From positions 1-33,388 of the IMG/VR virus record IMGVR_UViG_3300027870_000351: a stretch of 33,388 bases of DNA; one strand, written 5' to 3'. Below, in pieces: positions 1 through 33,388 of this stretch (positions are counted from its first letter, which is position 1; each line of letters begins with the position of its first letter). The stretch is from a virus. The translations under genes and the position numbers were made by a program. The notes beneath the pieces are model-generated. The model saw nothing but the letters and a program-made list of their open reading frames with translations, was not told where the DNA came from and did no database searches.

Positions 1-483
1 TCAGGGCACCAGCCTATTCTCGCGCAGGAAGGCCTGGCACGCGCGCCCGGTGGCCAGGTCCTCCTCGACGGCCAGCTTCAGCGCGACAAGATCTCGTTCA
101 ACGTCCGATCGAACCAGCCCGCCGGGTGGATCGGCGCTGTCGCTGCCGGCGGCGCTTTCGGCGTCGGGCGCGGCGGCAGGTCCACAGATTGCGGCGCCGA
201 CGCGCACGCGCTCAACAACAATACGCTCGCGCACAGGAGCAAGTTCTTCATGTTTGGCCTCGGTGATCTTCAGGTTGGTTTCGCCCTGGTGCTGGACCAG
301 GACGGCGTTTTCTTGGGTGCGGAGCAGCACGGCGCGCGCGTCAGCCGCGGCGCGCTCCTCGATGGCTGCGGTGCGGCCGGCCTGGTACTGGTGGGCGCCG
401 TACCAGCGCACGCCCAGCGTGCCAGCCACCAGCAGGATCAGCACCAGCATGACGGTGGCCGCCAGCCGTTCGAGCGCCGTCAT
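1..483 (-). CDS. Rz: i-spanin (Rz-like inner-membrane lysis protein)
   Basis: This 160-aa protein has one N-terminal transmembrane segment (about residues 8-26) followed by a long charged, helical periplasmic domain rich in Ala, Glu and Arg. That is the layout of Rz-type i-spanins, which pair with an outer-membrane lipoprotein to fuse the two membranes at the end of lysis. It overlaps the endolysin gene by 4 bp (ATGA), and a proline-rich lipoprotein gene is nested in another frame inside it, which is diagnostic of the Rz/Rz1 pair. It is the last gene visible on this strand, and its stop codon lies at the window edge. Confidence 0.9.
   Translation of the reverse strand: MTALERLAATVMLVLILLVAGTLGVRWYGAHQYQAGRTAAIEERAAADARAVLLRTQENAVLVQHQGETNLKITEAKHEELAPVRERIVVERVRVGAAICGPAAAPDAESAAGSDSADPPGGLVRSDVERDLVALKLAVEEDLATGRACQAFLRENRLVP
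78..251 (-). CDS. Rz1: o-spanin (Rz1-like lipoprotein) nested inside Rz
   Basis: A 57-aa reading frame lies entirely within the Rz gene in a different frame. It starts MKNLLL, has a hydrophobic signal segment ending in the lipobox LSAC (Cys16), then a proline-rich stretch (LPPRPTPKAPP) and a short C-terminal helix. This matches the o-spanin Rz1: a small lipoprotein anchored in the outer membrane that binds the C-terminus of Rz. A GAGG ribosome-binding sequence lies about 6 bases before the ATG. Full nesting within Rz is the lambda arrangement. The lipobox, the proline-rich body and the location all agree, so I am confident despite the short length. Confidence 0.9.
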   Translation of the reverse strand: MKNLLLCASVLLLSACASAPQSVDLPPRPTPKAPPAATAPIHPAGWFDRTLNEILSR

Positions 484-944
484 GGCTTCACCGCCGGCAG
501 GATGTCGTACTGCGCCATGTTCCGGCCGCGCATGACCGCGATCAGGCTTTTCTCGTAGCTCGGATCGGTGGCGTAGCCGGCAACGGCTACCGCGCGCGCC
601 CAGCCTTCGCCGTCCTTCTGCTTGAAGCAGTCCTTGTAGCGCGGGTTCTTCAGGAAGAAATCGGCGCGGTCGGCCACGCTGGCGGAGAGCGTCGGGTATG
701 CACGGAACTTGCAGACCATCGGCACGCGTTTGCCCTTGATGACTTCGTGCGTGGGCACGTCGACGGTCGGGCCCTTCCAGGAGCGATCGGCTTTCACGCC
801 GAACAGGTTGTTACCGGGCGCGCGCTCGCCCCAGCCGGATTCCAGGGCGGCCTGGGCCAGGGTGAACGAAGCCGGGATGCCGTGGGCGCGCTGGCAGGCC
901 TGGGCGGCCGGCAGCAGCAGGGCGATGAAGGCGCTAGGCGGCAT
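480..944 (-). CDS. endolysin, GH73/FlgJ-type glucosaminidase
   Basis: This is a 154-aa muralytic enzyme. The segment FTLAQAALESGWGE carries the likely catalytic Glu35, followed by NNLFGVKA and later VADRADFFLKNPRY and AGYATDPSYEKSLIAVM. These are features of the mannosyl-glycoprotein endo-beta-N-acetylglucosaminidase (GH73, FlgJ-like) family, which cleaves glycan strands of peptidoglycan. I chose the ATG at 944 because AAGGAG precedes it at good spacing; an upstream in-frame ATG at 986 would run far into the holin gene. The start overlaps the holin stop by 11 bp. There is no clear secretory signal, so release probably depends on the holin. It sits in the order holin, endolysin, Rz/Rz1. Confidence 0.9.
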   Translation of the reverse strand: MPPSAFIALLLPAAQACQRAHGIPASFTLAQAALESGWGERAPGNNLFGVKADRSWKGPTVDVPTHEVIKGKRVPMVCKFRAYPTLSASVADRADFFLKNPRYKDCFKQKDGEGWARAVAVAGYATDPSYEKSLIAVMRGRNMAQYDILPAVKP

Positions 945-1302
945 TGTCGTTCTCCTTGGTGGCTGCCTGATCGGCCGGCAGGTCAAATTTGCGGTTCACC
1001 ATCGATTCAAGCTTGAACAGGGCGCGCGAACCCATATGCGCGGCGATGCCGACCAGGGCGTACTTGAGTGGCGTCGGGCACGCCGGGATCGAGTCGCACA
1101 GGTTGGCAACCACGATCCCGGTGAAGCCGGAAATCACCAGCTCACCGATCAGCTCGGTGATGTTGAAGACGCGAACGTGGCCGTCCTTAAGCTTGCGATA
1201 GAAGGAGGCGAAGCCGCCCCACAGCGACAGCCCGATCAGCAGGGCCCAGCTCAGCATTGCGTCGAAGTCGAAGCCGCCGCCGGGGGTAGGGGTCTGGTTC
1301 AT
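934..1302 (-). CDS. holin (LydA/holin superfamily III-like)
   Basis: This 122-aa protein has about three hydrophobic segments (residues 16-34, 50-70 and 80-98) and a charged C-terminal tail. Length, topology and position just before the endolysin fit a phage holin, which forms the inner-membrane lesion that sets lysis timing. The sequence flavour (SLWGGFASFYRKLKDG, then a central glycine-containing helix) resembles LydA-type holins, but I am less sure of the family than of the role. The ribosome-binding site is weak (AAAGAA), consistent with low holin synthesis. The gene follows a strong terminator, so it needs read-through or a promoter I cannot see. Confidence 0.82.
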   Translation of the reverse strand: MNQTPTPGGGFDFDAMLSWALLIGLSLWGGFASFYRKLKDGHVRVFNITELIGELVISGFTGIVVANLCDSIPACPTPLKYALVGIAAHMGSRALFKLESMVNRKFDLPADQAATKENDNAA

Positions 1303-1333
1303 TGAGTTCTTTCATAAGGTGGCCGAGCGGCCA

Positions 1334-1357
1334 CAAAAAAACCGCCCGAAGGCGGCG
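1334..1357 (-). terminator. intrinsic terminator between tail genes and lysis cassette
   Basis: On the minus strand a GCCGCC stem closes over a TTCG tetraloop with GGCGG and is followed by seven or more T residues. Immediately downstream (1318-1334) is a second perfect hairpin, GTGGCC/GGCCAC, without a T-run. Together they separate the structural genes from the holin. Confidence 0.85.
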
Positions 1358-1360
1358 CCG

Positions 1361-1855
1361 TTAAACAACGTATTCCCAGCCGAGCGGGATGGTGACGACG
1401 TTCGACGACACGGTCTTGCCACTGCCGTCGGTTACATCGCAGCGCACCTGGACATCTGCAGATCCCGTCGCATACCGGGCGTAGGCTTTCGAGGCGCCCA
1501 TCTGCTGCGAGGTCAAGCCGGAGACTGTGGCGCCGCCAGGGTTGCTCAGCACCACCCACTGGTATTGCGTCGTCCCGGTGCTGCCTGTGACCGTTGCGGT
1601 GGCGGTGCCGCTGACGGTGCCGGCCGCTGATGCGCTGTTCTTGAACTGCCCGCTTGCCGTCGCGGTGACGGCCAGACCCACAGCGCTCTTGCCCCAGAAG
1701 TCGTCTGGAATCTTCACCGTCTGGCCGGGTGACTTGCCAGCCAGGGCCAACACGTCGGCGTCCGTTGTGCTGATCGGGTAGTTGCGGTTGGGGTTTGCCT
1801 TGCGCAGTTCGGTCAAGATGTCGTCAGTGCTGACCGGCCCCGACGGGGCGATCAT
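1361..1855 (-). CDS. virion-associated protein with Ig-like/beta-sandwich character
   Basis: This 164-aa protein has a short N-terminal helical part (DDILTELRKANPN). A Thr/Ser/Ala/Gly-rich region of alternating beta strands follows (GLAVTATASGQFKNSASAAGTVSGTATATVTGSTGTTQ), then a segment with the rhythm of an Ig-like fold (WVVLSNPGGATVSGLTSQQ ... VQVRCDVTDGSG). The start overlaps the tail-fibre stop (ATGA), so the two genes are probably translationally coupled. Ig-like domains in phage proteins commonly decorate tails or heads and bind carbohydrate weakly. A fibre-tip accessory or adhesion role is an inference from location; I do not recognise a specific family. Confidence 0.6.
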   Translation of the reverse strand: MIAPSGPVSTDDILTELRKANPNRNYPISTTDADVLALAGKSPGQTVKIPDDFWGKSAVGLAVTATASGQFKNSASAAGTVSGTATATVTGSTGTTQYQWVVLSNPGGATVSGLTSQQMGASKAYARYATGSADVQVRCDVTDGSGKTVSSNVVTIPLGWEYVV

Positions 1856-2916
1856 TTGCCCTCCAGCTTCGCGAGACGCTTGTCGGTCTTGGCCACGTAG
1901 CGGAAGAACGCGCGCGCCAGCTCGACGGCGATCACGAAGGCGGCGGCGCCGTAGTTCACCGACTTGTAGCCGCGCTCATCGGTATGCACGGCCTCAGGCC
2001 AGATGGCCTCCAGCTTCTGTGCCGGCGTCCCGATCCCGGGCGTTCCGTCCTTCTTCCACAGGAAGTCGCCGACCATGAGATCGGCAATGCGCGGCAGGAA
2101 ATCGGCAGGGCGGCGGCGCCACCGCTTTTTCAGGCGCTCGTCCGAAGTGAAGGTGCCAGTCTTCGCCACCAGATCGCCCGAGTTGTTGATGCTGGCGACC
2201 GGGCTATTCGTTACTTGGTCGTAGAAGACGAAGCCAGCGCCCGCGTGGATCAGGAAGTTCACATTATTTCCCTGCATCTTGAAAATCTGCGTCGGGTTGC
2301 CGGCCGCGTCCTTGGCCAGGATGCCCGCGCCGTTGTCGAACAAGATGTCGCCCTTGACGTTGCCGCCGGTGGCAAGTGCCAGGTACGCGGCCGCAGCCGC
2401 CGCTGGCGTGAGCCGCGAGTTGAATGAGTTCCAGTCGCCGGTGGTCAGGTAGCCGTCCGTGAGCATGCTGGCAGCCACTGGCCCGGTGCCGCTGATGCGC
2501 TGGTAGGCCATGCACTTCCAGTTGCCGGCGCCCAGGCTCTTGAACACGGCCACGTCGCCGGCGCGCGTGAGGATGTCGGCGGCGCCCGGCAGCTGCATGT
2601 TGGCCGCGTTGTACTTCAGGGTGAGCGCACCGGTGAACGTGATCCAGCGCGTGGTGCCCTCGTTGGCCACGTCGAAGGCGCTGATCTGTGTGGTGCCGGT
2701 GATGACGATGTTGACCGAGGCGGCGAAGCCGATGTTCACGGTGGCGGCCGAGGGCAGGGTGACGCTCGGCCCCAGCAGCTGGTCGAACAGCTGTTTGATG
2801 AAGCTGGCGTGCGCGCGGAAGTAGTCGTCCATGGTGCCGCGCACGGTTTCCGTGCCCTGCGGGCTGTTCTCGGACGCGACCTTGCTCAAGTCGGTAATGC
2901 TGGATGGTACGGGCAT
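1852..2916 (-). CDS. tail fibre with C-terminal S74 intramolecular chaperone domain
   Basis: This is a 354-aa receptor-binding fibre. Residues from about 255 onward (GTFTSDERLKKRW ... LDIs replaced by MVGDFLWKKDG ... KLEAIWPEAVHTDERGYKSVNYGAAAFVIAVELARAF) match the Peptidase_S74 chaperone. This domain trimerises the fibre and then removes itself by cleavage near the SDERLK serine. The preceding body is Ala/Gly/Thr-rich beta sequence typical of fibre shafts. The N-terminus (about residues 1-50) probably attaches to the tail. It is followed by the Ig-like gene with a 4-bp overlap and preceded by a terminator. Receptor specificity cannot be read from the sequence. Confidence 0.88.
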   Translation of the reverse strand: MPVPSSITDLSKVASENSPQGTETVRGTMDDYFRAHASFIKQLFDQLLGPSVTLPSAATVNIGFAASVNIVITGTTQISAFDVANEGTTRWITFTGALTLKYNAANMQLPGAADILTRAGDVAVFKSLGAGNWKCMAYQRISGTGPVAASMLTDGYLTTGDWNSFNSRLTPAAAAAAYLALATGGNVKGDILFDNGAGILAKDAAGNPTQIFKMQGNNVNFLIHAGAGFVFYDQVTNSPVASINNSGDLVAKTGTFTSDERLKKRWRRRPADFLPRIADLMVGDFLWKKDGTPGIGTPAQKLEAIWPEAVHTDERGYKSVNYGAAAFVIAVELARAFFRYVAKTDKRLAKLEGK

Positions 2917-2936
2917 TATGTTATGCTCCAGGTAAT

Positions 2937-2962
2937 AAAAAAGCCCGCGCGCGGCGGGCCTT
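2937..2962 (-). terminator. intrinsic terminator between ejection protein and tail fibre genes
   Basis: The minus strand carries a GCCCGC/GCGGGC stem with a 5-nt loop, followed by six T residues. It lies in the 120-bp gap upstream of the tail-fibre ATG. Confidence 0.85.
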
Positions 2963-3036
2963 CAGGGGATTTAATGTCTTTCGATCCGATTCAGCTGGGC
3001 GCTATGGTCGCTTTCGTCATAAACGCCTGGCTGGCG

Positions 3037-5298
3037 TCACGGCGAAAGTAAGCCGCGGCGCTTTTCGTCCTCTTCCTCTGGCGTGGTGCCAAGCATGCCC
3101 ATCGCCATCGCCGGCGACACCAGCATTCCGGCAGGCTGACGCGCCCCTGGTGCTTGCAGCACGACCAGCGAGCGGGGCACGTCCAGTGCACGACCAGACT
3201 GCATGCCGACCGTGATGTTTTGCAGCGGGTCGCCGATGGCGGCCTGGCCGAAAGGAATCTTCGACAGGATCGACTGGCTCAGGAAGCGGTCGACGATTGC
3301 GGCGCCGGCAGCCGCAGTGTTCGAGTTGTTCACCGCGCTGCCCACCGGCTGGAACTGCTCGTAGCTGGCCACGCGTCCCAAAGCCTTCATCTGGTCGATT
3401 TCCTGCTGCGAGAAGAACAAGCGCAGCTTCCGGTCGCCGATCGAGCTCAGCGCCTTGTTGTAGCCGGCCTGGCTGAACCGGCCCACCTCGTCATCTGCGC
3501 TGTTCAAAGCGCGCGATTTCAGGTGCGCCGCGATCTGCTCGCGCACCGACTGGATCGCCACCGGATTTGACTTGATCGAGTGCTTAAGCTGGGCCACGGC
3601 CGTAAAACTGGCGTCCTTGCCGCCGCCGACGATGAACTGCTGCACGAACTTGTCCGGCTCGACGCCGTCGCGCACCGCCTGAAGCGCCGGCGTGCGCTCG
3701 ACGGTCTGCATCCATGCGCGGTTCACGCGGCGCGCCTTGTTGAAGGCGTTGATCGCATCTTGGCCGAGGTTCTGCGCTGGCGAGTTGGCCGGCCCGAGGC
3801 CGCCCGGGACGCTCACCTGGTTGCCGCCGACTGGCGCCGCCGCGCGCTGGCCCAGCAGGGGCGTTTCGTCCAGCGCCTGACGCACCGCACCGAGGGCGAA
3901 GCGCACGTTGCCGTCCGCACTGTTGCGCTGCAGGCGGCCGATGCCGGTCTTGAACTGCTCGGCGGTCTCGACCGTCAGCGGAATAGAGCCATCGGCGAAC
4001 CCGTTCAGCTTGTTACGGATGTCCGGCGTCAAGAAGCTCTCCACGTTCGCGTCGTGCAGCAGGTCGCCGGCGCGCTGCGTGAACGCATAGTGGTCCAGCG
4101 GCGCGCTACGGCCGCCGGAATCGCGTGCACGGTCATACAGCCGGCCAATGATGTCGTTCGCTTTCTCGTTCCGGCGCTCCAGGGCGCCGATCACGCGCTG
4201 GCCGCCGCCGTAGGCATCGTCCGCCGCGCCAGCGCCCAGCTTGTTCAGCCCTTCGGTCAGCAGCTTGTTGTTGCGGTTCTCGGTCTGCCCCAGGAACTGC
4301 GCCGTCGAGTCTTTGCTGTTGATGCCGACCTTCGACAGATTCTTCTGGCGTGTCACCACGGCCGGATCGAGCGTCAGGCCGCCGGCGGTGGGCGTCAGCC
4401 CGGTCATGCGGTAGTCGGCCAGGCGCCGGATCGCTTCGGGTGACACCTGGTCGCTGGTGCGGAAGGCTGCAGCCACGTCGTCGCGGATGCTTTGCGCCAC
4501 CTGGCGCGGCAGCTGTTCGAGCGACAGCCCGGACGACTTCAGCGCGTTTTCGATGGTGACGTTGATTTGCTGCGCCTGCTGCGTGGTTGGCGTGGCCGGA
4601 CGAAGAAGACGCTGCAGCGCGCCGGTTGCGCGCTGTGCGCCCCCCAAGGCGAAGGGCGAGGCCACGCCAGCGGCGAGCGAGGCCACAAACTGCGACCCCT
4701 CATTGCCGCCGGTCTCGCGGGTGTAGCCGCCGGCGCCACCGGCAGCCGCAGCCGAGGCCAGTTGGTGCGCCGGATTGGCCGCCAGCTGCCGCGCCACCGC
4801 CTTCGTCACGCCGGACGAGCCCTGCGCCACACGGCCCGCCGCAGCAATCGGCACGGCGCTGCCGGCCATCATGCGAGTAACGTCGCCCACCACGCGCTCG
4901 CGCGCATTGGCAGGCTTCGGCAGGCCGAGCGAATCGGCAAACCGCTCGCCTGACCGGCCTTCGATTGCCGGGCGCTCGCGTGCGTCCTGCAGGCTCACCA
5001 GGTCGGTGATCGTCGGCTTCTTCGTCGGCAGCACGGCGTTCAGCCCGGCGCGGATCGGCGACGACAGGAAGTCGAGCGTATCCCCGACGCCCTCGATGCC
5101 GTAGCGCGCGGTCAGGCCAAACTGACGCGGCACGTCGCGGATCGCGGCGTTCAGCTGCTGGCCGAACGGCTTAGCCGGCGCCGGCTGCGAGCCGAGCTGC
5201 GTCTGGAGCATCTGGAACGCCTGCTCTTTCGTTGCGCCCGCCGGGCCGGAGACCGTGTAGGTCTTGCCGTCTGGCGAGGTGAATTCAAAGTCCGGCAT
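3037..5298 (-). CDS. large internal virion / DNA ejection protein
   Basis: This 753-aa protein begins with a compact module (MPDFEFTSPDGKTYTVSGPAGATKEQAFQMLQ) seen at the N-terminus of many podoviral internal or injected proteins. It continues with Ala/Gly-rich, partly hydrophobic segments (about residues 140-215) and long helical stretches. Length and position, as the last of a block of helical proteins behind the gp10-like tail gene, match the P22 ejection proteins (gp7, gp20, gp16). Those leave the head with the DNA and form a conduit across the envelope. No lytic transglycosylase motif is evident. The ATG overlaps the upstream stop codon (TAATG) and has a strong AAGGAG site. Confidence 0.72.
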   Translation of the reverse strand: MPDFEFTSPDGKTYTVSGPAGATKEQAFQMLQTQLGSQPAPAKPFGQQLNAAIRDVPRQFGLTARYGIEGVGDTLDFLSSPIRAGLNAVLPTKKPTITDLVSLQDARERPAIEGRSGERFADSLGLPKPANARERVVGDVTRMMAGSAVPIAAAGRVAQGSSGVTKAVARQLAANPAHQLASAAAAGGAGGYTRETGGNEGSQFVASLAAGVASPFALGGAQRATGALQRLLRPATPTTQQAQQINVTIENALKSSGLSLEQLPRQVAQSIRDDVAAAFRTSDQVSPEAIRRLADYRMTGLTPTAGGLTLDPAVVTRQKNLSKVGINSKDSTAQFLGQTENRNNKLLTEGLNKLGAGAADDAYGGGQRVIGALERRNEKANDIIGRLYDRARDSGGRSAPLDHYAFTQRAGDLLHDANVESFLTPDIRNKLNGFADGSIPLTVETAEQFKTGIGRLQRNSADGNVRFALGAVRQALDETPLLGQRAAAPVGGNQVSVPGGLGPANSPAQNLGQDAINAFNKARRVNRAWMQTVERTPALQAVRDGVEPDKFVQQFIVGGGKDASFTAVAQLKHSIKSNPVAIQSVREQIAAHLKSRALNSADDEVGRFSQAGYNKALSSIGDRKLRLFFSQQEIDQMKALGRVASYEQFQPVGSAVNNSNTAAAGAAIVDRFLSQSILSKIPFGQAAIGDPLQNITVGMQSGRALDVPRSLVVLQAPGARQPAGMLVSPAMAMGMLGTTPEEEDEKRRGLLSP

Positions 5299-6809
5299 TA
5301 TTTCTCCTTGACGGACCAGCCAGCGGGCAGGCCGGTTGGTTGCTTCTTCGGCAGGTCTTTCACATCCTTGATCGGGCCGTGATCGCCCTTGCCGGTCACC
5401 GCATCGTTGAACGCCTTACGTACCTGCTGCGGCGCCCGGCGCGCGGCCGTGATTTCTCGTTGCATCTGGTCGAGCACCGCCTGGTAGGAGCGGTCATCCA
5501 TCGCCGTGGCGATCATCTCGCGCGCATGCTCCTTGTCGGCCACGGTCGGCACGCCGGACGGCGAGATCGCGCGGGAGTAGACGTTGACCAGGGCGTTGTT
5601 CGCCGCGGCGAACTGGCGCATTTCCGGGTCATTGGTCTGCTCGTTGAACAGGACCTGGCCCTTGCCGAACGGGAGCAGGCCGCTACGCTTCACAGCCGCC
5701 GAGGCGTCGCGTGCGAGCGGGATCAGGCTTTCAGCCTCGTACGACGCCATCTCGACGTTGGCGATTCGCGTGCCGGCCGAGCGCTGGCCGGCCTTGGTGC
5801 CGAAGTACTCGGCATTCTGCGCGGCCAGGTCGCGGCCACCTTGGCCCGCTTCCTTCGTTTGCTTGGCGATCTCGTTGCGCAGCCGAATAATGTTCTGCGC
5901 GCCCTGTGCGCCACGGCCGAGGTTCTGCATCACGCTGGTATCGCCAGCGCGGTACTGCTCGGCCATCATCGCCACCGTCGCGTCGGGCAGCATGCCGTCA
6001 GGGGTCGGAACGGCCGCATCACGCAGGCGCTTATCGGTGCGCAGGCTTTCGCGCTCGTCTTGCGCCGCGCGCAGCCGGGCATCTGGGCTTACCGTGTTCG
6101 CGATGGTGTTCACCGGCTTGCCCGTGAACGGGTCCAGGCCCATGGTCGCAGCGCCAGTGTTCTGGAAGTTCAGCTTCTCGGCGTCCGGCGCGTAGCGGTC
6201 GACGACCTCGTCGCTGCCATCTTTGAATAGATTGACCGTCACGCGCTTGCCGTTGACCGTTCGCGTAACCTGCTCCTTCAGTTCGGGGCGCAGCTTCTCG
6301 GCCAAGTCGTAGTAGGCCTTCGCCTGCGTCGGGCGGCCGGCCTGCGTCAGGCGGTCGCCGTAGGTCAGGTAGGTCTGGTACAGGTCTGTTTGCCCGGCCG
6401 GCGCCGAGGCGGGAGGCTGGGCCGGCGCAGAGCCGCTTGCTGGTGCAGCACCACCAGCGGCAGGTGCGGCGCCGAGGCGTGGCAGGTTCGCCGGCGGACC
6501 TTTGATCGATGGCGAACCGCCGGCCAGAATTTTCTGGAGCTGCATCGGCTCGTCCAGCTTCGCCTTCGTCTCCTGGTTCTCCAGCTGCCAGCGCTCCTGC
6601 TGGATTTTCTGCATGGCGGCCTGCTGCTGCTGGGCCAGGCCAGCCTGGTAGCCCTGCGAGCCGGCCAGCAGGCCATTCCCCAGGATGCCGCCCAGGTTGC
6701 CCTGGCCAGCCAGGAGCGAGGCGCCGAAATTCAGCAGGCCTTGCTTTGCCGCCGAACGCTGGGCCGGGTCGTCCGGCAGGGCAAGCATCCCTTTAACGTT
6801 TTCCCACAT
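5298..6809 (-). CDS. internal virion / ejection-type protein
   Basis: This 503-aa, largely helical protein starts with a glycine-containing amphipathic segment (LLNFGASLLAGQGNLGGILGNGLLAGSQGYQAG). A Gln-rich coiled coil (QQQQAAMQKIQQERWQLENQE) and a Pro/Ala linker (about residues 110-140) follow, then an extended alpha-helical C-terminus. I recognise the general type from podoviral genomes, where such proteins are packaged inside the head and released with the DNA, but I cannot assign it to P22 gp7, gp16 or gp20. It is the middle member of a tightly packed set, 10 bp from the upstream gene and overlapping the next by 3 bp, with a good AAGGAG site. Confidence 0.62.
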   Translation of the reverse strand: MWENVKGMLALPDDPAQRSAAKQGLLNFGASLLAGQGNLGGILGNGLLAGSQGYQAGLAQQQQAAMQKIQQERWQLENQETKAKLDEPMQLQKILAGGSPSIKGPPANLPRLGAAPAAGGAAPASGSAPAQPPASAPAGQTDLYQTYLTYGDRLTQAGRPTQAKAYYDLAEKLRPELKEQVTRTVNGKRVTVNLFKDGSDEVVDRYAPDAEKLNFQNTGAATMGLDPFTGKPVNTIANTVSPDARLRAAQDERESLRTDKRLRDAAVPTPDGMLPDATVAMMAEQYRAGDTSVMQNLGRGAQGAQNIIRLRNEIAKQTKEAGQGGRDLAAQNAEYFGTKAGQRSAGTRIANVEMASYEAESLIPLARDASAAVKRSGLLPFGKGQVLFNEQTNDPEMRQFAAANNALVNVYSRAISPSGVPTVADKEHAREMIATAMDDRSYQAVLDQMQREITAARRAPQQVRKAFNDAVTGKGDHGPIKDVKDLPKKQPTGLPAGWSVKEK

Positions 6810-6819
6810 GGAGACTCCT

Positions 6820-7647
6820 TTACATGCCGCGCTGACGGCGACGTGCGATTGCCGCGAGCACGGCGTTATTGTTTGATCCGCCAGCGCCCATGCCGCCGGC
6901 GATGGACGGCTGCTCGCCTTGGAACAGCGGCTGGCCCGGCGCCGGCGCGCGCTGCTGCTGGCCGCCGCCCATGGCCTGGCTCATGCGGCCGTAGGTAGCG
7001 GCTCCTTTGCCGAGGCTCTGCATGGTCGACCCGGCCTTCAGGTTTTGTAGGGCGGAACCGCCCGCAGCGTTGTAGCCGGGCTGGCTTGCGGCGACGGCAT
7101 TCATTGCGGCTTCGCCTTGCGCTGCCGTATAGCCCGGCTGGCTGGCCGCGATCGCATCGAGCGACGACATTCCGGCCGTGGCCTGGCCGCCGGCTCCGGC
7201 TGCCGCGCCGGTCGCGCCACCGCCGCCGGCCAGCATCCCCCCGCCAGCACCAGCACCGCCACCCGCGAGCATGCCGCCCTCGGTGACCGCCGGCGTAACG
7301 AAGGTCATCGCGCCCGGTACCGCCGCACCTTCGGCGGCCAGCATGCCACCGCCATACGCGGCCATGGCTGCGTCGGCAGCTGCTGCGCCGGTACCGGCCA
7401 ACGCGCCACCACCAGCACCTGCGCCGAGCAGGCCTGCGCCCGCCGCGCCAGCACCAGCACCGGCTGCTGCGCCAGCACCCAGGGCGCCGGCTCCAGCGCC
7501 AGCGCCGGCGGCGCCCGCTGCACCAGCACCAGCCGCGCTAGCTGCTCCGGCGCCTGCCGCTGCGCCACCTGCTGCTGCACCACCTGCGGCCGCGCCGCTC
7601 CCTGCTGCCGCCGACCCGAGGGCCGCTGCCGTTTCAACACCTGACAT
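6820..7647 (-). CDS. Ala/Gly-rich low-complexity virion protein
   Basis: This 275-aa protein is dominated by Ala and Gly for its first 175 residues (runs such as GAAAGGAAAGGAAAG and GAGAGAGAL). The C-terminal 100 residues are more ordinary and contain a repeated ASQPGY(T/N)AA motif at about 139-146 and 158-166. A strong AAGGAGAAACAAATG start and tight packing between ejection-type genes support translation. The Gly/Ala region resembles membrane-active or aggregation-prone segments of phage ejection proteins, so a role in channel formation is possible, though this is inference. Slippage in the GC-rich repeats could make its length variable between relatives. Confidence 0.6.
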   Translation of the reverse strand: MSGVETAAALGSAAAGSGAAAGGAAAGGAAAGAGAASAAGAGAAGAAGAGAGAGALGAGAAAGAGAGAAGAGLLGAGAGGGALAGTGAAAADAAMAAYGGGMLAAEGAAVPGAMTFVTPAVTEGGMLAGGGAGAGGGMLAGGGGATGAAAGAGGQATAGMSSLDAIAASQPGYTAAQGEAAMNAVAASQPGYNAAGGSALQNLKAGSTMQSLGKGAATYGRMSQAMGGGQQQRAPAPGQPLFQGEQPSIAGGMGAGGSNNNAVLAAIARRRQRGM

Positions 7648-7662
7648 TTGTTTCTCCTTGAA

Positions 7663-8535
7663 TTAGCCGAGCATGCCGTACAGCGCGGCCGCGCCGCCCG
7701 CCAGCTGCGCGTATGGGTTTGCACCAGGTGCGGACTGGCTCACGGTCGACCCTCCGCCGACTGCCGCGCGGATCGAGTTGCCCAGCACGTCGAGCTGCTT
7801 GTATGGCGACTGCGCCTTCTCGTTGAAATAGTCCATCTGGTCGGTCAGCTTCTGCTGGTCGGCGCCGTACTGGATTTCGCCGATGCCTTGCAGCTGCGCC
7901 GCGTCGGTGTAGGCCTGGTTGCCGTACTGCAGGGCCAGCGGCGCGGCGGCCAACTGGTTCGCGCGCTCGGCCTGGAACGCCGTCTGGTTGCGATTCAGCT
8001 GGTTCTCGGCCAGCGTCGCGCTCTGGTTGTAGTTCTGCATGCGCAGGCTGTTCGCCGAATCGGCCAGGCTGGTAGCCAAGTTGCGCGAGTTCGCGTCCTG
8101 CGACTGCTGCCAGGCCGAGCCGCCGAATGCGCCGGCGCGCGCCATCGTGGCATCGGTCGAGTTCACGGCGCCCTGGTAGCCGCGCGTGATGTCGGCGGCC
8201 GCCTTGTCGATGGTGCCCTGCAGGTAAGGGTTGTCGCCCATGTAGGCGTTGGTGCCGGTGTCGCGGCCCAGGTATTGGCCGTTGAGCGTGCCCTGCAGCG
8301 TCTGGCTGCCAGCGTTGATGTCGGCCGAGCCGTTCAAGGCCCGGTTCTGCGCCATGTTCATGCCCTGCGTCTGGTAGCCGTTCAGGTCGGCCGAGCGCTG
8401 GCCGGCGTACACCGGCATTTCCTGTTGCGACAGCTGCTGGCCGCGCGCGAGCAGCGATTTCGCCGCCGGCTGCGCCCAGGTAGGCAATTCGGTGGTGGTC
8501 TTGCTGGTGGTGTTCGATGGAGTGCTGCTGCCCAT
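7663..8535 (-). CDS. internal virion / tail-associated helical protein
   Basis: This 290-aa protein has the start MGSSTPSNTTSKTTTELPTWAQPAAKSLLARGQQL, then Gln/Asn/Ala-rich helical sequence (SAWQQSQDANSRNLATSLADSANSLRMQNYNQSATLAENQLNRNQTAF). Similar Asn/Gln-rich proteins occur in podoviral tail and ejection clusters. I set the start at 8535 because AGGAGC precedes it and the sequence upstream in the same frame is Arg/Pro-rich shadow translation inside the next gene. It lies 15 bp before the Ala/Gly-rich gene. I know no enzymatic motif for it. Its role is likely structural or part of the ejected protein set. Confidence 0.6.
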   Translation of the reverse strand: MGSSTPSNTTSKTTTELPTWAQPAAKSLLARGQQLSQQEMPVYAGQRSADLNGYQTQGMNMAQNRALNGSADINAGSQTLQGTLNGQYLGRDTGTNAYMGDNPYLQGTIDKAAADITRGYQGAVNSTDATMARAGAFGGSAWQQSQDANSRNLATSLADSANSLRMQNYNQSATLAENQLNRNQTAFQAERANQLAAAPLALQYGNQAYTDAAQLQGIGEIQYGADQQKLTDQMDYFNEKAQSPYKQLDVLGNSIRAAVGGGSTVSQSAPGANPYAQLAGGAAALYGMLG

Positions 8536-8543
8536 GGAAGCTC

Positions 8544-8957
8544 CTAAAGTGGGTAGTGGTAGGTGGTCTTGGCCTTGTGGAAGCCCAGGTGCCGGGCGCC
8601 GGCCTCCCATTCGTCGCGCGCCGAGGCGAACGAAATCAGCGTGGCGCCGGCGTTGCGCGCCACCGCCTGGATGTGGGGGAAGAAGCGGCGCATGAGCGGC
8701 CGCCTGCTGGCCGAATACGCGCACCAGACCTCGACCGCCTTGCTGTGGAAGGTCGGGACCAGCCGCAGGACCAGGAAGCCGACGTATTCGCCGTCGGCGC
8801 CGGTGCCGATGTACAGCGTGGAGTGGCCCTGGCGCAGCGACATATAGACGTCTTCGGGCAGCCAGTCGTCGGTCGTGGCCTTCTTTACCTCGAGCAGGCC
8901 GGCGCGCACACGCTCCCACTCGGCGGCTAGGTGCTGCGGTTCGATTGCGCGGAGCAT
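8544..8957 (-). CDS. GNAT-like protein of the virion cluster (T7 gp13-like position)
   Basis: This is a 137-aa protein. The pattern LYIGTGADGEYVGFLVLRLV (two strands), then a central strand (AVEVWCAYSA), a helix (PLMRRFFPHIQAVARNAGA) and a final DEWEAGARHLGFHKAKTTYHYPL segment resembles the GNAT acetyltransferase fold. The canonical acetyl-CoA loop (Q/RxxGxG/A) is not obvious, so catalysis is doubtful. T7 gp13, encoded among internal virion genes, also has a GNAT-like fold. By analogy this may be an assembly factor for the ejection proteins. I chose the ATG at 8957 with AGGGA upstream, directly after the preceding stop codon. Confidence 0.6.
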   Translation of the reverse strand: MLRAIEPQHLAAEWERVRAGLLEVKKATTDDWLPEDVYMSLRQGHSTLYIGTGADGEYVGFLVLRLVPTFHSKAVEVWCAYSASRRPLMRRFFPHIQAVARNAGATLISFASARDEWEAGARHLGFHKAKTTYHYPL

Positions 8958-8958
8958 G

Positions 8959-9258
8959 TCAGTTCCCTGTGAAAAATCGTTTCTGGACGAAGCCGGTTGC
9001 CAGGTAGGTCCAGCCTTCCACGACATACTTGGAGCCAGCCGAGCCCAGTTCGACCGGGTTCGAGTTCTTCACGAAGTCGCCTGGGGTGAAGTTGCCGGTG
9101 GCCGGCGGTGCCGTCGCGGCATTCGTGCACGCGCTGGCCTTGTTCTCGGAAACCGCGTTGAGCTGGTTCACGATGTCGCGCACCAGCTCGTACAGTCGCC
9201 GCTTCAGGCCGCGCATGTCGTCGGCGGCCGGCAGCCGCGCGTCGTTGGAAAGTCTCAT
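8959..9258 (-). CDS. small conserved phage tail-region protein
   Basis: This 99-aa protein has an N-terminal helix (DDMRGLKRRLYELVRDIVNQLNAVSENKA) and a beta-rich C-terminus (FTPGDFVKNSNPVELGSAGSKYVVEGWTYLATG). The C-terminal part resembles short repeat-like segments found in podoviral fibre-attachment or needle-type proteins. P22 encodes its tail needle gp26 just after gp10. This gene occupies that place (it starts on the gp10-like stop codon, ATGA overlap) but is much shorter than gp26. I would call it a tail accessory protein of unknown function. Confidence 0.62.
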   Translation of the reverse strand: MRLSNDARLPAADDMRGLKRRLYELVRDIVNQLNAVSENKASACTNAATAPPATGNFTPGDFVKNSNPVELGSAGSKYVVEGWTYLATGFVQKRFFTGN

Positions 9259-10712
9259 TCGTATCCGTCCGGGGTAAGGGCCGGCGTGAAGCCGACCAGT
9301 TCGAAGTCGCCCTGCAGTTCGATGCGCAGGCGGTGATAGCGGCCCGAGGCCAGCGGGTCGTAGTGGGCGCCGGAAAGCGCGCTGTCGCCGCGGTTCTCCA
9401 GGTCGCCGCCGTCGACGTCGCGTGTGTAGTGCGTCAGGTTCGACGCGCCCGGCCGCTTCGTGAAGCGCGGCGTCACGCGGGCGAGCGTCGTGAACTGCTC
9501 GTCGTCGCCGAAATCGCCGGTCGTCAGCGAGGCGGCGCCGCACGGCCCGGTCAGGGTGCGGATCTTGTGATCCAGGCCCACCACGCCCATCGCCGAGCTG
9601 CTGGTGTCCAGCGACGGCGAGTCGAAGGGGACATCGGGCAGCGTGTCGAAGGTCAGCGACGCGTCAGCCGGCCAGTTGTCGTAGTTCGTCTCCGCGCCCT
9701 GGTACTGCAGCACGGTCTCGATCGGCAGCGACACCTTGCCCCAGCGGTCCATGGTCAGGTTGTAGACCAGGGCATTCGTCAACGCGCCGCCGGAACCTGG
9801 CGTCGGGTAGAACCACCAGCACAGGTTTTTCGCCTGGTCGAAGTGCGAGCGGATGCGGTAGCGGTAGGTCGCGTCGCACCGCGCGAAGAACCACTCCTTC
9901 GGCGCGCTCTTGATCGGCACCGGGCGGGCGCCGTCGAACAGCCAGAAGTTGTCGCGCCCGATGAACAGGTGCGCGGTGCCGACATCGATCACCGCGTCCG
10001 CGCTGACGGCACCAACGTTCGACGAGATCAGGTCCCATTGCCAGACCACCGGCTTTCCGACGAAGCGGCCCAGGTACAGGGAATTTTCCTTGTACGCTGC
10101 CACGTCGTTGCCCAGGCGCTTTGCTGCCCTGATGTCGCCCGGCGTGTTCAGCAGGTAGCCGAACGCGGCCTGGTTGCTGTCGCTCGGCGTCCAGGTCAGG
10201 TGGTCGTAGATGCCCGAGCACGCCCAGGCCTCGGGCCGGTCGCCACCAACATAGGGGGCGTTCAGGCCGAAGGCCAGCACGAAGCCCGATGCGGTCACGA
10301 TGATGCGCGCACGCGGCGACTGCGGGATGTCCGAGAACGCCGTGCCGTTGCCGGTCGATACCTGGATCGGGTCCGTCTCGTTGCACGCCAGCGTGGCGTT
10401 GCCGAACTGCTCGAACCGCCATCGGTTCTCCAGGCTGCCGGTGTAGCCGCCGGCGCGCGACTGGTCGACATACTGCACGCCGGACAGCTCGAACAGCTTG
10501 GCGCGCGTGCCGACGAATACGCGGGCCAGCTTGTCCAGTCGCTGGAGCACGGCGCCACCCCGGCACTCGTCAGGCAGCGCGGCCAGGCCGACATCGAACG
10601 GCGTCGGCGCGCCCGCCATGCCGCGCAGGGTCGGCACGAGGTTCGTGCAGTCCGTGAGCACGCCGGGCGTGGTGCTGTCCGCATCCGGCACGAAGCCGGT
10701 CAGCGGGATCAT
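9255..10712 (-). CDS. tail hub/DNA stabilisation protein, P22 gp10-like
   Basis: This is a 485-aa protein. Repeated beta-strand units (RVFVGTRAKLFELSG, RIIVTASGFVLAFGLN, AHLFIGRDNFWLFDGARPVPI, WWFYPTPGSGGALTNALVYNLTMDRWGKVSL) suggest a propeller-like fold. Length and position fit P22 gp10 (472 aa), the head-completion factor that plugs the tail and retains packaged DNA. It starts on the stop codon of the adaptor gene (ATGA) and is itself overlapped by the next gene, giving the gp4-gp10 order of P22-like phages. N-terminal residues MIPLTGFVPDADSTTPGVLTDCTNLVPTLRG are typical of this protein type. Confidence 0.78.
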   Translation of the reverse strand: MIPLTGFVPDADSTTPGVLTDCTNLVPTLRGMAGAPTPFDVGLAALPDECRGGAVLQRLDKLARVFVGTRAKLFELSGVQYVDQSRAGGYTGSLENRWRFEQFGNATLACNETDPIQVSTGNGTAFSDIPQSPRARIIVTASGFVLAFGLNAPYVGGDRPEAWACSGIYDHLTWTPSDSNQAAFGYLLNTPGDIRAAKRLGNDVAAYKENSLYLGRFVGKPVVWQWDLISSNVGAVSADAVIDVGTAHLFIGRDNFWLFDGARPVPIKSAPKEWFFARCDATYRYRIRSHFDQAKNLCWWFYPTPGSGGALTNALVYNLTMDRWGKVSLPIETVLQYQGAETNYDNWPADASLTFDTLPDVPFDSPSLDTSSSAMGVVGLDHKIRTLTGPCGAASLTTGDFGDDEQFTTLARVTPRFTKRPGASNLTHYTRDVDGGDLENRGDSALSGAHYDPLASGRYHRLRIELQGDFELVGFTPALTPDGYE

Positions 10713-11356
10713 CGCGCACTCCCGATCACCAGCGTCGAGCCGGAGAACTTCATTTCGTTGTCGGCGTCGATCAGGCCGTTGACCGCGCTGGCGTACATGC
10801 GCGCCGCCAGTGGAATACGCGCGTCGTCCTTCAGGTGCGCATACGCTTCGATCAGCGCCGCGTACAGGTAGGCCGCCGGGCAGTTCTCCAGCAGCCAGTT
10901 CGTGTCGGCGTCGGCCACCAGGGCAGGGAAGCGCCGGTAGTAGCTCATGGTGAAGTCGGACGGCTGCCCGCCCTCGACCGCGATCCCGCCGTCCTGGAAC
11001 GTGTAGTAGCGCGCGAACCCGGTAGGCGCCAGGCTGGCGAAGCGCTGCGGCGTCACATATTCCAGCGTGCGCGGGCCGGCGCCGTCGTTCACGGTCAGCC
11101 GGTCCATCGACAGAAAGCCAGCGGGCAGCGCGGCCAGCGACTGCGATTCCGTCGCCAGCATGCCGGTCAGGCGCAGCGGAGGCACAGCGCCGTCGAAGTC
11201 GCGCGAGCCGGTATAGAGCCGCGATTCGGCGAGCGCCACGAAGTCCGGGATCACGTCGCCCAGGTTCGTGCGGCCCAGGCGTTTGGCGATCATGTTCTTC
11301 AGCTGGCCGTAGTTCTGGCCACGGAGGGCCAATGCTTCAGGGGCAACGATGGTCAT
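10709..11356 (-). CDS. phage head-tail adaptor protein (SU10/P22 gp4-type)
   Basis: This is a 215-aa mostly helical protein (QLKNMIAKRLGRTNLGDVIPDFVALAESRLY ... LLENCPAAYLYAALIEAYAHLKDDARIPLAARMYASAVNGLIDADN). The long helix pair with a short beta segment is the pattern of adaptor proteins that form a dodecameric ring below the portal. It is directly upstream of the gp10-like gene with a 4-bp overlap and has a good AAGGA site. Unlike in P22, a fibre-like gene separates it from the capsid genes. P22 gp4 also has muramidase activity; I see no support for that here. Confidence 0.75.
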   Translation of the reverse strand: MTIVAPEALALRGQNYGQLKNMIAKRLGRTNLGDVIPDFVALAESRLYTGSRDFDGAVPPLRLTGMLATESQSLAALPAGFLSMDRLTVNDGAGPRTLEYVTPQRFASLAPTGFARYYTFQDGGIAVEGGQPSDFTMSYYRRFPALVADADTNWLLENCPAAYLYAALIEAYAHLKDDARIPLAARMYASAVNGLIDADNEMKFSGSTLVIGSAR

Positions 11357-11364
11357 GGTGGTCC

Positions 11365-12804
11365 TTACTTTGCTACCCAGCCGGTCGTGCCCGTGCCGGA
11401 TTCCTTGACGTACAGGGTTGTTCCCGCGCCGCCATCGCTGCGCAGGTAGAGCGAGCCGACGTTGGCCACGACCGCAGGGGCGCCAGCGCCGGACAGGATG
11501 ACGAGTCCAGAAACACCGGCTGCGCTCAGGTCAAGCTTTTGTGCATAAGGCGTGACGCGGCGGTTCGGATCGCCGACAGCGCCTGTTGTGTTGGTCGACG
11601 AAGGGCGCAGCGTACCGGTACTAGAGACCTCCCAGCGGATCGCGCCGCCGGTACCGAACTGGACCGCGCCTTCCTGTGCATTCAAGAACAGTGCGCCAGT
11701 CCCACGGTGGAGAAATTCGGTCGTACCGTTTGCCCCTGCTGCGCGAGTAATGGTCCAGGCGCCGTTGACCCACTCGGGCGAGTACGCGTAGTGGTTACCC
11801 GCACTATCAATACGAGCCATGCCAGGGGCAAACAGGACGTTGGTCCATGTGCCACCATTCGATCCGTTTGCAGCATAGAAGGCGGCTCCATTCCCGCCGC
11901 GTGAGGCAATCGCAACGTAGCCATAGGTCGGCGTGCCGGACTTGTTCATGTCGAGCACGCCGATTTGCGTCTGGATTGAGTAGGGAATCGAATTGCTGGT
12001 GCGGTTGTAGTTGCTGGTCGTTGCTTCCCAGGCCGACGTAAAGCCTGCATCCTCGACGTTTTGAATATTTACTAGCACCCCGGTTGCGTCCGACGAACTG
12101 GCCGACCCGCTGGCTTGGCCCTTCGGACCGTCCTGACGAACGAAGATCGACAACCCATCGATCTCTCCACCAACTGGATCGGTTGCCCCTGAGTACCCTT
12201 TTTTATGGATTGCGATGGTGATGCCGTTATCGGAACTGTCAGGGCCATTCTTGCCTGAGCCGATTGCCTGAGTCTCAACGTGTACGGCAGAGTAAACTTG
12301 GGTCGAGTGCGCCGCAGGGAATTGCGTCTTGAAGGTGCGCTTGGCCTTTCCAGTTGGCGAAGGGGTATGCGTAAAGCGCAGGGGGTGCAGACCGGTGTAT
12401 TCGAGCATCGACATCGAATAGTCAGCGGGCACCGCCACGTCGTTGTCGGGAGCGAGAATTTGAATCACGCGGCCCGGATTTGCTGAGACCGCCGCAGCAA
12501 GCGCCGCAGCGTCGGGCGCCTCGTATGCATCGCGCCCGCCGTCATCGTTCGGATCGTTGAGCACCACGTCCGTGATCGTGATCGCGTCGATCTGCTTGCC
12601 GGTGATGCTCAGGTTGTAGTGCCCATCGGCCGCGTAGAAGGCGAACCGGCCGTTGTCGTCCGAGCTGACCGTTTGCACCTGCTGGCCGCCATCGGCCGCG
12701 TAGATCACAGCAGGCTCGTTGCCCGGGTAGGTCGTGACGACCACGACGGCGCCGGCCACAGGCTTGCCCTGCTTGTTCAGGATCGTGTTGGTGTAGCGTT
12801 CCAT
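11365..12804 (-). CDS. tail spike/appendage protein
   Basis: This 479-aa protein begins with a beta-sandwich domain of carboxypeptidase-regulatory or Ig-like type (ILNKQGKPVAGAVVVVTTYP ... VQTVSSDDNGRFAFYAADGHYNLSITG, residues 5-75). That module often attaches tail spikes to virions. The rest is beta-rich, with Gly/Ser/Asn content and strands such as GYVAIASRGGNGAAFYAANGSNG and NVGSLYLRSDGGAGTTLYVKESGTGTTGWVAK typical of fibre ends. I chose ATG 12804, which overlaps the upstream stop (TGATG), over an in-frame ATG at 12840. Stretches in the middle (for example 11941-12000 and 12181-12240) count 50% GC, below its neighbours, which fits an exchanged receptor-binding region. No catalytic site is apparent. 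Confidence 0.72.
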   Translation of the reverse strand: MERYTNTILNKQGKPVAGAVVVVTTYPGNEPAVIYAADGGQQVQTVSSDDNGRFAFYAADGHYNLSITGKQIDAITITDVVLNDPNDDGGRDAYEAPDAAALAAAVSANPGRVIQILAPDNDVAVPADYSMSMLEYTGLHPLRFTHTPSPTGKAKRTFKTQFPAAHSTQVYSAVHVETQAIGSGKNGPDSSDNGITIAIHKKGYSGATDPVGGEIDGLSIFVRQDGPKGQASGSASSSDATGVLVNIQNVEDAGFTSAWEATTSNYNRTSNSIPYSIQTQIGVLDMNKSGTPTYGYVAIASRGGNGAAFYAANGSNGGTWTNVLFAPGMARIDSAGNHYAYSPEWVNGAWTITRAAGANGTTEFLHRGTGALFLNAQEGAVQFGTGGAIRWEVSSTGTLRPSSTNTTGAVGDPNRRVTPYAQKLDLSAAGVSGLVILSGAGAPAVVANVGSLYLRSDGGAGTTLYVKESGTGTTGWVAK

Positions 12805-13115
12805 CAGATGCGGCCCTCGTAGATGCGGCAGGCCGAGCATTCGGCAAGAAACTCATCCAGCTTCTTGTCGTCCTTCGAGATCACGTCCCAGGACACGCCG
12901 TACTTTTCCATGCCCCACGAATTAAGCAGGTCGAGCGGGATTGATGCGACGTAATGGTCGCCATCGGCGGTCTTCGTCAGGCCAGCGCTACGCATGCGCT
13001 CATTCCGGCGCAGCGCGCCCGAGACGTCGGTGGACTGAACGATAATGCCGCTGCCGTCGCCGTGCTCGTGCATCGTCAGGCGGCCGTGAGCGGTGGTATC
13101 GAGAATCGTTTGCAT
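12804..13115 (-). CDS. conserved hypothetical protein behind the capsid gene
   Basis: This is a 103-aa protein of alternating beta strands and helices (GSGIIVQSTDVSGALRRNERMR ... DHYVASIPLDLLNSWGMEKYGVSWDVISKDDKKLDEFLAECSACRIYEGRI). It starts after a strong terminator and its stop overlaps the spike gene start. The ribosome-binding site is weak. I do not recognise a function. Its place between capsid and tail genes suggests a small head or connector component, or an assembly factor. Two Cys near the C-terminus (SACR) are not arranged as a clear metal site. Confidence 0.65.
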   Translation of the reverse strand: MQTILDTTAHGRLTMHEHGDGSGIIVQSTDVSGALRRNERMRSAGLTKTADGDHYVASIPLDLLNSWGMEKYGVSWDVISKDDKKLDEFLAECSACRIYEGRI

Positions 13116-13127
13116 GGGATGTCCGAG

Positions 13128-13158
13128 AAAAAGAAAAAGGCGCTCCGAAGAGCGCCTT
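13128..13158 (-). terminator. intrinsic terminator downstream of the major capsid gene
   Basis: The minus strand carries a 9-bp stem (AAGGCGCTC/GAGCGCCTT) with a TTCG tetraloop, followed by TTTTTCTTTTT. It is 25 bp after the capsid stop codon and probably ends most transcripts there, leaving the capsid mRNA as the abundant product. Confidence 0.9.
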
Positions 13159-13182
13159 GCAGAAGATGCAGCTGTGCCGCTG

Positions 13183-14130
13183 TTACGCGTCGATCAGGTC
13201 GAGGACGGCGCCGTGCGAGTTCGGGTTGTAGTCCTTGAAGGTGAACTCGCCGTTGACCAGAACGTCTTCGGTGTCGCCGGTCACGCCCAGCGGCTTGTCC
13301 TTCATGCCACGGAGCATTGCCAGTTCCAGGAATTCCGGATCGATGAACGCCGTTTCACGCTGACGCATGTGGCGGGCGTTGACGGTCTTCACGCGGCCAA
13401 ACGGGCCGATGTAGATTTCCAGCGTCGCGGTCAGGGTCTTGTCTTCGGCCTTGTCGAAGCGGGTGGTACCGGCCAGGAAGTTGTCGAACGCCATGCGCTG
13501 GAACGACGGGAACAGGCCGTACAGGTTGCTCATGTTCGAGCCATTGTCGAACATCTGCTGCAGCACGTTCTTCATCAGCGTTTCGGTGAAGGCGCGCTTG
13601 GTGCCGTCGACGGCTGCGGTGTTCGTCACAGGATTCGCCGCGACGCCGCCGGCGCCGAGGGAGACGTTCTTCGACATGAAGCCGAACAGACCGCGTGCCT
13701 GGCCAGCGACACCGGCCGATGCCGGGATAGCGGTCGTGTTTTGCAGCAGCGCGAATTCGATGTCCTTCTTCAGCTCGACCATGGTCTTGGCCAACTGGCG
13801 GTTGTATTCCGACTTGCCGCCGGCCTTCTCGACCACTTCCTGGGTGCCGGTCACGCCGAACACGTCTTCGACGATCTGCGTGCGGTTGCCCAGGCGCTGC
13901 GGCGGGGTGCGCGGGGTGCGGCTCGACTGGTTGCCCTGCTCGACCTTGTTTGCCTTGGCCGCGCGGTATTCGTCGGTGCTCCATTCTTCGAAGACGCCGT
14001 TGGCCTTGCCCTTGCCGATCAGCTTCACGAACGGGGTCTCATCGACCGACACGTTCCAGATTTTGTCCATCAGCTGTTCGCGGTTGACGGTGCTGTTGAA
14101 GGTTGCGTAAGTGTTGACTGCTTGACCCAT
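13183..14130 (-). CDS. major capsid protein, SU10-type (HK97 fold)
   Basis: This is a 315-aa protein. The N-terminus NREQLMDKIWNVSVDETPFVKLIGKGKANGVFEEWSTDEYRAA and the segment RLGNRTQIVEDVFGVTGTQEVVEKAG, with KTMVELKKDIEFALLQNTTA after it, match the SU10 major head protein family (DUF5309, PF17236), which adopts the HK97 fold. C-terminal strands (GPFGRVKTVNARHMRQRETAFIDPEFLELAMLRGM) also fit. It is preceded by the scaffold gene (9-bp gap), has an AAGGAAT site and is followed by a strong terminator. It should assemble with the scaffold around the portal vertex. Confidence 0.92.
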   Translation of the reverse strand: MGQAVNTYATFNSTVNREQLMDKIWNVSVDETPFVKLIGKGKANGVFEEWSTDEYRAAKANKVEQGNQSSRTPRTPPQRLGNRTQIVEDVFGVTGTQEVVEKAGGKSEYNRQLAKTMVELKKDIEFALLQNTTAIPASAGVAGQARGLFGFMSKNVSLGAGGVAANPVTNTAAVDGTKRAFTETLMKNVLQQMFDNGSNMSNLYGLFPSFQRMAFDNFLAGTTRFDKAEDKTLTATLEIYIGPFGRVKTVNARHMRQRETAFIDPEFLELAMLRGMKDKPLGVTGDTEDVLVNGEFTFKDYNPNSHGAVLDLIDA

Positions 14131-14139
14131 GATGATTCC

Positions 14140-15132
14140 TTATTTGCGTGGGACCATGCCGAGCAGGGCGGCGAAATCTTTCGCGCTACCGGTTTGCTCG
14201 AGACGGCGGGTTTGTTTTTCGATGTGCAGCTGAGCTGCTGGTTTGGCGGCCGGCGCGGCCTTGGCTGCCTTGGTAGGCAGAGCCGAGACCTTCTTGATGG
14301 CCTGCTGCTTGGTGTTTTGCTGCTTGTCGAACTGCGCGGCCTTGTAGAGCACTTCCAACATGCGCTTGTCGGTCACCTGGGCCAGTTCGGCGTCGGTAAA
14401 GCCCGCCTTCTGGCCCAGCGCCTTCATTTCGCCGATGTGTTCCTTGCCGAAGCCGGGAACCAATGCCGTCATGTGCGCCTGGGCTTCCTGCGCCTGCTGG
14501 GCGCGCGCCTGCGCCTGGGCCTGCTGCTGCTGGGCGGTCAACGATTGCAGCTTCTGGCCGATGCCGCGCTCGACGTCGCCGCGGCGAATGCGCAGCTCCT
14601 GGAAGTCGGCCATGTGCGCGGCATACGACACGGGGTCTTCCGCGCGCAGCTGCTCCCAGTCGATTTGCCCGTATTGCTTCAGCGCGGCGTCAATGCCTTG
14701 CAGCTGCCCGATCTCCTGGGCGTACTGCTGCACCTCGGCGGCCTGCTGGGCGACGTGGGCATTCCATTCCTGACGCTCCTGAGCCAGGCGCTGGGCCTTC
14801 TGCGTGTAGTCTTGCTGACGCAGGTAGCCGTTCTTCGCCTCGTCCTTGGTGAGCGCGACCTTTTCGCCATTGATTTCCAGCTCGAGGAACGCTTCGGTCG
14901 AGTCCTTTGCAGGTTGTTCGTCCTGACCTTCATCCCCGGCCTCGCCGTCGTCGTCGCCGCCGTCCTGCGCGTCTTCGCCTTCAGTGCTGCCGTCTTGTTG
15001 GTCGGTTCCTTCGCTGGCTTCCTGATCGGTTTCGGCGCTTTGCGAGTCCGATTGCTCGGTTTGCTCGTTGTCGCCGTCGCCGCCCAGCATTTCCGCGAAA
15101 CTGTCGGTGTTCAGGGGTTGGTCTTCGTCCAT
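14140..15132 (-). CDS. scaffolding protein
   Basis: This is a 330-aa protein with an extremely acidic, Gln/Ser/Asp/Glu-rich N-terminal third (residues 1-85). A short folded strand pair (EAFLELEINGEKVALTKDEAKNGYLRQQDYTQKAQRL) and a Gln/Ala-rich coiled coil (about residues 115-230) follow. A basic C-terminal tail (KKVSALPTKAAKAAPAAKPAAQLHIEKQTRRLEQ) completes it. Acidic helical proteins with a basic C-terminal capsid-binding end, directly before the major capsid gene, are scaffolds that guide procapsid assembly and then leave. A terminator precedes the gene; GGAG is found about 12 bases before the ATG. Confidence 0.85.
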   Translation of the reverse strand: MDEDQPLNTDSFAEMLGGDGDNEQTEQSDSQSAETDQEASEGTDQQDGSTEGEDAQDGGDDDGEAGDEGQDEQPAKDSTEAFLELEINGEKVALTKDEAKNGYLRQQDYTQKAQRLAQERQEWNAHVAQQAAEVQQYAQEIGQLQGIDAALKQYGQIDWEQLRAEDPVSYAAHMADFQELRIRRGDVERGIGQKLQSLTAQQQQAQAQARAQQAQEAQAHMTALVPGFGKEHIGEMKALGQKAGFTDAELAQVTDKRMLEVLYKAAQFDKQQNTKQQAIKKVSALPTKAAKAAPAAKPAAQLHIEKQTRRLEQTGSAKDFAALLGMVPRK

Positions 15133-15167
15133 GGGGTTTGTGCTCCGTGAGGTGTGAGTTCAGAAAT

Positions 15168-15194
15168 GAAAAAGGCCACCTCGCGGGTGGCCTT
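15168..15194 (-). terminator. intrinsic terminator upstream of the scaffold gene
   Basis: The minus strand carries a 9-bp stem (AAGGCCACC/GGTGGCCTT) with a 5-nt loop, followed by five T residues. It lies in the 117-bp gap between the Pro/Ala-rich protein gene and the scaffold gene. Confidence 0.85.
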
Positions 15195-15249
15195 CTGATT
15201 GTTCCTAACTCGACGGGCAGCTTTCAGGGGCAAGCTGCCAGCCCGGGGA

Positions 15250-15579
15250 TTAGATGGTGGTGCCGTCCGACAGCAGGGCGGCCGGCGTGTCGCCGTGCAC
15301 CAGTCGGATGCCGGCGTACTTGCCGACGTGGATGGCGCCGTCCTTGGCTTCCGGGTGCGTGATCTGGCAGACCGGCAGCGGCTGTGCGGCTTCCTCGATG
15401 CGGGCGGCGTAGACGGCCAGCGGCTCGACGGCGGCGGGCCGCTGCGCTGGCTCAGGCTCGGGCGGCGCCACTGGCGGATCGGCAGCATCAGGCACGGCTG
15501 GCTCGGGTGCCTGTGCCTGTTCCTGCTCGGGTTGCACGACCGGCTCGGGTGCCGGTGCGCCTGGTGCTTTCTTAGCCAT
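15250..15579 (-). CDS. Pro/Ala-rich protein of the head module, unknown function
   Basis: This is a 109-aa protein. Residues 1-50 are a Pro/Ala/Glu/Gln-rich disordered arm (APGAPAPEPVVQPEQEQAQAPEPAVP). Residues 55-109 look folded (VYAARIEEAAQPLPVCQITHPEAKDGAIHVGKYAGIRLVHGDTPAALLSDGTTI). It begins 8 bp inside the end of the upstream gene with a GGAGG site and ends before a terminator. Such arms are common in small head-associated or assembly proteins. I do not recognise a family. Confidence 0.65.
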   Translation of the reverse strand: MAKKAPGAPAPEPVVQPEQEQAQAPEPAVPDAADPPVAPPEPEPAQRPAAVEPLAVYAARIEEAAQPLPVCQITHPEAKDGAIHVGKYAGIRLVHGDTPAALLSDGTTI

Positions 15580-15868
15580 TGATCCTCCGTGTGACGGCTT
15601 CCGCCTTGATTTGCATGTTGGTGTCCAGCAGCAGTTCGCTGCGGGCGATGGTTGCGCCGCCGACGTGGGCGACGAAGCTGGCTTCGAACTGCTTTGCGGC
15701 CCACAAGAGGCGCTTCAGTTCCTCGGCCTGCTCCTTGTTCTGCACGCTCAGCGCGGCCCATTGCTCGACGACGGCCTGCTTGATCTCGGCCAGCGCCTCC
15801 TTCAGCAGTGGGTCGTCCAGCAGGCGCTTGGCGTGCTCGCCGCGTGCGATTTGTTCTTCAGGGGTCAT
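15572..15868 (-). CDS. small helical phage protein of the head module
   Basis: This 98-aa, entirely helical protein (MTPEEQIARGEHAKRLLDDPLLKEALAEIKQAVVEQWAALSVQNKEQAEELKRLLWAAKQFEASFVAHVGGATIAR) is of a kind that recurs in head modules of podoviruses and siphoviruses without a known job. The start at 15868 fits this typical N-terminus; the frame continues upstream only as Arg-rich shadow sequence. It follows the neighbouring 99-aa gene by 2 bp and overlaps the next start. A head-assembly accessory role is inferred from context only. Confidence 0.7.
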   Translation of the reverse strand: MTPEEQIARGEHAKRLLDDPLLKEALAEIKQAVVEQWAALSVQNKEQAEELKRLLWAAKQFEASFVAHVGGATIARSELLLDTNMQIKAEAVTRRING

Positions 15869-15870
15869 GT

Positions 15871-16170
15871 TCAGCCTATGGCGATGATGGAATCGATTGC
15901 CGCGTTCACCTGGAACTGGATGTCCGCGTCGGGCGCGCCTGCACCGGCCGCCGCGATCTGCGGATTGCGCAGCACCTGCATGGCCAGCACGTGCGGTTTG
16001 ATCGTTACCATGTCCTGCAGCACGCGCTTTGCCCACTCGACGCGGGTAGCGTGGTCCTGCGTGTCTTTAGGCTCGGCCGCGATGTCCTGCGCCGCCAGCC
16101 ACATCGCCACCTTGCAGCGGCTCTGGAACGCGGCGTCGTAGGCGGCGCCGTAAATTGCAAGTAAGTCCAT
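15871..16170 (-). CDS. small helical protein of the head module, unknown function
   Basis: This is a 99-aa helical protein (MDLLAIYGAAYDAAFQSRCKVAMWLAAQDIAAEP ... HATRVEWAKRVLQDMVTIKPHVLAMQVLRNPQIAAAGAGAPDADIQFQVNAAIDSIIAI). Related proteins with a DHATRVEWAKR-like centre occur next to capsid genes in many phages, where they may act in head completion; this is not established to my knowledge. The start lies 1 bp after the preceding stop codon. Longer upstream extension in this frame is a shadow of the LamG-like gene. Confidence 0.7.
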   Translation of the reverse strand: MDLLAIYGAAYDAAFQSRCKVAMWLAAQDIAAEPKDTQDHATRVEWAKRVLQDMVTIKPHVLAMQVLRNPQIAAAGAGAPDADIQFQVNAAIDSIIAIG

Positions 16171-16171
16171 G

Positions 16172-17440
16172 TCATCCCAGCAGTAAAAGTTCAACTTCGA
16201 AATCGTCTTCCAGCTTGGCCAGCAGCGCCTGGTGCGCCTGCTCGGCCAGCCATGCAGCCACGCGGGCGTGCACATCGTCGACGACAGCAGGCGGCAGCAC
16301 GACCGGGCGCGGGCCGTAGATCGGCGCCCAGGTTGCCGGCGGCAGCTCGCGCGCCACCAGCTGCGCAATCACCGGCGCGGCGCGCTCGGCGGCCGGCACG
16401 TCGGGCAGCAGTTCCAGCACGGCGGTCTCGATGGCCTGGCGCCGGCGCCGTTTCTCGGCTTTCGTGGGCTTGTGCGCCCGGTCCAGCTCGTCGGCGAACG
16501 CGCGCACCTCGCGCACGCTGCCGCCACCGCCGCCGCCACCAGGTGCAGGCCCGATTTCCGGATCCGGCTGCTTGCCGGTCTGCGTGATCGTGGGCGCCCA
16601 GCCTTGCACCACCAGGCCAGCAGGCGCCGGCGAGACCGTCAGGCGCTGCGTCTGGCTGATCGTCGGGGCATAGCCCTGCACCACAAGCGCCGCCGGCGCC
16701 GGGCTGATTGCGCTGCTGCTGGTTTGCGCCACGGTCGGCGCGTAGCCGGTGACAACCAGTGCGGCCGGCGCGGGCGAGACGTCCTGATTTGCCGTCTGCG
16801 CGATGCTCGGCGCGTAGCCGGTCACCACCAGCGCGGCGGGGTCGGGCGTCACGGTCGTCGTGCTGCCGCTGGCCAGGAGGTCGTCGGCCACCAGGTTGTC
16901 GATCTGCAGGATGCCGGTGGCGGCGCTGCCAAGCCGCAGGCCCGGGCTGCCCGCCGCCGTGATCGTGGTGTTCGTGACCGAAATGACCGGCGTAGGGTCA
17001 TTGTTCAAGTACACCTTCAGCGCCGTGCCGATCATCTCCAACTTGATGTTGAGGACGTCGCCCACGGCGGGTGAGAAAGCGTAGGTGCCCAGCGTCGTCG
17101 CCGAGCCGTTGAGCACGTAGCGCAGCAGCTGGATGCCGGTACCGGACAGGTAGCGGGCGTGGTACAGCGTCTGCTCGGCACCCGAGACGCGACCACAGAC
17201 GCCAGCAGCGGCGCCGGCAGTCCCGGTGACGACGTAGATGTCCGCCGAGACCGAGTAATCGGCATTCGGCGGCACCGCATCGCTGCGCCGATAGCCGACC
17301 GTGCCGCCTGCCTGCTGAACGCGCCCGTTCGACAGCGTGCCGGGTCCGCTCAGACCGCTGATCTTCACCCATCCGGCGTTGTACGCCTCCAGGGTCTGGC
17401 CGTTTGCCCCGGTAAATTGGTCGTTCAGGAACTGGCTCAA
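16172..17440 (-). CDS. lectin-like (LamG fold) decoration protein with four 24-aa repeats
   Basis: This 422-aa protein starts at TTG (17440), with GAGGTG upstream and a TTGA overlap with the previous stop. Residues 1-190 look like a concanavalin A/LamG-type jelly roll (FLNDQFTGANGQTLEAYNAGWVKISG ... LKVYLNNDPTPVISVTNTTI ... GILQIDNLVADDL). Residues 197-292 are four consecutive 24-aa repeats built on SPAPAALVVTGYAPTVAQT. A G7 linker follows (about 301-307), then a highly charged helical C-terminal domain (KPTKAEKRRRRQAIETAVLELLPD). The layout suggests a surface fibre or decoration protein: lectin tip, spacer of repeats and a helical anchor. Location between portal and scaffold is consistent with a head-associated protein. 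Binding target unknown. Confidence 0.65.
   Translation of the reverse strand: MSQFLNDQFTGANGQTLEAYNAGWVKISGLSGPGTLSNGRVQQAGGTVGYRRSDAVPPNADYSVSADIYVVTGTAGAAAGVCGRVSGAEQTLYHARYLSGTGIQLLRYVLNGSATTLGTYAFSPAVGDVLNIKLEMIGTALKVYLNNDPTPVISVTNTTITAAGSPGLRLGSAATGILQIDNLVADDLLASGSTTTVTPDPAALVVTGYAPSIAQTANQDVSPAPAALVVTGYAPTVAQTSSSAISPAPAALVVQGYAPTISQTQRLTVSPAPAGLVVQGWAPTITQTGKQPDPEIGPAPGGGGGGGSVREVRAFADELDRAHKPTKAEKRRRRQAIETAVLELLPDVPAAERAAPVIAQLVARELPPATWAPIYGPRPVVLPPAVVDDVHARVAAWLAEQAHQALLAKLEDDFEVELLLLG
16565..16852 (-). repeat. four tandem 72-bp in-frame repeats
   Basis: Codons for residues 197, 221, 245 and 269 of the LamG-like protein each begin a 24-codon unit encoding V(S/T)PxPAxLVVxGxAPxxxQT plus a variable spacer. 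The middle units share ISPAPAALVV/VSPAPAALVV. Exact 72-bp spacing points to duplication by recombination or slippage. Confidence 0.85.
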
Positions 17441-17646
17441 AGCAGCACCTCAATCAGCGTATCCAGGGCAATCACGGTGTGCTGCAACGCGGTCGCCTCC
17501 ACTTCGACGACGACCTTTGCGCTGCCGGGGGCGAAGTGGCTGGGCACGACCCAGTAGGCGCACGGGTATTTCGAAACGCTCGGCCGGAATTCGTCACCGC
17601 TGGTTCCGGTGCCGATGACCGGACAGCGGTACGTCTTCTTGGCCAT
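17437..17646 (-). CDS. small hypothetical protein of the head module
   Basis: This is a 69-aa, mainly beta-type protein (MAKKTYRCPVIGTGTSGDEFRPSVSKYPCAYWVVPSHFAPGSAKVVVEVEATALQHTVIALDTLIEVLL). It begins 2 bp after the stop codon of the preceding gene and ends on the TTG start of the LamG-like gene, so it is part of one translational unit. The two Cys are not in a recognisable motif. I do not know its function; a head-decoration or adaptor subunit is possible from context. Confidence 0.7.
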   Translation of the reverse strand: MAKKTYRCPVIGTGTSGDEFRPSVSKYPCAYWVVPSHFAPGSAKVVVEVEATALQHTVIALDTLIEVLL

Positions 17647-17648
17647 GA

Positions 17649-18110
17649 TTACGCTGCCTTGCTGATGGTGCAGATGCCTGCGGCGTTCGGGGTGAAGGTC
17701 AGCTTGTTGCCGACCGTGGTGGCCGGCACGTCGATGCCGGTCGAGTCGCCCAGGAAGTAGCCGACAATCGGGTCGACCTTGCCGTTGATGGTGCCGACCG
17801 CGCGCACCACACCGTAGCGCCAGGCTGGAATCGAGCCGCCGGCAGCGGTCAGCTCGGCCGCGTCGCCAGTGAACTTCACCGTGCTGCCCGAGATCGTCAG
17901 CGCGTCGTTGGCCAGGGTGATGCCGCCCGAGGTGTAGCCGCCAGCCGCGGCGATCTCGTTGCTCACGTCGGCGAACACTTCCAGTGTGGCCGGGTTCGGT
18001 ACCCAGGCGCTGGTGTGGTACGACAGCTTGAACGTGTTCGCCGAGTTCAGCAGGCCGAGCGTGATGTTCAGCACTGCCTTGTCGGGGATGATGAATGGGC
18101 CAGCGGCCAT
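17649..18110 (-). CDS. probable head decoration or minor head protein
   Basis: This is a 153-aa beta-rich protein (AAGPFIIPDKAVLNITLGLLNSANTFKLSYHTSAWVPNPATLEVFADVSNEIAAAGGYTSGGITLANDALTISGSTVKFTGDA). The segment NTFKLSYHTSAWVPN..TLEVFADVSNEI is one I associate with a family of small phage head proteins of undetermined role, found near portal and capsid genes. It follows the portal by 3 bp, with AAGGAT as its ribosome-binding site. Decoration or capsid-stabilising function is an inference; some relatives are listed only as hypothetical. Confidence 0.6.
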   Translation of the reverse strand: MAAGPFIIPDKAVLNITLGLLNSANTFKLSYHTSAWVPNPATLEVFADVSNEIAAAGGYTSGGITLANDALTISGSTVKFTGDAAELTAAGGSIPAWRYGVVRAVGTINGKVDPIVGYFLGDSTGIDVPATTVGNKLTFTPNAAGICTISKAA

Positions 18111-18113
18111 GGT

Positions 18114-20255
18114 TTATCCTTCGTATTGTTGTTGCGGCAGCACCTTGACGGTATGCGATGCCTTGCCGTCCGGGCCGCGCACGATGTGCGTTTCGGCCGA
18201 AGCCAGTTCTTCCAGCTTGCGGTGCAGGTCGACGATCAGCTGCATCGCGTTCGGCATGCTGCCGTCCACCTGCGTGGTACCAGCCTCGGCCATGCGCATT
18301 TGCAGCTCGGTGTTCTTGAGGCCCAGTTCGATTTCCTTGATCCGGACTTCCTTTTCCTTAAGCTGCAGGTCGATCAGCTTCAGCTTCGTGCTCGCCTCGA
18401 GCTCGGCCAGGTCGGTCTCGCGCTTGTACTCGGCGTCGCGTGCCTTGCCCTGCTGGCGTTTGTCCTCCAGCTCCAGTTCCATCTTGGCCAGCACCTGTTC
18501 GGGCGTCTCCTGCGGGGGCTGCGGCGGGTTCGTGGCCGGATCGGTCAGCAGCTTGGTCTCGCCGCCCTGAATGTTCCCGGCCTTGAGCAGCATCTTGCCC
18601 AGGTTGTAGACGTTCTCCGGCGTGGTGACGCCAACGGTCGCGGCCTGCTGGAAGTACGCGCCCATCATCCCGAGGAACTGGATCGTCTTCGACTTGTCGC
18701 CGGTGCCCAGGCCGACATTGATGTTCACGTCCATCTCGGCATTCCAGCCGCGCGGGTCGTAGTCCACCCACTTATTGCGCAGGCGGATCGTGGCCGGCTT
18801 GTCCTGGTATTCGCAGGTCAGGCGCAGCAGGCGGCGGCACAGGTCCTTACAGCCGGTCTCGGCGAACACGCGCAGCATCATCAGCGCGCGCTTCTGGTCA
18901 CGGGTGTTGGCGATCTGCGCGCCGGTGGCGGTCTTGTTAAGGCTGTCGGCGTCGAGGCCTTGGTTCAGGCGGCTGATCCCGATGCGCTCCTCGCGGACCG
19001 TGTTCATCAGCTCGATGCCCTGGAGCGATTCGTTCGCCACCAAGGACGTCTGCATCGGGCCGGCAGCCAGCTGATTCTTAACGCGCACGATCTTGCCGAT
19101 ACGCGTGCTCAGCAGGTCGTCGAGGTTCACCTGGCCGTCGACCGCGTACGTGGTCGGGTTGTTCGCCAGGTACAGCGAATCGAGGTACTGACGCTGCAGG
19201 CTGGTCTTCGTGTCCTGAATGGCAATGACAGGATCGGCCAGGGCCATGCCGATAATGCGGTGCGGCAGCAGGATCGGCGACCAGATGCTGTACTCATGGT
19301 CCTCGACTTCCTCGTTTTCGAGAATGTCGTTGCCGGCCATGAACACGCGGCGCCACTCGGCGATGCCGTCGCCGTCGAAGTCGACCTTGACGAAGCCGAA
19401 GAACAGGGTCAGCTGCTGGTTTGCGCCTTCGCCGACGTCGCCCGGCAGTGGCTTGTCGGAATCGATAGCGAAGTCGGCGTGTGCGGCTTGGTAGTCCGAC
19501 AGCGCTTCCACGCGCGCTCGATCGAAGTCCATTGCCACAAGGTCGGAGCGCGTGTACTGGCGCAGCTCGCCGATGGCGGTAACGTCTTCCATCTTCTTCG
19601 CGTGGCGCGAGAGGATGAACGACGACGGCTCGATGTTCTCGATGCGAATGCCGCGCGGGCCGCTGTCGATCACCACGTCGATGTCGTGCAGCATCTGCGG
19701 CGGCTCGGCCAGCGCGTTGCTCACCTCGGCCTGATCCGGGTCCGGCTTCGCGTCGTGGCTCAGGATCGTGACGCGCGGGTCTTGCACGAACTTCACCAGC
19801 TGCTGCTCGGTCAGGCCGGTGTAGCTGGCCTTCTTGGTCTTGCTGGTCGCATCCCACCACGAGCGCACGATGCCGATCTTCGATAGGAAGCCGTCTTTGA
19901 TCCACGTGTTGAACACCAGGAAGCCGTCGTTCTTCTTCTTGATGAGGTGGTTGACCACATCGGTCACTTGCTCGGCGTATTCCTCGTCGCCCGGTTCAGC
20001 CGGTTCGAACTCGCAGATGTCGTCGCCAGCAAAGAACGGCTCCAACAGGTCGGGTAGGGCGCTCTCGACCACTTCGAACACGTCCCAGCTCACGACTTGC
20101 GAGCGGCCCGGCACCTCGTTGCCCATCGGCTGGCCGTGGTAGTAGGCGAGGTTGCGCTCGCGCTCAGCAGCGAGCGCCGAGCCAGTCCAGGCGGCGCTTT
20201 CGCTCACCTCGTGGTCGACCGCGCTGCGCAGCTCGTCGTCGGTCATTTTGGTCAT
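18114..20255 (-). CDS. portal protein (P22-type)
   Basis: This is a 713-aa protein. The segment SQVVSWDVFEVVESALPDLLEPFFAGDDICEFEP and then KNDGFLVFNTWIKDGFLSKIGIVRSWWDATSKTKKASY are hallmarks of the P22-like portal family. The later LSRHAKKMEDVTAIGELRQYTRSDLV and ENEEVEDHEYSIWSPILLPHRIIGMALADPVIAIQDTKTSLQRQYLDSLYLANNPTTYAVDGQVN agree. The C-terminus (about residues 560-690) is a long coiled coil rich in Lys and Glu, which would form a P22-style barrel. I chose ATG 20255 because it overlaps the terminase stop (ATGA) and GGGAA lies upstream; in-frame sequence further upstream is a shadow of terminase. Twelve subunits should form the DNA entry vertex. Confidence 0.92.
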   Translation of the reverse strand: MTKMTDDELRSAVDHEVSESAAWTGSALAAERERNLAYYHGQPMGNEVPGRSQVVSWDVFEVVESALPDLLEPFFAGDDICEFEPAEPGDEEYAEQVTDVVNHLIKKKNDGFLVFNTWIKDGFLSKIGIVRSWWDATSKTKKASYTGLTEQQLVKFVQDPRVTILSHDAKPDPDQAEVSNALAEPPQMLHDIDVVIDSGPRGIRIENIEPSSFILSRHAKKMEDVTAIGELRQYTRSDLVAMDFDRARVEALSDYQAAHADFAIDSDKPLPGDVGEGANQQLTLFFGFVKVDFDGDGIAEWRRVFMAGNDILENEEVEDHEYSIWSPILLPHRIIGMALADPVIAIQDTKTSLQRQYLDSLYLANNPTTYAVDGQVNLDDLLSTRIGKIVRVKNQLAAGPMQTSLVANESLQGIELMNTVREERIGISRLNQGLDADSLNKTATGAQIANTRDQKRALMMLRVFAETGCKDLCRRLLRLTCEYQDKPATIRLRNKWVDYDPRGWNAEMDVNINVGLGTGDKSKTIQFLGMMGAYFQQAATVGVTTPENVYNLGKMLLKAGNIQGGETKLLTDPATNPPQPPQETPEQVLAKMELELEDKRQQGKARDAEYKRETDLAELEASTKLKLIDLQLKEKEVRIKEIELGLKNTELQMRMAEAGTTQVDGSMPNAMQLIVDLHRKLEELASAETHIVRGPDGKASHTVKVLPQQQYEG

Positions 20256-21511
20256 ACGATTCCCAGTGATTGATAGTTGAGGCTGCCGCCCCATTCCTCG
20301 TTGCGCATGTCGTCGGCGTTGATGGCCACGTAGCGCAGGTTGTCGGCGCCGTGGCTCCACTCGTCGTGCAGCGGCGCGCCAGGCTCGTTCGTCTGCTTGT
20401 TGATCGAGCGGCGGTAGCGCTTGGCGCATTGCACCAGGCGGGCTGTCCGCTCCTTGTCGAAGTAAATGCGGCCGAACGCCATGCGGGTGACGCGGATGCC
20501 GTCCTCGACGGGCATGTTCGGCGTGATGCGCACCGTCCAGCCGAGCGCTTCCATGATTTCCTTGGCGCTCTTGCCGGTCTGGATGTTCTTGTGCTCGCCA
20601 TCGTGGGGCAGGTAGACGTTGCCCCAGTTGTAGCCCTTCATCTTCAGGTCGGCGCTGTAGCTGTCGAGCGTGCGGCGGTTGTCCTCGATGTACTCGATGA
20701 CGCGCAGCTCCGACGCGTGCTTCTGCACCAAGCTAATGGCCATGGCGTCGTTCCAGCCCAGGTCGAACACCACGTGGACCTTCAGCATCGGGTCGTATGG
20801 CACGTTGCAGATGCGCTTTTGCGTCTCCACAGCGGTCATTTCGTCGTAGTAGATCGCCCCGGCCACCGCCGGCTTGCAGACGCCGCCCCAGATGTTGTCG
20901 TAGTCCTTCGGCTGGGTGCGCAGGCAGTCCAGACGCTCCTGCTCGAGCTTGTCGGTGAACCACGGGTTGTCGCTGAAGTTCACCTGCTCGACCACGGTGC
21001 CTGTGGGTGGGTCCACGACGAACATCTGGTAGGTGACGTCGGTCTCCAGCTCAGGGTTGAACGTGATCCAGATTTCCGAGCCGGGCTTGCGAATGGTCGG
21101 ACGCAGCACGTCCCAGGACTTCTTGCTGACGGCCTGCGCTTCCTCGACCCAGCAAATGTCCACGCCCTCAAATGACTTGATCGTGGTCACGGTGTGCTGC
21201 GCCAGGCCCGAATAGGCGAACGTCGTGCCGTTCTTGCCCCTGATCTCGTAGGCCAGCACCTCGTAGAACTCGGACAGGCCAAGCTCGGCGATCTGGTCCT
21301 TCAGCAGCGTGTGCACCGAATCCTCGATGGATTTCTGCACCTCACGCGCGCACAGGATGCGCAGGGGTCGCTGAGCACCCAGGATCAGCAGCGCGCGGGC
21401 AAAGCCCCAACTCTTGCCGGAACCGCGCCCACCGTGCGCGACCTTGTACGGCGCCGGCTCGAACAGGAAGGAGAGCTTTTCGGGGAAGTCGGCGAAGTCA
21501 TCGGTTTCCAT
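20252..21511 (-). CDS. terL: terminase large subunit
   Basis: This is the 419-aa packaging motor and nuclease. The ATPase domain shows Walker A GGRGSGKS (residues 27-34), Walker B VDICWVEEA (117-125, with Glu123/Glu124) and the coupling motif ITFNPE (149-154). The nuclease domain shows acidic residues in VVFDLGWNDA (Asp250), LPHD (Asp304) and the late DEWSHGADNLRY motif. This fits the PBSX/Terminase_3 type and typical length. Its start overlaps the small-subunit gene by 14 bp and its end overlaps the portal start by 4 bp. Headful versus cohesive-end packaging cannot be decided from the sequence alone. Confidence 0.95.
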   Translation of the reverse strand: METDDFADFPEKLSFLFEPAPYKVAHGGRGSGKSWGFARALLILGAQRPLRILCAREVQKSIEDSVHTLLKDQIAELGLSEFYEVLAYEIRGKNGTTFAYSGLAQHTVTTIKSFEGVDICWVEEAQAVSKKSWDVLRPTIRKPGSEIWITFNPELETDVTYQMFVVDPPTGTVVEQVNFSDNPWFTDKLEQERLDCLRTQPKDYDNIWGGVCKPAVAGAIYYDEMTAVETQKRICNVPYDPMLKVHVVFDLGWNDAMAISLVQKHASELRVIEYIEDNRRTLDSYSADLKMKGYNWGNVYLPHDGEHKNIQTGKSAKEIMEALGWTVRITPNMPVEDGIRVTRMAFGRIYFDKERTARLVQCAKRYRRSINKQTNEPGAPLHDEWSHGADNLRYVAINADDMRNEEWGGSLNYQSLGIV

Positions 21512-22001
21512 CGGGCTTCACGAATCTGACGGTAATGCCGGTGAACAAGCCAGTGCCGTCCGGGTTGGCGTGCTCTTGGGTAATCTTGTCGCCGTAGCGC
21601 TTCGGGTCCCACTTGGCCAGCAGCTTCAGGCGCGTCTCGATGCGCAGCTTGGATCGGCTGATCCATTCGCTGTTGGCGCGCGCACCGCTCTCGCCGTAGA
21701 CCGTGTCGTTGCTGGTCTCGTCGGCGATGTCCAGGCAGTCGGCCGCGATCTGGTCAAAGCCTTCCTCGCGCGCACGCACGAAGTCGGCGGAAAAGGCCTC
21801 GCTGGCTTTTTTCCAGTCGCTCACGGTGCGCACGGCAGGCATGTTGTCGTCTCGGCAAATCTGCGCGAGTGGTTCGCCCTGTGCGAGGCGGCGGCAAATC
21901 TCGTCCGCCACTTCCTGCGTGAACGAACTCGGCCGCCCTGGCGCCTTGGCCTCAGCCGGCGCCGCAGTCTTGCGGGTCTTCTTGGCTTTGGTGTCGCTCA
22001 T
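21498..22001 (-). CDS. terS: terminase small subunit
   Basis: This is a 167-aa DNA-binding subunit. After a basic Lys/Ala arm (SDTKAKKTRKTAAPAEAKAPGRPSSF) comes a helix-turn-helix (FTQEVADEICRRLAQGEPLAQICRDDNMPAVRTVSDWKK, about residues 26-65). A helical oligomerisation core (DQIAADCLDIADETSNDTVYGESGARANSEWISRSKLRIETRLKLLAKWDPKRYGDK) follows; this core is typical of the Sf6-like small terminase family. I placed the start at 22001, after the terminator; the upstream in-frame ATG at 22043 lies within that terminator hairpin. The ribosome-binding site is weak. It precedes and overlaps terL. Confidence 0.9.
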   Translation of the reverse strand: MSDTKAKKTRKTAAPAEAKAPGRPSSFTQEVADEICRRLAQGEPLAQICRDDNMPAVRTVSDWKKASEAFSADFVRAREEGFDQIAADCLDIADETSNDTVYGESGARANSEWISRSKLRIETRLKLLAKWDPKRYGDKITQEHANPDGTGLFTGITVRFVKPDGNR

Positions 22002-22015
22002 GGTGGCTCGGGAAT

Positions 22016-22050
22016 AAAAAAAGCCCGGCTGCGATTTGCGCAAGCCGGGC
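22016..22050 (-). terminator. strong intrinsic terminator just upstream of terS
   Basis: The minus strand forms GCCCGGC with GCCGGGC, extended by TGCG/CGCA past a one-base bulge (about 11 bp in all), and is followed by seven T residues. It ends about 15 bp before the terS ATG, so terS expression requires read-through or antitermination. Confidence 0.88.
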
Positions 22051-22088
22051 GAAGTGATCGCTGTCCAGGCGATCAGAGGAGACAGGTA

Positions 22089-22149
22089 GTGGTGAGACGC
22101 AACGCATGTGCGCCACTCGGGCGCGGTTGGTTGGTCGTGCGTTCACCAC
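22089..22149. other. nested inverted repeat between the two terminators upstream of terS
   Basis: GTGGTGAGACGCA (22089-22101) pairs with TGCGTTCACCAC (22138-22149), leaving one bulged base. A smaller GCGCC/GGCGC hairpin (22110-22114 with 22120-22124) lies inside. No protein-coding frame explains it. It lies within the roughly 300-bp gene-free stretch (22002-22303) that otherwise holds two terminators and an AT-richer segment. It could be a terminase recognition (pac/cos) site or a structured late leader RNA; nothing in the sequence decides between these. Confidence 0.45.
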
Positions 22150-22192
22150 ACGGAAGCCTCGGCGTGCGGCCTGGCTTTCGTGTGCGGAATGC

Positions 22193-22222
22193 AAAAAGCC
22201 CGCTACCTTTCGGCGCGGGCTT
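22193..22222 (-). terminator. intrinsic terminator following the Q-like gene (tR'-like position)
   Basis: The minus strand carries AAGCCCGC paired with GCGGGCTT around an 11-nt loop, followed by five T residues. It is about 80 bp downstream of the stop codon of the possible late regulator, the place tR' holds after lambda Q and the late promoter. Confidence 0.8.
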
Positions 22223-22303
22223 CGTGTGCTCCAGGGCTATCTGCCAAGTGAGCGATCTGGTTGGTATTCCGCAGTCGCAATATTGACTGCTAGCACGAAT
22301 ATC

Positions 22304-22651
22304 CTAATGGAAATATCGTCTAGTGGCAACATTTTTCAACATTTTGTAGGTCAGAATCGCCTCAGCCGCGAGCATAGCATCGACGAACGAGACTTCGGGG
22401 AACCGCCATGCGGTCGTCAGCCCGTAAGCTTTGCGGATCGCCCATCGCTGGTGCATGGGAAGCTCGGTCACCATGACGTCGATCGCCTCGCCGCAAGCCA
22501 TGAATTCTTTCACGTCTTGAGGGTGCGACAGCCCAGCGGAGCGCCGGGGATCATCGACCAAGGTCATCCAGCGCGCCCAAGTTTTCATTACGGTGTTGAA
22601 CGGGGTATCTGCTTCTGGCGCGGAGCCTGGTTCTTGTGCTGGCTGGTTCAT
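22304..22651 (-). CDS. possible Q-like late antiterminator/regulator
   Basis: This is a 115-aa protein. It contains NTVMKTWARWMTL near the N-terminus and CGEAIDVMVTELPMHQRWAIRKAYGLTTAWRFPEVSFVDAMLAAEAILTYKMLKNVATRRYFH at the C-terminus. Short phage Q antiterminators (Phage_antitermQ) and related ArpU/RinA proteins have the same plan: a Trp-rich N-terminal helix, then L..R..A....YG and a helix-turn-helix-like end. The match here is by pattern only. It is the last gene before the terminator-rich gap and terS, which is where Q sits in lambda. AAGGAG precedes the ATG, which overlaps the upstream stop codon (ATGA). Confidence 0.5.
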   Translation of the reverse strand: MNQPAQEPGSAPEADTPFNTVMKTWARWMTLVDDPRRSAGLSHPQDVKEFMACGEAIDVMVTELPMHQRWAIRKAYGLTTAWRFPEVSFVDAMLAAEAILTYKMLKNVATRRYFH

Positions 22652-22956
22652 GCATTCTCCTTCGAATTTCCAAACAGTGCGGCCACCAGCGGATCGCGGC
22701 GCGGTGCGGCCTCGGCTTCAGGCTTCACGCCGGGAAGCGCCCACACCCGCGAGGGGCCATCGGAGGTCCGGCGCCTGTCCGCGAAGCTCTTCACCTGGCC
22801 GGCCTGCTCCAGGCCTACCAGCGCGCGGTACGCGATCTGGCGTTCGACGCCCAGCTGCACGGCCAAAGTAAGGGTGGCGCGCGGCTTGTCCTTCAGCGCA
22901 TCGAGCAGGTTGGCGCGCAGGGCGGCGGCCACTTCGGGGGCGGTGTGCTTCGTCAT
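22648..22956 (-). CDS. winged-helix DNA-binding protein
   Basis: This is a 102-aa protein. Residues 1-60 form a helix-turn-helix/winged-helix pattern (APEVAAALRANLLDALKDKPRATLTLAVQLGVERQIAYRALVGLEQAGQVKSFADRRRTSDGPSRVWAL), with a recognition helix at VERQIAYRALVGLEQAG and a wing at the basic RRR segment. The C-terminus (EAAPRRDPLVAALFGNSKENA) is a short tail. It starts on the ninG stop codon (ATGA) with AAGGA upstream and ends on the Q-like start, so it may help control late transcription. The target is unknown. Confidence 0.65.
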   Translation of the reverse strand: MTKHTAPEVAAALRANLLDALKDKPRATLTLAVQLGVERQIAYRALVGLEQAGQVKSFADRRRTSDGPSRVWALPGVKPEAEAAPRRDPLVAALFGNSKENA

Positions 22957-23555
22957 GGCTGTCCTTTCTTCAGTTTCTTGAGCTTGTCGGCGTACTCGGC
23001 TTTCATGGCCTTCAGGTCGTCGATGGTGTAGTGGCGCGGCGCCTGGTCGGCTTCCAGGGCCTCGACGGCGGCCAGGCCGATGCGCGCGATCAGGCCGATG
23101 CGGTAGTCGGCTGCGTTGCCGGCGCGGTAGCGGTTGCACTTCTTGCACTGGCCATGGGCGTTGCGCAGGTCAAAGCGCAGGTGCGGCGCGCTGCCCCGGC
23201 TGCGGTAGTGGCCGCAGTCGTAGCCGCCGCCGGGCTGGTCGGCGAGCGTGGCCAGGACCGTGGGGCAGCTGATGCACACCTGATCCCGGTCGCGGTAGCG
23301 CACGAGGGCGTTGAACGCCACCTGCGTGTCGGCGATGTGGTCGCCGCGCGTCTTCACGGCCTGGCGCCGCTCGCGGGTCTGCTTGGCGTCCAGGCGCTTG
23401 CGCTCCTTGGCCGTGTGGACGATTGCGCATTCAGGGCTGCAGGCTTTGTGCATCATGCTGCGCGGCTGGAAGCGGTTGGCGCAGCCCTTGACCGCGCACT
23501 TGCGGGTGCGCGCGGGCTTCAAGGTGCCGGTGCGGGCGATGGGGGAGCGGATCAT
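22953..23555 (-). CDS. ninG: NinG/Rap Holliday-junction endonuclease
   Basis: This is a 200-aa protein. An N-terminal zinc-binding set (Cys20, Cys25, Cys39, Cys43) is followed by an HNH-like core with Cys94/Cys97, the highly characteristic DCGHYRSRGSAPHLRFDLRNAHGQCKKCN (residues 113-141) and a basic C-terminal helix. This matches the lambda Rap/NinG family (PF05766), structure-specific nucleases that cut recombination intermediates and branch points during phage recombination. GGAGG precedes the ATG. It lies between replication genes and the late regulator, the position of the nin region in lambda. Confidence 0.92.
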   Translation of the reverse strand: MIRSPIARTGTLKPARTRKCAVKGCANRFQPRSMMHKACSPECAIVHTAKERKRLDAKQTRERRQAVKTRGDHIADTQVAFNALVRYRDRDQVCISCPTVLATLADQPGGGYDCGHYRSRGSAPHLRFDLRNAHGQCKKCNRYRAGNAADYRIGLIARIGLAAVEALEADQAPRHYTIDDLKAMKAEYADKLKKLKKGQP

Positions 23556-23817
23556 GCGGCCTCCATCACGGCTTCGACGAAGACGCGCGCCGCTTCGGCG
23601 TTGATCGCGTTGCCTTCGTGTGCTGCGCCAGATACGCCTTCCTCTCGCCGATCTGCCCAGCCGGCGCCGGCTTGAACAGCACGGTCGGCGGGTTGTCGGC
23701 GCGGACGTAGACCTCGTAGCCGGTGCAGAAGCCGAGGCCGGCGGCGGCCTGCTGCTCGTGGCCCTTGGTCGTGAATCGGGCGCGCAGGGCGCAGGGCTGG
23801 CGGGCTTCGTTTTTCAT
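23552..23817 (-). pseudogene. small early protein gene with an apparent 2-bp frameshift
   Basis: Translation from ATG 23817 gives about 60 residues of plausible protein (MKNEARQPCALRARFTTKGHEQQAAAGLGFCTGYEVYVRADNPPTVLFKPAPAGQIGERKAYLAQH). It then turns into a basic Ser/Lys tail that stops at 23566. In another frame, HEGNAINAEAARVFVEAVMEAA follows and stops at 23552, overlapping the ninG ATG as every neighbouring gene pair does. Removing one CA unit from the CACAC at 23618-23622 (minus strand) joins the two into an 87-aa protein. This suggests a dinucleotide expansion, a sequencing or assembly error, or less likely recoding. The intact product is not one I recognise. Confidence 0.6.
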
Positions 23818-24506
23818 GCCATGGCCTCTTGCGCAAACTTGATCTGGATCGGCAGCAGGGTCTTGTCGCCGCGCGCGGCGCGCTCAAGGATCGCTTTCGC
23901 CCAGCGTTTGGCATCGCGGCCGGCGCCATCGTTGACGACCGTAGCCGCGCCGAGCTGGCGCAGCCGTTTGGCCGCCTCCTCTCGGCTCAGCTGCGTCTTG
24001 CCTGGCGCCGGCAGCGCAACCATCGGCTGCGGAATTTCCGGCCATTCGCCCTTGTCGAGCTGCTCGTTCAGCGCCGCCTCCCAGCGCGGCTTGATCTGGC
24101 TGAACGTCTGGCTGCCCAGGTCGAACGACAGCGGCATGGCGGCCCAGTAGATCGCGGGGTGCGACCACTTGCCATATTCGCCGGCGGCGCGCGCCTGGAC
24201 GCCGGCCACGGCCTCGTAGTACGCCTTCATCGGGTCGAGCGGTGCGCGGCACAGCTTCTTGAACTCGGGCAGAGTCGGCGGCCAGTCGCGCGTTTCCAGC
24301 GCCTTCAGGCCGCGCGCGATCTCCAGCGGCTGGTAGCCGGCCAGCTCCTGGCCCCAGTGTTCGATCAGCTCGTCGGTGCTGGTGGCGCCCCATTGGTCGG
24401 TGAACTTCTTGCCGTAGCTGAGCAGCATCTTGTGCAGCAGCTTCTCAACCCAGCTTGCGGGCAGGGGCGTCGTTGAGGTCGATGATGGTGCGGTGGTCAG
24501 GTTCAT
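23814..24506 (-). CDS. replicative helicase loader, lambda P-like
   Basis: This 230-aa protein carries VEKLLHKMLLSYGKKFTDQWGATSTDELIEHWGQELAGYQPLEIARGLKALETRDWPPTLPEFKKLCR, then HPAIYWAAMPLSFDLGSQTFSQIKPRWEAALNEQL and VALPAPGKTQLSREEAAKRLRQLG. The same order of elements occurs in phage lambda P-type proteins, which recruit host DnaB to the origin through the O initiator. I chose ATG 24506; upstream frame sequence is Arg/Pro-rich shadow. The start lies 62 bp inside the O-like gene, and the stop overlaps the following gene by 4 bp. Confidence 0.78.
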   Translation of the reverse strand: MNLTTAPSSTSTTPLPASWVEKLLHKMLLSYGKKFTDQWGATSTDELIEHWGQELAGYQPLEIARGLKALETRDWPPTLPEFKKLCRAPLDPMKAYYEAVAGVQARAAGEYGKWSHPAIYWAAMPLSFDLGSQTFSQIKPRWEAALNEQLDKGEWPEIPQPMVALPAPGKTQLSREEAAKRLRQLGAATVVNDGAGRDAKRWAKAILERAARGDKTLLPIQIKFAQEAMA

Positions 24507-25308
24507 GGCTTCGGTTCTTTCCGGTGAGGCTGTCGGCCCAGGCTTTCGCTTTGTCGTTGGCGGTCTGGTAGCCCGGCGAGGCGCGCGGCTGTGCGGCGCC
24601 GCCGGCCTGGACCTTGGCTGCGTCGGCAGCCCAGCGTTGCAGGATGGCCAGCACGTAGCCCAGGCCGATGCTTTCGCTCGGCTTTGCGGCCCGAGCTTCA
24701 GCGCAGGCAGCGGCCACGGTCTGCGGCGTAATGCCCTGTTCGGCAAGGGTGAGCAGGCGAGGGTCGGCGGGCTGCGTGCGGATGCCGGCGGCGTTGAACT
24801 CGATGCTCAGCAGCGTTGCCGGGGCAGGGGCAGGGCGCGCGTTTTGCTCGTCCTCGCGCAACTCCGGTTGAGTAGCTGCGCTGTAACCCGTCGAGGTATC
24901 AGGAATCGGAGAATCAGGAATCAGAGAATCAGCCGGATTAGCACCGTGTTCGCATGGTGCTTGCACAGTGCTTGCACTGTGCCCGCCTACTGGCGGTATC
25001 AGACTAGCCTTCTCGTCCCTGTGCGGATTCTGGTGCTTCCTGAATGCGAGCACCTGGATAAAGCGTTCGCCATCAACCTCATAACGTGTGAGGAAGCCGG
25101 ATGCCTGGAGTTCGGACAGGGCGGCATCGACGTCTACGCTGTCGGCCGGGAAAAGGTTCATCTTGATGCGCTTCGGCTTGTCTTCCATGCGGCCCTCGCG
25201 GTCAGCCAGGGTCCACAGGCCGATGAACAGCAGGCGGGTGGAGAAGGGGAGTTCGACCAGCTCCTCGTTGGTGAAGAAGCCAGGTTTGATGTTGCGTGCG
25301 CGTGCCAC
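24445..25308 (-). CDS. replication initiator, lambda O-like
   Basis: This is a 287-aa protein with a GTG start (25308) behind AAGGGG. Residues 1-100 form the winged-helix domain common to O-like and replisome-organiser proteins (ARARNIKPGFFTNEELVELPFSTRLLFIGLWTLADREGRMEDKPKRIKMNLFPADSVDVDAALSELQASGFLTRYEVDGERFIQVLAFRKHQNPH). A variable linker (about 105-155) and a C-terminal helical domain (PRLLTLAEQGITPQTVAAACAEARAAKPSESIGLGYVLAILQRW) follow. The latter probably binds the helicase loader encoded next. The linker DNA carries direct and inverted repeats that may form the phage origin, as in lambda O. Confidence 0.82.
   Translation of the reverse strand: MARARNIKPGFFTNEELVELPFSTRLLFIGLWTLADREGRMEDKPKRIKMNLFPADSVDVDAALSELQASGFLTRYEVDGERFIQVLAFRKHQNPHRDEKASLIPPVGGHSASTVQAPCEHGANPADSLIPDSPIPDTSTGYSAATQPELREDEQNARPAPAPATLLSIEFNAAGIRTQPADPRLLTLAEQGITPQTVAAACAEARAAKPSESIGLGYVLAILQRWAADAAKVQAGGAAQPRASPGYQTANDKAKAWADSLTGKNRSHEPDHRTIIDLNDAPARKLG
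24898..24982. other. candidate phage replication origin (iteron cluster inside the O-like gene)
   Basis: Two adjacent 15-bp units (ATCAGGAATCGGAGA at 24898-24912 and ATCAGGAATCAGAGA at 24913-24927) are followed by a partial third. At 24956-24966 and 24967-24977 two 11-bp units share GTGCTTGCAC. A perfect 9-bp inverted repeat (GCACAGTGC/GCACTGTGC, 2-bp spacer) covers 24963-24982, and a small GCACC/GGTGC dyad (24941-24945/24956-24960) lies beside it. The cluster falls in the linker-coding part of the initiator gene. Lambda ori iterons sit in the same part of gene O. Role as origin is inferred. Confidence 0.5.
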
Positions 25309-25309
25309 G

Positions 25310-25591
25310 TTAATGCCCCTTCTCGATCAGCGGCATCTGGCGCGGATCGGACTTGTCGAGCACGTAGATGACGGTGCGGCGGCCGGGCAGCACTTGGTCG
25401 CAGTCAGGATCGCCGGCGGCCATGGCAATGGCGTTGGCGCGGTTGCAGACGTCGGCGCGCTGGCCGATGAACAGGCAGCCGTCCCAGTTGCCAAAGTTCG
25501 GCGCCTGGACGGCCTTGATGCGGATGGTGTCGGGGTCGATGGGCGCGGCGGTTTCGCCTTCCCATTTGGGGGAGAGGATGTTGGTCGTCAT
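25310..25591 (-). CDS. early hypothetical protein
   Basis: This is a 93-aa protein (TTNILSPKWEGETAAPIDPDTIRIKAVQAPNFGNWDGCLFIGQRADVCNRANAIAMAAGDPDCDQVLPGRRTVIYVLDKSDPRQMPLIEKGH). Mixed alpha/beta character with three Cys; no recognised motif. It starts on the upstream stop codon (ATGA) and ends 1 bp before the O-like GTG, so it is translated together with the replication genes. I cannot assign a function; the position suggests an accessory role in replication or host takeover. Confidence 0.65.
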   Translation of the reverse strand: MTTNILSPKWEGETAAPIDPDTIRIKAVQAPNFGNWDGCLFIGQRADVCNRANAIAMAAGDPDCDQVLPGRRTVIYVLDKSDPRQMPLIEKGH

Positions 25592-25767
25592 GGCTGGCCC
25601 GCTTCGTCGCAAACCTTGCGAAGCTGCTGCCGGGCCCAGTATTCCGCACGTTGTTTCTCGGGGTTGCTTTTGTCGGCAATGGCCGCTTTGTCCGCTGGGC
25701 GCCAGATGTGTTTCGCGTGGTATGCGATCTTCTCGTCGGGCGTTGCGGGTCGGATTTGGTCGTTCAT
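25588..25767 (-). CDS. small early hypothetical protein
   Basis: This 59-aa, charged helical protein (MNDQIRPATPDEKIAYHAKHIWRPADKAAIADKSNPEKQRAEYWARQQLRKVCDEAGQP) has a start at 25767 with GAGG about 9 bases before it and a stop overlapping the next gene (ATGA). No motif is recognised. It may be a small regulator or host-interaction protein, a common type in early operons. Confidence 0.6.
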   Translation of the reverse strand: MNDQIRPATPDEKIAYHAKHIWRPADKAAIADKSNPEKQRAEYWARQQLRKVCDEAGQP

Positions 25768-25824
25768 ATTTTCGTGCCTCAGTTTGACTGCATGACTTGG
25801 TCGATTTCCCATGCGCCTCCTGCA

Positions 25825-26082
25825 TCAAAGACGCATACGAAGGTGCGAGCGTGCGCCGTAGTTCGCGCGGCCCGGCAGCAACATGGCCATGTTCTGGCCA
25901 GCGCCGGGACGTTCCCCCTGCTGAGGTCGGCGGCTACCATTGCGTTCAGCAAGCCAGCCCTTCATGAGGTCTCGCAGCTTCTTGCTCTGCGGGATGTCCT
26001 CTGCCTGGCACTCGGCGCTGAACTGCACGAACTCATCAGCGTTGAGCAGGGTCTTCACTACGATGTCGCGTGGGGTTTTCAT
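25825..26082 (-). CDS. ribbon-helix-helix-type early regulator
   Basis: This is an 85-aa protein. Residues 6-50 (DIVVKTLLNADEFVQFSAECQAEDIPQSKKLRDLMKGWLAERNG) have the strand-helix-helix spacing of Arc/MetJ-type DNA-binding proteins, with the usual S/T-x-x-L-R-x-L pattern in helix B (SKKLRDLMKGWL). The C-terminal 30 residues are Gly/Arg/Gln-rich. AAGGAAA precedes the ATG at 26082. It is the second gene of the Cro operon; the 91-bp gap before it carries a terminator-like hairpin pair. It likely tunes early or lysogeny promoters, though this is inference. Confidence 0.65.
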   Translation of the reverse strand: MKTPRDIVVKTLLNADEFVQFSAECQAEDIPQSKKLRDLMKGWLAERNGSRRPQQGERPGAGQNMAMLLPGRANYGARSHLRMRL

Positions 26083-26145
26083 GGTTTTTCCTTTTAGTTC
26101 GTGAATCAGGATTTCGGGTGCTGCTAATAAATGGACTACAAGCAA

Positions 26146-26182
26146 CTTTTCGGGCAAACGAAAAGCCGCCGGATCAGGGCGG
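26146..26182 (-). terminator. weak terminator-like hairpins at the end of the cro-like gene (tR1-like)
   Basis: On the minus strand CCGCC pairs with GGCGG across the cro-like stop codon, followed by CTTTTC (26162-26182). A second hairpin, CTTTTCG/CGAAAAG (26146-26165), follows at once. The short T-run makes this a leaky terminator, like tR1 after lambda cro. No nut-like sequence was found for this transcript. Confidence 0.45.
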
Positions 26183-26428
26183 GGACACCGCGCGGCGCTT
26201 GCCGGGGTGAGCTGTCGAACGGATGAAGGCCCAGTCGGTCGCCGGGCACAGTTCTTCGCAGGTCAGCATCCGGCCGCTTTCGCGCTCCAGATTGATGGCC
26301 AGCTTCTCGGAACAGGCCCGATTCCCGTAGCCGACCTGGCGCAGGTAATCGAACGACGTGCCGCAGCGGGCCGCGAAGGATTCCCGGGCTTCCACCGGGA
26401 TTGCGTTCAGGTAGTCGATGAGCTTCAT
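26174..26428 (-). CDS. Cro/YdaS-like DNA-binding protein
   Basis: This is an 84-aa protein. MKLIDYLNAIPVEARESFAARCGTSFDYLRQVGYGNRACSEKLAINLERESGRMLTCEELCPATDW is a helix-turn-helix of the YdaS/Cro type (PF15943-like), with the recognition helix around SFDYLRQVGYGNR. It is the first gene of the leftward early operon and divergent from the repressor, so it should act as Cro. The ATG at 26428 lies only about 8 bases beyond the -10 box, and no good ribosome-binding site precedes it, so its transcript may be almost leaderless. An in-frame ATG at 26464 lies upstream of that promoter and is unlikely. Confidence 0.82.
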   Translation of the reverse strand: MKLIDYLNAIPVEARESFAARCGTSFDYLRQVGYGNRACSEKLAINLERESGRMLTCEELCPATDWAFIRSTAHPGKRRAVSPP

Positions 26429-26435
26429 GGCTTCA

Positions 26436-26464
26436 ACTGTATCAAACGATAAAGTCAAAGTCAA
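26436..26464 (-). promoter_or_regulatory. early leftward promoter (PR-like) for the cro-like operon
   Basis: Minus strand: -35 box TTGACT (26464-26459), 17-bp spacer and -10 box TACAGT (26441-26436). The operator dyad at 26440-26451 covers the spacer end and the first bases of the -10 box, so bound repressor would block RNA polymerase. The predicted start is near 26429. Confidence 0.75.
26440..26451. promoter_or_regulatory. operator dyad O1 in the switch region
   Basis: TATC-AAAC-GATA is a 4-bp-arm inverted repeat within the PR-like promoter. The same TATC...GATA frame recurs at 28473-28484 at the same place relative to the second early promoter. Confidence 0.6.
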
Positions 26465-26469
26465 TCAAA

Positions 26470-26482
26470 TGATAATTTATCA
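26470..26482. promoter_or_regulatory. operator dyad O2 in the switch region
   Basis: TGATAATTTATCA is a perfect 13-bp palindrome with 6-bp arms, located 5 bp upstream of the -35 box of the PR-like promoter. It overlaps the likely -35 region of the repressor's own promoter. Binding here could modulate repressor synthesis. Confidence 0.65.
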
Positions 26483-26504
26483 GATGCTAAAAGTGCGGGA
26501 TAAT
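26476..26504 (+). promoter_or_regulatory. possible repressor-maintenance promoter (PRM-like)
   Basis: Plus strand: weak -35 TTTATC (26476-26481) inside operator O2, 17-bp spacer and -10 GATAAT (26499-26504). The predicted start near 26511 coincides with the repressor ATG, implying a leaderless mRNA as for lambda cI. The poor -35 fits a promoter that needs activation. Confidence 0.5.
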
Positions 26505-26510
26505 TTCCGG

Positions 26511-27221
26511 ATGAACATGTATCAGCACCGCCAACAGCGTCTGCTCGCCCTGATCGACTCCGACTACGGTGGCGAGCGGGTGCGCTTTTGCGACAAAACC
26601 AACCTCAGCGAGTCCAGGCTCGCGCAGCTGCTGTCGAAGACCTTCCGCGACGGCACTGCCTTCACAGAAAAGACCGCCAGGAAGCTGGAGATTCTGGCGA
26701 ATCTGCCGCCGTTGTATTTCGACCAGGGCGTGTTCGATTCAGGTGAGGCGCCGGCCGCCAGCCCATTCCTCAAGGTAGAGCCGGTCGAGGACTCCGATCC
26801 TGCGCTGATCCAGATTCCGAAAGTCAGCCTGCGCCTGTCCGCTGGCATCAGTGGGTTCGACGTCGAGCCGGAGCCATATGACGGAACCACGACGATGGTT
26901 CCCGCCGACTGGGTGCGACGCCGTGGGTTCGACCGTTCGAAGCTCCTGGCGATCCGCGTGCGCGGCGAGAGCATGGAGAGCACGTTCTATGAAGGCGACC
27001 TGGTGATCATCAACGTGGCGGACAAGGAGCCAACCGACGGCGGCGTGTTCGCTGTGAACTACGAAGGCGCGCCAGTGGTCAAGCGCATGGAGCGCGACGC
27101 CGGCCAGTGGTGGCTGAAGTCCGACAATCCGAATCAGCACAAGTATGGCCGGAAGATTTGCCAGGGTGACGACTGCCTCATCATCGGGCGCGTGGTGCGC
27201 CGGGAAGGTGAGCGTTTCTAA
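26511..27221 (+). CDS. cI: LexA/CI-type phage repressor (S24 peptidase)
   Basis: This is the 236-aa lysogeny repressor. The N-terminal helix-turn-helix (RQQRLLALIDSDYGGERVRFCDKTNLSESRLAQLLSKTF, about residues 8-46) should bind the TATC/GATA operators. The C-terminal S24 domain has a candidate Ala111-Gly112 cleavage site (LSAGISG), catalytic Ser154 (RGESMESTFYEGDLVIINV) and Lys191 (GGVFAVNYEGAPVVKRM). It should therefore cleave itself with activated RecA, giving SOS induction. I set the start at 26511; ATG 26517 is an alternative. No Shine-Dalgarno sequence is clear. Its stop overlaps the next ATG (TAATG), so the lysogeny genes downstream are co-expressed. Confidence 0.92.
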   Translation: MNMYQHRQQRLLALIDSDYGGERVRFCDKTNLSESRLAQLLSKTFRDGTAFTEKTARKLEILANLPPLYFDQGVFDSGEAPAASPFLKVEPVEDSDPALIQIPKVSLRLSAGISGFDVEPEPYDGTTTMVPADWVRRRGFDRSKLLAIRVRGESMESTFYEGDLVIINVADKEPTDGGVFAVNYEGAPVVKRMERDAGQWWLKSDNPNQHKYGRKICQGDDCLIIGRVVRREGERF

Positions 27222-27499
27222 TGCATTACGCGGTGGTGGGCCTGCGCGGCGTGCGCATGGCTGTGGTGTTGGTCGAGAAATCGCGCCTCGCGGCCGAGTT
27301 CGCGGAGCCTTTGCTGGTCCAGTTGCAGGCGCAGTTCCGCATGGGCGTGATGCTGGTGGCGCGCGACCCGGCGGCGGTGAATGGCCTGCGGGCCTATGCG
27401 CAGTTCGACGAGGCGCCGTACCTGTTCGCGTTGCTGGCCGGCGAGAACATCGAGTGGGAAGAAGTGCCGGTGCTGGCTGAGCCGGAATTGCCGTTCTAG
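27221..27499 (+). CDS. repressor-linked hypothetical protein
   Basis: This is a 92-aa alpha/beta protein (MHYAVVGLRGVRMAVVLVEKSRLAAEFAEPLLVQLQAQFRMGVMLVARDPAAVNGLRAYAQFDEAPYLFALLAGENIEWEEVPVLAEPELPF). The order strand-helix-strand-helix suggests a small ferredoxin-like or Rossmann-like unit. Its ATG overlaps the repressor stop codon (TAATG), so it should be made in lysogens. I associate similar proteins with prophage LexA-type repressors, without a known function. It occupies the first position of the rex-like interval. Confidence 0.65.
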   Translation: MHYAVVGLRGVRMAVVLVEKSRLAAEFAEPLLVQLQAQFRMGVMLVARDPAAVNGLRAYAQFDEAPYLFALLAGENIEWEEVPVLAEPELPF

Positions 27500-27508
27500 G
27501 GAGAGGCG

Positions 27509-28069
27509 ATGAGGAAGATAATTTCTGCTGTGCTGGCCTGCGTATTGGCTGCTGGGTGCGCATCGCCGCGTGATGCGACCAGGGCGTTCATTGCTCAGGA
27601 AACGCAGGTCACGCACATGTGTCTCGACCCAGTGCTACAACTGCCGTTTGAGGCCCGGGTCACAGTCGACCCGCGCACCGGGCGCTCGCCGTTCTCCAAC
27701 GCGGCTTGGTGCTACTCGAACCAGATCAAGTCCGTGGCCAGGATGACTAGCTATCCCCACGCGGCCCTCGTGGGAGACTTTGCCGACTACCTGACGCGAC
27801 TGACTGCCGCCCGCGACCAGGGCATCGTGGCGACGCCGGTTGCTTTGGCTGCGTACCAGCAGGCCGCCGGCCTGTTCCGGCAGTCGATCATCGACGCCGA
27901 CGCTCGCCTGGAGGCGCAAGCTCGCCGACAGCTCGCAAACCAGGTCGCTACTTTCGGCCTGCTGATGGCCGCCGTATCGGCCGAGCAGGACCGCCAGCGT
28001 GCGGCGAATCGGCCGGTCGTGTGCACGCTCACCGGCGTCTATGTGCAAAACACGGTGGTGTGTAATTGA
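27509..28069 (+). CDS. predicted lipoprotein, lysogeny operon
   Basis: This is a 186-aa protein with a signal peptide and lipobox (MRKIISAVLACVLAAGC, Cys17). The exported domain is helical (FADYLTRLTAARDQGIVATPVALAAYQQAAGLFRQSIIDADARLEAQARRQLANQVATFGLLMAAVSAEQDRQRAANR), with Cys residues at HMCLD, AWCYSN, VVCTL and TVVCN that could form disulfides. GGGAGAGG precedes the ATG. It is co-transcribed with the repressor and overlaps the next lipoprotein gene. A role in superinfection exclusion or lysogenic conversion is plausible from expression and location, not from homology. Confidence 0.7.
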   Translation: MRKIISAVLACVLAAGCASPRDATRAFIAQETQVTHMCLDPVLQLPFEARVTVDPRTGRSPFSNAAWCYSNQIKSVARMTSYPHAALVGDFADYLTRLTAARDQGIVATPVALAAYQQAAGLFRQSIIDADARLEAQARRQLANQVATFGLLMAAVSAEQDRQRAANRPVVCTLTGVYVQNTVVCN

Positions 28070-28365
28070 AGCTGCCGCCAGGTCGCGCATGCGTATTGCT
28101 TGCGTTGCTCCTGGCGCTGTCGGGCTGCGCCCGCCATTACGTCGATGTGCCATACGATGATCCTTACGGCTTTTTCTCTGGCTTCTGGCATGGCCTGATT
28201 TTCCCGCTCACCGTCTGCGTAAATCTCCTGTCTTGGCTTCTCTCGCTATTCGGGGTTAGCTTCCTTCAAGGGATCGAAATCATCGGTCGGCCAAATACCG
28301 GGTTCTTTTACTACCTTGGATTCTTTTTCGGCCTGAGCGCGGCCGCCAGCTCAACCCCAAGCTGA
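28066..28365 (+). CDS. small lipoprotein with a hydrophobic body, lysogeny operon
   Basis: This is a 99-aa protein with a TTG start overlapping the previous stop codon. The signal MKLPPGRACVLLALLLALSGC gives a lipobox (Cys21). The mature part has DPYGFFSGFWHGLIFPLTVCVNLLSWLLSLFGV, a probable membrane segment, then GIEIIGRPNTGFFYYLGFFFGL. The DPYGFFSGxWHGxIxP signature is, to my memory, shared by small membrane proteins in many bacterial genomes, without a known function. By hand count 28261-28320 has 45% GC, well below its neighbours, which suggests acquired cargo. A terminator follows. Candidate superinfection-exclusion factor. Confidence 0.68.
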   Translation: MKLPPGRACVLLALLLALSGCARHYVDVPYDDPYGFFSGFWHGLIFPLTVCVNLLSWLLSLFGVSFLQGIEIIGRPNTGFFYYLGFFFGLSAAASSTPS

Positions 28366-28384
28366 CGCCAAACCACTCCATACA

Positions 28385-28408
28385 GCCCGCCGCGCGCGGG
28401 CTTTTTTT
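28385..28408 (+). terminator. intrinsic terminator of the repressor/lipoprotein operon
   Basis: GCCCGC pairs with GCGGGC around a 5-nt loop and is followed by seven T residues on the plus strand. It ends the lysogeny transcript just before the second early promoter region. Confidence 0.88.
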
Positions 28409-28436
28409 CGTCCCTGCCTTCCACGCTCCGCGTTTT

Positions 28437-28454
28437 TGATAAATTTCTTTATCA
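28437..28454. promoter_or_regulatory. operator-like inverted repeat upstream of the PL-like promoter
   Basis: TGATAAATTTCTTTATCA has 7-bp arms (TGATAAA/TTTATCA) and a 4-bp centre. It ends 5 bp before the -35 box, the same spacing O2 has at the PR-like promoter. Its half-site spacing is 5 bp longer than in O2, so only the promoter-proximal half may be used. Confidence 0.5.
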
Positions 28455-28459
28455 AACGC

Positions 28460-28488
28460 TTGACCTCTACTTTATCAATTGATATAGT
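28460..28488 (+). promoter_or_regulatory. early rightward promoter (PL-like) for the recombination operon
   Basis: -35 TTGACC (28460-28465), 17-bp spacer and -10 TATAGT (28483-28488). By hand alignment it matches the PR-like promoter at 23 of 29 positions. A start near 28495 leaves a leader of about 40 nt before the first gene. The operator at 28473-28484 overlaps the spacer and -10. Confidence 0.85.
28473..28484. promoter_or_regulatory. operator dyad in the PL-like promoter
   Basis: TATCAATTGATA is a perfect 12-bp palindrome overlapping the end of the spacer and the -10 box. It occupies the same place as the 26440-26451 dyad in the PR-like promoter. Confidence 0.7.
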
Positions 28489-28504
28489 ATCTCCAACGAA
28501 ACGA

Positions 28505-28519
28505 GCTCAGCACCTGAGC
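28505..28519 (+). promoter_or_regulatory. short leader hairpin (nut boxB-like)
   Basis: GCTCAG pairs with CTGAGC around a CAC loop, directly in the leader of the PL-like transcript and upstream of the first ribosome-binding site. Lambda boxB is also a 15-nt hairpin in the PL leader. No boxA sequence is apparent, so a nut role is only a possibility. Confidence 0.35.
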
Positions 28520-28534
28520 GAACTGGAGAGCGAA

Positions 28535-28846
28535 ATGATCAGCAACAGCAAACAGCAGTGGACGGTAGGGCAGATCGTCAAGGTTGGCTTCGTGGCCGGC
28601 CTGGAAGTGGTCGCAGCAGTGGCAACCCCAGGCGATTACGCCCCGGATGCCTACGTGCTGTCGCGCAAGGAGCAGTTCTACTCGTTCGTGCCGCACAAGG
28701 GCCTTGCCAAGATCACCGCCGCCGAAGCGCGCGTGATGGTCGAGGCCGGCAAGCAGCACGCTGAGCGCCTGGCCACCGCTGCCGTCGCCAAAGCTGCCGC
28801 CTCGGCGCGCCATGCTGAGCTGGTCCGCGAACTGGCGATTGCCTGA
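28535..28846 (+). CDS. first gene of the PL-like operon, unknown function
   Basis: This is a 103-aa protein. The N-terminal half is beta-rich (QQWTVGQIVKVGFVAGLEVVAAVATPGDYAPDAYVLSRKEQFYSFVPHKGLAKIT) and looks like a small barrel. The C-terminal half is an Ala-rich helix (AAEARVMVEAGKQHAERLATAAVAKAAASARHAELVRELAIA). GGAGAG precedes ATG 28535; the frame is open further upstream but only across the promoter. It takes the operon position that N holds in lambda but lacks N's Arg-rich start, so I would not call it N. Related proteins occur in phages as hypotheticals. Confidence 0.7.
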   Translation: MISNSKQQWTVGQIVKVGFVAGLEVVAAVATPGDYAPDAYVLSRKEQFYSFVPHKGLAKITAAEARVMVEAGKQHAERLATAAVAKAAASARHAELVRELAIA

Positions 28847-28858
28847 TCGGAGCGCGCC

Positions 28859-29164
28859 ATGAACCGCATCCCCATCCACCAACAGCCCCGCGTTGCGCCG
28901 GACCTGCAGCTGCTGACCAGCTACCTGATTGAGGGCCGCATGTTCGACCTCTACGGCACGAACACCGAAGAAGACGGCTACACGGTTCTCGACGTCGCGC
29001 TGACTGGCACGAACATCAGCCTGCACCCAGTGATCCACCTCCAGCTGTTCGACGACCTGACGAAGTGGTGCAACGCGAAGCTGCCGAGCGCCGCCGAACT
29101 GCGCCGCGCATCGGAGCGCGAGGGCAGGGTAGAGCGCGCCATCTGGCACCGACAAGCAGCCTGA
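28859..29164 (+). CDS. early hypothetical protein
   Basis: This is a 101-aa protein (MNRIPIHQQPRVAPDLQLLTSYLIEGRMFDLYGTNTEEDGYTVLDVALTGTNISLHPVIHLQLFDDLTKWCNAKLPSAAELRRASEREGRVERAIWHRQAA), with central beta strands and a charged C-terminal helix. It begins 12 bp after the preceding stop, with CGGAG upstream, and ends before a 213-bp gene-free stretch. No family is recognised. Codon use is like its neighbours. Confidence 0.65.
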   Translation: MNRIPIHQQPRVAPDLQLLTSYLIEGRMFDLYGTNTEEDGYTVLDVALTGTNISLHPVIHLQLFDDLTKWCNAKLPSAAELRRASEREGRVERAIWHRQAA

Positions 29165-29177
29165 CCGAACGCCGAGC

Positions 29178-29204
29178 GCCGCGCCCGGCAGCACAACGCG
29201 CGGC
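29178..29204 (+). other. hairpin in the intergenic leader region
   Basis: GCCGCGC (29178-29184) pairs with GCGCGGC (29198-29204) around a 13-nt loop. A further GTCAGG/CCTGAC pair (29221-29226 with 29254-29259) lies between this hairpin and the large inverted repeat. The gap 29165-29377 has no convincing coding frame, so it may produce a structured RNA or leader. Confidence 0.4.
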
Positions 29205-29278
29205 TTGCCCTGAATCTCGGGTCAGGAAATTGAGGGAGCGGGATCTCGAATGCCCTGACGGCCTGGAACAGACAGGCA

Positions 29279-29350
29279 CTACAGCAGAGCGCCCCAACTG
29301 GACATTCATTCAACCAGTGTTTCGGGGGAAACCGGGGTGCTCTGCTGTAG
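29279..29350 (+). ncRNA. candidate structured RNA element: 17-bp stem enclosing two hairpins
   Basis: CTACAGCAGAGCGCCCC (29279-29295) pairs with GGGGTGCTCTGCTGTAG (29334-29350). The only non-Watson-Crick position is a G-U pair in RNA. Inside are ACTGG/CCAGT (29297-29301 with 29314-29318) and GTTTC/GAAAC closing a GGGG loop (29319-29332). As plus-strand RNA this folds as a compact three-way junction. It ends 18 bp before the AGGAG of the next gene and has no T-run, so it is not an intrinsic terminator. It could be a leader regulating the recombination genes, a processed small RNA, or a DNA-level element. Confidence 0.5.
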
Positions 29351-29377
29351 TCCACGAATAACACAACAGGAGAAACC

Positions 29378-30478
29378 ATGGATGTGCTGGAAAAGGAAGT
29401 GAGCGCGGTCGCCGAATACCGGCCGTTCTACGCGCAGCTGGTCGAGCTGGAGCAGAAGAACGCCACGCTGGTGTTCGACTACGAATCGCCGAAGGGGAAC
29501 AAGGAGGCGCGCAGCCACGTGCACGCTCTGCGCCAGACCAAGGGCGCGTTGGAACGCACCCGCAAGGAAGCCAAGGCCGAATCGCTGCGCATCGGCCGCG
29601 CCATCGACGCCGAAGCGGCCGAGATCAACGCTCGCATCGAAGCGATGATCGGCGTGCACCAGGAAGCGCTGGAAGCTATCGAGCAGCGCGAAAAACAGCG
29701 CGTCGCCGACCTGGCCGAGCGCCTGGCAAACCTGCGCAACACCGGCGCAGCCGCGGTGGATTCGGTCGACCTGTCCAAGGCAGTCGCCGACCTGGAGCCG
29801 CTGGTGATCGGCACGGACTGGGAAGAGTTCAAGCCCCAGGCGCTGGAAGCGAAGGACGAAGTTCTGCAGGCGCTGCGCCGTCGACTGGCCGAGCGGGTGG
29901 AGTTCGAGCTGCGCGAGGCTGAGCTGGCCCGCCTGCGCGCCGAAGCCGCCGAGCGTGAGCGCCTGGAGCGCGAGGCCGCAATCGTTCGCGCCGCTGAAGA
30001 ACGTGCCCGCGCTGAAGCTGCTCGCGCCGCCGAAGAGGCCGAAGCCCGCGCCGCCGCCGAGCGCGAAGCCGCCGCCCGCCGCGAACTGGAACTGAAGCTG
30101 GCCGCCGAGACCGCCGAGCGCCGCCGCGTCGAAGCCGAGCAGCGCGCCGAGCAGGAACGCATCGACGCCGCCGCCCGCGCCGAGCGCCAGGAGCAGGAAG
30201 CCAAGGATCGCGCCGAGCGCCAAGCCAAGGAAGCTGCTGCCGCCGCTGAACGCCAGGCCGCCGAAGCCGTGCGCCGCGAGCAGGAGCGCGTGGCCGCCGA
30301 GCAGACCGCTGCCGCTGCCGAGCTGGCGCGCCGCGAAGCGAACAAGGCACATAAGGGGCGCGTGAACCGTGCCGCGCTGGCCGCGCTGGTTGCCGGCGGC
30401 CTGACCGAAGAATGCGCCAAACAGTGCATCACCCTGATCGCGTCCGGCAAGGTGCCGGCCGTCAGCATCGCTTACTAA
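29378..30478 (+). CDS. coiled-coil protein of the RecT operon
   Basis: This is a 366-aa protein. Residues 1-165 are mixed helical (AEYRPFYAQLVELEQKNATLVFDYESPKGNKEARSHVHALRQTKGALERTRKEAKAESLRIGRAIDAEA ... IEQREKQRVADLAERLANLRN). Residues 165-320 form a long Ala/Glu/Arg coiled coil, and the C-terminus HKGRVNRAALAALVAGGLTEECAKQCITLIASGKVPAVSIAY is a compact domain. Proteins of this build are frequent just upstream of phage recT or bet genes; function is not established, though a recombination-accessory role fits. AGGAG lies 6 bp before the ATG, after the structured element. Confidence 0.78.
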   Translation: MDVLEKEVSAVAEYRPFYAQLVELEQKNATLVFDYESPKGNKEARSHVHALRQTKGALERTRKEAKAESLRIGRAIDAEAAEINARIEAMIGVHQEALEAIEQREKQRVADLAERLANLRNTGAAAVDSVDLSKAVADLEPLVIGTDWEEFKPQALEAKDEVLQALRRRLAERVEFELREAELARLRAEAAERERLEREAAIVRAAEERARAEAARAAEEAEARAAAEREAAARRELELKLAAETAERRRVEAEQRAEQERIDAAARAERQEQEAKDRAERQAKEAAAAAERQAAEAVRREQERVAAEQTAAAAELARREANKAHKGRVNRAALAALVAGGLTEECAKQCITLIASGKVPAVSIAY

Positions 30479-30486
30479 GGACCGCC

Positions 30487-30702
30487 ATGACCGCCCTGAC
30501 CCTCTACCGCATCCCGCGCCGCTTCGTGCGCAAGCTGCTCAAGCCGCTGGCCCTGTGCCTCAACGCCTGGCGCATGAAAGGCTCGGAAAGCGAAGCCTAC
30601 CGCCTGCTGGTGACGCGCGAAGCCCTGGCCCGCGCCGAGGCGCGCGAGTACCGCCACCAGGTCAAGCTGCTCCGCCAGCGCGACGCGATCAGGGGGTGGT
30701 GA
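30487..30702 (+). CDS. basic mini-protein of the recombination operon
   Basis: This 71-aa, strongly basic helical protein (TLYRIPRRFVRKLLKPLALCLNAWRMKGSESEAYRLLVTREALARAEAREYRHQVKLLRQRDAIRGW) begins 8 bp after the previous stop, with AAGGA upstream. Its stop overlaps the next start (TGATG). Many Arg/Lys residues suggest nucleic-acid or protein binding. Not a recognised family. Confidence 0.62.
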   Translation: MTALTLYRIPRRFVRKLLKPLALCLNAWRMKGSESEAYRLLVTREALARAEAREYRHQVKLLRQRDAIRGW

Positions 30703-30806
30703 TGATCCGCCACCTTTACACCCAGTACCGCCTGTCCCTGCGCGCCGGCTTCGGCCCGCGCAAGGCAATGACCCGCGCAGTGCGCACCTATTTGCAAGGA
30801 TTTTGA
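30702..30806 (+). CDS. 34-aa mini-protein before recT
   Basis: A short frame, MIRHLYTQYRLSLRAGFGPRKAMTRAVRTYLQGF, starts on the TGATG overlap with the preceding gene and ends 7 bp before recT. Basic and amphipathic. The tight spacing supports translation. Such peptides are typical fillers in phage early operons; its function is unknown, and it may chiefly couple translation into recT. Confidence 0.5.
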   Translation: MIRHLYTQYRLSLRAGFGPRKAMTRAVRTYLQGF

Positions 30807-30813
30807 GACTGCC

Positions 30814-31806
30814 ATGAGCAACGCATTGACCCTGATTACCGGCGAGATCAACGCCATCAAGGACGACTTCATGACGCTGTTGTCCGACCGCTCGATCAAG
30901 TTCGAGCAGGAAGCCGGCTTCGCCGTGCAGATCCTGGGCGCCAACGACTTCGCCCTGAGCGTCGCTACCAGCAACCGCGCGTCGGTGATCAACGCGGTCA
31001 AGAACATCGCCGCCATCGGCATCAGCCTGAACCCGGCTAAGAAGCAGGCGTACCTGGTGCCGCGCCGCGTCGGCCAGCAGCAGGCCATCTGCCTCGACAT
31101 CAGCTATATGGGCCTGATGGACCTGGCCATGGCCACCGGCTCGATCAAGTGGGCGCAGGCCGAGCTGGTGCGCGCCAACGACGGCTTCTCGCGTGGCCGC
31201 TTCGACGAGCCGCCGACCCACACCTTCAACCCGTTCTCGAAGGACCGGGGCGACATCATCGGCGTGTACGTGGTCGTGAAGACTGCCGACGGCGACTACC
31301 TGACCCATGCCATGCAAATCGGCGACGTGTACGACATCCGCGACCGTTCGGAGGCCTGGAAGTCCTACCAGGCGAAGAAAATCAAGTCGTGCCCATGGGT
31401 GACCGACGCCGGCGAAATGATCAAGAAGACGTGCGTGAAGCAGGCCTACAAATACTGGCCGAAGACCGAGCGCCTGGAAACCGCCATCCACCACCTGAAC
31501 ACCGACGGCGGGGAAGGGCTGGTCGACATCAACGCGCGGTCCGAAGGTCTGGTCGATGTCGCCCCGGTCATCGCCGCCGCGCTGCGCACCACCACCGACG
31601 CCGAAGCTCTGAAGTTCTGGCGCGAGAACAACGGCACGTTCGCCAAGCAGCCAGCCGACCACGCGAAGCTGAAGGAAGCCATCGCCGGCCACCGCGCCCG
31701 CATGAAAGCCGCCGACGAGGCGCGCACCGTCGAAATGGAAGCGCCGGCGCCGGCCGCGTCGCCAGAGGAAGCCGATTACCAACGCACTGCAGGAGCCGAG
31801 GCATGA
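30814..31806 (+). CDS. recT: RecT-family single-strand annealing protein
   Basis: This is a 330-aa annealase. RecT features include SVINAVKNIAAIGISLNPAKKQAYLVPRR, AICLDISYMGLMDLAMATGSIKWAQAELVRAND and GDIIGVYVVVKTADGDYLTHAMQIGDVYDIRDRSEAWK, followed by CPWVTDAGEMIKKTCVKQAYKYWPKTERLETAIHHLNTDGGEG. It pairs ssDNA produced by the exonuclease encoded directly downstream (4-bp overlap). The C-terminal 60 residues are a variable helical and Pro/Ala tail. The pair should act in recombination and replication-dependent repair of phage DNA. Confidence 0.93.
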   Translation: MSNALTLITGEINAIKDDFMTLLSDRSIKFEQEAGFAVQILGANDFALSVATSNRASVINAVKNIAAIGISLNPAKKQAYLVPRRVGQQQAICLDISYMGLMDLAMATGSIKWAQAELVRANDGFSRGRFDEPPTHTFNPFSKDRGDIIGVYVVVKTADGDYLTHAMQIGDVYDIRDRSEAWKSYQAKKIKSCPWVTDAGEMIKKTCVKQAYKYWPKTERLETAIHHLNTDGGEGLVDINARSEGLVDVAPVIAAALRTTTDAEALKFWRENNGTFAKQPADHAKLKEAIAGHRARMKAADEARTVEMEAPAPAASPEEADYQRTAGAEA

Positions 31807-32588
31807 AGTTCATCGAATGCCAGCAAGGGACACCGGAGTGGCACGCGGCGCGCGCTGGCCTTATCACTGCGTCGTGCTTCGCGGACGCGATAAGCACCAT
31901 CGGCGGGCTGACCGAACAACAGGCCACCTACGTCGGTCTGATCCGCGATGGGTTCACCCCCAAGGCGGCCGCAATCGGTGCGGGCTATAAGGCCGCCCCA
32001 ACTGCCGACTGTATCCGCCGCGCCCTGGCTGGCGAGCGTATTGAGCAGCCGTCGGATACCGCGCGCCGTTACGCTGCCGACCTGGCGTTTGAGCGGGTCA
32101 GCGGCGAGCCATTGGGCGAGCCAGCCAAAGCGTGGATGCTCGAGCGTGGCCACCAGATGGAAGGGGCTGCGCGCATCGAGTACGAGGCCCGCACCGGCGC
32201 CCTTGTGACCGAAGCCGGCATCTGCGTCGATAGCGACCACGTTTTCGGCTACAGCAGCGACGGCCTGGTCGACGATGACGGCCTCATTGAGATCAAAGCG
32301 CCGATCGACAGCGTGAAGATCATGGCCATGTGGGCGACTGGCGACACATCCGAGTATGACCATCAAATGCAAGGAGGCATGTGGCTGACTGGCCGCCAGT
32401 ACTGCGACTTCATCATGTACGTTCCGGCCCTGGCCGCCGTCGGCAAAGACCTGTACGTGAAGCGCGTGCACCGCGATGACGCCTTCATCGACGCGATGGT
32501 GCTGCAGCTGGTGAAGTTCGACAGCCTGGTACAGGCCAACGTGGCGATCCTGCGCGCCGGCGCGCCAGCACTCGCGGAGGCCGCATGA
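31803..32588 (+). CDS. YqaJ/lambda-type exonuclease with an inserted helical segment
   Basis: This 261-aa 5'-3' exonuclease partners RecT. The start GTPEWHAARAGLITASCFADAIS (residues 9-31), the catalytic SSDGLVDDDGLIEIKAP (Asp153, Glu163, Lys165) and EYDHQMQGGMWLTGRQYCDFIMYVP (Gln188/Gln190) are diagnostic of the YqaJ viral recombinase fold. Between ITAS and the usual DTARRYAADLA helix there are about 50 extra residues (33-82), including LTEQQATYVGLIRDGFTPKAAAIGAGYKAAPTADCIRRAL, resembling a small-terminase-type helix-turn-helix. The ATG overlaps the recT stop codon (ATGA). Lambda Exo is 226 aa, so the insertion explains most of the extra length. Confidence 0.92.
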   Translation: MKFIECQQGTPEWHAARAGLITASCFADAISTIGGLTEQQATYVGLIRDGFTPKAAAIGAGYKAAPTADCIRRALAGERIEQPSDTARRYAADLAFERVSGEPLGEPAKAWMLERGHQMEGAARIEYEARTGALVTEAGICVDSDHVFGYSSDGLVDDDGLIEIKAPIDSVKIMAMWATGDTSEYDHQMQGGMWLTGRQYCDFIMYVPALAAVGKDLYVKRVHRDDAFIDAMVLQLVKFDSLVQANVAILRAGAPALAEAA

Positions 32589-32764
32589 TCCTCGACATCG
32601 AACACGGCCAGCTGGTAGACCTGGCCGACGCTTTCCACGCCGAGCCGACCGACGTCCAGATTGTCGACGCCCTGGTCGAGGCTTTCGAGCTGGCGCCGCG
32701 CCAGATCATCGAGCGCCTGATCTGCGTGGACTTCGTGACCGTGCGCCAAGAGGTGACGCCGTGA
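32585..32764 (+). CDS. 59-aa helical protein after the exonuclease
   Basis: A short acidic frame (MILDIEHGQLVDLADAFHAEPTDVQIVDALVEAFELAPRQIIERLICVDFVTVRQEVTP) overlaps the exonuclease stop codon (ATGA) and the GTG of the next gene. Overlaps at both ends and regular hydrophobic spacing support translation. It may have helix-turn-helix-like character (PTDVQIVDALVEAFELAPRQIIERL) but is too short to be sure. Function unknown. Confidence 0.6.
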   Translation: MILDIEHGQLVDLADAFHAEPTDVQIVDALVEAFELAPRQIIERLICVDFVTVRQEVTP

Positions 32765-33222
32765 AAGAGATCGTGCTGACCAAGATGCCGGGCGGCGTGC
32801 TGGCCCCGATCGATCCGCAGGCGGCCGAGTACATCGCCAAGCTGAAGACCGGCGCCGCCGTGCGCGCCACGGTGAAGCAGCAGCGCAATCCGAAGTTCCA
32901 CCGGAAATACTTCGCGCTGCTGAACCTGGCCTTCGACCACTGGGAGCCGGCCGCCAACACGTACAAGGGCCGGGTCGTCGGCAAAAACTTCGACCAGTTT
33001 CGCAACGACGTGGTGTGCCTGGCCGGGTTTTACGAGATGGCCGTAAATCTCCGCGGCGAGACACGGCTGACGGCCAAGTCGATCAGCTTCGCCAGCATGG
33101 ATCAGGCCGAGTTCGACGATCTCTACAACGCCACCGTGAACGTGATCCTGAAGCACATTTTGACCAACTACAGCCGCGACGACCTGGACAGCGTGATGGA
33201 CCAGCTCCAGGGCTTTTTCTAA
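32761..33222 (+). CDS. DUF1367 family phage protein
   Basis: This is a 153-aa protein with a GTG start. MKEIVLTKMPGGVLAPIDPQAAEYIAKLKTGAAVRATVKQQRNPKFHRKYFALLNLAFDHWEP, followed by KSISFASMDQAEFDDLYNATVNVILKHIL, matches DUF1367 (PF07105), a family of phage early proteins often found near recombination or nin genes. It is shorter than the roughly 200-aa relatives I recall: the central part between the EP segment and the SISF motif is trimmed. Function is unestablished; ssDNA- or recombination-related roles are guesses. Confidence 0.85.
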   Translation: MKEIVLTKMPGGVLAPIDPQAAEYIAKLKTGAAVRATVKQQRNPKFHRKYFALLNLAFDHWEPAANTYKGRVVGKNFDQFRNDVVCLAGFYEMAVNLRGETRLTAKSISFASMDQAEFDDLYNATVNVILKHILTNYSRDDLDSVMDQLQGFF

Positions 33223-33238
33223 GAATAGGGGAGAGACC

Positions 33239-33388
33239 ATGAACGACGACATCAACACGAAGCGCACCGAGCTGGCGAACCAGATGGCCGCCGCCGGCGC
33301 CGCGCTGCTGGACTTCACCGGCACCGCCTGCGCGATGGCTGCAATCCCCGACACCGAGCCGCAGCAGTACGTTGCCGCTGGCACGCCG
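33239..33388 (+). CDS. hypothetical protein, cut by the window end
   Basis: ATG 33239 follows AGGGGAGA by 4 bases, and the first 50 codons read MNDDINTKRTELANQMAAAGAALLDFTGTACAMAAIPDTEPQQYVAAGTP. It continues past the window. N-terminal helical character; no family is assignable from this fragment. It is part of the recombination operon. Confidence 0.55.
   Translation, partial: MNDDINTKRTELANQMAAAGAALLDFTGTACAMAAIPDTEPQQYVAAGTP

Follow-up and report, generated by a model that had tools for sequence, protein, structure and literature searches.

Predicted exported cargo behind the cI repressor of an environmental phage lineage

Three small genes, two of them with lipoprotein signals, follow a cI-type repressor gene in an IMG/VR virus record of 33,388 bases (hereafter the window, meaning this whole stretch), which is partly shared with the record IMGVR_UViG_3300002184_000010 at 100% protein identity. 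The initial annotation read these genes as one possible exclusion or conversion module in the position that rexAB takes in lambda. This raises the question of whether they form a dedicated system or are occupants of a place that other phages fill differently, and of what such cargo might do for a lysogen.

The immunity region and its cargo operon

The features of the region, in window coordinates, are as follows.

26174..26428, minus strand: cro-like repressor gene, divergent from cI (phrog_35 transcriptional repressor, E=1.5e-8)
26440..26489, no strand: OR-like cluster of three TATCAANYGATA palindrome sites, at 26440, 26463 and 26478 (palindrome scan)
26511..27221, plus strand: cI-type S24 repressor (PF00717, E=8e-19; phrog_4)
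27221..27499, plus strand: o92, predicted 92-aa cytosolic protein, start overlapping the cI stop, C-terminus EPELPF
27509..28069, plus strand: lipoA, predicted 186-aa lipoprotein, lipobox Cys17 (+2 Ala)
28066..28365, plus strand: lipoB, predicted 99-aa lipoprotein, TTG start overlapping the lipoA stop, lipobox Cys21, DPYGFFSGFWHG motif
28384..28409, plus strand: intrinsic terminator at the end of the cI-cargo operon (hairpin 28384-28402, then a T run; 7-bp stem with 6 GC pairs)
28450..28484, no strand: OL-like operator pair, sites 28450 and 28473 (palindrome scan), the second in the PL spacer
28460..28488, plus strand: PL-like sigma-70 promoter, TTGACC-17-TATAGT (from the sequence)

The TATCAANYGATA palindrome was proposed from reading the cro-cI intergenic sequence and was then scanned for with at most 2 mismatches. 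The window holds 10 matches where 2.28 are expected, a number reached in 0 of 100 shuffles, although this statistic is partly circular, the pattern having been derived from these very sites. Only one of the 10 lies outside 26440-26489 and 28450-28484, and the site at 28473 is a perfect 12-bp palindrome. Because operator-like sites fall inside the longest cI reading frame, the real start is probably the ATG at 26511 or 26517 and not 26418. In an alignment of 10 relatives, the Ala-Gly cleavage site and the Ser and Lys of CI are invariant, as in self-cleaving repressors. Since operator-like palindromes stand on both sides of the operon, the region, as read from its sequence, follows the lambda plan of OR, cI, cargo, terminator and OL/PL, with the cargo between cI and OL.

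The plus-strand run of cI, o92, lipoA and lipoB extends from 26511 or 26517 to 28365, and the three cargo reading frames lie where the initial annotation had placed them. The translational linkage that it described was found at both junctions concerned, TAATG between cI and o92 (cI stop 27219-27221, o92 ATG at 27221) and TTGA between lipoA and lipoB. At the remaining junction, o92/lipoA, 9 nt separate the two genes, and the ribosome site there, GGGAGAGG, is strong. The TTG at 28066 is the lipoB start, as an in-frame TAA just upstream rules out an earlier one. All three cargo genes show a coding GC3 bias, which is weaker in lipoB. The rexAB-like position also holds, with the cargo directly downstream of cI in one operon ahead of PL, as does the strong terminator before that promoter; a similar hairpin is also present 3' of the lipoA relatives in two other loci (L007 and L008). 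The lipoboxes of the two predicted lipoproteins are good ones, LAAGC-17 in lipoA and ALSGC-21 in lipoB, and are retained in the relatives of both.

lipoA, lipoB and the slot behind cI

The predicted model of lipoA (pLDDT 73) consists of a helical body and a C-terminal two-Cys hairpin. This hairpin, RPVVCxxxGVYVQNTVVC, is kept in all three lipoA relatives, while overall identity falls to about 43-45%. Two of the relatives adjoin repressor regions: in L007 (78%) the gene stands immediately downstream of an S24 repressor whose N-terminal domain is unrelated, and in L008 (43%) it stands behind an Arc-like gene, itself beside an HTH repressor. The dN/dS of lipoA against the L007 gene is ~0.12 (NG86), which indicates purifying selection. 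No relatives were found in cultured phages and plasmids, and the single weak match among 399 genomes, with a stop inside, was judged to be due to chance. Neither lipoA nor lipoB matched the sequence of a known defence or exclusion protein (PHROG, Pfam, NCBIfam, PADLOC, PDB), and the fold search with the lipoA model gave no similarity, its best match being no better than E=1.8.

lipoB has a GC content of 56% against 65% for the window; its low-GC stretch at 28261-28320, previously put at 45%, has a value of 46.7%. The DPYGFFSGFWHG signature noted earlier is borne out, its YGFFSGFWHG core being invariant across the lipoB family. A relative with 64% identity lies directly behind a different cI in L005, and further relatives occur in two betaproteobacterial MAG records. 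lipoB carries both a GFxxGxWHG core and a match to phrog_30702 (E=7.7e-5), a match that is stronger for its relatives in L003 (2.8e-11) and L018 (1.9e-25). Through phrog_30702, distant relatives are found in Cellulophaga phages, on Vibrio plasmids and on bacterial chromosomes; since some are chromosomal, the biochemical role of lipoB need not be anti-phage. The predicted lipoB model (pLDDT 52) was too poor for a fold search.

The surroundings of these lipoB relatives vary. In several bacterial genomes (L019-L024) they lie between nrdA- and nrdB-like genes, named by eye from the translations. In a Sulfuritalea MAG (L002 5676-8600) a relative is found among predicted exported proteins together with a thermonuclease-like gene, and in L003 a short thermonuclease-like ORF lies just downstream of the relative.

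Related loci were gathered through the RecT-like gene and through the repressor; a prophage survey of 399 genomes with the RecT-like protein gave nothing at E<=1e-60. The first ORFs behind cI were read directly, without a gene finder, the automatic gene call having missed low-GC slot genes such as the lipoB relative of L005, and were clustered at 60% identity into 53 clusters. Signal peptides and lipoboxes were called by a home-made rule, and the background small genes were filtered by codon bias. By this rule, predicted lipoproteins make up 15 of the 53 slot clusters against 3 of the 816 further small genes in those loci (~0.3%), one of these three being the L008 slot gene itself. When secreted proteins are included, predicted export rises to 27/53 against 29/816 (3.6%). 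Leaving aside the loci found through lipoproteins, 12 of 50 clusters are lipoproteins (P=1e-13; 1e-18 for all exported proteins), and 10 of 50 when two doubtful lipoprotein calls are dropped as well (P=4e-11). The effect is so large that the home-made signal rule, the reading without a gene finder and the codon-bias filter are unlikely to be its cause.

Besides lipoproteins (L031, L032, L039, L054, L056, L071-L073, L084, L111 and L114), the slot holds the secreted domains Adhesin_E (L029) and Rap1a (L035) and a family with the pattern DPxSxxF...KNxxGGYxGF (L066, L077-L080, L091, L115, L120 and others). The cargo changes readily: the repressors of L007 and L029 are 70% identical and their cargo is unrelated. 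Some of the lipoproteins are mosaic, with tip or body in common and never both. Between L031 and L032 the similarity is confined to the final 83 residues (54%), the body of L031 is common to L039, and L039 has its body, not its tip, in common with L073. Two-Cys C-terminal ends likewise recur on different lipoprotein bodies.

A fixed two-gene system of lipoA and lipoB was considered and rejected, as lipoB is missing beside lipoA in L007 and L008, and lipoA is missing beside lipoB in L005. Because each is found without the other, the place behind cI is a swap-in slot for predicted exported proteins and not one dedicated pair. The recurrence beside unrelated repressors that the initial annotation had proposed to look for thus holds for the individual genes, and strongly for exported cargo as a kind, but not for the pair. 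At L051 (6478-7158), the slot is filled by genes judged by eye to encode a HigA-like antitoxin and a HigB-like toxin, which run on the opposite strand, and not by exported cargo. At L031 (3166-3444), a Cas2/VapD-like small protein (by eye) comes next after the slot lipoprotein.

The DPxSxxF family is also encountered away from the repressor. It lies between tail genes in Klebsiella phage KpLi5 and E. coli phage LMessi, just ahead of the tape measure gene in a Klebsiella prophage, and ahead of the endolysin gene in phage PAJU2. The DPxSxxF/KNxxGGYxGF domains, common in the slot, that take moron positions in the tail gene clusters of cultured Klebsiella and E. coli phages are at L135 1907-2734, L136 2435-2782 and L137 2213-2734. 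The cor gene and HK97 gene 15 have genome positions similar to those of the mEpimmI exclusion lipoproteins. For these lipoproteins phage exclusion has been demonstrated, and their genes are part of the structural cluster (PMC11893012), the kind of region that the DPxSxxF family occupies in the Klebsiella and E. coli phages.

The cI-coupled protein o92

Only two of the three cargo genes, those of the lipoproteins, count as envelope genes; the 92-aa protein belongs to a separate family of predicted cytosolic, cI-coupled proteins. Under a lenient rule its N-terminus was called a signal peptide, which a stricter rule and the homologues ruled out. Besides o92, the family, named A5, comprises 10 members next to cI in related phages and one on a chromosome, with proteins of ~95 aa. 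In L061, L068, L081, L082, L099, L102, L103, L107 and L110 the gene begins at position -3 or 0 counted from the cI stop, and the copy in L101 is fragmentary. Every cI-coupled member whose C-terminus is intact ends in [D/E]xPF, like the SSB tip, and only 5 of 978 other genes end by this acidic-PF rule.

o92 had no match in Pfam, PHROG or NCBIfam, a profile search of PDB sequences matched none, and no A5 relatives were found in cultured phages. Most slots are without o92. From its sequence and position, we regard o92 as a separate, predicted cytosolic protein coupled to cI, of an undescribed family. The chromosomal member (L132 1498-1788, minus strand) ends in DAPPPF and lies near an Hcp-like T6SS gene (by eye). 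Elsewhere the position of o92 is taken by HIRAN-like proteins (by eye) whose translation begins at the cI stop, at L105 5753-6145 and L115 5531-5926.

Possible functions and relation to known systems

If the region works as its layout suggests, CI bound to the operators would shut PR and PL, and the cI message from PRM would read on through the cargo, so that the lysogen would make the two lipoproteins. Both would end up on the periplasmic side of the outer membrane, since the residue at Cys+2 is not Asp in either (the E. coli Lol rule). Supported by the operon architecture, cargo that is expressed in the lysogen and acts in its envelope seems likely. Such a conversion of the envelope might block incoming phages, at the receptor or at DNA entry, as with Cor, Llp, Ltp, the mEp Lpp proteins and perhaps Hex; we propose that each phage would carry a different protein because the targets differ. 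On position and analogy, superinfection exclusion is the main job that we would tentatively favour for this cargo. It is rather unlikely that the envelope cargo, blocking phages, would be one side of a package whose other side is o92 as a mimic of the SSB tail. In that case o92 would bind the SSB-tip pockets of host RecO, RecQ, ExoI or PriA, and so limit RecA loading and repressor cleavage or disturb the replication of a phage that has entered. If true, this phage family would couple its repressor to an SSB decoy.

Exclusion has to be weighed against lysogenic conversion without any effect on phages, in which a PRM-expressed exported protein raises host fitness through T6SS protection, adhesion or envelope stress. 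Cargo with Adhesin_E and Rap1a domains would also be in keeping with conversion for fitness or T6SS immunity, Rap1a being an immunity domain, and the lipoB relatives on bacterial chromosomes and Vibrio plasmids point the same way. However, the proteins known from downstream of cI (Rex, Hex, RexABpp) have phages as their targets, one slot family turns up again in tail clusters, and the rapid swapping and tip shuffling resemble an arms race, so that we find conversion alone possible but somewhat doubtful. A chief role in stabilising or tuning lysogeny, by repressor protection as proposed for Hex, would make o92 the main actor. Its family keeps a constant place at the cI stop and its C-terminus is like that of SSB, the CI relatives retain the RecA-type cleavage site and the catalytic Ser and Lys, and Hex itself lowers RecA-dependent induction (PMC3564112). 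Yet o92 is absent from most slots, and CI and RecA are not within easy reach of a secreted lipoprotein, so that we hold this reading to be very unlikely. That the cargo would be captured bacterial lipoprotein genes with no function in the phage is extremely improbable: the lower GC and the sparse distribution of lipoB are in its favour, but lipoA is under purifying selection, the lipoB motif is invariant and exported cargo is strongly enriched at one place.

The pair lipoA and lipoB is new as sequence, whereas its kind, cargo behind cI and exclusion lipoproteins, is already known; the new points are the enrichment of predicted exported cargo behind cI and the o92 family, whose members may be repressor-coupled mimics of the SSB tail. 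If the place behind cI is a constant address for envelope proteins made by lysogens, it would give a searchable rule, namely to read the first genes behind cI. In environmental phages the slot yields dozens of candidate exclusion or conversion factors, undescribed and non-homologous.

One close parallel is Hex (heterologous exclusion) of phage 434, the classic exclusion protein in this position, read here from lambda imm434 (L133 2573-2977); Sf6 gene 38, HK633 and HK446 belong with it. According to the part of PMC3564112 used here, hex lies behind cI on a PRM transcript detected by RT-PCR, excludes P22 and lowers RecA-dependent induction, for which repressor protection was proposed. In the current record, the start of hex and the stop of cI share 4 nt, and the published start is noted as wrong. 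Read from Met25 in the sequence printed in that paper, Hex begins with MIRIAALLSILLTTSANS followed by ECW, a predicted Sec signal peptide, and the predicted cleavage between SANS and E43 gives exactly the N-terminus of the purified active fragment, Glu43. This coincidence suggests that Hex is exported, though the match may be fortuitous, given that the fragment was obtained by factor Xa treatment of an MBP fusion; the same part of the paper contains no discussion of Hex export. Hex has long been treated as a cytosolic repressor-protection protein, and export, if true, would alter the account both of exclusion and of the shortened purified form. Unlike lipoA and lipoB, Hex would be secreted and not lipid-anchored, and it has a reported effect on RecA-mediated repressor cleavage (same part of PMC3564112). 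It has no sequence similarity to any of the slot proteins, and its traits are split here, the overlap with the cI stop being found in o92 and the predicted export in lipoA and lipoB, never in one protein.

RexAB of lambda and RexABpp of P. putida (PMC12894663) are, like lipoA and lipoB, encoded downstream of CI. RexAB, however, pairs a cytosolic DNA-binding RexA with a multi-pass membrane RexB, to which o92, lipoA and lipoB have no homology; no cargo gene gave a RexA- or RexB-like match, and lipoA and lipoB carry lipoboxes. The small lipoproteins of phrog_30702, in Cellulophaga phage phi17:2 and in bacteria, share with lipoB the pattern GFxxGxWHGxI...NxGxxYxxGFxxG but occupy other contexts, the bacterial ones between nrdA- and nrdB-like genes. 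Ltp of TP-J34 (PMC3952083), Lpp021 and Lpp010 of mEpimmI (PMC11893012), Cor and Llp are phage-encoded lipoproteins, as lipoA and lipoB are predicted to be, with unrelated sequences. Lpp021 and Lpp010 sit in the structural cluster, whereas Ltp is an exclusion lipoprotein of the lysogeny module, transcribed and made in the prophage state (PMC3952083), and so resembles lipoA and lipoB in position. BstA, remAIN, GiPD474 and the modules of mycobacteriophages Sbash and Butters are likewise variable, lysogen-expressed cargo near a repressor; they are not lipoproteins, whereas the cargo in the lineage of the window is mainly of the predicted exported kind.
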